This document shows, one piece after another, positions 1 through 64,000 of a DNA stretch of 64,000 nt (position 1 is its first letter; each line of letters opens with the position of its first letter). The notes beneath the pieces are model-generated. The model saw only the letters and a list, made by a program, of their open reading frames with translations, was not told where the DNA came from and made no database searches. Location of the stretch: the NCBI GenBank assembly GCA_020161065.1, contig JAIUPH010000011.1:496001-560000 (forward strand), read 5' to 3'. The position numbers were made by a program, and so were the translations under genes. The stretch is from Pseudomonadota bacterium (GTDB lineage Bacteria; Pseudomonadota; Gammaproteobacteria; Burkholderiales; Burkholderiaceae_C).

Positions 1-3000
1 GCCAGCTCGGCCTGCTGGCGGCGCAGCCGCTGGTTGGCCTCGGTCAGCGCGCTGGTGCGCTCGGCCACCTTGAGCTCGAGGTTGCCGTACAGCTCGGCGT
101 TCTCGATCGAGATCGCCGCCTGCGCGGCCAGCCAGCCCAGCACCGTCAGCTTCGGTGCGCTGAACACGCGCGGCAGGCTGCCGTGCTCCAGGTACAGCAC
201 GCGGCGCACCGGCACCCGCCGGCCCAGCGCCAGGCACAGCGCGCTGGCCGGGCGCCGCGCGCTGAAGTAGGGGTCGTCGTCGAACTCGCCGACCACGCCC
301 TCGGCGTGCGCCTGACCGGGCCTGTCCAGCACCTGCGTCTCGGCGCTGTTCATCACGTAGCGCAGCAGGCTGCGCGGCAGCGCGTCGTCGGCCGCCATGC
401 CCAGCGGCAGCTCGACGACGGCGTGGTCGGCGTCGTCGGGGCGCAGCAGCACGGCGCCGCGCTCGGCGCCGGAGACGTCGATGATCAGCTTCATCAGCCG
501 CCCGAGCAGGCGCTGCAGGTCGGTCTCGCTGCTGATGGCCTGCACCGCGCGCAGCACGGCCAGGGTGTCGATCTCGTCGAGCCGCGGCGTCGGCGCGCCG
601 GCGTCGGCCCCCGGCGGCGCCAGCGCGCGCAGCATGGCCGCGACGCGGCGCGCCAGCACCGGCGCCTGCGCGCGCGCGTACAGCACGCCGGCGCCTTGCA
701 GCGCGGCGCGCAAGGCCTCGGCCGCGGCGCCGCCTTCGCGCGCCAGCCAGTCGGCCAGCCGCTCCAGCGCATAGCCCTGTTCCAGCACATAACCCGCTTC
801 TTCAGCGCGCCGCGCGGCGCTGCGGTACAGCGCGCTCACGGCGTCGGCCGGCGCCGGCCGGATGCGCGCCCATTCGGCGTCGAGCAGCGCCAGGCGGTGC
901 GCCACGTTGTCGGGCGCGGCCCGCGTGCGGATGCGTTCGAGCCGGCCGCGCGCGGCCTGGAAGTCGGCCTGCAGCAGCGCGCGGCGCTCGGCCGGCGCGT
1001 GCGGCAGCAGGTTGACGCAGGCCAGCGCGCGCCAGAAGTCGATCACCACGTGCGGCAGGAACGGCGGCGACGCGGCGAGGTCGGGGTCGGCCGCGGCGTC
1101 GAGCACGGCCTCCCAGTCGCCGGCCAGGCCGAGCAGCGGCACGCGGGCGCCGAGCGCCAGGCCCATGACCATCGGCATGTCGTGGAAGCGCTCGCGAAAG
1201 CGCGCCTCGTCGACGTGGGCGCCGCCGATCGCGGTGAGCGCCGCCGTCTCGCCGCGCAGCGCCGCCGCGGCGCCGGCGTAGCACTGGGTGAAGCCGACGA
1301 TCACGTCCATCGAGTACGGCTTGCAGTGCTCCACCACGCGCTGGTGCGCGGCCAGCACGTCGGCCGTGCTGCGGCCGAGGTGGTAGTGCGTGATCGCGAT
1401 GATGTTCAGCAGGTAGGCCGCGTACAGCGGGTCGTGCGCGCGGCGCGTGACGGCCAGCGCCTCTTCCACCTGCGGCAGGCTGGCCTCGATGTGGCGCGAC
1501 CAGTGCATGATGAACCAGAACTGGTGCACCCGGCTGCGGCCGAACGACCACAGGTCGAGCAGCTTCTCGTCGGACAGCCGCATCGCCACCTCGGCCAGGC
1601 GGCGGCCTTCGAGGTAGGCGCCTTCGTGGGCGATCATGCCCTGGCCGAGCAGCGTGTACAGCAGCGGCGACAGCAGCGTGTTGCCGAAGGCCAGGCTGCG
1701 GTTGGCGCCGACCACCGCCAGCAGGCTGAGCAGCGGCGTGTTGGTGATGGTGGCGGCGTCGGCCATCGCGCCGATCAGGCGCATGATCTTCTCGCTCAGC
1801 GCGTCGGCGGCCGGCGGCAGCGCGTACAGGTGCGGCGCCAGGTCGACCGCGCGCGTGCGCTCGCGGAAGTCGGCCAGCGCCTGCTCGAAGGCCTGCGTCA
1901 GCGCGGCGCGGTCGGCCGGCGCCGGCAGCGCGATGCCGACCTCGGCCAGCCCCTCGCAGCCGACGTCCAGCCCTTCGTGCATGCGGCTGGACAGGCACAG
2001 GTGCGCCGTCTGCACGATGCGCACCGCCAGCCGGTCGGCGGCGCTGCCGGCATGCGCCAGCAGCGCGCGCACGGTGGCCTGGAACGGCTGCTCGCGGTTC
2101 AGCACCGACTGCACCTCGGCCAGCAGCAGGTGCATGTCGTAGGCGGCGGCGTAGCTGGCGGTCCAGGCATCGGCCGGCAGCAGTTGCAGGCCGTTGTGCA
2201 GGTAGCTGGCGGCCGCCGCATAGGCCATGGCGCCCTTGGCGCGCTGCGCCGCGCGCTGGTTGAGCTGCGCCACCGCCAGCCGCTCGGCGGCGTCGGCCAG
2301 CCCGGCCAGCGCCTGGTTGAACTGGTCGACGATGCCGAACACCTCGGCGTCGAGCCGCTCGGCCGGCGTGCCCTGGCGCATGGCGCGGCCGATGCGCAGG
2401 TGCACGGCGGCCGCCTCGCCGCCGGCGGCGACGGCGTAGGCGGCCTGCTGCACGCGGTCGTGCGCGAACTGGAACTCGCGCTGCCCGGCGGCTTCGCTGA
2501 CCGGCAGCAGCAGCTCGTCCTGCAGCGCCGGCGCCAGGTCGGCCAGCGCGCGCGCCGCGTCGCGGCCGGCCACCTGCGCCAGCAGCTCCAGGCCGAAGCG
2601 CTTGCCGATGCAGGCGCCGATCTTCAGCGCCGCCTGCGAATCGGCCGGCAGCAGCGCCAGGCGGCGCATCATCAGCTCGACGACGTTGTCGGCCGCGTCG
2701 TGCAGGCGCACCGCGTCGAGCTGCCAGCGCCAGCGGCCGGCCGCCTCGTCGTAGGCCAGGTCGCCCTGGCGCACCATGGTGGCCAGGAACTGGCGCGTGA
2801 AGAACGGGTTGCCTTCGGTCTTGTGCACCACCAGCGCGGCCAGGCCGGCGGGGTCGTCGATGGCGACGCAGCTGTCGGCCACCAGCGCCGCCACGTGCGG
2901 CACGGCCAGCGGGCCGACGGCCAGCTCGACGATCTGCGCGCCTTCGCGCCGCAGGTCTTCGAGCAGATGCATCATGGGGTGCGCCGCGTCGACCTCGTTG

Positions 3001-4169
3001 TCGCGGTAGGCGCCGACCATCAGCAGGTGCGCGCCGACGCCTTCGCGCACGAAGGTGCGGATCAGCGCCAGCGAGGCGAAGTCGGCCCACTGCAGGTCGT
3101 CGAGGAACATCACCAGCGGGTGGCGCTCGCTGGCGAACAGGCGCAGCAGCTGCGAGAACACGGCGTTGAAGCGCTGCTGCGCGGCGCTGCCGGTGAGCAG
3201 CGGCGCCGCCGGCTTGGGGCCGATCAGGCGCTGCAGCTCGGGCAGCACGTCGATCACCACGCTGGCGTTCTCGCCCAGCGTGCGCTCGACGGCGCCGCGC
3301 CACTGCGCCAGTTCGTCGCGCGGCTTGGCCAGCACCTGGCGCAGCAGGCTCTTGAAGGCCTCGATCAGCGCGGTGTACGGCGTCTCGCGGTGGTACTGGT
3401 CGAACTTGCCTTCGACCAGGCTGCCGCCGCTGGCCACCACGTGCGGCCGCATCGCGCGAACCAGCGTGCTCTTGCCGATGCCGGAGTAGCCGCCGACCAT
3501 GCACAGCACGATCTCGCCGCGCACCGCGCGGTCGTAGATGCGGCCGAGCAGCGCGATCTCGGCGTCGCGGCCATACAGCCGGTCGGGCAGCCGGAACTGG
3601 CTGCCGCGGTCGACCTGGCCCAGCGCGAAGGGCTCGATCGCGCGCCGCGCCAGCCAGGCCTGCTGGCAGCCGCGCAGGTCGTGCAGCAGGCCCTTGGCGC
3701 TGGCGTAGCGCGCCGCCGGCAGCTTTTCCAGCAGCTTGTGCACCAGGTCGGCCAGCACCGGCGGCACTCCGGCGCGGCGCGTCTGCAGCCGCGGCGGCGC
3801 CACGGCCGCGTGGTCGTGGCACAGCGCCAGCGGGTCGGCGGCGTCGAACGGCGGCTGGCCGGCCAGCCGCTCGTACATCATCGCGCCCAGTGCGTAGAGG
3901 TCGCTGGCGGGCTCGGCGGCCTCGACGCGGCCCAGCTGCTCCGGCGCCTGGTAGCGCAGCCGCTCCAGGTCGATCTCGTCGCCCGGCGGCAGCAGGTGCA
4001 GGCCGCCGCCCGGCGCCACGGCGAACAGCGCCGGCCGCAGGCCGCCGTGCACGCCGCGCACGGCATGCCACTGGGCCAGCGCCTCGGCCCAGGCCACGCA
4101 GCCGGCCAGCGCCGCGTCCAGCGCAGCGGCCGCGGCCGGCTCAGGGCGCGGGCTCTGGCGGGTCGGCAT
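1..4169 (-). CDS. Large pseudokinase / AAA ATPase / GAF signalling protein (C-terminus outside window)
   Basis: This is the start of a very large multidomain signalling protein; about 1389 residues are visible and the reading frame runs off the left edge. Residues 35-78 look like a Ser/Thr kinase C-lobe (HGGLRP at 41-46 where HRDLKP is expected, YQAPEQ at 73-78, then SDLYALG). There is no N-lobe, no catalytic Asp and no DFG. Next come a Walker A (GGYSGIGKST, near residue 225), a Walker B-like FLDDLQWAD (near 360), a long helical repeat-like region, and a GAF domain (about 1190-1370). The last visible residues (NAELYGNLELKVAERT) are the usual coiled coil before an output domain. Family relatives end in a histidine kinase or cyclase; which applies here cannot be seen. 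The ATG overlaps the 3' end of the HD-GYP gene by 29 bases, so the two are probably co-transcribed. Confidence 0.85.
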   Translation of the reverse strand, partial: MPTRQSPRPEPAAAAALDAALAGCVAWAEALAQWHAVRGVHGGLRPALFAVAPGGGLHLLPPGDEIDLERLRYQAPEQLGRVEAAEPASDLYALGAMMYERLAGQPPFDAADPLALCHDHAAVAPPRLQTRRAGVPPVLADLVHKLLEKLPAARYASAKGLLHDLRGCQQAWLARRAIEPFALGQVDRGSQFRLPDRLYGRDAEIALLGRIYDRAVRGEIVLCMVGGYSGIGKSTLVRAMRPHVVASGGSLVEGKFDQYHRETPYTALIEAFKSLLRQVLAKPRDELAQWRGAVERTLGENASVVIDVLPELQRLIGPKPAAPLLTGSAAQQRFNAVFSQLLRLFASERHPLVMFLDDLQWADFASLALIRTFVREGVGAHLLMVGAYRDNEVDAAHPMMHLLEDLRREGAQIVELAVGPLAVPHVAALVADSCVAIDDPAGLAALVVHKTEGNPFFTRQFLATMVRQGDLAYDEAAGRWRWQLDAVRLHDAADNVVELMMRRLALLPADSQAALKIGACIGKRFGLELLAQVAGRDAARALADLAPALQDELLLPVSEAAGQREFQFAHDRVQQAAYAVAAGGEAAAVHLRIGRAMRQGTPAERLDAEVFGIVDQFNQALAGLADAAERLAVAQLNQRAAQRAKGAMAYAAAASYLHNGLQLLPADAWTASYAAAYDMHLLLAEVQSVLNREQPFQATVRALLAHAGSAADRLAVRIVQTAHLCLSSRMHEGLDVGCEGLAEVGIALPAPADRAALTQAFEQALADFRERTRAVDLAPHLYALPPAADALSEKIMRLIGAMADAATITNTPLLSLLAVVGANRSLAFGNTLLSPLLYTLLGQGMIAHEGAYLEGRRLAEVAMRLSDEKLLDLWSFGRSRVHQFWFIMHWSRHIEASLPQVEEALAVTRRAHDPLYAAYLLNIIAITHYHLGRSTADVLAAHQRVVEHCKPYSMDVIVGFTQCYAGAAAALRGETAALTAIGGAHVDEARFRERFHDMPMVMGLALGARVPLLGLAGDWEAVLDAAADPDLAASPPFLPHVVIDFWRALACVNLLPHAPAERRALLQADFQAARGRLERIRTRAAPDNVAHRLALLDAEWARIRPAPADAVSALYRSAARRAEEAGYVLEQGYALERLADWLAREGGAAAEALRAALQGAGVLYARAQAPVLARRVAAMLRALAPPGADAGAPTPRLDEIDTLAVLRAVQAISSETDLQRLLGRLMKLIIDVSGAERGAVLLRPDDADHAVVELPLGMAADDALPRSLLRYVMNSAETQVLDRPGQAHAEGVVGEFDDDPYFSARRPASALCLALGRRVPVRRVLYLEHGSLPRVFSAPKLTVLGWLAAQAAISIENAELYGNLELKVAERTSALTEANQRLRRQQAEL

Positions 4170-5253
4170 AGCGCCGGGAGACCTTTTCGAACTCGTCGGT
4201 GAGGTTGAGGAAGGCGTCGATCACCAGCGGGTCGAACTGCGTGCCGCGGCCGGCGGCCACCAGCTCGACCACCTCGCGGTGCGGCATCGGCGCCTTGTAG
4301 CAGCGGCGGCTGATCAGCGCGTCGTAGACGTCGGCCGGCGCCATCAGCCGCGCCGACAGCGGAATCGCCTCGCCGGCCAGGCCGTCGGGGTAGCCGGCGC
4401 CGTCCCAGCGCTCGTGGTGGCTGCAGGCGATGTCCTTGGCCACGCGCAGGAACTCGGCCGTCACGCCGAGCTGGGCCTCGGCGCGCTCGATGGCCTCGCG
4501 GCCGTAGCGCGCGTGCTTCTTCATCTCCTCCCACTCCTCGGCGTTCAGCGGCCCGGGCTTGAGCAGCACGCGGTCGGGCACGCCGACCTTGCCGATGTCG
4601 TGCAGCGGCGCCGACTTGAAGAACAGCGCGATCTGCGCGTCGGTGAGCAGCGCCTGGTCGCGCGGGAAGCGGCGCAGCTCCAGCGCCAGCAGCCGCACGC
4701 AGTGCTTGGTGCGCAGGATGTGGTTGCCGGTCTCGTTGTCGCGCGTCTCGGCCAGCGAGGCCAGCGTCTGGATGGTGATGTCCTGGATCAGCTCGTTTTC
4801 CGCGGTGCGCCGCGCCACCTCTTCTTCCAGCCGCTCGTTGTGGTGGCGCAGGTAGTCGCGCGCGCGCTTGAGCTCGACGTGGTTGCGCACGCGGGCCATC
4901 AGCACCTCGCCGCTGATGGGCTTGCGGATGAAGTCCACCGCGCCGCGGCGCAAGGCGTCGGTCTCGTCGGAGGTGTCGGACAGCGCGGTCAGGAAGATCA
5001 CCGGCAGCCCGGCCAGCGCCGGCGTGGCCTGCATCTCGCGCAGCACGGCAAAGCCGTCGGGCGAGCCCATCATCACGTCGAGCAGCACCAGGTCGACCGC
5101 GGCGCCGCTGCGCAGCAGCTTCAGCGCCGCCGTGCCGCTGGCCGCCGCGCGCACCTGGAAGTCGTTGCGCAGCACCTCGTGACAGAACGCGATCACGTCG
5201 GGGCTGTCGTCGACGACGAGCACCCGCCCCTTGCCTTCGAAGATCTCGCCCAT
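4141..5253 (-). CDS. Response regulator with HD-GYP domain (probable c-di-GMP phosphodiesterase)
   Basis: A cytoplasmic 370-residue protein with an N-terminal receiver domain. The acidic pair is D15-D16, the phospho-acceptor is D59 (LVLLDVMM), and the switch residues are T89 and K111. A linker helix at about 125-155 leads into an HD-GYP domain with HD at 218-219 (APLHDIGK), HHE at 279-281 and DGAGYPDGL at 284-292. All motifs expected for cyclic di-GMP hydrolysis are present and the length is normal for the class. It lies upstream of, and overlaps, the pseudokinase/ATPase/GAF gene, which suggests that the large protein helps control its phosphorylation. Known for the family: phosphodiesterase output. 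Inferred: the partnership. ATG at 5253 is preferred over an upstream start in a shadow frame. Confidence 0.93.
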   Translation of the reverse strand: MGEIFEGKGRVLVVDDSPDVIAFCHEVLRNDFQVRAAASGTAALKLLRSGAAVDLVLLDVMMGSPDGFAVLREMQATPALAGLPVIFLTALSDTSDETDALRRGAVDFIRKPISGEVLMARVRNHVELKRARDYLRHHNERLEEEVARRTAENELIQDITIQTLASLAETRDNETGNHILRTKHCVRLLALELRRFPRDQALLTDAQIALFFKSAPLHDIGKVGVPDRVLLKPGPLNAEEWEEMKKHARYGREAIERAEAQLGVTAEFLRVAKDIACSHHERWDGAGYPDGLAGEAIPLSARLMAPADVYDALISRRCYKAPMPHREVVELVAAGRGTQFDPLVIDAFLNLTDEFEKVSRRYADPPEPAP

Positions 5254-5367
5254 GCGGCCTTTCTTCCGTGACGGTGATGAGACGCCGCCGCAGAGTGTGC
5301 CGCAAGCCGCGCCACCGGGCGAGCACAGGCCCGGTGGTCGCCGCGTCGGTGCCCCGTCAGCGCCGCG

Positions 5368-6102
5368 TCAGCGTCGCGGAGTCACCAGCACCGGCTCGCT
5401 GCGGAAGCGCTCGGGGAACAGGCGCCGCAACTCGTCGAGCTTGGGCGCGTCGTGCATCACGATGTAGGGATGGCGCGGGTGCTCGGTCATGAAGTCCTGG
5501 TGCTCGGCCTCGGCCGGGAAGAAGCCGGGGCCGGCCTCCAGCCGCGTGACGATGGGCCGGGCGAACCGCTTCGCCGCGTCGAGCTGGGCGATGTAGGCCT
5601 GGGCGACCTGCCGCTGCTCGGGCCCGATCGCGAACACCGCCGAGCGGTACTGCGGCCCGACGTCGGGCCCCTGGCGGTCGAGCTGCGTGGGATCGTGCGC
5701 GACCGAGAAGAAGATCTGCAGCAGCGCGCCATAGCTGACCTGCGCGGGGTCGAAGCTCAGCTCCACCGCCTCGGCATGCCCGGTGCGGCCGGTGCTGACC
5801 AGCGCGTAGGCCGCCGTCGGCGCGCTGCCGCCGGCATAGCCAGAGACGGCACGCTGCACGCCCTTGACGTGCTGGAACACGCCTTGCACGCCCCAGAAGC
5901 AGCCGCCGGCGAAGACCGCCTTCTGCAGCCCGGCGGCGGCCGGCGGCGGCAGGTCCTGCGCTGGCGGCGGCAGGCGCACGCCCGCCTCGGCGGCGCCGGC
6001 GCGGCCGGCGGCGGCGGCCAGCAGCGCCGGCGCGGCCAGCAGCAGGGCCAGGCGACGCAGGGCGCCGCGCCGCGGCGCGGGCCGTCCGGTATCCGTTTGC
6101 AT
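5368..6102 (-). CDS. msrA: Exported peptide methionine sulfoxide reductase MsrA
   Basis: MsrA reduces the S-epimer of methionine sulfoxide in proteins. The 244-residue product has an arginine-rich N-terminus and a hydrophobic stretch (about 15-38) ending in AGAAEA, a likely signal peptide, so it should act in the periplasm. The MsrA domain starts near residue 62 with AGGCFWG, the active-site Cys being C68, followed by GYAGG, GHAEAV and a conserved QYRSAVF segment. It is the last gene of an operon: dipZ ends 32 bases upstream and msrB precedes dipZ. The neighbouring membrane thiol protein is the obvious electron donor. Family and catalytic residue are clear from sequence; periplasmic location is inferred from the leader. 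Confidence 0.93.
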   Translation of the reverse strand: MQTDTGRPAPRRGALRRLALLLAAPALLAAAAGRAGAAEAGVRLPPPAQDLPPPAAAGLQKAVFAGGCFWGVQGVFQHVKGVQRAVSGYAGGSAPTAAYALVSTGRTGHAEAVELSFDPAQVSYGALLQIFFSVAHDPTQLDRQGPDVGPQYRSAVFAIGPEQRQVAQAYIAQLDAAKRFARPIVTRLEAGPGFFPAEAEHQDFMTEHPRHPYIVMHDAPKLDELRRLFPERFRSEPVLVTPRR

Positions 6103-6134
6103 AACGTCTTATCCTGTCGGCTTTTCGGCTGCGC

Positions 6135-7958
6135 TCAGCCGAAGGTGAAAGCATAGGCCGTGACGGCCGGGTCGAGGAACTCGATCGTGAAGCTGCGCTC
6201 GCGCACTTCGCCCGGCTGGCGCAGCAACTGGTACAGGCGCTGGCCGGTCACCGTGCCGCTGCCGTCGGCGGCCACGTCGATGCCGTGCGCCGGCCCCGGC
6301 GGCTGGCCGTCGATGCGCACCTGAAAGCGCACCGGCTTGCCGCCGGGCCCCGGCCCCATCACGAGGTGGAGGTCGCGCGCCTGGAAGCGAAAGGCGATGC
6401 GGCCGGCCGGCGCGTCGAGCGTGGCGCTCTCGGCGCCGACGGTCCAGCGGCCCTGCAGGCCCCAGGCGTTGAGCGCCAGCGCGGCGGCCGGCAGCGCGTA
6501 GTCGGCGGCGCGGTCGGGCGCGGCCGGCGGCGTCGACGCGAAGCGCTCGGCGCGCTGGTGGCCGAGGTAGGTCTCGGGCGAGTGCAGCGCGGCGTCGTCG
6601 GCGGCCTGCTGCACGCCGCCGGCCTGCACGTCGGCCAGCCCCGGCGCGACGCGCGCGGCGCCGGCTTCCTGCAGCAACTGCTGGATCACGCGCTCCGACT
6701 CGGCGTAGCCGCCCTCGCCGAAGTGGTGGTGGCGCACGCGGCCGCGGGCATCGATGAAGTAATGCGCCGGCCAGTAGCGGTTGGCGTAGGCGCGCCAGAT
6801 CGCGAACTGGTTGTCCACCGCCACCGGGTAGCCGATGCCGAGCTCCTGCACCGCCCGCCGCACGTTGGCGAGGTCGCGCTCGAACGCGAACTCCGGCGCG
6901 TGCACGCCCACCACCACCAGGCCCTGGTCGCGATACTTCGCGGCCCAGGCCTTCACGTACGGCAGCGTGCGCAGGCAGTTGATGCAGGAATAGGTCCAGA
7001 AGTCGACCAGCACGACCTTGCCGCGCAGATCGGCGGCGGTCAGCGGCGCCGAGTTCAGCCATTGCGTCGCGCCGTCCAGCGGCGGCGCGACGCCTTCGAC
7101 GGGCAGCGCGGCAGCGCCGGCGGAGGGTGCGGCAGAGGGGGCGGCGCCGGCTTGCATCATCATCGCCGGGCCGCCGCTCGTGGGCATGGCCATGGCCATG
7201 GCCGGCCCGGGATCGCGCTGGGGCTGCAGCCCGTCGACCAGCCGCTGTTCGAGGCCGGCGGTCGACGCCAGCGACCAGCGCGCCAGCACGCCGGTGTCCC
7301 AGCCGAAGCCGATGGCCACCACGCCGGCCAGCATCGCCGCGCCCAGGCCGCGGCGCAGCCACTGGCCGCCGCCGAGGCCGCGCTGCAGCAGCGCCAGCAC
7401 GCGGCCACCGAGCAGCAGCGCGGCGGCCAGCGAGGTGGCGGCGCCGGCGGCGTAGGCCAGCAGCAGCAGCGTCGACGCGGCGCCGGCGCCCTGCAAGGCC
7501 GCGCCGGTGAGGATCAGCCCGAGGATGGGCCCGGCGCAAGGCGCCCACAGCAGCCCGGTGGCCACGCCCAGCAAGGCGCTGCTGGCGATGCCGCGCCAAC
7601 CCGTGGCCGAGGCCGGCAAGGCCTGCGACAGCCGGCCGCCGGCGGCGACCAGCGGGCGCGCCAGCCGCTCGGCCAGCCCGGGCCAGCACAGCGCCAGCGC
7701 GAACAGCGCCAGCAAGGCCAGCGCCGCCGCGCGGCCACCCTGGTTGGCGGCGACAACCCAGCCGCCGCCCACCGCCGCCAGCGTGGCCACCGCGGCGAAG
7801 GCCAGCGCCATGCCGGCCAGCAGCGGCAGGCCGCTGCGCGCGAAAGGCTGGCCGCTGCGCGCGAAGACGAAAGGCAGCACCGGCAGGATGCAGGGGCTGA
7901 CGATGGTCAGCACGCCGCCCAGGTAGGCCAGCAGGACGAGCAAGGCCGATTCCATCAT
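6135..7958 (-). CDS. dipZ: DipZ-type CcdA-thioredoxin fusion (transmembrane electron carrier)
   Basis: A 607-residue fusion that should carry reducing power across the inner membrane. The CcdA part (about 1-230) has several membrane helices and the two transport cysteines, C23 (VSPCILP) and C141 (WAPCAGP). A periplasmic linker (about 245-300) contains a Met-rich patch, six Met between 254 and 268. The thioredoxin-like domain has the DipZ signature WTYSCINC (C325, C328). The C-terminal ~120 residues form the extra beta domain found in DipZ proteins. ATG at 7958 overlaps the msrB stop, and the frame's longer upstream extension is a shadow of msrB. Lying between msrB and msrA, it is best read as the reductant for both exported reductases; that role is inference. 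Confidence 0.92.
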   Translation of the reverse strand: MMESALLVLLAYLGGVLTIVSPCILPVLPFVFARSGQPFARSGLPLLAGMALAFAAVATLAAVGGGWVVAANQGGRAAALALLALFALALCWPGLAERLARPLVAAGGRLSQALPASATGWRGIASSALLGVATGLLWAPCAGPILGLILTGAALQGAGAASTLLLLAYAAGAATSLAAALLLGGRVLALLQRGLGGGQWLRRGLGAAMLAGVVAIGFGWDTGVLARWSLASTAGLEQRLVDGLQPQRDPGPAMAMAMPTSGGPAMMMQAGAAPSAAPSAGAAALPVEGVAPPLDGATQWLNSAPLTAADLRGKVVLVDFWTYSCINCLRTLPYVKAWAAKYRDQGLVVVGVHAPEFAFERDLANVRRAVQELGIGYPVAVDNQFAIWRAYANRYWPAHYFIDARGRVRHHHFGEGGYAESERVIQQLLQEAGAARVAPGLADVQAGGVQQAADDAALHSPETYLGHQRAERFASTPPAAPDRAADYALPAAALALNAWGLQGRWTVGAESATLDAPAGRIAFRFQARDLHLVMGPGPGGKPVRFQVRIDGQPPGPAHGIDVAADGSGTVTGQRLYQLLRQPGEVRERSFTIEFLDPAVTAYAFTFG

Positions 7959-8440
7959 GCGGCCTGCGGCACGAAGGCCAATGCCAGGCCGTTCATGCAA
8001 TAGCGCAGCCCCGTCGGGCGCGGGCCGTCGTCGAAGACGTGGCCCAGGTGACCGCCGCAGCGGCGGCAATGCACCTCCGTGCGCAGCATGCCGTAGCGGC
8101 GGTCGCTGCGCGTGGCCACGGCGCGCTCCAGCGGCGCCCAGAAGCTGGGCCAGCCGGTGCCGCTGTCGAACTTGGTCTTCGACGAGAACAGCGGCAGCGC
8201 GCAGCCGGCGCAGTGGAAGCTGCCGGCGCGGTGCTCGTCGTTGAGCGCGCTGCTGCCGGCCGGCTCGGTGCCCTCCTGGCGCAGCACGGCGTACTGCGGC
8301 GGCGTGAGCCGCGCGCGCCACTGGGCGTCGGTGTACTGCACTTCGAAGCCTGGCGCCGCCTCGGCGGCGGCGGCGCTCGCGCGCAGCGGCGGCAGCGCGG
8401 GGACCAGGGCGGACAGGAGCAGGTGGCGTCGGGTGTTCAT
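7955..8440 (-). CDS. msrB: Exported peptide methionine-(R)-S-oxide reductase MsrB
   Basis: MsrB reduces the R-epimer of protein methionine sulfoxide. The 161-residue product begins MNTRRHLLLSALVPAL and then an Ala-rich stretch, a signal peptide with twin arginines. The mature domain has the zinc site CAGC (77-80) and CRRC (125-128), GWPSF (97-101), HLGHVFDDGP (131-140) and the catalytic Cys C148 in RYCMNG. It is first in the msrB-dipZ-msrA operon, with its stop overlapping the dipZ start. Divergent from it lies a response regulator/histidine kinase pair. The frame is open far upstream of the ATG, but that extension reads as low-complexity shadow. Confidence 0.93.
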   Translation of the reverse strand: MNTRRHLLLSALVPALPPLRASAAAAEAAPGFEVQYTDAQWRARLTPPQYAVLRQEGTEPAGSSALNDEHRAGSFHCAGCALPLFSSKTKFDSGTGWPSFWAPLERAVATRSDRRYGMLRTEVHCRRCGGHLGHVFDDGPRPTGLRYCMNGLALAFVPQAA

Positions 8441-8470
8441 GGCGCCAAGCCTACGCGGCAGGCCTCCTGA

Positions 8471-8506
8471 AGTCTTCACGCAGAGTTCAACGATTCGTGA
8501 GAACTC
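8471..8506. promoter_or_regulatory. Candidate operator between msrB and the two-component genes
   Basis: The divergent intergenic region holds TTCA at 8475 and again at 8486, an 11-base (one helical turn) direct repeat typical of OmpR/PhoB-class sites. It also holds an inverted repeat GAGTTC (8483-8488) / GAACTC (8501-8506). The neighbouring regulator is of the OmpR class. Assignment is inference from position and symmetry only. Confidence 0.3.
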
Positions 8507-8596
8507 GGCCGCGCCGCCATGCGCACAATCGCCGCAGCGCCGTGCCTTCCCGACCCGCTCCCGACTCCCTTCCGACACCCTGCCAAGCCCTGCCCG

Positions 8597-9319
8597 ATGG
8601 CCGCCACCCGCCGCATCCTCCTGGTCGAGGACGACGCCCACATCGCCGAACTGCTGGCGCTGCACCTGCGCGACGAAGGCCTGGCGGTGGTGCACTGCGC
8701 GCGCGGCGACGACGGCCTGCGGCAGGCCGAGCGCGGCGGCTGGGACGCGCTGGTGCTCGACCTCATGCTGCCCGGCGTCGACGGCCTGGAGATCTGCCGC
8801 CGCGTGCGCGCGATGACGCGCTACACGCCGATCATCATCGTCAGCGCGCGCGGCAGCGAGGTGCACCGCATCCTCGGCCTGGAGGTCGGCGCCGACGACT
8901 ACCTGGCCAAGCCCTTCTCGGTGCTGGAGCTGGTGGCCCGCGTCAAGGCGCTGCTGCGGCGCGCCGAGGCGCTGGCGCAAAACGCGCGGCTGGACGCCGG
9001 CTGCCTGGCGGTCGGCGGCGTGGCGATCGACCCGCTGGCGCGCGAGGCGCAGCTCGACGGCCGGCGCCTGGACCTGACGCCGCGCGAGTTCGAGCTGCTG
9101 CACTTCTTCGCGCGCCAGCCGGGCAAGGTGTTCTCGCGGCTGGACCTGCTGAACGCCGTGTGGGGCTACCGGCACGAGGGCTACGAGCACACCGTCAACA
9201 CCCACATCAACCGGCTGCGCGCCAAGGTGGAGGCCGACCCGGCGAACCCGCGGCGCATCCTCACCGTCTGGGGCCGCGGCTACAAGTTCGCCGCCGACGC
9301 CGGCGGCCCCGCCGCATGA
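8597..9319 (+). CDS. OmpR/PhoB-family response regulator
   Basis: A 240-residue DNA-binding response regulator. The receiver domain has E11-D12-D13, phospho-acceptor D55 (LVLDLMLPG) and a conserved Lys in YLAKPFS. The C-terminal winged helix (about 140-235) carries LTPREFELL and VNTHINRLRAK, ending in VWGRGYKF. The ATG at 8597, directly before the conserved AATRRILLVEDD, is chosen over an in-frame ATG at 8519 that would add 26 residues of non-conserved sequence. The stop overlaps the kinase start by ATGA, indicating translational coupling. Its position, divergent from the periplasmic methionine-sulfoxide repair operon, suggests control of that operon, as HprR controls MsrPQ in E. coli; this is inference. 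Confidence 0.93.
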   Translation: MAATRRILLVEDDAHIAELLALHLRDEGLAVVHCARGDDGLRQAERGGWDALVLDLMLPGVDGLEICRRVRAMTRYTPIIIVSARGSEVHRILGLEVGADDYLAKPFSVLELVARVKALLRRAEALAQNARLDAGCLAVGGVAIDPLAREAQLDGRRLDLTPREFELLHFFARQPGKVFSRLDLLNAVWGYRHEGYEHTVNTHINRLRAKVEADPANPRRILTVWGRGYKFAADAGGPAA

Positions 9320-10872
9320 CGCTGACGCTGACGCGCAAGCTGTCGCTGGTGTTTGCGCTGCTGCTGCTGGTGTGCAGCGGCAGCAGCGCCTGGCTGCAGC
9401 TGCGCTCCAGCCGCATGCACGAGCTGGAGGTGGCGCAGGCCCTCTCGCGCGAGCTGGCGGCCAGCATCGCGCGCGACACCCAGCTCACCGACGACCAGGG
9501 CCTGATGCCCGGCGCGGTGCGCCGCTTCTTCGGCCAGTTGATGACGGTGAACCCCGCCGTCGAGGTCTACCTCCTCGACCCCGAAGGCCGCATCGCCGGC
9601 CACGCCGCGCCGGCCGGCCGGCTGCGGCGCGAACGCGTCGACCTGGCGCCGCTGCGCCACCTGCTGGCCGGCGAGCGGCTGCCCATCCTCGGCGACGACC
9701 CGCGCAGCGCCGACGGCCGCAAGATCTTCAGCGCCGCGCCGCTGCAGGTGAACGGCCGCGACGTCGGCTTCATCTACGTGGTGCTGATGGGCGAGGCGCA
9801 CGACGCGCTGGCCGCCAGCGGCTCGGCCGGCGCGGTGCTGAAGACGGCGCTGTGGTCGATCGCCCTCGTCGCGCTGCTGTGCCTGGTGGCCGGGCTGGTG
9901 GCCTTCACGCTGATCACGCGGCCGCTGCGCCGCCTGACCGAATCGGTGCGCAGCTTCGCGGTGGCAGGCGGCGGCAGCGGCGCCGGCACCGCGCCGGCGG
10001 CAGCGGCGGCAGCGGCCGCAGCGGCGGCCGCCGCACCGGCCCCCGGCGGCGCCGACGAAATCGCCGTGCTGGACAACGCCTACGGCCAGTTGACGGCGCG
10101 CGTGGCCGAGCAATGGCAGGCGCTGACGCGGCAGGACCAGGAGCGCCGCGAGCTGATCGCCACCGTCTCGCACGACCTGCGCACGCCGCTGGCCTCGCTG
10201 CACGGCTACCTGGAGACGCTGCTGCTGAAGGACGCCGTGCTCGATGACGCGCAACGCCGGCGTTATCTGCAGGTCGCGCTCGACCAGAGCCGGCGCCTGG
10301 GCGCGCTGACGCAAAGCCTGTTCGAATTGGCGCGGCTGGAATACGGCTTCGTGCAGCCGCAGGCCGAGGCCTTCTCGATGGTCGACCTGGTGCAGGACGT
10401 GTTCCAGAAGCACGAGCTGCGCGCCCAGGCGCGCGGCGTGGCGCTGCGCGCCGCGTTCCCGCCGGGGCTGCCGCCGGTGCGCGCCGACCTCGGGCTGATC
10501 GAGCGCGTGCTGGACAACCTGCTCGACAACGCGCTGCGCCACACGCCCGAAGGCGGCAGCGTCGAGGTGGCGCTCAGCTGCGGCGCGCCGGCGGCCGACA
10601 CGCTGCAGGTGAGCATCAGCGACAGCGGCCCCGGCATTGCGCCGGCGCTGCGCGAGGGCCTGTTCCAGCGCCCCTTCACGGTGGGCGGCGCGCGCCGCGG
10701 CGGCGGGCTGGGGCTGCGCATCGTGCACCGCATCCTCGAACTGCACGGCCAGCCGGTCGCGCTGGTCGACCAGCCCGGCCGCGGCGCGTGCCTGCGCTTC
10801 GCGCTGCCGGTGGACGGCCGACTTGAAGCTGCGGCAACCACGCGACCCGGCGCTAGACTCGAAGCACCATGA
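9316..10872 (+). CDS. Membrane sensor histidine kinase with enlarged HAMP connector
   Basis: A 518-residue sensor kinase: TM1 (about 10-27), a periplasmic sensor region (about 30-170), TM2 (about 180-203), HAMP, HisKA with H286 (ATVSHDLRTPL), and HATPase with NLLDNALRHTP, DSGPGIA and GGGLGLRIV. The HAMP connector is odd: between the two amphipathic helices lies a Gly/Ala/Pro insert with a run of about 14 alanines (bases about 9988-10050), longer than the usual ~14-residue loop. ATG overlaps the regulator stop, and its own stop overlaps the next ATG, so the three plus-strand genes form one operon. It presumably senses an envelope signal, perhaps oxidant damage given the msr operon alongside; the ligand is unknown. 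Confidence 0.92.
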   Translation: MTLTLTRKLSLVFALLLLVCSGSSAWLQLRSSRMHELEVAQALSRELAASIARDTQLTDDQGLMPGAVRRFFGQLMTVNPAVEVYLLDPEGRIAGHAAPAGRLRRERVDLAPLRHLLAGERLPILGDDPRSADGRKIFSAAPLQVNGRDVGFIYVVLMGEAHDALAASGSAGAVLKTALWSIALVALLCLVAGLVAFTLITRPLRRLTESVRSFAVAGGGSGAGTAPAAAAAAAAAAAAAPAPGGADEIAVLDNAYGQLTARVAEQWQALTRQDQERRELIATVSHDLRTPLASLHGYLETLLLKDAVLDDAQRRRYLQVALDQSRRLGALTQSLFELARLEYGFVQPQAEAFSMVDLVQDVFQKHELRAQARGVALRAAFPPGLPPVRADLGLIERVLDNLLDNALRHTPEGGSVEVALSCGAPAADTLQVSISDSGPGIAPALREGLFQRPFTVGGARRGGGLGLRIVHRILELHGQPVALVDQPGRGACLRFALPVDGRLEAAATTRPGARLEAP

Positions 10873-11501
10873 GCACCAACTTTCCCGCCGACGTCTACAC
10901 CGAGCCGTCGCCGCTCGACGTCAACACCCTGGCCAACCTGGGGCCGCTGCGCCGCATGGCCGGCATCTGGGAAGGCCAGCGCGGGCTGGACGTCAAGCCC
11001 AAGGCCGACGGCCCGCGCAAGCAGGCCTACGTGGAGCGCATCGAGCTGCAACCGATCGACCCGCAGACCAACGGCCCGCAGCTCTACTACGGGCTGCGCT
11101 ACCACGCGCACATCACCAAGCCCGACCAGGTGAAGACCTACCACGAGCAGGTGGGCTACTGGCTGTGGGAGCCGGCCACCGGCACCGTCGTCCTCACGCT
11201 GACCATCCCGCGCGGCATGACGGCCATGGCCGGCGGCAAGACCACGGCCGACGCCAACGAGTTCGAGCTGGTCGCCACCGAAGGCCTGGCCGACTGGGGC
11301 ATCTGCTCGGCGCCGTTCCTGCTGTACGCCTTCAAGACCACCGAGTTCCGCATCAAGGTGAGCTTCAACGACGACGGCACCTGGCGCTACGAGGAAGACA
11401 CCGTGCTCGCGATCCACGGCCTCAGCGAGCCGTTCCACCACACCGACGTGAACCTGCTGCACAAGGTGGGCGAGCCGACGCCGAATCCGCTGGCGCGGTA
11501 A
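10869..11501 (+). CDS. Nitrobindin-like heme-binding beta-barrel protein (FABP/DUF1794 type)
   Basis: A 210-residue soluble protein. It contains LRRMAGIWEGQRG near residue 30, a version of the GxWxG opening motif of nitrobindin/FABP-like barrels, followed by alternating beta-type segments (YHEQVGYWLWEP, TGTVVLTLTIPRG, FELVATEG, FRIKVSFNDDGTWRYEEDTVL) and a His near the C-terminus. No signal peptide is visible, so it is probably cytoplasmic. Some family members bind heme and react with NO or peroxynitrite; that chemistry is not demonstrated by the sequence. It is translationally coupled to the kinase gene (ATGA overlap) and would fit an oxidative or nitrosative stress operon with the msr genes opposite. 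Confidence 0.75.
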   Translation: MSTNFPADVYTEPSPLDVNTLANLGPLRRMAGIWEGQRGLDVKPKADGPRKQAYVERIELQPIDPQTNGPQLYYGLRYHAHITKPDQVKTYHEQVGYWLWEPATGTVVLTLTIPRGMTAMAGGKTTADANEFELVATEGLADWGICSAPFLLYAFKTTEFRIKVSFNDDGTWRYEEDTVLAIHGLSEPFHHTDVNLLHKVGEPTPNPLAR

Positions 11502-11532
11502 GGGGGCGAGCCCAAGCGACGACGGCGCCCGC

Positions 11533-12429
11533 TCAGGCGGAGATGCCGACGGTGAGCGTGGCAACGAAGCCGTCGGCGACGCTGCCGGTGACGGTCGCCA
11601 ACTGCAGCGCCGCGCTGTCGTTGCCGAACACGTTGTCGCTGGCCAGTGAAACTCCCTTGAAGGCCGAGGCGCTGGACGCGTAGCCGCTGGCGCCGGCGTA
11701 GACGGTGCTGCAGGCGGCGGACGGCAAGGCGATCTGCGAGGTCTTGACGGCGTTGACCCCGGTCGAGGCCACGCCCAGGCTTGGATACACCTCGAAGTGG
11801 ATGTGCGGCCAGCGGCCGCTGTAGCAGCCGGGAAAGATCGTCGTGAAGCTGACGGCGCCCAGGCTGTCGCTCACCTGGACGCCGCGCAGGTAGTTCTGCA
11901 GCGGCAGCGTGTACAGCGAGTACTTGCCGTCCTGGTCGCAATGCCACACGTAGACGGCGTAGCCATTCAACGTCGTGCACACCGCTGCCGTGTTGACGAG
12001 GTTGAGGGTGAGGGTCAGCGGCACGCCGGCCGCCGTGCCGGAGGCGCTGCCGAAGCTGCTGCGGATGTCGCGACGCACGATGCCGGACAGCGCCAGCGCG
12101 TTGACGACGTGCCCGTTGCTCGAGTTGGTGCCATCGGCGGGATAGGGGCCGCCGGTTTCGCTCGGGATGGTCGAACAGCCGCTCGGCGAGGGGCTGGGGG
12201 ACGGCGCAGGAGATGGTGCAGGCGACGGCGAAGGCGAAGGGCTGGGCGCGCTCGGCGGGCCGGACATGCCGGGCCGCGGGGCTGCGGTGAGTGCACCGCT
12301 GACCACGGGAAGTCCGGTGGCCGCCGCGAAGCCGGCCAGGGTGCGAAGCGCGCGGCGGCGGCGTTCGAGGGCAGCGATCCGGTCGAGGTCGGCCTTCAAG
12401 CCTTCGTGGGGGTGCTCGTCGTGGTGCAT
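11533..12429 (-). CDS. Exported intradiol ring-cleavage dioxygenase-like protein
   Basis: A 298-residue protein related to catechol/protocatechuate intradiol dioxygenases, which use non-heme Fe(III). The N-terminus has a basic cluster (RRRRALRTLAGFAAATG) resembling a Tat signal, then a Pro-Ser repeat linker of about 25 residues. The catalytic barrel follows: ETGGPYPADG, VWHCDQDGKYSLY (first Tyr ligand), YLRGVQV, TIFPGCYSGRWPHIHFEVY (second Tyr and both His ligands). All four iron ligands appear present. The ATG at 12429 is chosen because AGGAA lies just upstream; an ATG 45 bases earlier lacks this. No aromatic-degradation genes adjoin it, so the substrate is unknown. Extracytoplasmic location is inferred. 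Confidence 0.85.
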   Translation of the reverse strand: MHHDEHPHEGLKADLDRIAALERRRRALRTLAGFAAATGLPVVSGALTAAPRPGMSGPPSAPSPSPSPSPAPSPAPSPSPSPSGCSTIPSETGGPYPADGTNSSNGHVVNALALSGIVRRDIRSSFGSASGTAAGVPLTLTLNLVNTAAVCTTLNGYAVYVWHCDQDGKYSLYTLPLQNYLRGVQVSDSLGAVSFTTIFPGCYSGRWPHIHFEVYPSLGVASTGVNAVKTSQIALPSAACSTVYAGASGYASSASAFKGVSLASDNVFGNDSAALQLATVTGSVADGFVATLTVGISA

Positions 12430-12577
12430 GAGGGGTTCCTGTGGCGGGTCGTCCGCAGGAGCCATCGTCGGCACGCCGAATGTCAGCGGTGTATGGGCTT
12501 CGTCTCCAGGTCGACACAGTCTTCGTCACGGCCTTCGGCGCGCCGTTTGCCGTCGTCGCACCTTGAAACAATGACCC

Positions 12578-13612
12578 TCAAGGCAGGTTCTCCCGAAGAA
12601 TCACCTGGCTGCGCGTGGCTTCGACGCCGGACAAGGCGTCGCGCCCATCGCGCAGGTTCGCAAAGATGCGCACGCAGTTCATCACCGCGGACTGCGGACT
12701 CTGGTTGATCACCGCGTCCATCGTGCCGTCGACCAGCAGCGCCCGGGTGTCCGGCGTCAGGCCGTGGCCGATGAAGACGACGCGCCGCTGCAGGTTGCTT
12801 TCTCGCAAGGCGCGTCCGATGCCTTCGGCGCCGCTGCCGATGTTGTAGATCGCCGCCAGGTCGGGGTGCTGCTCGAGCAGCGCGCGCGTCTGGCGGTAGT
12901 TGGTGCGCTCGTCGTCGTAGCCCTCGCGCAGGCCGACGATCTGCATCTGCGGGTACTGCTCGGCGAACAGCTGCAGGAAGCCGGCCTCGCGATCCATGTG
13001 CGCGTGGTAGCTGAGCGAGCCGGCGATCATCACCACCTTCGCGCGCTGGGTCGCGCCGACGAAGCGCGCGATCAGATAGGCCGCGGTGCGCCCGGCCGCG
13101 CGGTTGTCGAGCCCGACATAGCCGACGCAGCGCGAGTTCGGCAGGTCCGACACCAGTGCCACGGCCGGCACGCCATGCTCGGCCAAGGCGTGCACGGCCG
13201 CGCGCACTTCCGGGTGCTCGAGTGCCATGAAGGCCACGCCGCCGCAACCGCGTCCGCGGCGACGCAGCGCCTGCGCCAGCGAGCGCGGGTCGAAGCTGGG
13301 CACGAAGGCGACGCGACAGCGCACGTTCAACGGCGCCCAGTCGTCGTCCGAGTACTGCACGCGGTCGCCGAGCATGCGCAGGTAGCGGCTGCCGCCCGCC
13401 GGCAGCACGAACAACACCGGCAACGGCCGCTGGGACAGCAGCGCCCGCAACTCGGCGCGCGGCAGGTAGTGCAATTCATCGGCGGCGCGCAGCACGCGCT
13501 CGGCCGTGGCGGCGCGTACGCCGCTGCGGCGATGCAGCACGCGGTCGACCGTGGCCGTGGACACGCCGGCGCGCGACGCCACGTCGTTGACGTTCGGCAA
13601 GCTGCGTTTCAT
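12578..13612 (-). CDS. LacI-family transcriptional regulator
   Basis: A 344-residue repressor-type regulator. Residues 1-60 form the LacI helix-turn-helix and hinge (NVNDVASRAGVSTATVDRVLHRR). The rest is a periplasmic-binding-protein-like effector domain with the usual endings FIGHGLTPDTRALL and GTMDAVINQSPQ. The chosen ATG at 13612 has GGGAG five bases upstream; an in-frame ATG 33 bases earlier has no good site. It is divergent from the TRAP transporter operon that continues into the RuBisCO-like and DUF1537 kinase genes. A local regulator responding to the imported compound or an intermediate is the natural reading, but the effector is not known. Confidence 0.92.
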   Translation of the reverse strand: MKRSLPNVNDVASRAGVSTATVDRVLHRRSGVRAATAERVLRAADELHYLPRAELRALLSQRPLPVLFVLPAGGSRYLRMLGDRVQYSDDDWAPLNVRCRVAFVPSFDPRSLAQALRRRGRGCGGVAFMALEHPEVRAAVHALAEHGVPAVALVSDLPNSRCVGYVGLDNRAAGRTAAYLIARFVGATQRAKVVMIAGSLSYHAHMDREAGFLQLFAEQYPQMQIVGLREGYDDERTNYRQTRALLEQHPDLAAIYNIGSGAEGIGRALRESNLQRRVVFIGHGLTPDTRALLVDGTMDAVINQSPQSAVMNCVRIFANLRDGRDALSGVEATRSQVILRENLP

Positions 13613-13663
13613 CGGCGCTCCCGCTGGGGCGGACGGCTCCATCAAAAGCCATCATCGAGCGCA

Positions 13664-13693
13664 TTGTGTCGCGGCGTGCCGTCCGCCTATCGT
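13664..13693 (+). promoter_or_regulatory. Candidate sigma-70 promoter for the TRAP operon
   Basis: TTGTGT (13664-13669) and TATCGT (13688-13693) are separated by 18 bases in the gap between the LacI gene and the divergent TRAP operon. A strong ribosome binding site (AAGGAG) follows before the dctP-like ATG at 13743. Both boxes are imperfect, so this is a weak call. Confidence 0.3.
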
Positions 13694-13742
13694 CAACTTG
13701 CCGGGCGCTCGAACCCGCACCCTGACCGACAAGGAGACTGAA

Positions 13743-14783
13743 ATGACGCAACCGACCTGCGTGACGCGCCGCAGCCTGCTGCGCGGCCTGTCCGCATTGC
13801 CTGCCGCCGGGATTGCCGGCATCGCCGGCAGCTGGCCGCGGCTGGCCCATGCGGCGCCCGAGTTCAGTTGGAAGTACGGCAACAACCTGCCCGTCACGCA
13901 CCCGCTCAACGTGCGGGCGCAGGAGGTGGCCGCGCGCATCGCCGCGGAGAGCAAGGGCCGCATGGAGATCAAGGTGTTTCCGAACAACCAACTGGGCGGC
14001 GACACCGACATGGTGTCGCAGGTACGCTCGGGCGGCTTGGAGATCTTCAATCCGGGCACGATGGTCATTGCGACGCTGGCGCCGATCAGCGCCATCACCG
14101 CGGTCGGCTTCGCGTTCTCGAACTACGACCAGGTCTGGAAGGCCGTCGACGGCAAGCTGGGCGACCACGTTCGCGCCGCGTTCGCGAAGGTCGGCCTGCA
14201 TACGTTCGAGAAGATGTGGGACAACGGCTTTCGCCAGATCACCTCCAGCACCAAGCCGGTGGCGAGCGCGGCGGAGATGGCCGGCATGAAGATCCGGGTG
14301 CCGGTCAGCCCGATGGGCATCTCGATGTTCAAGGCCTTGTTGGCCGCGCCGGCCAGCCTGCAGTTCAGCGAGGTCTATTCCGCACTGCAGACCAAGGTGG
14401 TCGATGCCCAGGAGAACCCGCTGGCGATCATTCAGACCGCCAAGCTCTACGAGGTGCAGAAGTTCTGCTCGATGACCAACCACAGTTGGGACGGCTATCA
14501 CATCGTCGTCAACGGACGGGCATGGCGCGGGCTGCCGGACGACCTGAAGGCCATCGTCTCGCGCGCCTTCAACGACGGCGCGCTGCAGCAACGCGACGAC
14601 CTGCGCAAGCTCAACGCATCGCTGCAAGCCGACCTGGCCTCGAAAGGCATGAGCTTCAACGCGCCGGCGTCCGACAGCTTCCGCGCGCAGTTGCAGAAGG
14701 CGGGCTACTACGCCGAGTGGAAGGAAAAGTTCGGCGCCGAGGCCTGGGCCCTGCTCGAAGCGACCGCCGGCAAGGTGTCGTGA
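13743..14783 (+). CDS. TRAP transporter solute-binding protein (DctP family)
   Basis: The 346-residue periplasmic receptor of a tripartite ATP-independent transporter, which captures organic acids and hands them to the membrane subunits. A Tat-type leader is evident (TRRSLLRGLSALPAAG, ending in LAHAAPEF, about residue 39). The mature part has DctP features: NQLGGDTDMVSQVRSGGLE, the conserved Arg in AGMKIRVP, and VDAQENPLAII. The ATG has AAGGAG upstream. The fused permease begins two bases after its stop, so the subunits are coupled. With the sugar-acid genes downstream, the likely ligand is a hydroxylated carboxylate such as an apionate-like acid; that specificity is inference. Confidence 0.94.
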   Translation: MTQPTCVTRRSLLRGLSALPAAGIAGIAGSWPRLAHAAPEFSWKYGNNLPVTHPLNVRAQEVAARIAAESKGRMEIKVFPNNQLGGDTDMVSQVRSGGLEIFNPGTMVIATLAPISAITAVGFAFSNYDQVWKAVDGKLGDHVRAAFAKVGLHTFEKMWDNGFRQITSSTKPVASAAEMAGMKIRVPVSPMGISMFKALLAAPASLQFSEVYSALQTKVVDAQENPLAIIQTAKLYEVQKFCSMTNHSWDGYHIVVNGRAWRGLPDDLKAIVSRAFNDGALQQRDDLRKLNASLQADLASKGMSFNAPASDSFRAQLQKAGYYAEWKEKFGAEAWALLEATAGKVS

Positions 14784-14784
14784 C

Positions 14785-16674
14785 ATGAACGTGGGCCGCG
14801 CCGAGGCGAGCGATCTGCCCTTCCCTGGCGCGGCCGCCGGAAGCTGGCCAAGCGTGCTGGCCGGCATCGACCGCTGGGTGGGCATCGTGACCGAAGTTCC
14901 GGTCGCGATGCTCGTGCTGGCCGACATCGTCGTGCTGTTCGTCGGCGTGGTGGCGCGGTACCTGTTCCACGCGCCCATCGTCTGGTCCGACGAGCTGGCA
15001 AGCATCATCTTCCTGTGGATGTCGATGCTGGGCGCGGTGGTCGCGCTGCGCCGCGGCGAGCACATGCGCATGACGGCCTTCGTCGCCAAGGCGTCGCCCG
15101 AACGCCGCGCCTTCCTCGACGTGCTCGCCATCGCGGCGCCGTTGGCGTTCTTGCTGTTGATCGCGCACCCGGCCTTCGACTACGCGGTCGAGGAAGCGGT
15201 CATCGTGACGCCGGCGCTCGAGATCAGCAATGCCTGGCGTGCGTCGGCGCTGCCGGTCGGCGTCGGCTTGATGCTGCTGGTGAGCCTGCTTCGGCTGCTG
15301 CGAACGGGCTCGCCGGCGCGCGCGGCCAAGGCCGTTGCGCTCGTCGCGGCGCTTTGCGCGGCGTTCTGGCTGCTCGGTCCGCTGCTGCTGCCGCTGGGCA
15401 AGTGGAACCTGGTCATCTTCTTCGCCGGCGTGGTGGGCGCCTGCGTGCTCGCCGGCGTGCCGATCGCCTTCTCGTTCGCACTGGCGACCTTCGGCTTCCT
15501 GGCGCTGACGACGAAGACGCCGCTGCTGGTGCTGGTGGGGCGCATGGACGAGGGCATGTCGCACCTGATCCTGCTGGCGGTGCCGCTGTTCGTGTTCCTC
15601 GGCATGCTGATCGAGATGACCGGCATGGCGCGCGCGATGGTGCAGTTCCTCGCCAGCCTGCTCGGGCACGTGCGCGGCGGCCTCAACTACGTCCTCATCG
15701 GCGGCATGTATCTCGTGTCAGGGATCTCCGGCTCGAAGGCCGCCGACATGGCCGCCATTGCGCCCGTGCTGTTCCCCGAGATGAAGAAAAGAGGCGCGAA
15801 GCCCGGCGACCTGGTGGCGCTGCTGTCGACCACCGGCGCGCAGACCGAAACCATCCCGCCGTCGATCGTGCTGATCACGATCGGCTCGGTCACCGGCGTG
15901 TCGATCGCTGCGCTGTTCACGGGCGGAATGCTGCCGGGCGTCGTGCTGGGCATCGCGCTGTGCGCGGTGGTCTGGTGGCGCTACCGCGAAGAGGACCTGA
16001 CCGGCGTGACGCGCGCCAGCGGCCGGGCCATCTGGCGAGCCTTGGTCTACGCCGCGCCCGCAGTCGCGCTGCCCTTCGTCATCCGCGCCGCGGTGGTGGA
16101 AGGGGTCGCCACGGCGACCGAAGTCTCGACGATCGGCATCGCCTACTCGGGCCTTGCCGGCTTGTTGATCTACCGGCAGTTCGACTGCAAGCGGCTGCTG
16201 CCGATGCTGATCGACACCGCCGTGCTGTCGGGCGCCATCATCTTCATCATCGGCGCCGCCACCGGGATGGCCTGGGCGCTGACGCAGTCGGGCTTCGCGC
16301 AGGACCTGGCAGCGGCGATGAAGGCCGTACCCGGCGGCGCCGCCGGCTTCATGGCCGTCTCGATCGTGGCGTTCGTCGTGCTGGGCAGCGTGCTCGAAGG
16401 CATTCCGGCGATCGTGCTGTTCGGTCCGCTGATGTTCCCGATCGCGCGCGCCGTCGGCATCCACGAGGTGCACTACGCGATGGTCGTCGTGCTGGCCATG
16501 GGCCTGGGCCTGTTTGCGCCGCCGTTCGGCGTCGGCTACTACGCCGCGTGCGCCATCGGCCGGGTCGATCCGGTCGAAGGCATGCGGCCGATCGGCGGTT
16601 ACCTGGTCGCGCTGGCGATCGGCCTGGTCGCCGTCGCCGCGGTGCCCTGGTTTTCGACCGGCTTTCTCAAATAG
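14785..16674 (+). CDS. TRAP transporter fused small and large permease (DctQM)
   Basis: A 629-residue inner-membrane protein that joins the 4-helix DctQ subunit (about residues 30-180, with LFHAPIVWSDELA and a GEHMRM motif) to the 12-helix DctM subunit (about 205-629). DctM motifs include VGVVARYL, LLAVPLFVFLGMLIE, SGSKAADMAAIAP, TTGAQTETIPPS and GLGLFAPPFGVGYY. It couples solute uptake to the sodium or proton gradient together with the upstream binding protein. It starts two bases after dctP. Downstream genes follow closely on the same strand, supporting a transport-plus-catabolism operon. Fusion of Q and M is common and not odd in itself. Confidence 0.94.
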   Translation: MNVGRAEASDLPFPGAAAGSWPSVLAGIDRWVGIVTEVPVAMLVLADIVVLFVGVVARYLFHAPIVWSDELASIIFLWMSMLGAVVALRRGEHMRMTAFVAKASPERRAFLDVLAIAAPLAFLLLIAHPAFDYAVEEAVIVTPALEISNAWRASALPVGVGLMLLVSLLRLLRTGSPARAAKAVALVAALCAAFWLLGPLLLPLGKWNLVIFFAGVVGACVLAGVPIAFSFALATFGFLALTTKTPLLVLVGRMDEGMSHLILLAVPLFVFLGMLIEMTGMARAMVQFLASLLGHVRGGLNYVLIGGMYLVSGISGSKAADMAAIAPVLFPEMKKRGAKPGDLVALLSTTGAQTETIPPSIVLITIGSVTGVSIAALFTGGMLPGVVLGIALCAVVWWRYREEDLTGVTRASGRAIWRALVYAAPAVALPFVIRAAVVEGVATATEVSTIGIAYSGLAGLLIYRQFDCKRLLPMLIDTAVLSGAIIFIIGAATGMAWALTQSGFAQDLAAAMKAVPGGAAGFMAVSIVAFVVLGSVLEGIPAIVLFGPLMFPIARAVGIHEVHYAMVVVLAMGLGLFAPPFGVGYYAACAIGRVDPVEGMRPIGGYLVALAIGLVAVAAVPWFSTGFLK

Positions 16675-16696
16675 CAGCCGCATTCAAGAGGATGGC

Positions 16697-17242
16697 ATGA
16701 GCAGATTCTTCGGCGAGATCCGCCAGGTGGCGTACCTCGTGCCCGACATCGAGGCGGCGATGGACTACTGGTCGCGGGTGCTCGGCGTCGGACCGTGGTA
16801 CTACAACGCCAAGGTGCCGATCCGCAACTACACCTACCGCGGCGAGCGCTACGAACCGCACAACTCGGTGGCGTTGGCCAATGCCGGCGGCCTGCAGCTC
16901 GAACTGCTGCAGACGCGCAACGACGTGCCGTCGATGTACCGCGACTTCATGCGTGCAGGCCATGCCGGCGCGCAGCACGTCGCCTACTGGACCGAAGCCT
17001 TCGATGCCGACCTGCAGCGCGCCGAGGCCGCCGGCTTCACCGTGTGCATGAGCGGCGAAGTGGGCGAGAACGGCCGCTTCGTCTACTTCGACGACCGCGC
17101 CGGCGGCCCTCCGGGCACGACGATCGAGTTGTCGGAAGTCGCCGGGCCGAAGGGCCGCCTGTTCAAGCTGATCCGCGAGGCCGCGCAAGGCTGGGACGGC
17201 GAGGACCCGGTGCGCCCCTTCCCCGACCTGGGCAAGCTGTGA
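16697..17242 (+). CDS. VOC-superfamily protein (glyoxalase/epimerase fold)
   Basis: A 181-residue vicinal-oxygen-chelate protein with two beta-alpha-beta-beta-beta repeats. It opens with IRQVAYLVPDIEAAMDYW; the position that is often a metal-binding His is Gln here. A second-repeat His lies in GAQHVAYWTEAFDADLQ, and a Glu in GTTIELSEV could be another ligand. VOC enzymes include glyoxalases, epimerases and lyases, so the reaction cannot be read from sequence. Its place between the TRAP permease and the RuBisCO-like gene suggests it acts on the imported acid or an early intermediate, possibly an isomerisation that other apionate-type pathways assign to a dehydrogenase. ATG at 16697 follows AGAGG. 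Confidence 0.82.
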   Translation: MSRFFGEIRQVAYLVPDIEAAMDYWSRVLGVGPWYYNAKVPIRNYTYRGERYEPHNSVALANAGGLQLELLQTRNDVPSMYRDFMRAGHAGAQHVAYWTEAFDADLQRAEAAGFTVCMSGEVGENGRFVYFDDRAGGPPGTTIELSEVAGPKGRLFKLIREAAQGWDGEDPVRPFPDLGKL

Positions 17243-17252
17243 GCCGGTGGTC

Positions 17253-18518
17253 ATGAGCGAGCGCTATCGCGCCACCTACCTGATCGAGACGCCGCTGGAC
17301 CCCGCGAAGGTCGCCGAGGTGATGGCCGGCGAACAGTCGTGCGGCACCTTCACGCGCGTCGAGGGCGAGACCGACGCGCTGCGCGAACGCGCGCGCGCCA
17401 CCGTCGTGCGCATCGACGAACTCGGCAGCGTCGATGCGCCCAGCCTGCCCAACGCCTGGCTCACGCGCCAGCGGCGCGGCGGCCCCTACCGGCGGGCGCG
17501 CGTGCAACTCGCCTTCCCGAGCGCCAACGTCGGCGCCAACCTCGCGACCTTGGCGGCGACCGTTGCGGGCAACCTCTACGACCTGGGCGAAGTGACCGGC
17601 CTGCGCCTGGAGCGGCTGGCGCTGCCGGCCGCCCATCGCCGCCGCTTCGAGCGGCCGCGCCAGGGCATCGTGGGCACACGCGCGGCCACCGGCGTCGCCG
17701 AAGGCGCGCTGGTGGGAACGATCCTCAAGCCCAACGTCGGCCTGTCCGCTGCCGACACGGCCGCGCTGGTGGCGCGGCTGTGCGCCGCGGGCGTCGACTT
17801 CATCAAGGACGACGAGGTCTGTGCCGACCCGGCGCACGCCCCGCTGGCCGAGCGCGTGCCGGCGGTGATGGCCGTCGTGCGCGCGCACCGCGAGCGCACC
17901 GGCAAGCCCGTGATGGTGGCCTTCAACGTCAGCGACGAGACCGACGCGATGCGGCGCCACGCCGACCTGATCGAGCGCGAAGGCGGCAGCTGCGCGATGG
18001 TCAGCCTCAACTGGTGCGGCTTGTCCGCGGTGCAGACGCTGCGCCGCCACACGCCGCTGGCGCTGCACGGCCATCGCAACGGGTTCGGTGCGCTGGCGCG
18101 CCACCCGCTGCTGGGCATGGGCTTCCAGGCCTACCAGACGCTGTGGCGGCTGTCCGGCGTCGACCATTTGCACGTGCACGGGCTGCAGGGCAAGTTCTCG
18201 CAGGCGGACGATGAAGTCGTCGAGTCGGCGCGCGACTGCTACACGCCGCTGGCCGAGGGCATCGACGACGCGGTGATGCCGGCGTTCTCGTCGGGTCAGT
18301 GGGCCGGCACCGTGCCCATCACCTGGCAGGCGGTCGGCCGCGACGACCTGCTGTTCATGGCCGGCGGCGGCATCCTCGCGCACCCGGGCGGCCCGGCCGC
18401 GGGCGTCACCAGCATCCGCCAGGCCTGGGCCGCCGCGCGCGCCGGCCACCGCCTCGACGACGCGGCGCGCGACGCGCCCGAGCTGGCCGCGGCGCTGCGC
18501 TTCTTCGGCAAGGCGTGA
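17253..18518 (+). CDS. RuBisCO-like protein, probable OiaX-type sugar-acid enzyme
   Basis: A 421-residue member of the RuBisCO large-subunit family that is not a CO2-fixing enzyme. Visible motifs are LKPNVGLS (K159; a Lys two residues later in true RuBisCO is Asn161 here), DFIKDDE (carbamylation Lys K185, metal ligands D187 and E188), HGHRNG, LHVHGLQGKFSQ (loop-6 Lys), a SSGQW phosphate-loop Ser, and GGGILAHPGGP. No small subunit or phosphoribulokinase lies nearby. The next gene is a DUF1537 kinase. That pair is known for 3-oxoisoapionate kinase (OiaK) and the RuBisCO-like OiaX, which splits 3-oxoisoapionate 4-phosphate to 3-phosphoglycerate and glycolate. Assignment to that exact reaction is inference. 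ATG at 17253 is preferred to a GTG six bases earlier. Confidence 0.88.
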   Translation: MSERYRATYLIETPLDPAKVAEVMAGEQSCGTFTRVEGETDALRERARATVVRIDELGSVDAPSLPNAWLTRQRRGGPYRRARVQLAFPSANVGANLATLAATVAGNLYDLGEVTGLRLERLALPAAHRRRFERPRQGIVGTRAATGVAEGALVGTILKPNVGLSAADTAALVARLCAAGVDFIKDDEVCADPAHAPLAERVPAVMAVVRAHRERTGKPVMVAFNVSDETDAMRRHADLIEREGGSCAMVSLNWCGLSAVQTLRRHTPLALHGHRNGFGALARHPLLGMGFQAYQTLWRLSGVDHLHVHGLQGKFSQADDEVVESARDCYTPLAEGIDDAVMPAFSSGQWAGTVPITWQAVGRDDLLFMAGGGILAHPGGPAAGVTSIRQAWAAARAGHRLDDAARDAPELAAALRFFGKA

Positions 18519-18525
18519 TCGGGCG

Positions 18526-19872
18526 ATGAACGCGTCGCCCGCGCTGCTGTACTACGGCGACGACTTCACCGGGGCGACCGACGCGCTGGCCACCGCCAGG
18601 CGCGCCGGGCTGCGCAGCCTGCTGCTGCTCGAAGTGCCGGACGAGGCGCGCCTGCGGTCGATCGGCGAGCACGACTGCCTGGGCATCGCGGGCTCGGCGC
18701 GCTCGATGACGCCGGCCGAGATGCGCGACGAACTGGCGCCGGTGGCCGCGCTGGCGCGCCGCCTGCGCCCGCGCGTGCTGCACTACAAGACCTGCTCGAC
18801 CTTCGACAGCGCGCCCGCCGTCGGCAACATCGGCGAGGCGGTGCGCGTGTTGCAGCCCGCCACCGGCAACGATGCCCTCGCCATCGTCGGCGGCCAGCCG
18901 AACCTCGGCCGCTACTGCCTCTTCGGGCATCTGTTCGCGGCCGCGGGCACCGGCGGCAACGTGTTCCGGCTCGACCGCCATCCGACGATGAGCCGTCATC
19001 CGGTGACGCCCATGTACGAGTCGGACCTGCGCGCGCATCTTGCCGCGCAGCAACTGCGCAACATCGGCCTCGTGCCGTGGACGCTGTATGCCGCCGGCGA
19101 CGCCGCGCTCGCCGCGCATGCGCGGGCCGAGCGCGACGCCGGCCGGCCGATGCTGCTGTGGGACGTTGCCGAGCCGGCCCATCTGCTGGCCCTCGGACGC
19201 CGGCTGCTGGCCGAGTCGGCCGCGTCGGCCGAGACTGCCGGGTCTGCCGAGTCGGCTGATCGCGGCCTGCTCGCGGTCGGCCCGAGCAGCGTCACCGAGG
19301 CCGTTGCCGGCGCGCTGCGCGGGACCGCCAGCGCTTGCATCGACGCGCCCGGCGGCATCGCGGCCGCGAACGGCCCCGTGCTCGCGCTGGCCGGCAGCTT
19401 GTCGCCGATCACCGCGCGCCAGGTGGCCGGCGCCCGGTCGTTCGATGTCGTGCGACTGGATGCCGAACGCCTCGTCGAGGCCGACGGCGGCTACCGAAGC
19501 GGTGCGGCGCGCGACCTCGCGGCGCGGCTGGGCGCAGGACGGCATGCACTCGCCTGCACCGTGCCGCCCGGCGGCGCGCGCGCGCCGGTGGCTTCGCGCA
19601 CGCTGGCCCACGCGGGCGGGCTACTGCTCGCTGAAGTGCTGCAGCTCACGCCGGTCAAGCGCATCGGCGTCGCCGGCGGCGACACCTCGAGCCACGCCGT
19701 CCAGGCGCTCGACGCCTGGGGCCTGAGCTTCGCCGGGCTGGTCGCGCCCGGCGCGCCGTTGTGCACGCTGCGCAGCGCGTCACCCGTGCTGGATGGCGTG
19801 CAGTTGATGCTCAAGGGCGGCCAGATGGGCGGCGACGACATCTTCGAGCGATTGGTCGCCGGCACGAAGTAG
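18526..19872 (+). CDS. DUF1537 four-carbon acid-sugar kinase family protein (OiaK-like)
   Basis: A 448-residue sugar-acid kinase. The N-terminal domain has YYGDDFTGATDALATARRAG and HYKTCSTFDSAP, the family substrate-binding signatures. The C-terminal nucleotide domain has VAGGDTSSHAVQ and LKGGQMGGDDIFE near the end. An Ala/Ser/Glu-rich stretch around residue 230 is a flexible linker. Family members (OtnK, DtnK, OiaK) phosphorylate 3-oxo sugar acids before C-C cleavage. Immediate placement after the RuBisCO-like gene matches the OiaK-OiaX arrangement, so 3-oxoisoapionate or a close analogue is the best substrate guess. It is the last plus-strand gene of the operon; the next genes are convergent. 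Confidence 0.9.
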   Translation: MNASPALLYYGDDFTGATDALATARRAGLRSLLLLEVPDEARLRSIGEHDCLGIAGSARSMTPAEMRDELAPVAALARRLRPRVLHYKTCSTFDSAPAVGNIGEAVRVLQPATGNDALAIVGGQPNLGRYCLFGHLFAAAGTGGNVFRLDRHPTMSRHPVTPMYESDLRAHLAAQQLRNIGLVPWTLYAAGDAALAAHARAERDAGRPMLLWDVAEPAHLLALGRRLLAESAASAETAGSAESADRGLLAVGPSSVTEAVAGALRGTASACIDAPGGIAAANGPVLALAGSLSPITARQVAGARSFDVVRLDAERLVEADGGYRSGAARDLAARLGAGRHALACTVPPGGARAPVASRTLAHAGGLLLAEVLQLTPVKRIGVAGGDTSSHAVQALDAWGLSFAGLVAPGAPLCTLRSASPVLDGVQLMLKGGQMGGDDIFERLVAGTK

Positions 19873-19983
19873 TGGCAAGCCTGGCGCTGCGCGAGTGTCA
19901 AGCCGCCGGTGACCGCCGCGCCGTGAGCCCAGTGCGAAAGCATGCGGCGAACCGGCCCTGGCGCGCCATGGCGGGCGCGGCGA

Positions 19984-20913
19984 TCACATGCGTCGGGCCA
20001 GCCGCGCGAAAAGCCGTTCGGCGTTGCCGCGGTCGATGGCGTGCCGCTGCATCGGGTCCAGTGCAAACCGGTCCAGCAGGCCGGTGAAGTGCAGCGAGCG
20101 CGCCTTGGGGGCATACGGCCAATCGCTGCCGAAGGTGATCCTCGCCGGGTCGGCGAACGCCAGCAGCGACGGCAGCGCGTACGGGCTGCTCGTCAGCGCG
20201 GTGTCGAACCAGTAGCGCCGCAGCCGCGCAATGCCGGTTTCGATGCTGCCGTCCGGTGCGCAAATGCGCGCGATGCGCTCCGCTGCATAGGGCACGAAGC
20301 CGCCGCCGTGCGACAGGATGATCTTCAGATCCGGATAGCGGTCCAGCCAGCCGGCGCGCGCCATGTTGATCGCCGCGCGCGTGGTGTCGAGCAGGAAGTC
20401 GGCCGCGAACGGCGGGATGCCCGGCAGCGGTGGCGCCGGCAGTTCCGACGGGTGCACGAAGATCACCGCCTGGCGCCGGTTCAGCTCCGCCATCAGCGGT
20501 TCAATCGTCGCATCGCCCAGGTAGGTGCCGCGAACGTTGGTCAGCAGCACCACGCCGTCGGCCTTCAGCGTGTCGAAGGCGTACGAGAGTTCGGCCAGCG
20601 CCCCGTCGATGTCCGGCAGCGTCAGGGTGGCGAAGAAGCCGAAGCGACCGGGATGCTGGGAGACCACGGCGGCGGCGAACTCGTTGACCTCGCGCGCGAC
20701 GCGGCGTGCCTGGGCATCGTCCCCAAGGTGCACGCCTGGCGTCGAGACCGAGAGGATGCCTGCGTCGATGCCACCCGCCTCCATCAATTCGAGCGCGCCT
20801 TCGGCGCTCCACTGCGGGATCGGCAGACCGCCGGCCGTGATGCCGTGCCGTTCAAGCCACGTTGCGTAGGCCGGCGGAACGATGTGCTGGTGCGTATCGA
20901 TGCGTGCGTGCAT
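19984..20913 (-). CDS. Amidohydrolase-family TIM-barrel protein (ACMSD-like)
   Basis: A 309-residue metal-dependent hydrolase/decarboxylase of the amidohydrolase-2 group. Metal motifs are present: DTHQH near the start, IFVHPSE in the middle, LSHGGGFVPY, and GSDWPYAP near the C-terminus. Relatives include aminocarboxymuconate-semialdehyde decarboxylase and several sugar lactonases, so either decarboxylation or lactone hydrolysis is possible. ATG at 20913, directly before ARIDTHQH, is chosen over an open extension of 33 residues without family character. It is downstream of a Bug-type binding protein (start separated by 16 bases from that gene's stop) and convergent with the RuBisCO-like/DUF1537 operon. 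Confidence 0.85.
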   Translation of the reverse strand: MHARIDTHQHIVPPAYATWLERHGITAGGLPIPQWSAEGALELMEAGGIDAGILSVSTPGVHLGDDAQARRVAREVNEFAAAVVSQHPGRFGFFATLTLPDIDGALAELSYAFDTLKADGVVLLTNVRGTYLGDATIEPLMAELNRRQAVIFVHPSELPAPPLPGIPPFAADFLLDTTRAAINMARAGWLDRYPDLKIILSHGGGFVPYAAERIARICAPDGSIETGIARLRRYWFDTALTSSPYALPSLLAFADPARITFGSDWPYAPKARSLHFTGLLDRFALDPMQRHAIDRGNAERLFARLARRM

Positions 20914-20929
20914 GGCAAGTCCTGCGTCT

Positions 20930-21907
20930 CTACTCTGGTTGCAGGCCGGCGCGTTCGGCCGCGCTGGCCCATAGCTTCTTCTCGCGGGCGAGGAACGCGC
21001 GCGCATCGGCAACGCTGCCGCCCACCGGGTAGTTCTGGGTGGTCTGCAGCTTCTGCACCAGCGCCGGCGATTGCAGGGCCTTGCCGACCGCGGCGTTGAG
21101 CGCCTGCACGCGTGCTGCCGGCGTGCCCTTCCCGGCGAAGAGCATGAACCAGCCCGTCAATTCGAGACCACGCACGGTGTCCTTGGCCAGCGGCAGGTTC
21201 TCCAGCCCTGGCAAGACCTTGGTCGACGTGACCGCAAGCGCCTTGAGGCGGCCCGACTTGACCAGCGGCAGCAGCGGCGCAATGCCGTCGACCGAGACGA
21301 CCGAGTCACCGCCGACGACGGCCTGGATGGCCTGGCCGCTGCCGCTCATCGGCACGTTGTTGAACTGCACGCCGGCCATCTGCCCGAGCAGCACGCCGGC
21401 CAGATGCGGAATCGATCCCCGCGAGGTGCTGCCGAGCGCCACCGAGTCGGGCCTGGCCTTGGCCATCGCGATCGCCTCGGCCAGTGTGTGGGGACCCTTG
21501 GCCGCACTGGCCACGAACAGCATCGGCGTCTCGGCGACAACGGCCACCGGTTCGAAGTCGGATGCGAGGTCGTACTTCGCCGCGCGGTAGGTGAGCGGCG
21601 TGATCGTCGCCACCGCGGCGTGCGCGAACAGCAGCGTGTTCGACCCGCTGGCGGCGGCCGTTTTCGCCGCCATCACGGCGACGATGCCGCCGGCACCCGG
21701 CTTGTTGTCGATGATGATCGTCTGGCCCAGTTGCGGGCCCAGCTCGTCGGCGAGCAATCGTGCGGCGATGTCGGGCGCGCTGCCGGCGGGGGCCGGGACG
21801 ATCATCGTCAGCGGCCCCGGGTTTGGTGCCGCGGCCGCCACGCCGCCGGGCCCCAGCGCCAAGGCGAGCAGCGCGGCCGGCAGCCAGTGCCTGGCGGTAC
21901 GAAGCAT
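20930..21907 (-). CDS. Bug-family (TctC-like) tripartite tricarboxylate solute-binding protein
   Basis: A 325-residue periplasmic binding protein, a family greatly expanded in Burkholderiales. A signal peptide is clear (RTARHWLPAALLALALGPGG ... AAAAPNP). Bug motifs follow: PLTMIVPAPAGSAPDIAARLL, VVIDNKPGAGG-like TIIIDNKPGAGGIVA, a GSTSRGSIPHL loop, and YPVGGSVADARAFL near the end. ATG at 21907 has the strong site GAAGGAG; the extension upstream is not signal-like. No TctA/TctB membrane genes are adjacent, which is usual for orphan Bug proteins. It precedes the amidohydrolase in a two-gene unit and is divergent from a LysR gene. Its ligand is unknown. Confidence 0.92.
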   Translation of the reverse strand: MLRTARHWLPAALLALALGPGGVAAAAPNPGPLTMIVPAPAGSAPDIAARLLADELGPQLGQTIIIDNKPGAGGIVAVMAAKTAAASGSNTLLFAHAAVATITPLTYRAAKYDLASDFEPVAVVAETPMLFVASAAKGPHTLAEAIAMAKARPDSVALGSTSRGSIPHLAGVLLGQMAGVQFNNVPMSGSGQAIQAVVGGDSVVSVDGIAPLLPLVKSGRLKALAVTSTKVLPGLENLPLAKDTVRGLELTGWFMLFAGKGTPAARVQALNAAVGKALQSPALVQKLQTTQNYPVGGSVADARAFLAREKKLWASAAERAGLQPE

Positions 21908-21956
21908 GCGTGTCTCCTTCGTCGTCGAATCCTGAAGGCGCCAGCTTAGGCAAGAG

Positions 21957-21986
21957 GTCGTCTTTCGAATACGGCAAGAGACCGAC
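21957..21986. promoter_or_regulatory. Imperfect dyad between the Bug and LysR genes
   Basis: The 95-base divergent gap contains an imperfect inverted repeat of the form GTCGTCTT-N(11)-AAGAGACCGAC centred near 21970. LysR-type regulators usually bind such dyads between their own gene and the divergent target. The match is imperfect and no T-N11-A box stands out cleanly. Confidence 0.28.
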
Positions 21987-22002
21987 ATCTAAAATCCACG
22001 AC

Positions 22003-22917
22003 ATGGATATCAGGGCCATCGACCTGAACCTGCTGCCGGTGCTGGATGCGCTGCTGCGACATCGCAGCGCCACCCTCGCGGCGCGCGAGCTCGACATGAG
22101 CCAGTCGGCACTCAGCACGGCCCTGGGGCGACTGCGCAGCCTGCTCGGCGACCCGTTGTTCGTGCGCACCGGTCGCGGCCTGCACCCGACGGCACGGGCG
22201 AGTGCGCTGGCCGAGCCGGTGGCCGAGATCATCGAACGCGTGCGCGACCGCGTGCTGCAGAGCGAGTCATTCGAGCCGACGACGTCGACGCGCGAGTTCC
22301 GTATCGCGCATTCCGACGTCGGTGCCTACGTGATGTGGCCGCGGATCGTTCGCGCCGTCCATGCCCGGGCATCACGAGTACGGCTGGAGCTGCGCACGCC
22401 GCGCCAAGAAGACATCGCGCCCGCTCTGGGCGAAGGGCAGATCGACCTGGCGATCGGCAGCTTTCCGCGCCTGCCCGAATCGCTCTTCCAGCAACGGCTG
22501 TTCGACCGCAGCAACGTCGGTCTCGTCGCCAAGGGACACCGGCTCATCGGGCGCAGGCTGACCCTTCGTGCGTTCGCCGCGGTGCCGCAGATCGTCGTGC
22601 GTGGAACGTCGGGCATCCAGGAGCGGGTCGACGAACAACTGGCCCGGCATGGACTGCGCCGCGACGACTGCATCGAGCTGCCGTCCTACCTGATGATTCC
22701 CCCGCTGCTCGAGGTCGGGGGCCGTCTCGCCGTCCTGCCCGGGCAGCTCGCCGAGGCATTCGCACGGCACGGTCATTTCGTCGGTCTGGAACTTCCGTTC
22801 ACGCTGCCGCCGAGTGTCATTCGCATGCATTGGCATCGCCGCTTCAACGACGATGCGGGCAGCCGGTGGCTGCGCCAGGTCATTGCCGCCGAACTGCGTT
22901 CCGGACCAGGCGAGTGA
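22003..22917 (+). CDS. LysR-family transcriptional regulator (NodD-like branch)
   Basis: A 304-residue regulator. The first 65 residues are a LysR winged helix (IDLNLLPVLDALLRHRSATL, then AARELDMSQSALSTALGRLR), followed by a linker helix and a two-lobed effector domain (about 95-300) with IAHSDVGAYVMWPRI and LPSYLMIPPLLEVGGRLAVLP. The opening DLNLLxVLDAL pattern is typical of NodD/SyrM-type LysR proteins. It is divergent from the Bug protein-amidohydrolase pair and is the probable regulator of that pair. ATG at 22003 starts directly before the HTH; the longer frame upstream overlaps the divergent gene and is a shadow. Confidence 0.92.
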   Translation: MDIRAIDLNLLPVLDALLRHRSATLAARELDMSQSALSTALGRLRSLLGDPLFVRTGRGLHPTARASALAEPVAEIIERVRDRVLQSESFEPTTSTREFRIAHSDVGAYVMWPRIVRAVHARASRVRLELRTPRQEDIAPALGEGQIDLAIGSFPRLPESLFQQRLFDRSNVGLVAKGHRLIGRRLTLRAFAAVPQIVVRGTSGIQERVDEQLARHGLRRDDCIELPSYLMIPPLLEVGGRLAVLPGQLAEAFARHGHFVGLELPFTLPPSVIRMHWHRRFNDDAGSRWLRQVIAAELRSGPGE

Positions 22918-23113
22918 GCGTCGAGCTTGCGCTGCAGCACGCGTGAGGCCCGCTCCAAGGCTCCAAGGCCCGGTGCGTCTTTGGCGACATGCGTCTGCTC
23001 GGCCACCGCGCGACCATGGTTCGCACGGCATCGAAGAGACTGCCGCCGCTGCGCTGTGCTTCGGCGACGGCAGAATGGCCCGCTCGACGCCATTCACCCT
23101 GACAAGAGCCCGC

Positions 23114-23983
23114 ATGCGACAGACCACGCTGCCCGACGGCACCCCGCTGCCCGTGCTGGGCCTGGGCACCTGGCGGCTGGGCGAAGACGCGGGCAGGCGG
23201 CGGGACGAGATCCGCACCCTGCATGCCGCCATCGCGATGGGCTACCGGCTCATCGACACCGCCGAGATGTATGGCGACGGTGGCGCCGAGCAGGTGGTGG
23301 GGCAGGCCGTGGCCGATGCCGTGCGTGCCGGCGACGTGGACCGCGGGGCGCTGTACGTGGTCAGCAAGGTCTACCCGCACAACGCCAGCCGGCGCGGCAC
23401 GGTGGCGGCGTGCGAGCGCAGCCTGAAGCGCCTGGGGCTGGACCACATCGACCTGTACCTGCTGCACTGGCGCGGCAGCCACCCGCTGCAGGACACGGCG
23501 GCGGCCATGCAGGCGCTGGTGGCGGCCGGCAAGATCCGCCACTGGGGCGTCAGCAACTTCGACGTCGATGACCTGCAGGCATTGGCAGCGCTGCTGAACC
23601 AAGGTGAGCCCGGGGCCCCGGGCTGCGCCACCAACCAGGTGTATTACTCGCTGGGCGAGCGCGGCCCCGAGTTCAGCCTGCTGCCCTGGATGCGCGAACG
23701 GCAAATGCCGCTGATGGCCTACAGCCCCATCGACCAAGGTGCGCTGGCTGCCGATCCAGCACTGGCCGCGATCGCCCAGCCGCGTGGCCTGACGGCCGCC
23801 CAGGTGGCGCTGGCCTGGATCAGCAGCCAACCAGGCGTGCTGGCCATTGCCAAGGCGGGCACGCTGCAGCACTTGCAGCAGAACCTGGCAGCCAGCGCCG
23901 TCGAACTGGACGCCGCCGAGCGGCAGGCCATCGAGACGCGCTTTCCGCGGCCGCGGCGCAAGACGCCGCTGGCCATGATCTGA
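23114..23983 (+). CDS. Aldo/keto reductase
   Basis: A 289-residue NADPH-dependent oxidoreductase of the aldo/keto reductase family. The catalytic tetrad is visible as Asp and Tyr in IDTAEMYGDGG, Lys in VVSKVYP, and His in LLHWRG. GLGTWRLGE at the start and a C-terminal cofactor segment (AIAKAGTLQHLQQNL) complete the fold. The C-terminus FPRPRRKTPLAMI resembles 2,5-diketogluconate reductase-like members. ATG at 23114 is immediately before RQTTLPDGTPLPVLG; an open frame 100 codons upstream overlaps the LysR gene and is not used. It stands alone, about 200 bases after the LysR gene, in a gap where nothing else is seen. Substrate unknown. Confidence 0.92.
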   Translation: MRQTTLPDGTPLPVLGLGTWRLGEDAGRRRDEIRTLHAAIAMGYRLIDTAEMYGDGGAEQVVGQAVADAVRAGDVDRGALYVVSKVYPHNASRRGTVAACERSLKRLGLDHIDLYLLHWRGSHPLQDTAAAMQALVAAGKIRHWGVSNFDVDDLQALAALLNQGEPGAPGCATNQVYYSLGERGPEFSLLPWMRERQMPLMAYSPIDQGALAADPALAAIAQPRGLTAAQVALAWISSQPGVLAIAKAGTLQHLQQNLAASAVELDAAERQAIETRFPRPRRKTPLAMI

Positions 23984-24044
23984 GGGGCTTGAAGCTGCGC
24001 CTGCTCGAGCCTGCAGGCCAGGCCCACGACGACCGCTGCCGAGT

Positions 24045-24680
24045 TCAGGCGATGAGGGCTCGCGCGCCGGGGGAGGCGCCGTCGGATTTGCGCCAGACGA
24101 GCGTGAAGTTGTTGGCCGGCATCGGCACGGCCTCCTCCAGCGAAAGGCCTGCATCGGCGGCGACTTCCGCCACCTGGTCGATGTCGCGCACGCCCCAGAG
24201 CGGATTCCTTGCGCGCAGGCTCGCGTCGAACGCTTCGTTGCTCTGCGACGTATGCGCGCCGCCGCGCAGGTAGGGGCCGTAGGTCACCAGCACGCCGCCG
24301 GCGGGCAGGATGCTGCCGGCGCCCGCCATCAGCGCGAGCGTGGCTTCCCATGGCGAGATGTGGATCACGTTGATGCACACGACGGCATCGGCCGCGGTCA
24401 CGGGCCAGAGGCACTTCGTGACGTCGATGGCCAGGGGCGGCCTGACGTTCGACCGCATGCCTGCGGCCGCCCAGGCCTCGATGGACGCATGCCGCTCCAC
24501 GTCCATTTCGCTGGGCTGGAAAACGAGGGCCGGCAAAGCCTTGGCGAAGTGCGCCACGTGCTGCCCGGTGCCGCTGCCAATCTCGAGCACGAGGCCGCGT
24601 GGCGGCAATACGCGCGCGAGCACCTCGAGGATCGCTTGCTTGTTGCGCTCGGCCGAGGGAGCGGTTTCGCGTGCGTCCAT
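24045..24680 (-). CDS. DUF938 family SAM-dependent methyltransferase-like protein
   Basis: A 211-residue protein of the DUF938 family. The SAM-binding motif I is VLEIGSGTGQHVAHFA (about residues 29-44), followed by VFQPSEMD (acidic post-motif), DAVVCINVIHISPW (motif IV region), and a C-terminal PANNFTLVWRK that is characteristic of the family. The substrate of this family is not established. The chosen ATG at 24680 begins MDARETAPSAERNK; a 25-residue basic extension upstream is not conserved in character. Convergent with the aldo/keto reductase gene. Its promoter side faces the left end of the integrated element. Confidence 0.87.
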   Translation of the reverse strand: MDARETAPSAERNKQAILEVLARVLPPRGLVLEIGSGTGQHVAHFAKALPALVFQPSEMDVERHASIEAWAAAGMRSNVRPPLAIDVTKCLWPVTAADAVVCINVIHISPWEATLALMAGAGSILPAGGVLVTYGPYLRGGAHTSQSNEAFDASLRARNPLWGVRDIDQVAEVAADAGLSLEEAVPMPANNFTLVWRKSDGASPGARALIA

Positions 24681-24824
24681 GCGGCGATGGTAGGCGGTCT
24701 GCAGTCGTGCCCGCCGCCTCGATCGCCCTGTCGGCTGCCCGCCGCTGCGTGCCAACGGGCCGGGCCGACGACAACAAGCGAGCTATCGTCCGGTACCACC
24801 GGTGCGCACAAATGAAAACGCAAC

Positions 24825-24855
24825 GCCGAGGCCTCGGCCTCGGCCTCGGCCTCGG
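24825..24855 (-). terminator. CCTCGG tandem repeat and hairpin, likely original tRNA-Val terminator
   Basis: Four tandem CCTCGG units (24832-24855) adjoin GCCGAGGCCTCGGC (24825-24838). Read on the minus strand, GCCGAGGC and GCCTCGGC can pair around a 4-base loop, followed by a T-rich stretch (GTTGCGTTTTCATTT). It lies just outside attL, so before integration it would have followed the tRNA-Val gene. Terminator function is inferred. Confidence 0.5.
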
Positions 24856-24866
24856 CCGCGGGCTGA

Positions 24867-24916
24867 TTGGTGGGCAGTGCAGGGTTCGAACCTGCGACCC
24901 CTGCCGTGTGAAGGCA
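24867..24916. repeat. attL: 50-bp copy of the tRNA-Val 3' half
   Basis: A perfect 50-base direct repeat of 35636-35685. It contains the T-arm, acceptor 3' strand, CCA and part of the anticodon arm of tRNA-Val(CAC), minus strand, but not the 5' half, so it is not a functional tRNA. It is the chromosomal tRNA end displaced by integration. AT-richer sequence follows on the element side, as is usual for attP arms. Confidence 0.95.
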
Positions 24917-25000
24917 TCGTATATTTGTTTTCGGCTGTTCGTCGATGTCCGATTTACCTATGAAGATGGTTCGCGGGGACGCTAGAATGTTCGCCTAGGT

Positions 25001-25020
25001 TTTCCCCACTTTTCCCCACT
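25001..25020. repeat. Tandem TTTCCCCACT pair near attL
   Basis: Two adjacent copies of the decamer TTTCCCCACT lie between attL and the integrase ATG. Closely related TTTCCCCAC and ATTCCCCAC, in the same orientation, occur near attR (35561-35580). Such paired short repeats at both ends are expected of integrase arm-type binding sites; function is inferred. Confidence 0.55.
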
Positions 25021-25025
25021 CGTTC

Positions 25026-26222
25026 ATGGCGAACATCACCAAGGTCTCCGACCGGGCGAGCCTCAAGCCACGGTCCGAACCGTACTGGCTAAAGCTGTCA
25101 ACCGGCGCTTACATCGGGTTCCGCCGGATGACGGCCACGTCGATCGGCACGTGGATCGCGTATTGGCGCGACGCGGCGACTGGGAAGAAGACGAAGGCCA
25201 GCCTCGGCGACTTCGAGCACCTGCCGCCGTCCGAGCGATACGACGCGGCGCGCAAAGCGGCCGACGAGTGGTTTGATGGCCGCGCCGCCGGGATACGCAC
25301 CGACGTGGGCACGGTGCGCGATGCCTGCGTGGCATACGTCGAGCACCTGCGCGCGCGCGGCAATGGGCCGGCGAACGATGCGCTGGGCCGGCTAGAGCGC
25401 CGTGTGATCGGGCGCGAGAAGGCCAGCCGGAAGCAGCCACTGAAGGCAAACCCGCTCGCCGCGTTGAAGCTCGATAGCTTGAGGCTGCACCACTTGAAGA
25501 AGTGGCGTGCCGGCCTGCCGCAGGCCACCCGGGCCGAGAAGGCATCCTCGCAGCGCGACCTGAACACCCTGAAGGCCGTTCTCAACTTCGCCCGCGGCGA
25601 GCAGATGGTTTCAAGCGATGAAGCGTGGAGCACGCTGCCAGGCTTCGACAACATCGGCGCCGGCAACACGGCGCGCGAGTACCTGACCGTCCAGCAGCGA
25701 CGCCAGTTGCTCGATGCTTGCGAGCCCGCATTGCGCGACCTGTTGGAGGGCTTGGCGTTGCTCGGCGCTCGGCCGATTGAACTGGCCCGCGCCACCGTGG
25801 CCGACTACGACGCTCACAGCGCCACGCTGTCGCTGTGGAGCATGAAGGGCAAGCCTGCCATCAAGCGCGTGCGCAGCGTGCCCCTGAAGGCCCTTCCCGG
25901 CGCCTTGGCGCTGGTGCAGCGGCTGGCAAAGGCGAAGCTGCCCGGGGCGCCGCTGTGGACCCGTGCCGATGGCTTGGCGTGGCAGCACAGCGACCATGAT
26001 GAACTCGTGCGCGCTGCGGCGCTGGCCGCAGGTATGCCCGGCGTGACTGCGTACGCCTTGCGCCATGCGTTCATCACCGATGCCGTGAGTAGCGGCGCAC
26101 CGATTGACGTGGTGGGCCGAGTGGTCGGCACGTCGGCCGCGATGATCGAAAAGACGTACGGCAAGCTCGTGCAGGAGCACGCTATCCAGGCCTTCGCCGG
26201 CATGGCGAAGCAGGCACTTTGA
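25026..26222 (+). CDS. int: Tyrosine-recombinase integrase of the satellite
   Basis: A 398-residue site-specific recombinase that would insert the element at tRNA-Val and excise it. The N-terminal half has the arm-binding fold and a SAM-like core-binding region (about 95-200). The catalytic domain shows R249 (LLGARPIEL), a beta-hairpin Lys near 274-280, YALRH (343-347, with R346; Tyr replaces the usual first His), T369 in VVGTSAAMIEK where His is commonest, and the nucleophile Y378 (KTYGKL). The variant box II is usual for the branch with a TSxAMIExTY ending. It is the first gene after attL. A TAGAAT at 24983 may be its -10 box. Confidence 0.95.
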   Translation: MANITKVSDRASLKPRSEPYWLKLSTGAYIGFRRMTATSIGTWIAYWRDAATGKKTKASLGDFEHLPPSERYDAARKAADEWFDGRAAGIRTDVGTVRDACVAYVEHLRARGNGPANDALGRLERRVIGREKASRKQPLKANPLAALKLDSLRLHHLKKWRAGLPQATRAEKASSQRDLNTLKAVLNFARGEQMVSSDEAWSTLPGFDNIGAGNTAREYLTVQQRRQLLDACEPALRDLLEGLALLGARPIELARATVADYDAHSATLSLWSMKGKPAIKRVRSVPLKALPGALALVQRLAKAKLPGAPLWTRADGLAWQHSDHDELVRAAALAAGMPGVTAYALRHAFITDAVSSGAPIDVVGRVVGTSAAMIEKTYGKLVQEHAIQAFAGMAKQAL

Positions 26223-26280
26223 ACCGCCGCCCGGCCGGCTGCCGGGCACCGTGGCCGCTGCGGACCAGCGGCAACAAGGC

Positions 26281-26315
26281 GGGCCCGCGAGGCGCTACGA
26301 ACACCGCGCGGGCCC
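26281..26315 (+). terminator. Hairpin after the integrase gene
   Basis: GGGCCCGCG (26281-26289) and CGCGGGCCC (26307-26315) form a 9-bp perfect stem with a 17-base loop, 58 bases after the integrase stop. No strong T-run follows, so rho-independent termination is uncertain; it could also attenuate transcription into the next gene. Confidence 0.4.
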
Positions 26316-26344
26316 TAACCACAACGATGGAAGGACCATCAATC

Positions 26345-26899
26345 ATGGCTAACAAGATTGTCCACGCACCGGCGCCGCGGGCCGCCGGCCGCCGACCCTG
26401 GCGCACATACACCCCCCTCGCGAAGATCTACATGCAGCCCTGCCGCAGCGACGACATGCTCGACTACTTCCTCGGCACCAAGGATGCGCTGGTCGCGGCC
26501 GGGCTCGCGCCCGCTGAGTTGTTCCCTGGTGAACCGGGGCTGCCGAAGTGCAGCGTCACGCTCATGCCGAAAGGCGCGCCCACCGGAAACGGGCGCGTCT
26601 GCACGCCGGGACGGCTGACCCTCAGAAGGCGGGCGAAAGGCCAGTTTCTTGCCGAACTGGTTCCGGTCGCCGACGAGTTGGCGAAGCGGCGCGCACGAGT
26701 CGCAACCGAGCGCGAGACGCCGGCGGCGGCCGGCGGCGAAGCCTTGAAAACCGCCATTCAGCTGCTGGGGCATGCAGAAGTCCTGCATCGCGTGCAAGGC
26801 TACATCAACGTGATTCACGGAGTTGCGCCAGTACCGCGCCGTGACGGCAGGCCGTCGCGCGATTGCTCGCACCTGCGCCTCGTGTGGTCTGCTGCCTGA
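26345..26899 (+). CDS. Hypothetical protein of the satellite (accessory position)
   Basis: A 184-residue protein that I do not recognise. It is basic, with a Pro/Arg-rich N-terminus, a central segment DMLDYFLGTKDALVAAGLAPAELFPGEPG, and a basic patch RLTLRRRAKGQFLAE. No signal peptide, membrane helix or enzyme motif is visible. GGAAGGA lies upstream of the chosen ATG; the frame is open 42 codons further upstream, but that part covers a hairpin. It sits between the integrase and the regulatory genes, a place where satellites often carry cargo such as helper-interference or defence functions. That is positional inference only. Confidence 0.6.
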   Translation: MANKIVHAPAPRAAGRRPWRTYTPLAKIYMQPCRSDDMLDYFLGTKDALVAAGLAPAELFPGEPGLPKCSVTLMPKGAPTGNGRVCTPGRLTLRRRAKGQFLAELVPVADELAKRRARVATERETPAAAGGEALKTAIQLLGHAEVLHRVQGYINVIHGVAPVPRRDGRPSRDCSHLRLVWSAA

Positions 26900-26996
26900 T
26901 CTTGTTCGCCCCCGGCTGCGCCGGCCGGCGGAAACGCGGGACACCTTCACCCGCTGCCGGGGGCGCCCAATGAAGGGCACCACGAAGGGGGTGCGC

Positions 26997-27503
26997 ATGG
27001 CGAAGACGCCGAAGACTCGCAAGGGCGAGACGATCCTGCCCGACCGCCTGGCGCGAGCAGCGCCATACGATGACGTTCTCGCCCTGCCCGCGCAAGAGCA
27101 GTACGAAGCAGCCATCGCACGGAGGGACCGGCTCCGGCAGCACCCAGACCACGCCGCCAAGGAGGTGTTGATGGCGGCATTGCGGGCGACGCTCGCGCGC
27201 CCGGAGGTACGGGCATCCATCACGACCGGACGCCTGGTGTACCTGTTTGAGGAGGTCGTTACCGGCTTCGTGCCCGGCGAGTCCGTCTTGGAGGTCCTAG
27301 AGCCCCTGCACGCCTTCCTGTCGTCTCGCTACGGCGGCGGGCGCCCGCGAAAGGTTGACCATGAGAAAGTGCTGCGCAGGCGATCCGCGCTCGAAGCGGC
27401 GTGGCACCCAACGCCAACGCAGGAAGTAGCGCGGGAGGCTGGCACGTCCGAGCGCAACGTGCAAAAAATCTTAGCGAAGGCCAGGAAGAAAAAACCCGGT
27501 TAG
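26997..27503 (+). CDS. Hypothetical protein with C-terminal helix-turn-helix
   Basis: A 168-residue basic protein. The C-terminal part (TPTQEVAREAGTSERNVQKI, about 138-157) reads as a helix-turn-helix preceding a Lys/Arg-rich tail, and GGGRPRKVDHEKVLRRR upstream of it is also basic, suggesting DNA binding. The N-terminal region is helical with no known motif. ATG at 26997 has AAGGGGG just upstream; an in-frame ATG at 26970 is the alternative. A 10-bp inverted repeat CGCCCCCGGC / GCCGGGGGCG (26907-26916, 26956-26965) lies upstream and may be regulatory. Role unknown; a regulator of the satellite genes is plausible. Confidence 0.65.
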   Translation: MAKTPKTRKGETILPDRLARAAPYDDVLALPAQEQYEAAIARRDRLRQHPDHAAKEVLMAALRATLARPEVRASITTGRLVYLFEEVVTGFVPGESVLEVLEPLHAFLSSRYGGGRPRKVDHEKVLRRRSALEAAWHPTPTQEVAREAGTSERNVQKILAKARKKKPG

Positions 27504-27565
27504 TTCGGGGCGCAGGGGTCTGATTCGTTCGTTTTCAACCGCCACCAATTGGCGAAAGGCGAACG

Positions 27566-27793
27566 ATGAACGACTCACCCAAGAACGCTGGCAGCGCGCC
27601 GCAAGCGACCTACACGGTTCCGCAGTTCTGCGATGCGCACAACGTCAGTCGGACGCATCTTTACCAGTTGCTGAAGGACGGCGCCGGGCCGGCCTTGATG
27701 AAGGTCGGCCGTAGGACCCTCATCAGCGTTGAGGCCGCAGCCGCCTGGCGCCGCGACATGGAGGCAGCCACCGCGGCGGAGGCCGCGCAGTGA
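27566..27793 (+). CDS. alpA: AlpA-like helix-turn-helix regulator / excisionase
   Basis: A 75-residue MerR-like winged-helix protein of the AlpA/Xis type: TYTVPQFCDAHNVSRTHLYQ is the helix-turn-helix, PALMKVGRRTLISVEAAAAW the wing and C-terminal helix. AlpA proteins switch on P4-like satellites and PICIs, acting as activators of the element's operon or as excision factors. Its stop overlaps the GTG start of the next gene, so it heads a tightly coupled operon running through the ATPase gene. CGTTCG (27526) and CGAACG (27560) flank its upstream region and could be a binding site. Regulator versus excisionase cannot be told apart from sequence. Confidence 0.85.
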   Translation: MNDSPKNAGSAPQATYTVPQFCDAHNVSRTHLYQLLKDGAGPALMKVGRRTLISVEAAAAWRRDMEAATAAEAAQ

Positions 27794-27972
27794 GCGCCGC
27801 CAAGGGCTTTCATGAGCGCGCGGCCCGCGCGGCGCTCGCAGGTTGGCAGCTCTGGCGCAGCGACGCCGACGACGGCCACGTGCGCTTTTTCGCGGCTCGC
27901 TGGGGCCAGGTCCGCGTCCTGGCCGACCTTGCCGAAGTCGACCGGTTCCTCGCACAGGTGGGCGCGACATGA
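27790..27972 (+). CDS. Small hypothetical protein in the AlpA operon
   Basis: A 60-residue protein starting at GTG inside the alpA stop and ending inside the next ATG, so it is translationally coupled on both sides. The sequence (WQLWRSDADDGHVRFFAARWG, then QVRVLADLAEVDRFLAQVG) is a plausible small alpha/beta protein with no recognised motif. The tight overlaps are the main evidence that it is real. Confidence 0.65.
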   Translation: MSAAKGFHERAARAALAGWQLWRSDADDGHVRFFAARWGQVRVLADLAEVDRFLAQVGAT

Positions 27973-28310
27973 CCCGGCGCAAGATCAGGCCCGAACACGG
28001 AGCAAGCGTAACGCCCGACATGAGTCTTCGGGACGTAGCTTGTGCGCTTGGCGTTTCAACGTCGGAGTTGGGCAGGTGGAGGGCTTTGGCCGCGCTGCCG
28101 AACGACGTGTTCGAGCGCCGGTTGAAGATCGCGCAGAGCGCCTACACCAGCACCGGCCGGCTGGTAACTGCCGAATCAGTTCTACGTGCTGAAGAACCCG
28201 TCCCGGCGCGGGGACGGGTCGAGCGATGGAAGTCGCTTTGGCGCGGCATGAGCGAACAGGAGCGGTGCCGCGCGCGGGCATGGCTGCTGAAGGCTGGGGG
28301 CGCCGCCTGA
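27969..28310 (+). CDS. Small DNA-binding-like protein with HTH
   Basis: A 113-residue protein. Residues about 18-52 (MSLRDVACALGVSTSELGRW, then RALAALPNDVFERRL) read as a helix-turn-helix, with a second half resembling the ALP-hxxFexxL pattern seen in ParB-type HTH domains. The C-terminal part is helical and basic. It overlaps its neighbours by ATGA at both ends within the AlpA-to-ATPase operon. A role in replication initiation or regulation of the satellite is plausible but unproven. Confidence 0.68.
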   Translation: MTRRKIRPEHGASVTPDMSLRDVACALGVSTSELGRWRALAALPNDVFERRLKIAQSAYTSTGRLVTAESVLRAEEPVPARGRVERWKSLWRGMSEQERCRARAWLLKAGGAA

Positions 28311-28585
28311 TGCCGCTCGACCTCAACGACGTGGAAGCGGCGCGCCGCTCCGGCGTTGCGCTGGACGCGATCAGCGCGGCCCAGCGCCAGCACGCCCGGG
28401 AGCATCGCCGACCGGCTGCGCTGACGGCACGCGAGGCCCTGGCCGCGCTCGAGTTCGAGGCGCTACTGGTGCTGGTGGCCGCCGGCAATCTGCGCAACGG
28501 CGAGCCGCTGTGCGACGACGACTTCGAGCGGCTGGCGCTGGCCCAGCGTCGCATTCAGACGCTCGTCGACGAGGTCAATCGATGA
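28310..28585 (+). CDS. Small hypothetical protein in the replication operon
   Basis: A 91-residue, mainly helical protein (LDLNDVEAARRSGVALDAIS, then FEALLVLVAAGNLRNGEP). It shares its first base with the previous stop and overlaps the ATPase start by ATGA. I do not recognise the family. Position suggests a partner of the ATPase, for example a loader or primase cofactor; nothing in the sequence confirms this. Confidence 0.65.
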   Translation: MPLDLNDVEAARRSGVALDAISAAQRQHAREHRRPAALTAREALAALEFEALLVLVAAGNLRNGEPLCDDDFERLALAQRRIQTLVDEVNR

Positions 28586-29565
28586 GTGCGTCGCTGGCTG
28601 AAGTCGCGCAGGCCAAGCTCGACGCGCAAGCTCGGGCACGAGCAACGAATGTTGCTTCGGCGCAGCCGCGCTTCGAGGTGCTCGACGCCGCTGCGCTGTT
28701 GAAACAGGAGATCAAGCCAGTGAACTACTGCGTGCCCGGATGGATTCCTGAAGGCCTGCTAGTGCTGGCGGCGGCGCCGAAAGTGGGCAAATCCACCTTG
28801 ATCCTGCAGATCGCGGTTTGCAAGGCCGCAGGCCTTCCCTTCTGGGGTGCGGACGTGCCGAAGGGCAAGGTGTTGATGATCGACCTGGAGACGAACGAGC
28901 GCCGGCTGCGCCGCAAGCTGGAGTCGGCCGGCGCCACCAGCCTGGAGCCGGGGCGCCTGCTGTATGCGACCGATTGGCCGCGCGGCATGGCTGGCATCAA
29001 CCGCATCGCCGAGTTGCTCGACGCCGAGCCTGAGATTAGCCTGGTGATCGTCGACACGCTGCAGAGATTCCGCGACAGCAGCAAAGGCGGGCAGAACGCC
29101 TATGCCGCCGACTACGATGCGATGGCACCTCTTCAGAAGTTATGTCGCGATCGCTCGGGTCTGGCTATCGTTGTCGTGCATCACAAGCGCAAGGCGGCCA
29201 GTGATGACCCCATCGATAGCCTGAACGGCAGCGCCGCCATTGCTGGTGCGGCAGACGGAATCTGGATCATCACCCGCAAGGGTGGCGACTACATCCTGAA
29301 CGTGCAGGCCAGGGACTGGGAGCGCGACGAGGACGAGTTCCGCATCGAGCGCGATGCCGGGCAGTGGCGCTTGGTGAACGGGCCGCGATTCACGCCGAAT
29401 GAAGCGGCGGTTCTCAAGCTGCTGGAGGTTGGCGGCGGTATGACGGGGCCTCAGCTCGGCGAGGCGCTGGGGGTGCATCGCACGAGTGCGCATGAGCGGC
29501 TGAAGCGCATGCAAGCCCGCGGCCTGATCCTCTTCCGCGATGGCGCATGGCAGATCTCTGTGTGA
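28582..29565 (+). CDS. RecA/RepA-like replication ATPase (AAA_25 type)
   Basis: A 327-residue ATPase. Walker A is AAAPKVGKST (about 63-72); the Walker B-like strand is LVIVDTLQRF (about 156-165); HHKRKA and SLNGSAAIAGAADG further on match the DnaB/RepA-type hexameric helicase core. Residues about 275-327 form a winged helix (MTGPQLGEALGVHRTSAHER). Plasmid RepA and phage-satellite proteins of this class unwind or organise the origin. The iteron array begins 1 base after its stop, which strongly suggests a rep-ori module. No separate primase gene is seen. ATG overlaps the previous stop. Confidence 0.85.
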   Translation: MSASLAEVAQAKLDAQARARATNVASAQPRFEVLDAAALLKQEIKPVNYCVPGWIPEGLLVLAAAPKVGKSTLILQIAVCKAAGLPFWGADVPKGKVLMIDLETNERRLRRKLESAGATSLEPGRLLYATDWPRGMAGINRIAELLDAEPEISLVIVDTLQRFRDSSKGGQNAYAADYDAMAPLQKLCRDRSGLAIVVVHHKRKAASDDPIDSLNGSAAIAGAADGIWIITRKGGDYILNVQARDWERDEDEFRIERDAGQWRLVNGPRFTPNEAAVLKLLEVGGGMTGPQLGEALGVHRTSAHERLKRMQARGLILFRDGAWQISV

Positions 29566-29566
29566 A

Positions 29567-29661
29567 CCCCTACCACCCCTACAAAGAAAGTAGCCCCTAC
29601 AGCCCCTACGGCCCCTACGGCCCCTACGGTAGGGGTGGTAGGGGTGGTAGGGGCGTAGGGG
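29567..29661. repeat. 9-bp-period CCCCTAC / GTAGGGG iteron array (candidate origin)
   Basis: Six CCCCTAC heptamers start at 29567, 29576, 29594, 29603, 29612 and 29621, an exact 9-base period with one unit missing at 29585. They are followed by four inverted GTAGGGG units at 29629, 29638, 29647 and 29655. The array fills the gap between the ATPase gene and a convergent small gene. Direct copies on one side and inverted copies on the other can fold into a long hairpin. Candidate replication origin, or bidirectional terminator; both are inference. Confidence 0.8.
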
Positions 29662-29664
29662 TGG

Positions 29665-29889
29665 CTAGTTCCGCCAGGTCTGCTTGAACTCTTGATCGAA
29701 CCACGATTCCACGTCATAGGAGACCGAGGTGGTCGTTCGAAACTCCAAGTACGCCGAGTAGTTGGCCCGCACCCACGAATGGAAGGCTTCGAAGGACGGA
29801 GCAACGGCTGGATCGGGCGTGATTCCCTGAGCCCGCGCCCACTGGTGGCAAAGCTGTCGAATTGCCTTCTCGGCCTCACCCTTTTTCAT
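29665..29889 (-). CDS. Small conserved hypothetical protein (EFKQTWRN type)
   Basis: A 74-residue protein, the only minus-strand gene of the element. It has normal protein character (IRQLCHQWARAQGI, FHSWVRANYSAYLEF, WFDQEFKQTWRN) and a good ribosome binding site (GAGGA, 7 bases before ATG), unlike the shadows around it. The C-terminal EFKQTWRN ending recalls small phage and island proteins of unknown role. It converges on the ATPase gene with the iteron array between and is divergent from the capsid operon. Confidence 0.72.
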   Translation of the reverse strand: MKKGEAEKAIRQLCHQWARAQGITPDPAVAPSFEAFHSWVRANYSAYLEFRTTTSVSYDVESWFDQEFKQTWRN

Positions 29890-30011
29890 TTCGAGTCCTC
29901 GTTTCTGCGTCTGGCCAATGTAAGCGACGCTCCCGAACGCATGAACCCTTCGCTAGCTAACGCCTTTACTGATCGCCATTGTCCGCCGCTGTTCTTTCTT
30001 CGCGCAGCACG

Positions 30012-30040
30012 TTGACCTTCATGGTTAGGACTGCTACATC
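30012..30040 (+). promoter_or_regulatory. Candidate promoter for the head/packaging operon
   Basis: TTGACC (30012-30017) and TACATC (30035-30040) are 17 bases apart, upstream of the capsid gene and divergent from the small minus-strand gene. The -35 box is good and the -10 box poor, which would fit dependence on an activator. Call based on consensus only. Confidence 0.33.
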
Positions 30041-30071
30041 ACCGACCCATCTTCACAATGGGCGCTTCCTG

Positions 30072-31319
30072 ATGAGCCTCTCTGCGATCCGCGAATCCCG
30101 TGCCGCCAAGGTGGCCGACATGCGTGCCTTGCTGGCGAAAGCCGATGCCGAGCAGCGCAACCTGGCAGCCGATGAGCAAGCGCGCTTCGGCGCGCTGAAG
30201 GCCGAGGTCACCGGGCTTGAAGAGCAAGAGGCGCGCGCGCAGTTTCTGGCCGATGCCGAGCGCCGCATGCTGGGCACGCCCGCTGACGGCGAGCAGCGCG
30301 ACCGCGCCACGCTGGAGGGCCGCGTGTCGCTGTTGCGCATGCTGCAAGCGCAGACCGAGCAACGCGCGCTGACGGGCGCCGAAGCCGAGTTCCACGCCGA
30401 GGCCGAGCGCCGCACCGGCCGCAAGGCGCAGGGCGCCTACGTGCCCATGTCCTTGCTCGAAACCCGCGTCAACACCACGACGAGCGCGGCGGCGACCGTG
30501 GGCACCGACCTTCGTGCCGACCAGTTCATCAGCCCTCTGCGCGCCGCACTGCTGGCCCGGCGCCTGGGCGTGCGGGTGCTCTCTGGCCTGCAGGGCAACG
30601 TATCGGTGCCGCGTCAGACCGGATCGCACACGGTGGGATGGGTGGCCGAGAACAGCGCCGTCCCCGACAGCGACATTGCCACCAACTCGCTGAGCCTGAC
30701 CCCCAGGCACGCGGGCGGCGTCACCGAGATGTCGCGCCAGCTCATCCAGCAGTCGAGCCCCGACATCGAGCAACTGGTGCGCGACGATCTGGCGTTCATG
30801 GTCGCCCGGGCCGTCGACTCGGCGCTGATCGTCGGCGGCGGCGCGAACGAGCCCGTCGGCGTGCTGTCCACCGCGGGCATCCAGACGGCGAGCCTTGCTA
30901 CGCTGAGCTGGGCCAACGCGCTGGACATGATGAAGAAGGTCGAGTCCGAGAACGCTGCATCGGCTTCGACCTGCTGGCTCGGCTCGCCCGAGGTCAAGGC
31001 CAAGCTCGCCGGCACGCTCAAGGTGACGGGCGATGCCGGGGGCGGCTTCCTCCTCGCCGGCGGCCGCATGGCCGAGCTGCAGGCCTACTTCACGACGCAG
31101 ATTCCGCGCAAGACCGGCTCGCCCGACAAGCTGCGCTTGATCCTCGGCGACTGGTCGCAAGTCATGCTCGGCGTCTGGTCCGAGCTCGACCTCCTCGTCA
31201 ACCCGTTCGAGGGCGCGGCCTACGCCCGCGGCGGCGTCAAGGTGCGCGCGATGGCCACGGTCGACATCGGCGTGCGCCAGCCGAAGGCTTTCGTTCACGC
31301 CGAAGACCTCGCGCTGTGA
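30072..31319 (+). CDS. HK97-family major capsid protein
   Basis: A 415-residue capsid subunit that would form the satellite's own head. Residues 1 to about 90 are a charged coiled coil (SAIRESRAAKVADMRALLAK, then EEQEARAQFLADAERR) that serves as the scaffold (delta) domain removed by the protease. The HK97 fold follows, with RLGVRVLSG, VGWVAENSAVPDSD, a P-domain helix (ELVRDDLAFMVARAVDSALI-like) and GGANEPVGVLSTAG. The C-terminus has GVRQPKAFVHAEDLAL. The chosen ATG starts MSLSAIRESR; in-frame starts upstream would add 31 non-conserved residues. Its stop overlaps the GTG start of the protease. Length is normal for phage capsid genes. Confidence 0.93.
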   Translation: MSLSAIRESRAAKVADMRALLAKADAEQRNLAADEQARFGALKAEVTGLEEQEARAQFLADAERRMLGTPADGEQRDRATLEGRVSLLRMLQAQTEQRALTGAEAEFHAEAERRTGRKAQGAYVPMSLLETRVNTTTSAAATVGTDLRADQFISPLRAALLARRLGVRVLSGLQGNVSVPRQTGSHTVGWVAENSAVPDSDIATNSLSLTPRHAGGVTEMSRQLIQQSSPDIEQLVRDDLAFMVARAVDSALIVGGGANEPVGVLSTAGIQTASLATLSWANALDMMKKVESENAASASTCWLGSPEVKAKLAGTLKVTGDAGGGFLLAGGRMAELQAYFTTQIPRKTGSPDKLRLILGDWSQVMLGVWSELDLLVNPFEGAAYARGGVKVRAMATVDIGVRQPKAFVHAEDLAL

Positions 31320-31852
31320 CGCTCGAAGTTCGCACGGCTACCGGCCTGGCGCTGCCCTCACCGGGCAGGCTCGTCGGCCATGCGGCCGTGTTCGATTCGC
31401 CGGCCGACCTGGGCCAGTTCGTGGAGGTTGTACGCCCCGGCGCGTTCACCCGCAGCCTGCGACAACCCGGCGCCATCACGGCGCTGTACGACCACGAGCG
31501 GCGCAGCATACTCGGGAGAGTGTCGGCCGGCACCCTGCGACTGCACGAGGACGCGCGTGGACTGGCTTTCGAGGTTGACCTGCCCGACACCACTGTGGGC
31601 CGTGACTTGGCCGTGCTGGTGCAGCGTGGTGACGTGGCTGGTTGCTCGTTCGGCTTCATAGTCCCGCCAGGCGGTGACCGCTGGGAGAGCCGCGCCGACA
31701 AGCCGCTGCGCGAACTGCGCGGCGTCGATCTGCACGAGATCACCATCACGTCGGCGCCGGCCTACGCCGACACGGCGGTGGCGATTCGCAGCATGCCCCG
31801 CCGCGACGCCGATGCGCTGCGCCTGCATCGTCTGTGGTTCGAGACCGTATGA
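31316..31852 (+). CDS. HK97-family prohead protease
   Basis: A 178-residue serine protease (U35 type) that matures the head by cutting the capsid scaffold domain. It starts at GTG inside the capsid stop. Family features: VGHAAVFDSPADLG, VRPGAFTRSL, the catalytic His H60 in ALYDHERRSILGR, the catalytic Ser S111 in GCSFGFIV, and LHEITITSAPAYADT near the C-terminus. All expected residues are present, so it looks functional. Its stop overlaps the portal start by ATGA. Capsid-protease-portal is the reverse of the usual phage order (portal-protease-capsid). Confidence 0.92.
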   Translation: MTLEVRTATGLALPSPGRLVGHAAVFDSPADLGQFVEVVRPGAFTRSLRQPGAITALYDHERRSILGRVSAGTLRLHEDARGLAFEVDLPDTTVGRDLAVLVQRGDVAGCSFGFIVPPGGDRWESRADKPLRELRGVDLHEITITSAPAYADTAVAIRSMPRRDADALRLHRLWFETV

Positions 31853-32994
31853 GCGTCCTCGACCGCATGCTCGGCTTCGTCGGCCTGGAGCGCCGCACCG
31901 CGTCAGCCGATCCGTACTGGAGCAACTTCGCCGCGTTGCGCGGCGGCGCCATCACGCCCCGCAGCGCGGAGAGCGTGTCCGCGGTCTACGCCTGCGTGTC
32001 GGCCATCAGCGAGACCATCGCCTCGCTGCCGCTGATCCTGTTCCGGCGCACCGAGGACGACGGCCGCGAGCGCGCGAAGGATCATCCGCTGTACCGCGTC
32101 CTACACGAGGCGCCGAACCCGCAGCAGACCGCGCTGGAGTTCCGCGAGCTGATGCAGGCCTCGGTGTTGCTGCGCGGCAATGCCTTCGCCGAAATCGTGC
32201 GCGGCTACGACGGCCAGGCGCGCGCGCTGCTGCCGCTGCATGCCGATCGCGTGCAGGTGCTGAAGCTGGACGGCGGCCGGCTCGGCTACGACGTTCACGA
32301 CGACCGCGGCCAGCGCCGCCGCCTGCTGCAGGAAGAGATCTTCCATCTGCGCCACCGCAGCGCCGACGGCGTGCTCGGCGTGAGCCCGATCGCAGCCGCC
32401 CGCGAGGTCGTCGAGCTGGCCATCGCCGAGCGCGAGCACGGCACGGCGACCTTTCGCAACGGCACCAAGGCGACCGGCGTCCTCCGGTTCCCCGGAAAGC
32501 TCTCGGTGCAGCAGCGCGAAGCCATCGCGCAGAGCTGGTCGAGCCAGCACGCGGGCGCGCACAACCACGGCCGGACGCCGATCCTCGAAGAGGGTGTGGA
32601 CTACACGCCGGTGTCGATGACGCTCGAAGATGCCGAGTGGATCGGCGCGCGAGCGTTCAGTGTCGAAGAGATCTGCCGCTTGTTCCGCGTGCCGCCTACC
32701 GTCGTCGGCGACCTGCGGCACGGCAACTACAGCAACAGTGTCGAGATGGCCCGCCAGTTCGCCACACTGACCTTGCGCCGCTACCTGACCATGTGGGAAC
32801 AGGCCATCGGCCGTTGCCTGCTGACTGAGGCCGGCCGCCGGATCTACTTCGCCGAGCACAGCGTCGAGGGCCTGTTGCGCGGCGACAGCCTGACCCGCGC
32901 GCAGTTCTACGAACGCGCCATCGCTGATGGCTGGATGAGCGCCGACGAGGTGCGACGCCTGGAGAACCTGCCAGCAAGGATGCCCGGTGTCTAA
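31849..32994 (+). CDS. HK97-family phage portal protein
   Basis: A 381-residue protein forming the dodecameric DNA-entry ring of the head. It opens with FGLERR-like MLGFVGLERRT, then SAVYACVSAISETIASLPL (portal family signature), PNPQQTALEFRELMQ, LRGNAFAEIV, and a C-terminal part with FGVPPTVVG-like FRVPPTVVGDLRHGNYSN and EQFATLTLRRYLTMWEQ-like segments. Length is close to the family norm. It is coupled to the protease by ATGA and overlaps the HNH gene by 8 bases. No head-tail connector or adaptor gene follows, which is a notable gap for a structure that must accept a tail. Confidence 0.93.
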   Translation: MSVLDRMLGFVGLERRTASADPYWSNFAALRGGAITPRSAESVSAVYACVSAISETIASLPLILFRRTEDDGRERAKDHPLYRVLHEAPNPQQTALEFRELMQASVLLRGNAFAEIVRGYDGQARALLPLHADRVQVLKLDGGRLGYDVHDDRGQRRRLLQEEIFHLRHRSADGVLGVSPIAAAREVVELAIAEREHGTATFRNGTKATGVLRFPGKLSVQQREAIAQSWSSQHAGAHNHGRTPILEEGVDYTPVSMTLEDAEWIGARAFSVEEICRLFRVPPTVVGDLRHGNYSNSVEMARQFATLTLRRYLTMWEQAIGRCLLTEAGRRIYFAEHSVEGLLRGDSLTRAQFYERAIADGWMSADEVRRLENLPARMPGV

Positions 32995-33406
32995 GCCACG
33001 CCTGAAGACCCTGCAGCCGCTGGTCAAGCCGCTGCCGCCGCTCGTCAAGCCGCTGCGCAAGCCCCGCGCAAAGCGCTCTGGCCGCGATGCCGACCCGCGC
33101 CGCACCCTTGCCCTCAACACGGCCGCTTGGCAGCGCCTGCGGGCTTCTGTGCTCGCTGGCGAGCCCTTGTGCCGCGCGTGCAAGGCGCGCGGTGTCGTCG
33201 AGCCTGCTACCGACGTGGATCACGTCAACGGCGATCCGAGCGACAACAGCCGCGCCAATCTGCAGCCGCTGTGCCATGCCTGCCACTCGCGCAAGACCGC
33301 GGCCGACCACGGCAAGAGCGTGACGCAGGGCTGCGACGCCAACGGGATGCCGCTCGATCCGGCGCATCCGTGGAACGCAGGAATCGCCAGCAACCGAGAG
33401 CGCTAG
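32987..33406 (+). CDS. HNH endonuclease (packaging-associated)
   Basis: A 139-residue nuclease starting at GTG within the portal gene's end. The HNH/zinc motif is intact: CRACKARG (zinc Cys pair), DVDHVNGDPSDNSRANLQPL (catalytic His, Asn), CHACHSRK (second Cys pair and final His). The N-terminus has a Lys/Pro-rich repeated stretch (PLVKPLPPLVKPLRKPRAKR). HNH proteins next to TerS/TerL in HK97-like phages are needed for terminase cleavage at cos during packaging. Location directly before TerS and TerL fits that role and suggests cos-type packaging. Confidence 0.9.
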   Translation: MSKPRLKTLQPLVKPLPPLVKPLRKPRAKRSGRDADPRRTLALNTAAWQRLRASVLAGEPLCRACKARGVVEPATDVDHVNGDPSDNSRANLQPLCHACHSRKTAADHGKSVTQGCDANGMPLDPAHPWNAGIASNRER

Positions 33407-33457
33407 ACCGACCGGTCCCCCGCGTTTCACTGCCATCTGCCCAAAAATGAGGCACCC

Positions 33458-33871
33458 ATGAAGTCCACGCCGCGCCGCAAGCCTTCCACCTCTGCCGCCG
33501 CCGCCGTGCAGGCCGCGCAGAACGTCGCACAAGGCCCGATCGCGCCGCCGCAATACGTGAGCCTGCCCGAGCCATGCCGGCCGTTCTGGGATGCCGTGAT
33601 GACCAGCCGGCCGCGCGATACGTGGACCGACTCCGACCTGGTGCTGGCTGCCAACCTGGCCCGCACGCAGCACGCAATCGAGGCGGCGCCGGTCGGCTCT
33701 GATGAGCACGCCAAGTTGACCCGCCTGGCGATGGCCCTCGCTCGCGCCGTGGCCGTGCATCCGACTGCCACCGTGGGCCGGGCTGCCGACATGGTGAACG
33801 CGGCCACGGCCGAGCGCGAGGCCCGCCAAGAACACGACGATCTGATCCCGACGCTGCGCGTGGTGCGATGA
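33458..33871 (+). CDS. terS: Phage terminase small subunit (P27 family)
   Basis: A 137-residue DNA-recognition subunit of the packaging motor. It has the P27-type layout: a basic, Ala-rich N-terminus, then LPEPCRPFWDAVMTSRPRDTW, LVLAANLARTQHAIE and a C-terminal helical segment (RAVAVHPTATVGRAADMVNA). The ATG follows AATGAGG. Its stop overlaps the TerL start by ATGA. In cf-PICIs this subunit confers specificity for the satellite's own pac or cos site instead of the helper's. The 51-base gap before it (33407-33457) is a possible place for cos, but no site is recognisable. Confidence 0.85.
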   Translation: MKSTPRRKPSTSAAAAVQAAQNVAQGPIAPPQYVSLPEPCRPFWDAVMTSRPRDTWTDSDLVLAANLARTQHAIEAAPVGSDEHAKLTRLAMALARAVAVHPTATVGRAADMVNAATAEREARQEHDDLIPTLRVVR

Positions 33872-35373
33872 CCCGCGCCGATCGCGTCATCGAGTTCATC
33901 GAGCGCTACTGCCTGACGCCTGACGGTGCGATGGTGGGCCAGCCGCTGAAGCTGGCTGCGTTTCAGAAGCGGTTCATCGTGGACGTGTACGACAACCCGG
34001 CCGGCACCCGCCGGGCCATCTTGTCGCTGGCGCGCAAGAACGGCAAGACGGCGCTGATCGCCGGCCTACTGCTGGCGCACTTGGTCGGGCCCGAGGCCAG
34101 GCAGAACGGCCAGATCATCAGCGGCGCGATGTCCCGGGATCAGGCCGCGCTGGTGTTCGGCCTGGCGTCGAAGATGGTGGGGCTTTCGCCGAAGTTGTCG
34201 GCCATCGTGCGCATCGTGCCCTCGGGCAAGCGGCTGCTGGGCCTGCCGCTCAACACCGAGTATCGAGCGCTGGCCGCGGACGGCCGCACGGCGCACGGGC
34301 TATCCCCGGTGCTGGCCATCCTCGACGAGGTGGGCCAGGTGCGCGGGCCGCAATCCGACTTCGTTGACGCCATCACCACCAGCCAGGGCGCGCACGAGGC
34401 GCCACTGCTGATCGCCATCAGCACGCAGGCCGCCACCGACGCCGATCTGCTGTCGACCTGGATCGATGACGCCATCGGCTCGGCCGACCCGCGCATCGTG
34501 TGCCACCTGCACGCTGCGCCGGCGGGCTGCGACCTGCTGGACGAGGCCGCTTGGCACGCGGCGAATCCCGCGCTGCGCGCGTTCCGCAGCCTGGACGACC
34601 TGCGCGAGCAACTCACGCAGGCGCAGCGCATGCCGAGCGCGGAGAACACGGCGCGCAACCTGCTGTTGAACCAGCGGGTTAGCACCGAAAGCCCGTTCAT
34701 CAGCCCCGACGTGTGGAAGTCCTGCAGCGGGCCCGTGACGGCCTTCGACGGCCCGGTCTATGCGGGCCTGGACCTGTCGGCCCGCACGGACCTGACGGCA
34801 CTGGTGATCGTCGGCCAGGTGGGCGGCGTGTGGCAGGTGCAGCCGCACTTCTGGACGCCCGAGCAAGGCCTTGCCGAGCGCGCCAGGCGCGACCGGGCGC
34901 CTTACGAGGTGTGGGCACGCCAGGGCCACCTGCATACGACGCCGGGCGCGACGGTGGACTATGAGCACGTGGCGGCCGACCTGGGCGCGATCCTGGGCGA
35001 CCACGACGTGCAGGCCATCGCCTATGACCGCTGGCGCATCGACTTGCTGCGCAAGGAGCTGTCGAAGGCCGGGATCGAGTTGCCGTTGGTGGAGTGGGGC
35101 CAGGGCTACAAGGACATGAGCCCCGCGCTGGATGCGCTGGAGGCCGAGCTGCTGAATGGGCGCCTGCGCCACGGCGGGCATCCGGTGCTGCAGATGTGCG
35201 CCAGCAATGCGGTTGTGACGCGCGATCCCGCCGGCGCCAGGAAGCTGGACAAGGCGCGCGCCACGGGCCGCATCGACGGCCTGCAGGCGCTGGCTATGGC
35301 CATGGGTGCGGCCAGCAGGACCGAAGACACCGGGCCCAGCCGCTACGAAAGCGAAGGCTTCATGTTCGTCTGA
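33868..35373 (+). CDS. terL: Phage terminase large subunit
   Basis: A 501-residue packaging ATPase and nuclease. Walker A variant ARKNGKTAL (about 55-63), Walker B LAILDE (149-154) and coupling motif AISTQA form the N-terminal motor. The C-terminal RNase H-like nuclease has GLDLSARTDLTALV (first Asp), ATVDYEHVA, YDRWRI and a final DGLQALAMAMG acidic segment. Length and motifs are complete. It belongs to the HK97/Terminase_1 branch. It is the last gene of the element's operon, with about 160 bases to the right-end repeats. Inferred: it packages satellite DNA into the element's own procapsid. Confidence 0.93.
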   Translation: MTRADRVIEFIERYCLTPDGAMVGQPLKLAAFQKRFIVDVYDNPAGTRRAILSLARKNGKTALIAGLLLAHLVGPEARQNGQIISGAMSRDQAALVFGLASKMVGLSPKLSAIVRIVPSGKRLLGLPLNTEYRALAADGRTAHGLSPVLAILDEVGQVRGPQSDFVDAITTSQGAHEAPLLIAISTQAATDADLLSTWIDDAIGSADPRIVCHLHAAPAGCDLLDEAAWHAANPALRAFRSLDDLREQLTQAQRMPSAENTARNLLLNQRVSTESPFISPDVWKSCSGPVTAFDGPVYAGLDLSARTDLTALVIVGQVGGVWQVQPHFWTPEQGLAERARRDRAPYEVWARQGHLHTTPGATVDYEHVAADLGAILGDHDVQAIAYDRWRIDLLRKELSKAGIELPLVEWGQGYKDMSPALDALEAELLNGRLRHGGHPVLQMCASNAVVTRDPAGARKLDKARATGRIDGLQALAMAMGAASRTEDTGPSRYESEGFMFV

Positions 35374-35534
35374 ATGACTGGGCTGCGCGGTCGAGACTGT
35401 CGGCCATAGACCGCGTGGCTGCCGCCTCTCACGAGGTGGCTTCATCACCCATGACCGGCACCGGCCCGCGCTTGGGCGGGGCACCTCGGACGCTGGATTC
35501 GACCGGCGGCACGGTGCCACTCTGATCGTGCGCC

Positions 35535-35560
35535 ATCGTTCGCTCCGGCCCGCGAACGAT
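35535..35560. other. 8-bp hairpin ATCGTTCG / CGAACGAT after terL
   Basis: ATCGTTCG (35535-35542) and CGAACGAT (35553-35560) form a perfect stem around a 10-base loop, directly followed by TTTCCCC. The half-site CGAACGAT also occurs just before the alpA ATG (27560-27567), with CGTTCG upstream of it. It could be a terminator for the head operon or a regulator/Xis binding site. Confidence 0.45.
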
Positions 35561-35580
35561 TTTCCCCACAAATTCCCCAC
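35561..35580. repeat. TTTCCCCAC / ATTCCCCAC pair near attR
   Basis: Two copies (35561-35569 and 35572-35580) of the motif found in tandem by attL at 25001-25020, in the same orientation, about 55-75 bases inside attR. Consistent with integrase arm sites at the right end of the element. Confidence 0.5.
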
Positions 35581-35582
35581 CA

Positions 35583-35629
35583 CAAGCAAATGCGGCGCAC
35601 TTGGCGCCGCTAAGTCTTTGATTTGCTTG
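35583..35629 (-). terminator. Nested inverted repeat supplying a new tRNA-Val 3' boundary
   Basis: CAAGCAAAT (35583-35591) pairs with ATTTGCTTG (35621-35629). Inside it, GCGGCGC (35592-35598) pairs with GCGCCGC (35604-35610) over a 5-base loop, with one 10-base bulge. It lies 7 bases beyond the tRNA-Val CCA end on the minus strand. Since integration separates the tRNA from its original downstream sequence, this probably replaces the terminator. Function inferred. Confidence 0.5.
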
Positions 35630-35635
35630 ATGTTT

Positions 35636-35685
35636 TTGGTGGGCAGTGCAGGGTTCGAACCTGCGACCCCTGCCGTGTGAAGGCA
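35636..35685. repeat. attR: 50-bp repeat inside tRNA-Val
   Basis: Identical to 24867-24916. This copy is joined to the native 5' half of tRNA-Val, so the element's attP restored an intact tRNA gene on integration. The crossover must lie within these 50 bases. Confidence 0.95.
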
Positions 35686-35711
35686 GTGCTCTACCGCTGA
35701 GCTAACTGCCC
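35637..35711 (-). tRNA. tRNA-Val (anticodon CAC)
   Basis: On the minus strand the sequence starts GGGCAGTTAGCTCAGC, has anticodon stem CTGCC/GGCAG with loop TTCACAC (anticodon CAC, reading GUG), T-loop GGTTCGAACC, acceptor ACTGCCC and an encoded CCA. The cloverleaf is complete over 75 bases including CCA. Its 3' half is the attR repeat of the satellite, so the tRNA end in this strain is element-derived but unchanged in sequence. Confidence 0.96.
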
Positions 35712-35793
35712 GGTGTCTGTGTCGCTGCCATGTCCGCGCTTGCGCCGACGGCAGGACCCGGTGACCGGGTGAGCCGGCGAGTATGCCACAAGC

Positions 35794-36501
35794 TCAAGCG
35801 CCGACGGTGCGCCACACGGTCTTGCCGCCGCAGGCCTTGTCCAGTTCGTCCAGCACGGCTTCGTGCGCTTTCGCTTCGTCGGGGCTGGCCTCGATCACCG
35901 GCAGCACCAGCGCCGAGAGGTCGATGTCGGCCACGGCCAGTTGCGCCGGGCCGGCGGCCTGGCTGTCGATGACCAGCGAGCCCTGGCCGCGGGTCATGCG
36001 GATGTAGACCTCGGCCAGCAGTCCGGCGTCGAGCAAGGCGCCGTGCAGCGTGCGGCTGCTGTTGTCCACCTCCAGCCGGCGGCACAGCGCGTCCAGGCTG
36101 TTGGCCTTGCCGGGGAACATCTCGCGCGCCATCAGCAGCGAATCGGTGATCTTGGCCACCACCTGCCCGATGGCGCCGCGGCCCAGGCGCTTGAGTTCGG
36201 CGTTGACGAAGCCGACGTCGAAGGCCGCGTTGTGGATCACCAGTTCGGCACCGCTCAGGTAACGCAGCAGCTCATCGGCCACCTCGACGAAGCGGGGCTT
36301 GTCGGCCAGGAACTGGTCGGTCAGGCCGTGCACCTTCAGCGCATCGGGGTGGCTGCTGCGCTCGGGGTTGAGGTATAGGTGCAGGTTGTTGCCGGTGACG
36401 CGGCGGTCGACCATTTCCAGGCAGCCGATCTCGATGATGCGGTCGCCCTTGTCGGGGTCCAGCCCCGTGGTCTCGGTGTCGAAGAAGATCTGCCGGGTCA
36501 T
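35794..36501 (-). CDS. dnaQ: DNA polymerase III epsilon subunit (3'-5' proofreading exonuclease)
   Basis: A 235-residue DEDDh exonuclease that proofreads for replicative DNA polymerase III. Exo I is [10 protein letters not shown] (residues about 6-15), Exo [13 protein letters not shown] (about 98-108), Exo III the [15 protein letters not shown] region (His and Asp, about 162-176). The C-terminal ~60 residues hold the usual linker to the alpha subunit. ATG at 36501 overlaps the lgt stop by ATGA; the open frame upstream is a shadow of lgt. It lies just right of the tRNA-Val with the integrated satellite. Confidence 0.95.
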
Positions 36502-37301
36502 GGATTCACCTTTTGCCGCCCGCACCACAGCCACAGCGCGGCGCCGCCGATGATCATCGGCAGGCACAGCCACTGGCCCATGCTCAGGCCCAGCGCCAGC
36601 GGGCCGAGGAAGTTGTCGGGCTCGCGGAAGTATTCGGCGATGAAGCGCAGCACGCCGTAGCCGAACATGAAGGCCGCGGCCACCTGGCCGCGCGCGCGCG
36701 GCCGGCTGCCGTACCACCACAGCAGCGCGAACAGCAGCAGCCCTTCCAGCGCGAACTGATACAGCTGCGAGGGGTGGCGCGGCAGCCGGTCGGGCGCCTG
36801 CGGGAAGATCATCGCCCACGGTAGGCCGGGGTCGGCCACGCGGCCCCACAGCTCGCCGTTGATGAAGTTGCCGATGCGGCCCGCGGCCAGCCCGGTGGGC
36901 ACGCAGGGCGCGACGACGTCCATCACGTCGAGGAAGTGGCGGCGGCGCGAGTGCGCGAACCACGCCATCGCCAGCATCACGCCGATCAGCCCGCCGTGGA
37001 AGCTCATGCCGCCGCGCCAGACCATCAGGATTTCGAGCGGATGCGCCAGGTACTCCGCGGGCTTGTAGAACAGCGCATAGCCGATGCGCCCGCCCAGCAC
37101 CACGCCCAGCACGCCGTAGAACAGCAGGTCTTCGACGTCGCGCGCCGTCCAGCCGGCGGCCGCGAACCAGGGCTTCTTGACGCGCTGCCGCGCCAGCCAC
37201 AGGAACAGGCCGAAGGCGACGAGGTAGGTGATGCCGTACCAGTGGATCTGGACGGGCCCCAGCTCGATGGCCACGGGGTTGAATTGCGGGTGCACGAGCA
37301 T
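36498..37301 (-). CDS. lgt: Prolipoprotein diacylglyceryl transferase
   Basis: A 267-residue inner-membrane enzyme that moves diacylglycerol from phosphatidylglycerol to the lipobox cysteine of prolipoproteins. Seven hydrophobic segments are visible. Conserved motifs: [21 protein letters not shown] (catalytic His region), [13 protein letters not shown] (Lgt signature), and [10 protein letters not shown]. Length is normal. It is translationally coupled to dnaQ downstream and divergent from ilvD, with a 109-base gap between. No odd feature. Confidence 0.96.
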
Positions 37302-37410
37302 GGCTCGGGATGCTAGCAGCCACCCTTCGCGCGCCGGCGGCGGCGCCGAAGTGCAGACCTAGAATGGGCGGCTAGCCCCCCCCAATTGCCAGCGCAGGAG
37401 ACCGCAAGCC

Positions 37411-39099
<1,689 letters not shown>

Positions 39100-39109
39100 C
39101 GCCCGCTCG

Positions 39110-39130
39110 GCGCGCTGCGCTGCAGCGCGC
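39110..39130. terminator. Hairpin between convergent ilvD and the small Trp-rich gene
   Basis: GCGCGCTG (39110-39117) and CAGCGCGC (39123-39130) form an 8-bp stem with a 5-base loop, in the 37-base gap between two convergent stops. It could end transcription from both sides. No strong T-run accompanies it. Confidence 0.5.
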
Positions 39131-39136
39131 GTGCAG

Positions 39137-39448
39137 TCACCGCTCGCCCTTGCGATTGCGCGCGCGCTCGCGCGCGTCTTCGGCGGCTTCCTTGGTGGCG
39201 CGCTTGCGGCGGTCGCTGTGCAGCTTGAGGCCCAGCGCGGCCATGTCGCGCTCGCGGCGCGCCACCTTGCGCTCTTCCAAGCGGCGGATGGCGCGGCGCT
39301 GCGTCAGGCCGGTGGTGTCGGCATAGATCCACCACGCCAGCGCGGCGGCGAACGGCGCCAGGATCCACCACCACGACCAAGCCGCGACGGGGTCGATCTC
39401 CATCAGCTTGAGGACGACGAGCAACGCGCCGACGGCGACGAAAAGCAT
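39137..39448 (-). CDS. Small Trp-rich membrane protein (TIGR04438 type)
   Basis: A 103-residue protein with one or two N-terminal membrane helices (LFVAVGALLVVLKLMEI and WWWILAPFAAALAWWIYAD, rich in Trp) and a long, strongly basic C-terminal tail (RRAIRRLEERKVARRERDM, then RKRATKEAAEDARERARNRK). The pattern matches the 'small Trp-rich protein' family of Burkholderiales, whose function is unknown. The ending in the cytoplasm would be positively charged. It stands alone between ilvD and acs. Confidence 0.85.
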   Translation of the reverse strand: MLFVAVGALLVVLKLMEIDPVAAWSWWWILAPFAAALAWWIYADTTGLTQRRAIRRLEERKVARRERDMAALGLKLHSDRRKRATKEAAEDARERARNRKGER

Positions 39449-39695
39449 GGCGGTGGACCTCCGGCGGCCGGCACCGAGCGGCCGCCCTTGATGGGGCGGT
39501 CACTGTAGCCGATTCCGCCGGGGGCAGCGACCCGCGGCGCTTGCGCGCCGCACCGCGCTGATCGCGCGGCCTGGATCAGTTGATCTGGGCCAACTGGTCC
39601 AGGATCGCGGGATTTTGGCTACGGCCGGCCCTGCGGGCCTTGACTTCCGCGGCCGCGGAAGTCGGCCTGCGCCGAAATCCAGCCATCCGGCACCT

Positions 39696-41675
<1,980 letters not shown>

Positions 41676-41849
41676 GCGGCTGTCTCCTTCAGTTGCGGCC
41701 GGAGTCCAGTTCCGGCCGGGCGCAAAGGTAGGTTCGGGCTCTTACCACGGCCTGACGCCGCACGCGGCGTGCGGCTGTGCATGCAGGGGCAGGTGCGCCG
41801 GCTACCTACAATCGCCGGCCATTGAACCCGCATCCGGACCCTCTTGCGC

Positions 41850-42473
41850 ATGCATGAAAACCCCAAGGCCGTACCGCCGCCCCAGCCGCTGCCGCTGCGC
41901 ATGGGCCCCCTGCCCTCGCTGATCTTCGCCAGCCGCTGGCTGCAGCTGCCGCTGTACCTGGGCCTGATCCTCGCGCAAGGCGTCTACGTCTTCCACTTCT
42001 GGGTCGAGCTGGTCCACCTGATCGAGGCCGCCTTCGGCGACAAGGTGGCGCTGGCCAAGCTGGTCACCAGCGTCGGCTACGTCAGCAACGTGCAGGTCGA
42101 CGGCCTCAACGAGACCATCATCATGCTGGTGGTGCTGGCGCTGATCGACGTGGTGATGATCAGCAACCTGCTGATCATGGTGATCGTCGGCGGCTACGAG
42201 ACCTTCGTCTCGCGGCTCAACCTCGAAGGCCACCCCGACCAGCCCGAGTGGCTGAGCCACGTCAACGCCAGCGTGCTGAAGGTGAAGCTGGCCACGGCCA
42301 TCATCGGCATCAGCTCCATCCACCTGCTGAAGACCTTCATCAACGCCGCCAACTACAGCGAGAAGGTGCTGCTGTGGCAGACGGTGATCCACATCACCTT
42401 CCTGCTCTCGGCGCTGGCCATCGCCGCCGCCGACCGCGTGATGCCGCACGCGTCGAAGGACGACGATCACTGA
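41850..42473 (+). CDS. YqhA/UPF0114 (TIGR00645) membrane protein
   Basis: A 207-residue integral membrane protein with about four helices ([78 protein letters not shown]). The pattern [11 protein letters not shown] and [14 protein letters not shown] is characteristic of TIGR00645. No function is established. ATG at 41850 is preferred over an in-frame TTG at 41844. A TACAAT at 41807 could be a -10 box. It is followed by a hairpin and convergent with fumC. Confidence 0.9.
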
Positions 42474-42495
42474 CGCGGGCCTGCTGCGGCCCGCG
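42474..42495 (+). terminator. Hairpin after the UPF0114 gene
   Basis: CGCGGGCC (42474-42481) and GGCCCGCG (42488-42495) form an 8-bp perfect stem with a 6-base loop starting at the base after the stop codon. It lies in the 110-base gap before the convergent fumC stop, where nothing else is seen. Likely terminator, though no T-run follows. Confidence 0.55.
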
Positions 42496-42583
42496 AGCGC
42501 CTAGCCGTTCGCCGGCGGCCGCCGGGAGGGGTGGAACACGCGCAGCACCTCGACCGTGTCGCCGCGCAGACCCGTTGCCGGCA

Positions 42584-43969
<1,386 letters not shown>

Positions 43970-44061
43970 CGAGGGGCCTCGCGGTCAGCTTGCTGAATGG
44001 CTGGCAGCATAGCCTCGATAATTCGGCCGCCCCGTCATTCACCTCCCCAACGCCTCGCGCC

Positions 44062-45591
44062 ATGACCGCCACGATCCGCTCCCAGGACCTGATCGACAGC
44101 ATCGCTGCCGCCTTGCAGTTCATCAGCTACTACCACCCCGCCGACTACATCGCCCACCTGGCGCGCGCCTACGAGCGCGAGCAAAGCCCCGCGGCCAAGG
44201 ACGCCATCGCGCAGATCCTCACCAACTCCAAGCTGTGCGCCGAGGGCCGGCGGCCGATCTGCCAGGACACCGGCATCGTCAACGTCTTCCTCAAGGTCGG
44301 CATGGACTTGCGCTGGGGCGCCGGCTTCGAGCAGGGGCTGGACCCGGTGGTCAACGAAGGCGTGCGCCAGGGCTACCTGAACACCGACAACCTGCTGCGC
44401 GCCAGCGTGCTGGACGACCCCTTGTTCGCGCGCCGCAACACCAAGGACAACACGCCGGCCGTGATCCACGTCGAACTGGTGCCGGGCGACAAGCTGGATG
44501 TCACCGTCGCCGCCAAGGGCGGCGGCAGCGAGAACAAGAGCAAGGTCTACATGCTCAACCCCAGCGACGACGTCGTCGACTGGGTGCTGAAGACGGTGCC
44601 GACGATGGGCGCCGGCTGGTGCCCGCCGGGCATGCTGGGCATCGGCGTCGGCGGCACGGCCGAGAAAGCCGTGCTGCTGGCCAAGCAGGCGTTGATGGAC
44701 GACATCGACATGCACGAGCTGCTGCAGCGCGGCCCGCAGAACAAGCTGGAAGAACTGCGCGTCGAGCTGTACGAGAAGGTCAACGCCCTGGGCATCGGCG
44801 CGCAAGGCCTGGGCGGGCTGACGACGGTGCTCGACGTCAAGATCAAGACCTACCCGACGCACGCCGCGAGCAAGCCGATCGCGATGATCCCCAACTGCGC
44901 GGCGACGCGGCACGCGCACTTCGTGCTGGACGGCTCGGGCCCGGCCTTCCTGGAGCCGCCCAGCTTGGACCTCTGGCCCGACGTGCAATGGGCGCCCGAC
45001 TACAACAAGAGCCGCGCGGTCAACCTCGACACGCTGACGCCGGCCGAGGTGGCGAGCTGGAAGCCGGGCGACACGCTGCTGCTGAGCGGCAAGCTGCTGA
45101 CCGGCCGCGACGCCGCGCACAAGCGCATCCAGGACATGCTGGCCAAGGGCGAAAAGCTGCCGGTGGACTTCACCAACCGCGTCATCTACTACGTCGGCCC
45201 GGTCGACCCGGTGCGCGACGAAGTGGTCGGCCCTGCCGGCCCGACCACCGCGACGCGCATGGACAAGTTCACCGAGATGATGCTGGCCAAGACCGGCCTC
45301 ATCAGCATGGTCGGCAAGGCCGAGCGCGGGCCGGTGGCGATCGAGGCGATCAAGAAGCACCAGAGCGCCTACCTGATGGCCGTCGGCGGCGCCGCCTACC
45401 TGGTGGCCAAGGCCATCAAGGCCGCCAAGGTGCTGGCCTTCGCCGACCTGGGCATGGAAGCGATCTACGAGTTCGAGGTCAAGGACATGCCGGTGACCGT
45501 GGCCGTGGACAGCAGCGGCAGCAGCGTGCATCACACCGGACCGAAGGAGTGGCAGGCAAAGATCGGCAAGATTCCGGTGGCGGTGGCCTGA
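44062..45591 (+). CDS. fumA: Fumarate hydratase, class I ([4Fe-4S], fused alpha-beta)
   Basis: A 509-residue oxygen-sensitive fumarase. The N-terminal alpha part carries cluster cysteines in PICQDTGIVNVF, GAGWCPPGMLG and MIPNCAATRHAHF; the beta part (about 340-509) has GDTLLLSGKLLTGRDAAHKR, TATRMDKF and GKAERG. Such one-chain class I enzymes are more active but lose their cluster under oxidative stress or iron shortage. ATG at 44062 is used; the frame is open 24 codons further but overlaps the divergent fumC promoter region. Paired with fumC, it suggests an iron/oxygen-dependent switch; no Fur or SoxR site was recognised. Confidence 0.95.
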   Translation: MTATIRSQDLIDSIAAALQFISYYHPADYIAHLARAYEREQSPAAKDAIAQILTNSKLCAEGRRPICQDTGIVNVFLKVGMDLRWGAGFEQGLDPVVNEGVRQGYLNTDNLLRASVLDDPLFARRNTKDNTPAVIHVELVPGDKLDVTVAAKGGGSENKSKVYMLNPSDDVVDWVLKTVPTMGAGWCPPGMLGIGVGGTAEKAVLLAKQALMDDIDMHELLQRGPQNKLEELRVELYEKVNALGIGAQGLGGLTTVLDVKIKTYPTHAASKPIAMIPNCAATRHAHFVLDGSGPAFLEPPSLDLWPDVQWAPDYNKSRAVNLDTLTPAEVASWKPGDTLLLSGKLLTGRDAAHKRIQDMLAKGEKLPVDFTNRVIYYVGPVDPVRDEVVGPAGPTTATRMDKFTEMMLAKTGLISMVGKAERGPVAIEAIKKHQSAYLMAVGGAAYLVAKAIKAAKVLAFADLGMEAIYEFEVKDMPVTVAVDSSGSSVHHTGPKEWQAKIGKIPVAVA

Positions 45592-45616
45592 GGCCGCTGC
45601 TCGCTTTCGATCGGCT

Positions 45617-48322
45617 TCAGGCCTCGGCCGTCGCCGCCTGCAGCCAGGGCGCCAGCGCCTCGGCGGGCAGCGGCCGCGCGATCAGGTAGCCCTGCAGCTC
45701 GTCGCAGCCCAGGGCCAGCAGGCGGCGCAACTGCTCGGGCGTCTCGACGCCTTCGGCCACCACGTGCTTGCCGAGCGCGCGCGCCAGCGCGACGACCGAG
45801 CGCGCCACCGCGTCGGCCGAGTCGCGGCGGCCGAGGTCGCAGACGAAGCTGCGGTCGATCTTCATCACGTCGACCGGCAGCCGGTACAGCGACGACAGCG
45901 ACGAGAAGCCGGTGCCGAAGTCGTCCAGCGCCAGTTGCACGCCGGCGTCGCGCAGCGGCTGCAGACGCGCCGCGGCCTCGTCGGCGTCGCCGGCGAACAC
46001 GCTTTCGGTCAGCTCGATCTCCAGCACGCCGGGCGGCAGCGCGTGGCGGCGCAGCGCGTCCAGCACGCCGGCGGCAAAGCCGGGCTCGGCCAGTTGCAGC
46101 GCCGAAACGTTGACGGCCACGCGCGGCACGTCGACGCCGGCGTCGCGCCAGGCGCGCATCTGGCGGCAGGCGGCCTCCAGCACCCAGCGGTCGAGCGCGC
46201 CGATGAGGCCGGTTTCCTCGGCCAGCGGCACGAAGCGCGCCGGCTGCACCAGCCCGCGCGTCGGGTGCGGCCAGCGCACCAGCGCCTCGACCGAGGCCAG
46301 GCGGCGGTCGCCGGCGCGCACCCGCGGCTGGAAGTACAGGCGCAGCGCATCGCGCTGCAGCGCCACCGGCAGTTCCGACTGCACCCAGGCGCGCGCCTCG
46401 GCGCGGCGGTCCAGCGCCGGCTCGAACCAGGCATGGCGCGCGCGCCCGGCGGCCTTGGCGGCGTACATCGCCAGGTCGGCGCGGCGCATCAGCTCGACGC
46501 GCTCGCGGCCCTGCTCGGGGCAGGCCACGAGGCCGATGCTGGCGCCGATGCGCAGCGTGTGGCCGTCGATGACGAAGGGCTCGGCCAGCCGCCGGCACAG
46601 CGCCGCGGCCAGCGCGCCGGCCGGCTCGCGTTCGGGCGGCAGCAGCAGCACGAACTCGTCGCCGCCGGGCCGCGCGATGGCCAGCGCCTGCGGCGCCATC
46701 GCGCGCAGCACGGTGGCCACCTCGCACAGCAGCGCGTCGCCGACCGGGTGGCCGCGGCTGTCGTTGACCGACTTGAAGCCGTCGAGGTCGATGAAGGCCA
46801 GCACGAAGGCCGAGGCCGCGGGCGCGGCAAGCCGCTGCTCGATCTGCTCGATCAGCCCGCCGCGGTTGAGCAGCGCGGTGAGGCTGTCGCGCACGATGCG
46901 CTCGCGCAGCGCGCGGTCGCGCTCGGCGGCCACCAGCATCACGGCGACGCGGTCGGCCAGCTCGTCCAGTTCGCGGCGCAGGTCGTCGTCGCATTCGGGC
47001 AGGGCGCCGTCCAGCAGCAGCAGCGCGCGCGTGCGGCCCTGCGCCTGCGCCGGCACCAGGCACAGGCCGGACTGCACGTCCAGCTGCAGCTGGCGCGCCA
47101 CGTGGCGCGCCTCGTCGCCGCGCAGCGCGATCGGGCCGCGCTGCAGGCGGCCCAGCAATTCGGGGTCGACCGCCACCGCGGCGCCCGACTCGTCGCCTTC
47201 GGCGACGCGGCGCCAGCGGCCGCCGTCGTCGGGCGCCAGCAGCAGGCTCACGCGCACGCCGGGCACCAGGCGCCGCAGCCGCTGCAGCACGCGCTGCAGC
47301 GCGCGGCCGGTGTCGGGGCCGTCGAGGATTTCGCGGTCGATGGCCGACTGCACCTGCAGCGCCTGCATCTGCCGCTCGATACGGCCGGCCATGTCGTTGA
47401 ACGAGCCGGCAAGCTGGCCGAACTCGTCGCCTCCGGCCAGCGTGACGCGCGCCGACCAGTCGCGCCGCGCCAGCGCGCGCGTGCCGTCGAGCAGCCGCTC
47501 CAGCGGCACCGTGGTGCGCCTGATCAGCACCAGGCTCAGCACCAGCACCAGCAGCAGGCTGAACAGCGCCGCCTTCCACGCCACCTGCTCGAATGGAAAG
47601 CCGCCGACCAGCAAATGCTCGGGCGCGGCGCGCCGCGTGAACACCCAGTCGATGCTGCCGAAGTCGCCGCGCGTGAACAGGCTCCACGACGCGCTGCGGA
47701 TGCCGGCCGCGGCGTCGGCCTTGGCGTCGCTCAGGCCGTGCGGGCACAGCAGGCGCACGCCGCGCGCATCGACCACGCAGGTGCCGACAGCGGCGTCGCG
47801 CTCGCGCAGGTCGTCCCACAGGAACTGCGGCGCCAGCTCGGCGATCCACCAGCGCGCGTCGGTGCGCACGCCCACCAGCACGCGGCCCACGGCGCCGTCG
47901 CTGCCGGCGGCCCACCACAGGCGGCGGCCCTCGGTGTCGCGCGGGTCGGCGGCCAGGCGGCGCCACAGCGCCGCCAGTTCGGCCGAGCCCTGCACCGCGC
48001 CGCCGGCGTGCTCGACGGTGGCCACGCGCTCGAACAGCGCGCGCGCCGCCAGCGGCACCTGGGCCGAGGGCGAAGCGCCGGCCGGGCTGGCGGCCAGCGT
48101 CGCCAGCGCCGTCTGCGCCGACACCAGGCGGTCGTAGACGCGCAGCCCGGCGTACTTGGCGGCTTCGTGCAGCCGGCTGTGCATCAGCGAGTCGAGCCGC
48201 TCGGCCAGCACGCCGTAGGCCAGTGCCGCGAAGACGACCAGCGGCAGCGCGGCGCCGGCCAGCATCAGCCAGAACACGCGCCGCGCGACGGCGCTGCGCA
48301 GGAAGGCGGTTTCGAGACGCAT
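45617..48322 (-). CDS. Membrane GGDEF-EAL cyclic di-GMP protein with HAMP and GAF
   Basis: A 901-residue signalling protein. Order: TM1 (about 17-40), periplasmic sensor (about 40-245), TM2 (about 250-270), HAMP (TVPLERLLDGTRALARRDW), a GAF-like region (about 335-495), GGDEF (exact motif at 553-557) and EAL (E679-A680-L681 in VEALVRW). EAL residues also intact include NVSALQL, ELTES, DDFGTGFSSL, KIDRSFV and AEGVETPEQ. Both domains therefore look catalytically competent, so net c-di-GMP synthesis or breakdown cannot be predicted. ATG at 48322; the long upstream frame is shadow. Convergent with fumA, 25 bases apart. Confidence 0.93.
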   Translation of the reverse strand: MRLETAFLRSAVARRVFWLMLAGAALPLVVFAALAYGVLAERLDSLMHSRLHEAAKYAGLRVYDRLVSAQTALATLAASPAGASPSAQVPLAARALFERVATVEHAGGAVQGSAELAALWRRLAADPRDTEGRRLWWAAGSDGAVGRVLVGVRTDARWWIAELAPQFLWDDLRERDAAVGTCVVDARGVRLLCPHGLSDAKADAAAGIRSASWSLFTRGDFGSIDWVFTRRAAPEHLLVGGFPFEQVAWKAALFSLLLVLVLSLVLIRRTTVPLERLLDGTRALARRDWSARVTLAGGDEFGQLAGSFNDMAGRIERQMQALQVQSAIDREILDGPDTGRALQRVLQRLRRLVPGVRVSLLLAPDDGGRWRRVAEGDESGAAVAVDPELLGRLQRGPIALRGDEARHVARQLQLDVQSGLCLVPAQAQGRTRALLLLDGALPECDDDLRRELDELADRVAVMLVAAERDRALRERIVRDSLTALLNRGGLIEQIEQRLAAPAASAFVLAFIDLDGFKSVNDSRGHPVGDALLCEVATVLRAMAPQALAIARPGGDEFVLLLPPEREPAGALAAALCRRLAEPFVIDGHTLRIGASIGLVACPEQGRERVELMRRADLAMYAAKAAGRARHAWFEPALDRRAEARAWVQSELPVALQRDALRLYFQPRVRAGDRRLASVEALVRWPHPTRGLVQPARFVPLAEETGLIGALDRWVLEAACRQMRAWRDAGVDVPRVAVNVSALQLAEPGFAAGVLDALRRHALPPGVLEIELTESVFAGDADEAAARLQPLRDAGVQLALDDFGTGFSSLSSLYRLPVDVMKIDRSFVCDLGRRDSADAVARSVVALARALGKHVVAEGVETPEQLRRLLALGCDELQGYLIARPLPAEALAPWLQAATAEA

Positions 48323-48360
48323 GGCGGTCGGTGGCGGCGCAGGCGCTGGCCGCGTGGCCC

Positions 48361-48828
48361 TCAGAACGCCGACGCCGGGCCGATGAAGCGCCCGTTGTTG
48401 GCGCGCAGGATGTCGTCGCGGCTGGCCTTGGCCGTCAGCGGGCCGGTGCTGGCGCCGTCGGGGCCCTTGCTGTAGAGGTCGTAGTCGGTGTTCAGCGGCA
48501 CCAGGTTGTGGTCCTTGCGCGCCTTGCCGTTGCCCTTGACGGTCATCAGGTTGAGGTACTCGTAGGGGTGGCCCCAGGGGTCGAGCACGCCGCCGCGGCC
48601 GATGTCGGCCAGGCTCTCGGGCAGCTGGCCGGTGTCCAGCAGGCGCTGGTCGAGCACCAGCGCGATGGCGATGATGTCGTCCTGCGCCTGGCCGGTTTTC
48701 ATGCGGTCGCGCCAGCCGCCGAACATCGGCAGCGCGATGCCCAGCAGCACCGCGAGCATGGCCAGCGTCATCGCCAGCTCGACGAGCGTGAAGGCCGCGT
48801 CGCGGCGGCCCAGCGCCCGCGGCATCAT
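48361..48828 (-). CDS. Type II secretion/type IV pilus pseudopilin (GspG-like)
   Basis: A 155-residue prepilin-like protein. A class III signal is visible: basic leader RALGRRDA, then AFTLVELAMTLAMLAVLLGI, with E at position 5 of the mature chain; cleavage would follow Ala where Gly is usual. The soluble domain has the GspG-type motif DPWGHPYEYLN and DYDLYSKGPDG (Ca-binding region). It is an orphan: no gsp or pil genes surround it, only the GGDEF/EAL gene downstream and the MscS gene upstream on the same strand. The start is uncertain (two adjacent ATGs at 48828 and 48825). It may be assembled by a remote secretion or pilus system. Confidence 0.85.
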   Translation of the reverse strand: MMPRALGRRDAAFTLVELAMTLAMLAVLLGIALPMFGGWRDRMKTGQAQDDIIAIALVLDQRLLDTGQLPESLADIGRGGVLDPWGHPYEYLNLMTVKGNGKARKDHNLVPLNTDYDLYSKGPDGASTGPLTAKASRDDILRANNGRFIGPASAF

Positions 48829-48921
48829 CTCTGGCAGGTCCCCATGTGTGCCTATCGGCACGGCGGGGCCCGACTGAAGGCCGACGGAACACGCGGAACG
48901 CGCACGAATGCGCGCGGCGCG

Positions 48922-50181
48922 TCAGCCGGTGGGGGTGTGGATGACGCGCTGCGGGAACGGGATCTCGACGCCCAGGCGGTCCAGCGTGCGCAGCAGCGCC
49001 AGGTTGACGTCGGAGCGCACGTTGCCGGTGCCGTTGTGCGGGTCGCCGATCCAGAAGGCGACGGTCAGCTCCAGCCCGTCGGCCGCGAAGTTGCTGAGCT
49101 GCACGCCGGGCGCCGGCTGCGGCAGCACGCGCGGCACCGCGGCCACCGCCTGCACGAGTTGCGGCACCAGCGCGTCGAGCTGGGTGCCGTAGGCCACCTG
49201 CAGCACGGTGTTCAGCGCCACGTTGGGGTCGGCCAGCGAGCTGTTTTCCACGCGCTGCGTGATCATCATCTCGTTGGGCACGATCGACTCGCGGCCGTTG
49301 AGCGCGCGGATCATCGTGTAGCGCGTGCTGATGTCGGTGATGCGGCCTTCGAAGCCGTCGACCTTGACCACGTCGCCGATGCGCATGCTGCGCTCGGCCA
49401 GGATGACGAAGCCGCTGACGTAGTTGGCCGCCAGCTTCTGCAGGCCCAGGCCGATGCCCACGCCGAGCGCGCCGCCGAGCACGCCCAGGGCCGTGAGGTC
49501 GATGCCGGCGGCCGACAGCGCCACCATCAGGCCCACGAACAACAGCAGCGCGCGCAAGGCGTTGGCCGCCATCTTGCGGGTCGACAGGCTGCCGCCGCTG
49601 CCCTGCAGCAGCCGCGCTTCGAGCGCGGCCGAGATCCACAGCACCACCATCATCACCAGCACCGCGGTGATGCCGCCTTCCAGCAGGTTGCGCGCGCTGA
49701 TGCGGCTGGCGCCGACCTTCCACTCGATGTCGTCCAGCTCGGCCAGCAGCAGCGGCAGCAGCCCGGTGATCCACAGCACCATGGCGCCCCAGGCCACCCA
49801 CGACACCCAGCGCTCGACGGCGCGCATGAAGCCCGAGTTCGGGAACGCCCGGTGCAGCACGCGCACCGTGAGGCGGATGACGACCAGCGAGATCAGCACC
49901 GGCACCGCCAGCTTCATCAGCGCCGGCGGCACCCAGTGGCGCAGCGCCCAGCGCGCGACCAGGGCCAGCAGCAGCGCCGTCACCGGGAACAGCACGCCGC
50001 CGACCACGCCTTCGCCGAACCAGATGGAGTCGGGCTTGGGCTCGGGCCCGCGCAGGCCGCGCACGATGGCCCAGGCCAGCAGCAGGCAGCCGGCGATGAC
50101 GGCCGCCTCGACCAGCGCCGAGGGCCGCAGCAGCGATTCGAGGAGCCGGCCGAGCTCGTCGATCGTCAGCGGCTGCTGCAT
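48922..50181 (-). CDS. MscS-family mechanosensitive ion channel
   Basis: A 419-residue inner-membrane channel that would release solutes at low osmolarity. Several N-terminal helices precede the pore helix TM3, a Gly/Ala-rich stretch TALGVLGGALGVGIGLGLQK (about 245-265), followed by LAANYVSGFVILAERSMRIGD and the beta domain (VDGFEGRITDISTRYTMIR, then IVPNEMMITQRVEN). The C-terminal alpha/beta domain ends around VEIPFPQRVIH. Length is that of multi-helix MscS relatives. It stops 16 bases after... its promoter side adjoins the deacetylase gene, with which it probably forms an operon (16-base gap). Typical of its family. Confidence 0.93.
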   Translation of the reverse strand: MQQPLTIDELGRLLESLLRPSALVEAAVIAGCLLLAWAIVRGLRGPEPKPDSIWFGEGVVGGVLFPVTALLLALVARWALRHWVPPALMKLAVPVLISLVVIRLTVRVLHRAFPNSGFMRAVERWVSWVAWGAMVLWITGLLPLLLAELDDIEWKVGASRISARNLLEGGITAVLVMMVVLWISAALEARLLQGSGGSLSTRKMAANALRALLLFVGLMVALSAAGIDLTALGVLGGALGVGIGLGLQKLAANYVSGFVILAERSMRIGDVVKVDGFEGRITDISTRYTMIRALNGRESIVPNEMMITQRVENSSLADPNVALNTVLQVAYGTQLDALVPQLVQAVAAVPRVLPQPAPGVQLSNFAADGLELTVAFWIGDPHNGTGNVRSDVNLALLRTLDRLGVEIPFPQRVIHTPTG

Positions 50182-50197
50182 CGTCGCCGGCGGGCCG

Positions 50198-51133
50198 TCA
50201 CAGGTCGGCCAGCACGCGCACGTGCGTGGCCACGCTGCGCGCCAGCGCGCTCAGCGAGTAGCCGCCTTCCAGGCACGACACGATGCGGCCGCCGCAATGG
50301 CGCTGCGCCACGTCGAACAGCCGGCGCGTGATCCATTCGTAGTCGGCCTCGACCAGGCCGAGCTGGCCCAGGTCGTCTTCGCGGTGGGCATCGAAGCCGG
50401 CGGAGATGAACAGCATCTGCGGGCGGAATTCGTTGAGCCGCGGCGTCCACATCGCGTCGATGATCTCGCGCAGTTCGGCGCCGCGGGTGTACGGCGGAAT
50501 CGGCACGTTGACCATGTTGGTGCCCTTGGGCACCGCGCCGCTGTAGGGGTACAGCGGGTGCTGGAAGAAGCTGCACATCAGCACGCGGTCGTCGCCGGCG
50601 ATGATGTCTTCGGTGCCGTTGCCGTGGTGCACGTCGAAGTCGATGATCGCCACGCGCTGCAGGCCATGCACGTCCAGCGCATGGCGCGCCGCCACCGCCA
50701 CGTTGTTGAAGAAGCAAAAGCCCATGGTCTCGTCGCGCGTGGCGTGGTGGCCGGGCGGGCGCACCGCGCAGAAGGCGTTGCTGGCGCGCCCGGCAATCAC
50801 GTCGTCGGTGGCCGCCACCGCGGCGCCGGCGGCGCGCAGCGCGGCGCGCCAGGTGCCGGGGCAGGCCAGGGTGTCGGGGTCCAGCGCCTTGGGCTCGCCG
50901 GCGGCCTGCACCTGTTCCAGCAGGTCTTTCAGCTGCATCACGTAGCCGGCCGAATGCGCGCGCTCCAGCTGTTCCAGCGTGGCCAGCGGCGCGTCCTTGA
51001 ACTGCAGCGCGATGTCGAGGCCGGTGGCCAGCAGGTGGTCGGAGATGGCGTCCAGCCGCTGGGGGCATTCCGGGTGGCCGGCGCCCATGTCGTGCAGGCG
51101 GCAATCGGTATGGCTGTAGAACAGGGTGCTCAT
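50198..51133 (-). CDS. Histone deacetylase / acetylpolyamine amidohydrolase family protein
   Basis: A 311-residue zinc-dependent deacetylase-fold enzyme. Motifs: GAGHPECPQRL, RPPGHHATRDETMGFCFFNN, the metal site DFDVHHGNGTEDI (Asp and His), ISAGFDAHREDDLG (second Asp), and the closing LEGGYSLSALARSV with the catalytic Tyr. In bacteria such enzymes act on acetylated polyamines, acetoin-related proteins or acetyl-lysine; the substrate cannot be assigned. It ends 16 bases before the MscS gene and is divergent from the moxR operon across 42 bases. Confidence 0.93.
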   Translation of the reverse strand: MSTLFYSHTDCRLHDMGAGHPECPQRLDAISDHLLATGLDIALQFKDAPLATLEQLERAHSAGYVMQLKDLLEQVQAAGEPKALDPDTLACPGTWRAALRAAGAAVAATDDVIAGRASNAFCAVRPPGHHATRDETMGFCFFNNVAVAARHALDVHGLQRVAIIDFDVHHGNGTEDIIAGDDRVLMCSFFQHPLYPYSGAVPKGTNMVNVPIPPYTRGAELREIIDAMWTPRLNEFRPQMLFISAGFDAHREDDLGQLGLVEADYEWITRRLFDVAQRHCGGRIVSCLEGGYSLSALARSVATHVRVLADL

Positions 51134-51175
51134 CGGTCGCTTCGTCTCGTGTTTTTTCCGCTATGGTCGGGCCGC

Positions 51176-52098
<923 letters not shown>

Positions 52099-52102
<4 letters not shown>

Positions 52103-53058
52103 TCCAGCATTGGCGGCGACGCGTGCGCGGCTGGTGGCTGGCGCGGCTGCCGCTCACCGACAACTGGACGCTGACCCAGGGCAACATCTACATCCTGCCC
52201 ACGCGCGCCGGTCTGGTGTTCGCGCTGACGCTGGTGCTGATGCTGCTGGCCTCGATCAACTACCAGTTGAATCTCGGTTATGCGCTGACCTTTTTGCTGG
52301 CCGGCGCCGGCCTGGTGTCGATGCACCTCACGCACGCCACGCTGCGCGGGCTGACGCTGCACCTGCGCCCGGTGGCGCCGGTGTTCGCCGGCGACGCGGC
52401 GCTGCTGGAGATCGTCTGCATCAACCCCGGCGCCGAACGCCACGGCCTGGCGCTGCGCTTCGAGGACCGCGCCGCGCACGGCAGCAGCTTCGTCTGGACC
52501 GACGTGCCGGCGCAAGGCCAGGCCAGCGCGCGCATGAGCATGCGCCCGCCGCGGCGCGGCCTGCAGCCGGTGCCGGCGCTGGTGGCCGAGACGCTGTTTC
52601 CCTTCGGCCTGTTCCGCGCCTGGACGGTGTGGCGGCCGGCGGCGCAAGCGCTGGCCTGGCCGCGGCCCGAGGTGCCGGCGCCGCCGCTGCCGCCGGCGCT
52701 GGCGCGCCCCGGCGAGCCGCACGCGCAGCCGGCACGCGGCGAAGGCGCCGAGCTCGATGGCGTGCGCGCCTGGCGCCGCGGCGACACGCTGCGCCAGGTG
52801 CTGTGGAAGAAGGTGGCCAAGAGCGGCGAATGGGTCAGCCGCGACACCGCCGGCCACGCCGCGCCCGAGCTGACGCTGGACTGGCAGGCCGCGCGCGGCG
52901 CCGATGCCGAGCAGCGCCTGTCGCGCCTGGCGGCCTGGGTGCTGCTGGCCGAGCGCGAAGGCCATGCCTTCCGGCTGACGCTGCCGGGCCGCAGCCTCGA
53001 CAGCGGCCGCGGCGACGCCCACCGCCGCGCCGCGCTGGACCTGCTGGCCTTGTGGTGA
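52099..53058 (+). CDS. DUF58 domain-containing protein
   Basis: A 319-residue membrane-anchored protein starting at GTG in the moxR stop. Two hydrophobic helices (about 35-80, LVFALTLVLMLLASINYQLN and ALTFLLAGAGLVSMH) are followed by a beta region and the DUF58 signature: GEGAELDGVRAWRRGDTLRQ, then VLWKKVAKSGEWVSRD. The family has a von Willebrand A-like core and is the usual partner of MoxR; its biochemical role is not settled. The transglutaminase gene follows 15 bases after its stop, so the three genes form one unit. Confidence 0.9.
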
Positions 53059-53073
53059 CGTGACGGCGGCGCC

Positions 53074-55101
53074 ATGAGCATTCGCGATGCCTGGCAACGC
53101 CTGCCGCGCGAAGCGCGCGACACGCTGTTCGTGCTGGGCGTCATCGCCTGGACGGTGTTGCCCCACCTCGACCACCTGCCGCCGTGGTGCGGGCTGCTGG
53201 CCGCCGTGGTGCTGCTGTGGCGCGGCCGCTTGGCGCTGCGCGGCGCGCCGCTGCCGCCGCGCTGGCAGGTCGGCCTGGTGCTGGCGCTGGCGGTGGCGCT
53301 CACCGCGTGGAGCGAACGCACCCTGCTCGGCCGCGAGGCCGGCGTCATCTTGCTGGTGATGCTGATGGCGCTGAAGACGCTGGAACTGCGCGCCCGGCGC
53401 GACGCGCTGGTCGTCTTCTTCCTCGGCTTCTTCCTGGTGCTGACGAACTTTCTGTATTCGCAATCGCTGGCGGTGGCGCTGTCGATGCTGGTCTCGGTGT
53501 GGGGCCTGCTGACGGCGCTGGTGCTGGCCCACATGCCGGTGGGCCGGCCGTCGCTGCAGCGCGCCGGCGCGCTGGCCGCGCGCGCCGCGCTGCTGGGCCT
53601 GCCGCTGATGGTGCTGCTGTTCGTGCTGTTCCCGCGCCTGGCGCCGCTGTGGGGCGTGCCGCAGGACGCCGCCGGCCGCACCGGACTGTCGGGCACGCTG
53701 CAGATGGGCGGCGTGGCGCAGATCGCCAACGACGAAAGCATCGCGCTGCGCGTGCGCTTCCTGGGTCCGGTGCCGGCGGCCGAGCAGATGTACTTCCGTG
53801 GCCCGGTGCTCAGCCGCTTCGACGGCCGCGAGTGGACGCGCAGCGCCGCCGGCTTCGCCCCGTGGCCGCGGCGGCGCGGCGAGCCGGTGGTGTTCGGCAG
53901 CGGCATCGACTACGAGATGACGCTCGAGCCCAGCCGCCTGAACCTGCTGCCGCTGCTGGAGCTGACGCCCGACCGCGCCGGCGCCGCGCCCGAGATCGAG
54001 GCCTACGGCCCGCTGCTGCGCGCCGACGCGCAATGGCAGCTCGACCGCCCGGTGACCGAGCGGCTGCGGCTGCAGGCGCGCGCCTTCACCGAGTTCCGCC
54101 TGGGCCCGCTGGACGCACTGCCCAACGCGGCCGACGACCTCGGCCTGCCCGCCGGCTACAACCCGCGCAGCCTGCTGTGGGCGCGCGCCCTGCGCGACCA
54201 GCCGCGCAACGCCGGCGCCGACGGCCGCGCGCTGGCCGAGCAACTGCTGGCCCACATCCGCGACCACGACTACAGCTACACGCTGGAACCCGGCAGCTAC
54301 GGCCGCGACGCGGTCGACGAGTTCTGGTTCGAGCGCCGGCTGGGCTTTTGCGAGCATTTCGCCGCCGCCTTCGTCGTGATGATGCGGGCGATGGACGTGC
54401 CGGCGCGCATCGTCACCGGCTACCAGGGCAGCGACCCGTTGCCGGTGGACGGCTACTACGTCGTGCGGCAGAGCCACGCCCACGCCTGGGCCGAGTTCTG
54501 GCAGCGCGGCCTGGGCTGGGTGCGCGTGGACCCCACGGCCGCGGTGGCGCCCGAGCGCATCCGCGTCAGCCGCAACCTGCAGCCGCCGCCGGGGCTGATG
54601 GCGCAGGCGCTGGGCAGCGTCGACCCCGCGATGGCGCAGCGCCTGCGCCAGGCCTGGGAGGCGCTGAACAACCGCTGGAACCAGTGGGTGCTGAACTACT
54701 CGCGCGGCGAGCAGCTCAACCTGTTGAAGAAGCTGGGCTTCGAGGCGCCGGGCTGGGCCGACCTCAGCACGCTGCTGATCGGCGTGCTGTGCGCCATCAG
54801 CATCGCCGGCGCGCTGTGGGCGTTGTGGGACCGTCACCGCCAGGACCCCTGGCAGCGCCTGCAGCGGCGCGTGGCCGCGGTGCTGGCGGCGCTGGGCGTC
54901 AGCGTCGCCGCGCACGACCCGCCGCGGCGGCGCGCCGAACGCGTGCGCCAGGCCTTGGGCGCGAGCGGCGACGCGCTGGCCGCGCAGCTCGACGCCCTCG
55001 ATCTTGCGCGTTATGCACCCGCGGCCGCCGGCCGCCCGGCGCTGTCGCTGCGCCGCTGGTGGGCCGCGTTCAAGCGGACGGCGGCGCAGCAGCGCCGATA
55101 A
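53074..55101 (+). CDS. TgpA-type membrane transglutaminase-like protein (DUF3488)
   Basis: A 675-residue inner-membrane protein: about five N-terminal helices (DUF3488 region, 1-185), a periplasmic transglutaminase-like domain, a further helix near residue 570 (LLIGVLCAISIAGALWALWD) and a C-terminal DUF4129-like tail. The triad is visible as C426 (RRLGFCEHFAAAF), His in QSHAHAWAEFW, and Asp in WVRVDPTAAVAPERI. The related TgpA is essential in Pseudomonas aeruginosa, but its substrate remains unclear. It is the third gene of the MoxR-DUF58-TgpA cluster and directly precedes a lytic transglycosylase gene, consistent with an envelope role. Confidence 0.92.
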   Translation: MSIRDAWQRLPREARDTLFVLGVIAWTVLPHLDHLPPWCGLLAAVVLLWRGRLALRGAPLPPRWQVGLVLALAVALTAWSERTLLGREAGVILLVMLMALKTLELRARRDALVVFFLGFFLVLTNFLYSQSLAVALSMLVSVWGLLTALVLAHMPVGRPSLQRAGALAARAALLGLPLMVLLFVLFPRLAPLWGVPQDAAGRTGLSGTLQMGGVAQIANDESIALRVRFLGPVPAAEQMYFRGPVLSRFDGREWTRSAAGFAPWPRRRGEPVVFGSGIDYEMTLEPSRLNLLPLLELTPDRAGAAPEIEAYGPLLRADAQWQLDRPVTERLRLQARAFTEFRLGPLDALPNAADDLGLPAGYNPRSLLWARALRDQPRNAGADGRALAEQLLAHIRDHDYSYTLEPGSYGRDAVDEFWFERRLGFCEHFAAAFVVMMRAMDVPARIVTGYQGSDPLPVDGYYVVRQSHAHAWAEFWQRGLGWVRVDPTAAVAPERIRVSRNLQPPPGLMAQALGSVDPAMAQRLRQAWEALNNRWNQWVLNYSRGEQLNLLKKLGFEAPGWADLSTLLIGVLCAISIAGALWALWDRHRQDPWQRLQRRVAAVLAALGVSVAAHDPPRRRAERVRQALGASGDALAAQLDALDLARYAPAAAGRPALSLRRWWAAFKRTAAQQRR

Positions 55102-55109
55102 TCGGCCGC

Positions 55110-56231
55110 ATGTCTGCGCCAAGCCTGTCGTGCCGCCCGGGCCTGGCCTCGCTGGCCTCGCTGGCGTTCGTCATCTCGCTCAGCGCCTCGCTGCTGGCGC
55201 CGCCGGCCGCCGCCGCCAAGCCGCCGCGCGCGCGCGCCCAGCCCGCCACCACGGAAGCCGGCACGCCTTACCGCGGCCGCCCCGAGCTGAGCGCCTTTGC
55301 CGCCGAGGTGGCCGCGCGCCGCGGCTGGGACCAAGCCTGGGTGATGCTGCAACTGGCCGACGCGCGCCAGTTGCCGCGCGTGGCCCAGCTCATCATGCCG
55401 CCGCCCGCCGGCACGGCCAAGAACTGGGCGGCCTACCGCGAACGCTTCATCGAGCCGCGCCGCGTCGCTGCCGGGCTCGACTTCTGGCAGGCCAACGAAG
55501 ACAGCCTGCAGCGGGCTGAAAGCGAATACGGCGTGCCGCCCGAAGTGGTGGTGGGCATCGTCGGCGTCGAGACCTTCTACGGCCGCGTGATGGGCAACTT
55601 CCGCGTGCTGGACGCGCTGGCCACGCTGGCCTTCGACTTCCCCAGCGGGCGCAGCGACCGCAGCGCCCTGTTCCGCGCCGAGCTGGAAGAACTGCTGGTG
55701 CTGGCGCGCCGCGAAGGCCAGCGCGCCGGCGAGATCAAGGGCTCGTACGCCGGCGCCATCGGCTGGCCGCAGTTCCTGCCGGGCAGCATCAACCGACATG
55801 CCGTCGATTTCGACGGCGACGGCCACATCGACCTGCAGCGCAGCCTGCCCGACGTGATCGGCAGCGTCGCGCACTACCTGCAGGCGCACGGCTGGCAGCG
55901 CGGCATGGCCACCCACTACGCCGTGCAGCCGCCGCCCGAGGGACCGGGCCGCGCGTTGCTGCTGGCGCCCGACATCAAGCCCAGCTTCAGCGCCGCGCAG
56001 ATGGCCGAGCAAGGCGCCGCGCTGGAAGCCGCCGCCACCACCCACGCCGGGCCGCTGGCGCTGGTGGAACTGCACAACGGCGACGCCGCGCCCAGCCACG
56101 TGGCCGGCACCGAGAACTTCTACGCCATCACGCGCTACAACTGGTCGAGCTACTACGCGCTGGCCGTCATCACGCTGGGCGAGACCGTCAAGGCGCTGCG
56201 CCAGGCGCGCAGCGCGTCGAACAACCCTTGA
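55110..56231 (+). CDS. mltB: Lytic murein transglycosylase B-like protein
   Basis: A 373-residue periplasmic enzyme that cuts peptidoglycan to 1,6-anhydromuramyl products. A signal peptide is evident (SLAFVISLSASLLAPPAAAA); there is no lipobox Cys, so unlike classical MltB it is probably soluble. Motifs: GVPPEVVVGIVGVETFYGR with the catalytic Glu, FDFPSGRSDRSALFRAELEE, GSYAGAIGWPQFLPGS, VDFDGDGHIDL, and NFYAITRYNWSSYYALAV at the end. Length is normal. The start lies 8 bases after tgpA, suggesting co-transcription with the MoxR cluster. Confidence 0.94.
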   Translation: MSAPSLSCRPGLASLASLAFVISLSASLLAPPAAAAKPPRARAQPATTEAGTPYRGRPELSAFAAEVAARRGWDQAWVMLQLADARQLPRVAQLIMPPPAGTAKNWAAYRERFIEPRRVAAGLDFWQANEDSLQRAESEYGVPPEVVVGIVGVETFYGRVMGNFRVLDALATLAFDFPSGRSDRSALFRAELEELLVLARREGQRAGEIKGSYAGAIGWPQFLPGSINRHAVDFDGDGHIDLQRSLPDVIGSVAHYLQAHGWQRGMATHYAVQPPPEGPGRALLLAPDIKPSFSAAQMAEQGAALEAAATTHAGPLALVELHNGDAAPSHVAGTENFYAITRYNWSSYYALAVITLGETVKALRQARSASNNP

Positions 56232-56337
56232 GCCAAGGACACGATGAGCCGCGCCCGTCCCCGTTCCCTGCTGGCCGCGGCCGATTGCGGCAGCGTCCAT
56301 CCGCGGCCATGAGCGCGCGCTTCACCGGAGCCAACGC

Positions 56338-57171
56338 ATGAAATCAGTCGAACAGCACGCCTGCTTCGGCGGCCGGCAGGAGGTGTGGCAGCACGCGTCC
56401 CCGACGCTGGGCTGCGAGATGCGCTTCGCCCTGTACCTGCCGCCGGCGGCGCTGCGCGGCGAGCGCTGCCCGGTGCTGTACTGGTTGTCGGGGCTGACCT
56501 GCAACGAGCAGAACTTCATCACCAAGGCCGGCGCGCAGGCGGCCGCCGCGCAGCACGGCCTGATCGTCGTGGTGCCCGACACCAGCCCGCGCGGCGAAGG
56601 CGTCGCCGACGACCCGGCCTTCGACCTCGGCCAGGGCGCCGGCTTCTACCTCGACGCCACGCAGCCGCCGTGGGCGCCGCACTACCGGATGGAAGACTAC
56701 GTGGTGCACGAACTGCCGGCGCTGGTGGAAGCGCAGTTCGCCACCACCGGGCGGCGCAGCATCAGCGGCCATTCGATGGGCGGCCACGGCGCGCTGACGC
56801 TGGCGCTGCGCCACCCGGGGCGCTACGCCAGCGTGTCGGCGTTCGCGCCCATCGTCGCGCCGTCGCAGGTGCCCTGGGGCCAGAAGGCCTTCGCCGCCTA
56901 CCTGGGCGACGACCGCGCGGCCTGGGCCGCGCACGACGCGGTGGCCTTGATCGCCGGCGCGAAGGAACGGCTGCCGCTGCTGGTCGACCAGGGCGAGGCC
57001 GACGAGTTCCTGGCCACGCAGTTGCAGCCCGAGCGGCTGCGCGCCGCCTGCGCCGCCGCCGGCCACCCGCTGACCCTGCGGCTGCAAGCCGGCTACGACC
57101 ACGGCTACTACTTCGTGGCCAGCTTCATCGCCGAGCACCTGGCGCACCACGCGCGCGCGTTGCGGGCTTAG
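56338..57171 (+). CDS. fghA: S-formylglutathione hydrolase
   Basis: A 277-residue esterase-D family serine hydrolase that releases formate and glutathione in formaldehyde detoxification. The nucleophile elbow is [10 protein letters not shown] (Ser), with [19 protein letters not shown] (oxyanion region and conserved Cys), a loop Asp in [10 protein letters not shown], and the catalytic His in [12 protein letters not shown]. The ATG follows CGGAG. The usual partner, S-hydroxymethylglutathione dehydrogenase (adhC), is not adjacent. Its last 47 bases overlap the 3' end of the convergent regulator gene. The ~105 bases before it hold no gene. Confidence 0.95.
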
Positions 57172-57937
57172 GGCGCTGCGCGTGGCCCGCCGGCGTGCCG
57201 TTGCCGGCAGCGCCGTCGCCGCGCCGGCGCAGCAGTTCCAGGTAGTTGTAGATGGTGAAGCGCGTCACGCCCAGCGACGCGGCGGCGCGGCCGACGCCGC
57301 CCTTCACGATGAACAGGCCGCGCTGCATCATGGCCTGCACGGCCTGCACCTTTTCTTCCTTGTTCATCAGCGCCACCGGCTTGCCCAGGCGGCGCACGGC
57401 GTCGCCGATGATCTCGTGCATCAGCGCGTCCATGTCGGGCGGTTCCGCCGACGCCGGCGCCGCTGCAGCCGCGCCCTGCAGCAGCCGGCTCAGCCAGGCG
57501 TGCGCCGCCTCGGCGATGGTCAGGTCGGCGTTCAGGCACAGCGCTGCAAAAGGCTCGCCGGCGGCATCGCGGAAGACCACGGTCGACGACTTCAGCCGCG
57601 TGCCGGCGCGCGTCAGCGTGGGGTAGCCGTCGACGATGGAATGCACCGCCTGGCCGCGCTGCGTCAGCGTCTGGCGGGCAGCGGCAAACCCGCGGTCATC
57701 CTTCGGGCCGCTGAGGATGGGGTTGCCGATGCGCCGGTTGGACACGTGCCCGTTGGCGATGGCGACGATGGAGCGTTGCGGCTGCGTCAGGTCGTGCAAC
57801 ACCACCTCGACGTGGTGGCCGACGATGGTGCCCAGCATCTGCACCACCGGGTGCAGCGCCTGCATCAGTTGCCGGCGCTCGGCGGCCAGCGTCCGGGCGC
57901 GCGCGGCGGATACGGCAGGCGCGGTTCGGGCGGTCAT
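57125..57937 (-). CDS. YheO/DauR-like transcriptional regulator (PAS plus HTH)
   Basis: A 270-residue regulator. The N-terminal YheO-like PAS domain (about 20-140) has [47 protein letters not shown] and [20 protein letters not shown]. The C-terminal helix-turn-helix is [20 protein letters not shown] and [16 protein letters not shown]. The relative DauR controls D-arginine catabolism genes. This gene is divergent from an aminotransferase plus amino-acid ABC transporter operon, across a region with a perfect palindrome, so it likely regulates amino-acid uptake and use. ATG at 57937; the C-terminal tail is Arg/Pro-rich and overlaps fghA. Confidence 0.9.
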
Positions 57938-57958
57938 GGCGGGGTCATCGTCGCTGGC

Positions 57959-58024
57959 TTGACATGGTTCGGGCGCACGGCCTACAGTCGATTGTAAACG
58001 CGCTGTTGAAGCCTTCAACACAAT
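57959..58024 (+). promoter_or_regulatory. Promoter and palindromic operator of the aminotransferase/ABC operon
   Basis: TTGACA (57959-57964) and TACAGT (57983-57988), spaced 18 bases, form a good sigma-70 promoter on the plus strand. Just downstream is the perfect 17-base palindrome TGTTGAAGCCTTCAACA (58004-58020), nested in ATTGT (57991-57995) / ACAAT (58020-58024). Position over the start of transcription fits repression, probably by the divergent YheO-like protein. Confidence 0.6.
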
Positions 58025-58045
58025 GTTAAATCGCTGAATCCGCGG

Positions 58046-59209
58046 ATGGGCAGCCTCACCTCCTCCGTCGATGCGCCTCTGGGCGACGCCCGGGCGCTGC
58101 GCAGCGCCTTCCCCCACCTGCACGGCCGCATCTACCTGGACACCGCCGCCGCGGGCCTGTGCTGGCAGGGCCACGGCGCCGCGGTGGCGCGCTTCTACGA
58201 CGAGGTCAAGAGCCGGGGCTTCGATGCCCGCCCGCAATGGCTGGCGCAGACGCAGGCGCTGCGCGCGCGCTTGGCGGCCTGGCTGTCGGTGGAACCGGCC
58301 GACGTGGTCTTCGTCTCCAACACCACCGAAGGCCTGAACCTGGCCGCGCACAGCCTGCGCCTGCCGCCGGGCAGCCGGGTGCTGATGGCGGCCGACGAGT
58401 TTCCGTCGCTGGTGGGCGCGTGGTCGCGCGCGCGGCCGGCGGGCGTCGAGCTCGTGCCGGTGCCGATCGGCGACGAGGCGGCGCGCGAAGCCGCGCTGTT
58501 GGATGCGCTGTTGGGCGCGCCGCCGGACACACGGCATTCATCGCAAGACGGGCAACCGGGCAGCGGCCTGTGCGTGCTGGCCGTGTCGCAGACGCATTGG
58601 AGCACCGGCACCACGCTCGACCTGCCGCGGCTGGGCCGCGCCTGCCGCGAGCACGGCGCGTTGCTGATGGTCGACGGCATGCAGGCGCTGGGCGCGGTGC
58701 CGACCGACCTGTCGCTGGTCGACATCTATGCGGCGTCGTTCTTCAAGTGGATGCTGTCGGGCTTCGGCATCGGCGTGCTGGTGACGTCGACCCGCGCCCG
58801 TGCGCTGATGGACGCCGCCTTCCGCGGCTACGGCAACCTGGACGATCCGGGGCAGTTGCAGTACGCCCACGTCAACATCCCGGCCGTCTACGGGCTGGAC
58901 GCGACGCTGGACTTCTTCGAGCGCATCGGCTGGCCGCTGGTGCACCGGCGCGTGCAATGGCTGGGCGGCCACCTCGTCGACGGCGCTCGACGGCTGGGCC
59001 TGCCGCTCGTCACGCCGCCGACGGCGCGCGCCGGCATCTTCAGCCTGCGCTGCGCCGATGCCGATGGCCTGCGCGAACGGCTGGCGGCACGCGGCATCAG
59101 CGTGTCGGCGCGCGGCGACGGCATCCGCATCTCGCCGCACTACTACAACGAGCCCGAGGAAATCGACGCCTGCCTGGCCGCGCTGGCCGAGACCGCCGGC
59201 GGCCGCTGA
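58046..59209 (+). CDS. PLP-dependent aminotransferase class V family protein
   Basis: A 387-residue fold-type I PLP enzyme in the cysteine desulfurase/isopenicillin N epimerase group. It opens with RIYLDTAAAGLCWQGHG, then VVFVSNTTEGLNLAA (phosphate loop), LAVSQTHWSTGTTLDL, LLMVDGMQALGAVPTDL (PLP Asp and Gln) and the PLP Lys in YAASFFKWMLSGFGIG. The C-terminal part has IRISPHYYNEPEEID. The Cys loop of true cysteine desulfurases is not evident, so an epimerase, lyase or aminotransferase acting on an amino acid is more likely. It heads the operon with the AapJQM-like transporter. Confidence 0.88.
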   Translation: MGSLTSSVDAPLGDARALRSAFPHLHGRIYLDTAAAGLCWQGHGAAVARFYDEVKSRGFDARPQWLAQTQALRARLAAWLSVEPADVVFVSNTTEGLNLAAHSLRLPPGSRVLMAADEFPSLVGAWSRARPAGVELVPVPIGDEAAREAALLDALLGAPPDTRHSSQDGQPGSGLCVLAVSQTHWSTGTTLDLPRLGRACREHGALLMVDGMQALGAVPTDLSLVDIYAASFFKWMLSGFGIGVLVTSTRARALMDAAFRGYGNLDDPGQLQYAHVNIPAVYGLDATLDFFERIGWPLVHRRVQWLGGHLVDGARRLGLPLVTPPTARAGIFSLRCADADGLRERLAARGISVSARGDGIRISPHYYNEPEEIDACLAALAETAGGR

Positions 59210-59232
59210 ATCCACCCCCGAGGAGATCTTCG

Positions 59233-60270
59233 ATGAAACGCTTCGCACCCGCCCTGGCCACGCTGGCCGCACTCACCGCCGGCACCCCGACCTTTGCGCA
59301 GACCGCTCCGGCGCCGGCACCGGCGGCCTCGCCCACGCTGGCCGCCGTCAAGGCCCGCGGCGCGCTCAACTGCGGCGTCATCGGCAGTTCGGCCAACTTC
59401 TCGCTGCCCGACAGCCAGGGCGTGATGCGCGGCATCGACGCCGATTCCTGCCGCGCGCTGGCGGCGGCGGTGTTCGGCGACGCCAGCAAGGTCAAGTTCG
59501 TCAGCCTGACGCCGCCGCAGCGGCTGGTGGCGGTGCAGTCGGGCGAGGTCGACGTGGCCTACGCCAACATCACCTGGACCATGACGCGCGAGACCAAGTC
59601 GGGCGTGCAGTTCACCGCGGTGAACTTCTACGACACCTGGGGCGTGATGGTGCCCAAGGCGCTGAAGGTGGCCTCCACCGCCAAGCTGGGCGGCGCCAGC
59701 GTCTGCATGATCGCCGGCCCCGGCGAGACCAACGCGGCCGAGTACTTCGGCAAGATCAAGGTGCGCTACAAGCCGGTGGCCTTTGCCGAGGGCGAGCAGA
59801 TGCGCAAGGCCTTCCTCGGCAAGCGCTGCGACGCGATCTTCCACAACGTCTCGGCGCTGGCCAGCTTCCGTGGCACGTTGGGAGCGCAGGCCGCCGACTA
59901 TCTGCTGCTGCCCGAACTGCACGGCCGCGAGCCGCTGGCCGGCGCGGTGCGCAAGGGCGACGACCGCTGGCTGGACATCGCGCGCTACGTCTGGAACGCC
60001 CAGGTGGCGGCCGAGGAGCTGAACATCACGTCGAAGAACGTCGGCGGTTTCGCGGCGTCGACGGACCCCGACGTCAAGCGGCTGCTGGGCGCCGACGGCG
60101 ACCTCGGCCCGTCGATGGGTCTGGAGAAGGACTGGGCGCTGCAGGTCATCACCCAGGTGGGCAACTTCGGCGAGATGTGGGAGCGCGCCTTTGCCGCCAG
60201 CGGCATGCCGCGCGGGCCCAACCGGCTGGCCTCGCAAGGCGGGCTGATGTACGCCTTCCCGATGCGCTGA
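59233..60270 (+). CDS. aapJ: Amino-acid ABC transporter substrate-binding protein (AapJ-like)
   Basis: A 345-residue periplasmic receptor of the general L-amino-acid permease type. A signal peptide ends at FAQTAPAP. Family motifs: LAAVKARGALNCGVIGSSAN, GIDADSCRALAAAVFGD, VDVAYANITWTMTRETKSG, the Cys pair region GASVCMIAGPGET ... GKRCDAIFHNVSAL, and ELNITSKNVGG near the C-terminus. The ATG has AGGAG upstream. It follows the aminotransferase by 23 bases and precedes two permease genes. Specificity within amino acids is not readable. Confidence 0.92.
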   Translation: MKRFAPALATLAALTAGTPTFAQTAPAPAPAASPTLAAVKARGALNCGVIGSSANFSLPDSQGVMRGIDADSCRALAAAVFGDASKVKFVSLTPPQRLVAVQSGEVDVAYANITWTMTRETKSGVQFTAVNFYDTWGVMVPKALKVASTAKLGGASVCMIAGPGETNAAEYFGKIKVRYKPVAFAEGEQMRKAFLGKRCDAIFHNVSALASFRGTLGAQAADYLLLPELHGREPLAGAVRKGDDRWLDIARYVWNAQVAAEELNITSKNVGGFAASTDPDVKRLLGADGDLGPSMGLEKDWALQVITQVGNFGEMWERAFAASGMPRGPNRLASQGGLMYAFPMR

Positions 60271-60278
60271 CGCGGCGC

Positions 60279-61319
60279 GTGCAGCAGCAGCGGCCGCCGC
60301 CCTCGCCTGCCCGGCCGCGGCCCGGCAGCCGCGCCGCGGCCGTGCTGCGCCAGGCGCTTGCCTTCGGGCTGCTGGGCGGCGCCTTGTTCCTGATGTTCCA
60401 CCTGACGGCGGAGCATCTGCGCGCACGCGGCATCCGCACCGGCTTCGACTTCCTGTGGCAGCCGGCGACGACGCCGGTCTTCGATTCGCCGCTCAGCTTC
60501 CAGGCCGGCGTCGACAGCTTCGCCAAGGCCTTTGCCGCCGGCGCGCTGAACTCGCTGAAGATCACCGCGGCGGCCATCGTCGCGGCCACGCTGTTTGGCC
60601 TGCTCGTCGGCCTGGGCCGGATGTCGGGCAACGCGCTGGCGCGCGCGCTGTGCGGCGGCTACGTCGAGCTGATGCGCAACGTGCCGGTGTTGCTGCACAT
60701 CTTCTTCTGGTACGGGCTGGTGCTGGAGTTGCCGGCAGCCGCCGACCTCGCCGGTGTCCCCGGCGCTATTGATGGCGGCCGGCATTGGCTGCTGGCCACC
60801 AACCGCGGCGTGCACCTGGCCTGGTTCGGCGTCGACGATGCCGGCCACTGGGGCTGGCAATGGCCGCGGCCGGACGGGCTGCAGATCAGCGGCGGCCTGT
60901 CGATGACGCCGGAGTTCCTGGCGCTGTTCATCGGGCTGTCGCTCTACACCGCCGCCTTCGTCGCCGAGATCGTTCGCGCCGCCGTCGAGGCGCTGCCGGC
61001 CGGCCAGTGGCAGGCCGCGGCGGCGCTCGGGCTGCGGCGGCACACCGTGCTGGCGCGGGTCATCCTGCCGCAGGCGCTGCGCATCGGGCTGCCGGCGCTG
61101 ACCAGCGAGTACCTGGGCCTATTCAAGAACAGCACGTTGGCGGTGGCGATCGGCTACCAGGACTTCATGGCCGTGAGCAACACTATGTTGACCGACACCG
61201 GTCAGGCGGTCGAGGTGATGGCCGTCGTGATGGCGTTCTACGTGCTGGTCAGCCTGCTGGTCAGCGCGCTGATGCACGCCTTCGAGCGGCGCAGCCAGCG
61301 CGGCTGGGGGCGGCCCTGA
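60279..61319 (+). CDS. aapQ: Amino-acid ABC transporter permease (AapQ-like)
   Basis: A 346-residue inner-membrane subunit. It begins at GTG, 8 bases after aapJ, with a Pro/Gln/Arg-rich N-terminus, then helices starting AVLRQALAFGLLGGALFLMF. AapQ-type features: GFDFLWQPATTPVF, NSLKITAAAIVAATLFGLLV, YVELMRNVPVLLHIFFWYG, a large periplasmic loop, and the ATPase-contact EAA loop AAAALGLRRHTVLARVILPQ. Its stop overlaps the ATG of aapM. The start is a little uncertain, since no ATG is available upstream of the first helix. Confidence 0.9.
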   Translation: MQQQRPPPSPARPRPGSRAAAVLRQALAFGLLGGALFLMFHLTAEHLRARGIRTGFDFLWQPATTPVFDSPLSFQAGVDSFAKAFAAGALNSLKITAAAIVAATLFGLLVGLGRMSGNALARALCGGYVELMRNVPVLLHIFFWYGLVLELPAAADLAGVPGAIDGGRHWLLATNRGVHLAWFGVDDAGHWGWQWPRPDGLQISGGLSMTPEFLALFIGLSLYTAAFVAEIVRAAVEALPAGQWQAAAALGLRRHTVLARVILPQALRIGLPALTSEYLGLFKNSTLAVAIGYQDFMAVSNTMLTDTGQAVEVMAVVMAFYVLVSLLVSALMHAFERRSQRGWGRP

Positions 61320-62401
61320 TGGCGACGGCTGGCGTTGCCGGCGGGTCTGCAGCGCCGCCGCGCCCTGGGCCATGGTTGCGGCTGCGCCGCCTGTTCTTCA
61401 ACTCGCCCGGGTCCACGCTGACGACGCTGCTGCTGGGCACCATCAGCGTGCTGCTGGGCTGGCAATTCCTGCGCTGGGCGCTGGTGCAGGCGGTGTTCAG
61501 CACCGGCGCCGCCGGACCCGAGGCCTGCCGCGCCCCCGGCGTGGGCGCCTGCTGGGCGGTGGTGGGCGACAAGCTGCGCCTGATCCTCTTCGGCAGCTAC
61601 CCGTTCGACCAGCAGTGGCGCGCCGCGCTGGCGATGGTGGTGCTGCTGGCGGCGCTGGCGCTGTCGGCCTGGCCGCGCCTGTGGCGGCCCGGGCTGGCCT
61701 TGCTGTGGATGCTGGCGCTGGCCGCCTTCGGCGTGCTGATGCACGGTGGCATGTTCGGGCTGCCGGTGGTGGGCGACGACCAATGGGGCGGCCTGCCCGT
61801 CACGCTGCTACTGGCTGCGATGGGGCTGGCGGCCGGCTTTCCGCTGGCCGTGGCGCTGGCGGTGCTGCGGCATTCGGCGCAAGCCGGCGTGGCGCGCGCG
61901 CTGGCGGTGGCCTACATCGAGCTCGTGCGCGCGGTGCCGCTGCTGGCGGTGCTGTTCCTGGTCAGCGTGATGATTCCGCTGTTCCTGCCGCAGGGCATGG
62001 ACCTGTCCAAGCTGCTGCGGGTCTTCGTCGCTTTTGCGGGGTTCACCGCGGCCTACCTGGCCGAGGTCATCCGCGGCGGCCTGCAGGCCGTGCCGCGGGG
62101 GCAGGCCGAGGCCGCCATGGCGCTCGGGCTTACGCGCTGGACCACGCTGTCGACGGTGCTGTTGCCGCAGGCGCTGCGCGCCGTGCAGCCGGCGCTGGTG
62201 AACGTCTTCATCGCGTTCTTCAAGGCCACGTCCATCGTCGTCGTGGTCGGCATCTTCGACCTGATGACGGCGGCCAAGCGCGCCGCGGCCGACGCCCAGT
62301 GGCAGGGCTTCGGCACGGAGATCTACCTCTTCGTTGCGGCGATCTACTTCGTCTTCTGCTGGGCGATGTCGCGCTACAGCGCCTGGCTGCAGCGCCGCTG
62401 A
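61319..62401 (+). CDS. aapM: Amino-acid ABC transporter permease (AapM-like)
   Basis: A 360-residue second permease subunit. The AapM layout is clear: an N-terminal part with LFFNSPGSTLTTLLLGTISV, a variable central region, then IELVRAVPLLAVLFLVSVMI, AAYLAEVIRGGLQAVPRGQ, and the EAA loop AEAAMALGLTRWTTLSTVLL ahead of QALRAVQPALVN. Its ATG overlaps the aapQ stop. In relatives an ATPase gene (aapP) follows at once; here the next gene is an unrelated HDOD protein, so the ATPase must be supplied from elsewhere. Confidence 0.9.
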   Translation: MATAGVAGGSAAPPRPGPWLRLRRLFFNSPGSTLTTLLLGTISVLLGWQFLRWALVQAVFSTGAAGPEACRAPGVGACWAVVGDKLRLILFGSYPFDQQWRAALAMVVLLAALALSAWPRLWRPGLALLWMLALAAFGVLMHGGMFGLPVVGDDQWGGLPVTLLLAAMGLAAGFPLAVALAVLRHSAQAGVARALAVAYIELVRAVPLLAVLFLVSVMIPLFLPQGMDLSKLLRVFVAFAGFTAAYLAEVIRGGLQAVPRGQAEAAMALGLTRWTTLSTVLLPQALRAVQPALVNVFIAFFKATSIVVVVGIFDLMTAAKRAAADAQWQGFGTEIYLFVAAIYFVFCWAMSRYSAWLQRR

Positions 62402-62426
62402 ACTGGGGGCCTGGAGCAGCCCAGTT
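62401..62426 (+). terminator. Hairpin at the end of the aap operon
   Basis: AACTGGG (62401-62407) and CCCAGTT (62420-62426) form a perfect 7-bp stem with a 12-base loop starting in the aapM stop codon. It suggests that transcription ends here, and so that no aapP gene belongs to the operon. No T-run follows. Confidence 0.45.
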
Positions 62427-62516
62427 CCGGCGATCGATGGCCGCGCGCGCCATCAACAATGCCTGACAGACATTTTCTGGCCGCCGCCGCTGCGGCCGGA
62501 TGGAAGGATCGCCGCG

Positions 62517-63755
62517 ATGAACCTGTTGTGGATGGCGCCGGCCGCGCTGGCCTTGATCGGCGTCGGCGCCCTGTTGATGCTCGCCCGCCGATCGAGCCGG
62601 CAACCGCCGCCGGCCGCGCGCCGGCCGCAGCCGGCGGCGACGCCGCCGCGGCCCGCGGCCGCAGGCCGCACGCCAAGCACGCCACGCGCGCCGGGTACGG
62701 CCGCGGCGCGCACGCCCAGCGCCGCGGCGGCCGCCGCCGACGCCATTGCCGCCGCCCAGGCCACGGCCGCAGCCGCCGTGCCGGTGCCGGCCGAGCTGGC
62801 CGACTTCCGCCCGCGCCCGGCCGTCGAGCTGCCGGCGGAGCGCCAGGCCGCGGTGCTGACGGTGTTCAAGGACGTGCCGCGGCCGCCGCGGCTGCTGCAC
62901 CACCTGCTGTCGCCCGACTTCTTCGGCGGCGCCAGCTCGGCGCAGCTGGTCGACCTGATCAGCGCCGAGCCGCTGATTGCCGCCAAGGTGCTGGCCGCCG
63001 TCAACTCGCCGCTGTACGCCCTCAACCGCGCGGTGGACAGCATCGGCCAGGCCGTCACCTACCTGGGGCTGAACACGGTGCGCAGCCTGTGCCTGCAGTA
63101 CATCGTGCGCTCGTCGTTCATGTCCGACACGCCCGAGCGCAAGCGGCTGCTCGACGAGACCTGGACCGCCAGCGCGATGGCCAGCGAACTGGCCCAACGT
63201 CTGACGCAAGCCCTCGGGCTGGACGACCGCGGCTCGCTGGTCAGCGCCGTGGTGCTGTCGTTCCTGGGCCGCGTGGCGCTGGTGGCGACCACGCCGCGCG
63301 GCATCCTGGCCAAGCTGCCCAGCCGCGGCCTGCTGGCGCGCGAGCGTGCCGAGCAGGACCGCCTGGGCCTGTGCGCCGCCGAGATCGGCCGCCTGCTGAT
63401 GACCGACTGGGGCTTGCCGCCGGGCCTGGTGGCCGACGCCGCCGACCTCGACCGCGTGCTGGTGACGCCGGCCGCCGAGCTGGACCACGAGCGCGGCCGC
63501 CGCCTCGCGCTGGGCTACGCCTGCGCGCGCCTGGGCGAGCGCATGGCTGCCGGCGGCCTGCGCGACCTGGCCGTGTTCGACCTGCGCGCCGACGTCGACG
63601 TCGACCTCTTCCACCTGCGCGCCGCGCTGGGCACGCTGCCGCTGGCGCGGCTGCCGGTGGCGCTGCAGGCGCAGGACCTGGCGGCGGTGATGCAGCGCAT
63701 GCAGCTGGCCTGCGGCGTGCTCGACCGCGAGGGCGCAGGCGCGCCCTCGTCCTGA
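62517..63755 (+). CDS. HDOD-domain signalling protein with membrane anchor
   Basis: A 412-residue protein. One N-terminal helix (LLWMAPAALALIGVGALLML) is followed by about 90 residues rich in Ala, Pro and Arg, a disordered linker. The HDOD domain (about 125-330) has LISAEPLIAAKVLAAVNSPL, LNRAVDSIGQAVTYLGLNTV and SLCLQYIVRSSF. HDOD proteins lack the HD metal site and act in signal transduction, often with cyclic di-GMP or chemotaxis systems. GGAAGGA lies before the ATG. It is separate from the aap operon by a hairpin and 90 bases. Confidence 0.87.
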   Translation: MNLLWMAPAALALIGVGALLMLARRSSRQPPPAARRPQPAATPPRPAAAGRTPSTPRAPGTAAARTPSAAAAAADAIAAAQATAAAAVPVPAELADFRPRPAVELPAERQAAVLTVFKDVPRPPRLLHHLLSPDFFGGASSAQLVDLISAEPLIAAKVLAAVNSPLYALNRAVDSIGQAVTYLGLNTVRSLCLQYIVRSSFMSDTPERKRLLDETWTASAMASELAQRLTQALGLDDRGSLVSAVVLSFLGRVALVATTPRGILAKLPSRGLLARERAEQDRLGLCAAEIGRLLMTDWGLPPGLVADAADLDRVLVTPAAELDHERGRRLALGYACARLGERMAAGGLRDLAVFDLRADVDVDLFHLRAALGTLPLARLPVALQAQDLAAVMQRMQLACGVLDREGAGAPSS

Positions 63756-63809
63756 TACGGGCGCAGGCGCGCCCTCCTCGTGACCCGGGCGGCGTGCTAG
63801 TCTGCACGC

Positions 63810-64000
63810 ATGCTCAAGGTCATCGTCCGCTGGCTGCTGCTGGCCGCCGCGCTGCTGCTGGTGGCGCATCTGTACCCGGGGGTCCGGGTGTCCAGCTTCG
63901 GCGCCGCCATGGGCGCGGCGCTGGTGCTGGGCCTGCTGAACGCGCTGGTGCGGCCGCTGCTGGTGCTGCTGACGCTGCCGGTCACGCTGCTGACGCTGGG
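63810..64000 (+). CDS. Phage holin-4/YvlD-like small membrane protein (C-terminus outside window)
   Basis: The first 63 residues of a small membrane protein cut by the window end. Two hydrophobic helices are visible (VIVRWLLLAAALLLVAHLYP and AALVLGLLNALVRPLLVLLT), with the family pattern GLLNALVRPLLVLLTLPVTLLTLG of PF04020 (YvlD/holin-4-like). Such proteins are usually about 110-120 residues and of unknown function; the 'holin' name is historical. ATG at 63810 directly precedes LKVIVRWLL. Confidence 0.82.
   Translation, partial: MLKVIVRWLLLAAALLLVAHLYPGVRVSSFGAAMGAALVLGLLNALVRPLLVLLTLPVTLLTL

What the first reader, a model, noticed from the sequence alone, without database searches (positions are those of the whole stretch)
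24867..35685. Capsid-forming phage satellite (cf-PICI-like) in a betaproteobacterial tRNA-Val
Seen: integrase, AlpA, a replication ATPase with adjoining iterons, and a full intact head/packaging set in 10.8 kb between perfect 50-bp att repeats. No tail, connector, lysis or CI-type repressor genes are present. Known: capsid-forming PICIs carry heads and terminase and steal only tails from helper phages. Inference: this is such a satellite in a Burkholderiales host, with its own head and dependence on an unknown tailed helper.
Basis: partly seen in the sequence, partly recalled or inferred. Interest (0 to 1): 0.85.

Follow-up and report, generated by a model that had tools for sequence, protein, structure and literature searches.

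The report
Head-making phage satellite without connectors
An 11-kilobase island in a bacterial chromosome carries the genes to build and fill its own virus head but none that we could recognise for a tail or for the ring proteins that join head to tail, so to move between cells it would have to borrow both from a helper virus.

Summary
An intact 10.77-kb island lies between perfect 50-bp repeats at a tRNA-Val(cac) gene. It encodes integrase, an AlpA-like regulator, a RepA-like ATPase with ten CCCCTAC repeats, and MCP, protease, portal, HNH, TerS and TerL. No tail or lysis gene was recognised. Relatives in Burkholderiales, Nitrosospira, Pseudomonas and halomonads share the head gene order. Fourteen elements bounded by long repeats measure 10.4-11.8 kb, and three further relatives occur as circular contigs. 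Satellite portals form a clade apart from the 11 phage portals tested (100/100), and the capsid matches only 77 of 50,697 phage records, all distantly. This supports a satellite of the capsid-forming PICI (cf-PICI) type. The window island and its two fully bounded nearest relatives have neither by HMM and Pfam tests (the window also by profile-profile comparison). I read it as a compact, connector-less cf-PICI-like variant that would need a helper's connectors as well as its tail. The host also carries a Mu-like prophage region with tail genes and its own adaptor, an untested candidate helper. Mobilisation is not shown.

The parts
24867..24916 (.). left attachment repeat, copy of the tRNA-Val 3' end
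   Evidence: perfect 50-bp repeat
25002..25019 (+). TTCCCCAC pair, possible integrase arm site, left
25026..26222 (+). tyrosine integrase, 398 aa
   Evidence: phrog_1 E 3.5e-28; Pfam Phage_integrase E 2.6e-5, just under its cut-off
26345..26899 (+). orfA, 184 aa, unknown
   Evidence: no PHROG or Pfam match; model pLDDT 35, uninformative
26997..27503 (+). orfB, 168 aa, weak C-terminal HTH (sigma-70 r4-like)
   Evidence: PF08281 E 0.0019, below cut-off
27566..27793 (+). AlpA-like regulator/excisionase, 75 aa
   Evidence: HTH_17 above cut-off; Phage_AlpA only E 0.063
27790..27972 (+). orfC, 60 aa, with relatives in L034, L114, L032 and three further loci
27969..28310 (+). orfD, 113 aa, unknown, helical model of low confidence
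28310..28585 (+). orfE, 91 aa, 24 related ORFs, connector-bearing elements included
28582..29565 (+). RepA-like AAA_25 ATPase with C-terminal winged helix
   Evidence: PF13481 E 6.4e-32, MarR_2
29567..29661 (.). CCCCTAC iteron-like cluster, 6 forward and 4 reverse
29665..29889 (-). orfR, 74 aa, unknown
   Evidence: relatives in L045 and L139
30072..31319 (+). HK97-fold major capsid protein with N-terminal scaffold-like (delta) region
   Evidence: PF05065 E 1.2e-33; TIGR01554
31316..31852 (+). prohead protease (S78), GTG start
   Evidence: PF04586 E 4.8e-43
31849..32994 (+). HK97-type portal
   Evidence: TIGR01537 E 2.7e-76
32987..33406 (+). HNH endonuclease
   Evidence: phrog_2323 E 2.5e-31
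33458..33871 (+). small terminase
   Evidence: phrog_5601 E 5.3e-28
33868..35373 (+). large terminase, 65% identical to HK022 TerL
35374..35635 (.). 262 bp between TerL and the right repeat, where most relatives carry Ad1 and/or Hc1; no recognisable gene here
35562..35580 (+). TTCCCCAC pair, possible integrase arm site, right
35636..35685 (.). right attachment repeat, inside tRNA-Val(cac) 35711-35637 (-)

Best explanation
The island is a phage satellite of the capsid-forming PICI kind, in a compact (about 10.8 kb) branch of Beta- and Gammaproteobacteria, and its own clade lacks both head-tail connector genes, most likely by loss. Most likely course: a helper phage induces it; integrase, with AlpA perhaps acting as excisionase or activator, excises it at the tRNA-Val repeats; the Rep ATPase replicates it from the CCCCTAC cluster; MCP, protease and portal build a small head; HNH, TerS and TerL fill it with satellite DNA. 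Unlike published cf-PICIs it must then take adaptor and closure proteins from the helper as well as the tail, so the neck of the particle would be hybrid. Shown: gene content, boundaries, no detectable member of the two connector families, conservation under purifying selection, circular forms of relatives. Inferred: every mobilisation step.
For: Satellite: bounded island in a tRNA gene. Relatives share the order. Of 114 loci (window, 80 viral, 33 genome), 14 have long repeats at both ends; they measure 10.4-11.8 kb, mean 10.82, SD 0.40 (sizes). 3 of 115 loci tested (L048, L093, L132; the 115 include two E. coli prophage stretches) have 55-127-bp terminal repeats, i.e. circular contigs of 10.4-10.9 kb. 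Portals: 37 satellite rows against 11 phage rows, 100/100. Capsid matches 77 of 50,697 phage records, at most 34% identity in the 15 listed. Connectors: neither PF05135 nor PF05521 anywhere in the host genome (98.7% complete) at E 0.1, while 3 of 14 control genomes ring. hhalign of nine window proteins to Ad1 and Hc1 profiles: probability at most 0.74%, against 100% for phage gp6 and gp7 controls. Of the 14: 5 have neither gene (window, L114, L034, L119, L121), 4 Ad1 only, 1 a short Hc1 frame only, 4 both (window). The window's portal clade has 5 rows (100/99); its 3 fully bounded members all lack both. Function kept: in that clade MCP and portal have dN 0.16-0.23 and dS 0.49-0.75; TerL against L034 0.11 and 0.44.
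Against: No excision, particle or transfer was observed for this island or its clade; all three circular contigs belong to other branches and carry connectors. A very divergent connector could escape the tests, and orfA, orfB and orfD have no informative homologue. The tree tool warns that the long branch between phage and satellite portals is the kind of join that can be false. TerS (0.45 against 0.82 with L034), HNH with L114 (0.46 against 0.72) and the L032 protease (0.50 against 0.81) show a weaker dN/dS contrast, and TerL with L114 or L033 is too divergent to judge. The portal segment that I recall as the HK97 clip shows neither extra conservation nor extra drift (0.548 identity to connector-bearing relatives against 0.56 among those). 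No published cf-PICI sequence was obtained, so capsid clustering with the known radiations was not tested.
Confidence: 0.6

Rival explanations
1. A decaying satellite: the connector cassette was deleted, so the island is stuck, and the remaining head genes are simply not yet broken.
For: Connectors not found. The tree needs at least 5 changes of connector state, as random deletions would give.
Against: All head frames are open. Three bounded members of one clade lack the genes yet differ in integrase (37% identity for L034, 38% for L114) and, for L114, in terminase (37%), so the state has outlived module swaps. dN is well below dS for MCP and portal.
Confidence: 0.2
2. A canonical cf-PICI whose connectors are present but too divergent to see (orfA, orfB or orfD), so that it steals only tails.
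For: orfA, orfB and orfD have no informative family match. In L046 and L047 the connectors sit at another place, between portal and HNH.
Against: Profile-profile probabilities at most 0.50% for these ORFs. They lie beside integrase and AlpA, not with the head genes. The relatives' connectors are easily seen: E 1e-23 or better, with the exceptions of L047 Ad1 (1.1e-5), L133 Hc1 (2e-17) and L122 Hc1 (4.5e-18).
Confidence: 0.12
3. Remnant of an ordinary HK97-like prophage that lost tail, lysis and control genes.
For: TerL is 65% identical to that of HK022; the head genes are of HK97 type.
Against: Gene order (MCP-protease-portal-HNH-TerS-TerL) differs from the HK97-like prophages read (TerL-portal-protease-MCP-connectors-tail). 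Portal and MCP are far from the phage records. Size and order are constant in many tRNA sites.
Confidence: 0.03
4. The heads package and release island DNA without a tail of their own, and any tailed phage present later supplies neck and tail outside the cell, as tail-less cf-PICI capsids are reported to do (He et al. 2025, recalled; seen here only as a reference in PMC12846349).
For: Consistent with a complete head and packaging set and no lysis gene.
Against: cf-PICIs are described with adapter genes; a bare portal vertex would leak DNA unless plugged (inference).
Confidence: 0.05

Closest known systems
Capsid-forming PICIs (cf-PICIs; e.g. EcCIEDL933, Alqurainy et al. 2023, original not held)
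   Same: integrase, alpA, own capsid, protease, portal, HNH and terminases; no tail or lysis genes; chromosomal integration
   Different: no adaptor or closure genes found; 10.8 kb against a published average of 14 kb; Burkholderiales host, a group not named in that paper's list (PMC10803314, passages); RepA-like ATPase where PMC10448857 (passage) names Pri-Rep
cf-PISP TG54 of Vibrio crassostreae (PMC13230959, passages)
   Same: satellite with head, HNH and terminase set, without tail
   Different: TG54 is episomal, 15-16 kb, and encodes head-tail adapter and closure; this island is integrated, smaller and has neither
HK97/HK022-like phages
   Same: HK97-type capsid, protease and portal families; TerL 65% identical to HK022
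   Different: the 20 TerL matches listed are phages of 31-42 kb; the three E. coli prophages read have tails, lysis genes and another gene order
Connector-bearing relatives of this study (e.g. L134 Salinicola, L138 Pseudomonas aeruginosa PA7, L151 Acidovorax)
   Same: head order; size and repeats in L134 and L138
   Different: carry Ad1 (PF05135 type) and Hc1 (PF05521 type) after TerL

Membership tests
capsid-forming PICI (cf-PICI) | integrase and att sites in the chromosome | tested here: met
capsid-forming PICI (cf-PICI) | alpA homologue | tested here: met
   HTH_17 above cut-off; Phage_AlpA itself only E 0.063
capsid-forming PICI (cf-PICI) | own capsid, prohead protease, portal, HNH and terminases | tested here: met
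capsid-forming PICI (cf-PICI) | head-tail adapter genes (named as signature genes in PMC10448857; adapter and closure in TG54) | tested here: not met
capsid-forming PICI (cf-PICI) | Pri-Rep replication initiator | tested here: inconclusive
   AAA_25 ATPase with winged helix; PHROG matches to primase/helicase proteins cover the ATPase part
capsid-forming PICI (cf-PICI) | no tail or lysis genes (PMC12987554, legend, shows some cf-PICIs with putative tape measure genes, so not strict) | tested here: met
capsid-forming PICI (cf-PICI) | capsid falls in one of the three published cf-PICI capsid radiations (PMC11389934) | not tested
   no published cf-PICI sequence was obtained; E. coli searches gave nine TerL hits, three read and all full prophages, or nothing
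capsid-forming PICI (cf-PICI) | mobilised by a helper that gives only its tail | not testable with these tools
   needs induction and particle analysis
classical PICI | no own capsid; remodels the helper's capsid | tested here: not met
   own MCP, portal and protease
P4-like satellite | Psu/Sid/Delta-type helper-control genes and P4 primase (recalled) | tested here: not met
   no such family among the island proteins scanned
tailed prophage (HK97-like) | tail, lysis and repressor genes between att sites | tested here: not met

The most novel reading that the evidence does not exclude
A recurrent class of satellites that make their own heads but have dropped the neck: their portal accepts connectors made by helpers, so the particle is hybrid at the portal-adaptor joint and not, as in known cf-PICIs, at the adaptor-tail joint. 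The constant genome size near 10.8 kb would come from a head smaller than the usual cf-PICI shell; by volume scaling from HK97 (T=7, 39.7 kb, both recalled), T=3 would hold about 11.1 kb and T=4 about 17.2 kb.
Probability: 0.45. Interest if true: 0.72.

Novelty: new variant of a known kind. Interest (0 to 1): 0.57.

Why it matters
cf-PICIs are thought to cross species because their heads accept several phages' tails, and the connector is the joint where that choice is made. A natural series of relatives with both, one or no connector genes makes it directly testable which joint sets helper range and whether a portal alone can recruit a foreign neck. It also extends head-forming satellites to Burkholderiales and other groups with a tight size class. 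I found no description of such satellites in betaproteobacteria in the open-licence library: 'phage satellite' + 'Burkholderia' + 'capsid' lists 4 papers, none on this by title and abstract start, and 'phage satellites' + 'betaproteobacteria' lists none. No dedicated search was made for the other host groups.

Tried and rejected
Empty site: 59 of 60 genus members searched (own genome included) have some match to the right flank, 49 of them at E 1e-260 or better. The island's left flank was not found in any of 18 congener stretches read at that tRNA (three of the 18 run out within 2 kb of the tRNA); its genes match elsewhere. So no clean empty site; the att repeats carry the boundary claim.

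'No tail source in the host' was my working claim after PF10145, PF04984, PF05135 and PF05521 gave nothing. I rejected it when PF13550 led to the Mu-like region on contig C33.

orfA as a shared gene of connector-less elements: one partial hit at first (E 0.00042); later iterations drifted. Rejected.

AlphaFold of orfA and orfD, single sequence: pLDDT 35 and 52, not used for fold search. PADLOC on six small ORFs: nothing.

The first Hc1 profile was polluted by overlapping frames; rebuilt it from start-trimmed frames and supersedes it for Hc1. The connector labels of the trees were typed and rest on Ad1; 54 of 134 rows and 8 of 48 carry no label. The count of changes does not tell losses from gains.

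The positive controls are flattered, since their alignments drew on the same ORF pool; gp10 served as a negative control (at most 0.16%).

Portal clip comparison: inconclusive.

E. coli yardstick: TerL DNA found 9 of 5,426 genomes; three of the nine were read and are HK97-like prophages with tails. The L081 portal found none.

PDB entry 9gyi (385 aa, 4 chains) matches the capsid profile mainly in its N-terminal scaffold region. I suspect the E. coli cf-PICI capsid, but no call names the entry.


Full report
WHAT IS THERE. The finding's coordinates are right. Two perfect 50-bp repeats, 24867-24916 and 35636-35685, are 10,769 bp apart. The right one is the 3' part of the only tRNA in the window, tRNA-Val(cac), 35711-35637 on the minus strand. 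Just inside each repeat is a pair of TTCCCCAC motifs; these 4 are all the copies in 64 kb (0.9 expected). I read them as integrase arm sites. Between the repeats: integrase, orfA, orfB, an AlpA-like regulator, orfC, orfD and orfE, a RepA-like ATPase with a winged helix, ten CCCCTAC repeats in both orientations, one small reverse ORF, then MCP, protease, portal, HNH, TerS and TerL, mostly overlapping by a few bases. No connector, tail or lysis gene was recognised. The island is single copy: TerL, MCP and HK97-type portal each give one place in the 6.29-Mb genome.

RELATIVES. A viral-contig scan with the portal matched 118 stretches, 116 of them relatives; the best 80 were kept. A scan of one genome per species gave 33 loci, in Burkholderiales, Nitrosospira, Pseudomonas (including P. 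aeruginosa PA7), halomonads, Marinobacter and others. In 299 family genomes sampled, 42 (own included) have a capsid match at E 0.001; own and 8 others have close ones (47% identity or more). Recognised head genes keep the order MCP-protease-portal-HNH-TerS-TerL. Qualifications: contigs cut by their ends lack some; L132 is circularly permuted; where TerL is of a second type (31-41% identical) TerS was not recognised; L057, L130, L140 and L141 have an extra gene after MCP. Of 114 loci (window, 80 viral, 33 genome), 14 have long repeats at both ends (43-57 bp perfect; L034's 45-bp pair has one mismatch). They lie at tRNA-Val, Arg, Lys, Thr or Pro genes where ARAGORN found one (none was called for L134) and measure 10.4-11.8 kb, mean 10.82, SD 0.40. 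Others sit beside tRNA-Ser, tRNA-Leu or tmRNA genes. Three of 115 loci tested (113 relatives, two E. coli prophage stretches) have 55-127-bp terminal repeats, the mark of circular contigs: L048, L093 and L132, 10.4-10.9 kb. Many of the 115 are cut from longer contigs and could not show this. So the excised or concatemeric form of the family is seen, in connector-bearing members.

NOT A PROPHAGE REMNANT. The portal's matches among 2,303 phage records are all under 60%, at most 42% in the 40 listed, against 53-80% in the 80 loci. In a tree of 48 portals (the window, 36 of 128 other satellite rows, and 11 phage rows) the satellites are one side of a 100/100 branch; the tool warns that long branches meet there. 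The capsid matches 77 of 50,697 phage records, all under 60%, at most 34% in the 15 listed. TerL, in contrast, is 65% identical to that of HK022 and is exchanged among satellites: 86% to L034, 37% to L114. The HK97-like E. coli prophages read have another order, with connectors and tails after the capsid.

THE MISSING NECK. Most relatives have, right after TerL, a gp6-like adaptor (Ad1; PF05135 E 1.1e-13, phrog_40; nearest solved structure a chain named Gp6, 3jvo, E 1.3e-7) and/or a head-closure gene (Hc1; PF05521 E 1.3e-22, phrog_25; 2kz4, E 3.5e-11). The Ad1 cluster occurs in 39 of 57 elements clustered. In L046 and L047 the pair lies between portal and HNH. The window has 262 bp between the TerL stop and the repeat, with no recognisable gene. 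Tests on the window: HMMs over all frames; Pfam over the whole host genome, zero matches at E 0.1 for both families, while 3 of 14 control genomes ring; hhalign of nine window proteins, at most 0.74% probability, with phage controls at 100% (controls flattered, see Tried and rejected). Among the 14 bounded elements 5 have neither gene (window, L114, L034, L119, L121), 4 only Ad1 (L116, L130, L144, L037), 1 only a short Hc1 frame (L122) and 4 both (L134, L136, L138, L141) (the window). In ten further stretches of family genomes (L151-L160), 7 have both, L155 has neither, and L159 and L160 end at TerL. Curated Pfam scans of 15 hosts or records: no match in those of L114, L119, L120, L117, L155, L034, L040, L044, L033 and L032 (the viral records may be fragments). 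The hosts of L118 and L126 do have matches, at positions outside the loci read here. The single PF05135 match in the host shared by L121 and L116 fits L116's gene by coordinates. Hosts of the controls L134 and L130 ring. The window's portal clade (window, L033, L114, L032, L034; 100/99) has three bounded members, all without connectors; the other two contigs stop too early to tell. On the tree the connector state changes at least 5 times.

IS IT KEPT? Within the clade, MCP and portal show dN 0.16-0.23 and dS 0.49-0.75, and TerL against L034 0.11 and 0.44 (simple Nei-Gojobori). TerS, HNH with L114 and the L032 protease show a weaker contrast, and TerL with L114 and L033 is too divergent. The state therefore coexists with working-looking head genes, with different integrases and with a swapped terminase. 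That speaks against fresh decay but does not prove activity.

HELPER. Pfam sheath and PhageMin_Tail gave nothing in the host. PF13550 led to contig C33 (about 422-462 kb), where PHROGs and Pfam find a Mu-type transposase, Mu portal, major head protein, Gp36 adaptor (PF07030), tail terminator, major tail protein, tape measure (PF06791) and tail-tip proteins (ten proteins scanned, completeness not established). It is a candidate helper with its own adaptor. Nothing links it to the island. Published work warns that co-resident prophages need not be helpers: EcCIEDL933's strain has 17 prophages and none mobilised it detectably (PMC11389934, passage).

COMPARISON WITH WHAT IS KNOWN. Papers seen only as passages found by term: PMC10803314, PMC13230959, PMC11389934, PMC13345588, PMC12846349, PMC12987554, PMC13376191, PMC10448857, PMC12409344, PMC13362518. 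The founding paper (Alqurainy 2023) is not held; He et al. 2025 was seen only as a reference. [quoted passage not shown] some encode putative tape measure genes. The island meets the tested features except the adapter genes, and its Rep is of uncertain match. I therefore call it cf-PICI-like, a variant, and not a canonical cf-PICI. 'Works like a cf-PICI in making its own head' is well supported by gene content; 'steals only tails' is not.

LIMITS. No published cf-PICI sequence was available to place the capsid. Contigs and MAGs may be mis-assembled, though three independent bounded members of the clade agree. All function is inferred.

Noticed in passing
L057:6127-6720, L130:8818-9450, L140:8806-9480, L141:8557-9480: Four head-forming satellites carry, between MCP and protease, a homologue of the lambda/HK97 tail assembly protein I (found by phmmer with E. 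coli prophage tail assembly proteins; PF06805 over cut-off in L057, no Pfam match in L140, L130 and L141 not scanned). A tail-assembly gene in tail-less satellites could bear on tail choice or exclusion.
   Followed up: partly
L119:13730-14461; L120:13528-14610: A glycosyltransferase-like cargo gene (PF00535 E 0.0076, under its cut-off, in L119; judged by eye in L120, which had no Pfam match) sits where other relatives have their connectors.
   Followed up: partly
G000:C33 about 422-462 kb (L208-L210): Mu-like transposable prophage region with a long tail module in the same genome.
   Followed up: partly
tRNA-Val(cac) in congeners G300, G308, G310, G319, G321, G335: Second partial copies of the tRNA-Val 3' end, about 1.4-70 kb from the tRNA in five of these genomes and on another contig in G335, suggest other islands use the same site.
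   Followed up: no
L034 about 4585-4780; L032 about 4340-4550: Relatives have other short motifs repeated in both orientations between the early genes and MCP (GGGAAACC-like in L034, GGAACC-like in L032), as if each Rep had its own iterons (sequence printed; judged by eye).
   Followed up: no
L048, L093, L132: Circular contigs of 10.4-10.9 kb: excised or concatemeric satellite DNA.
   Followed up: partly
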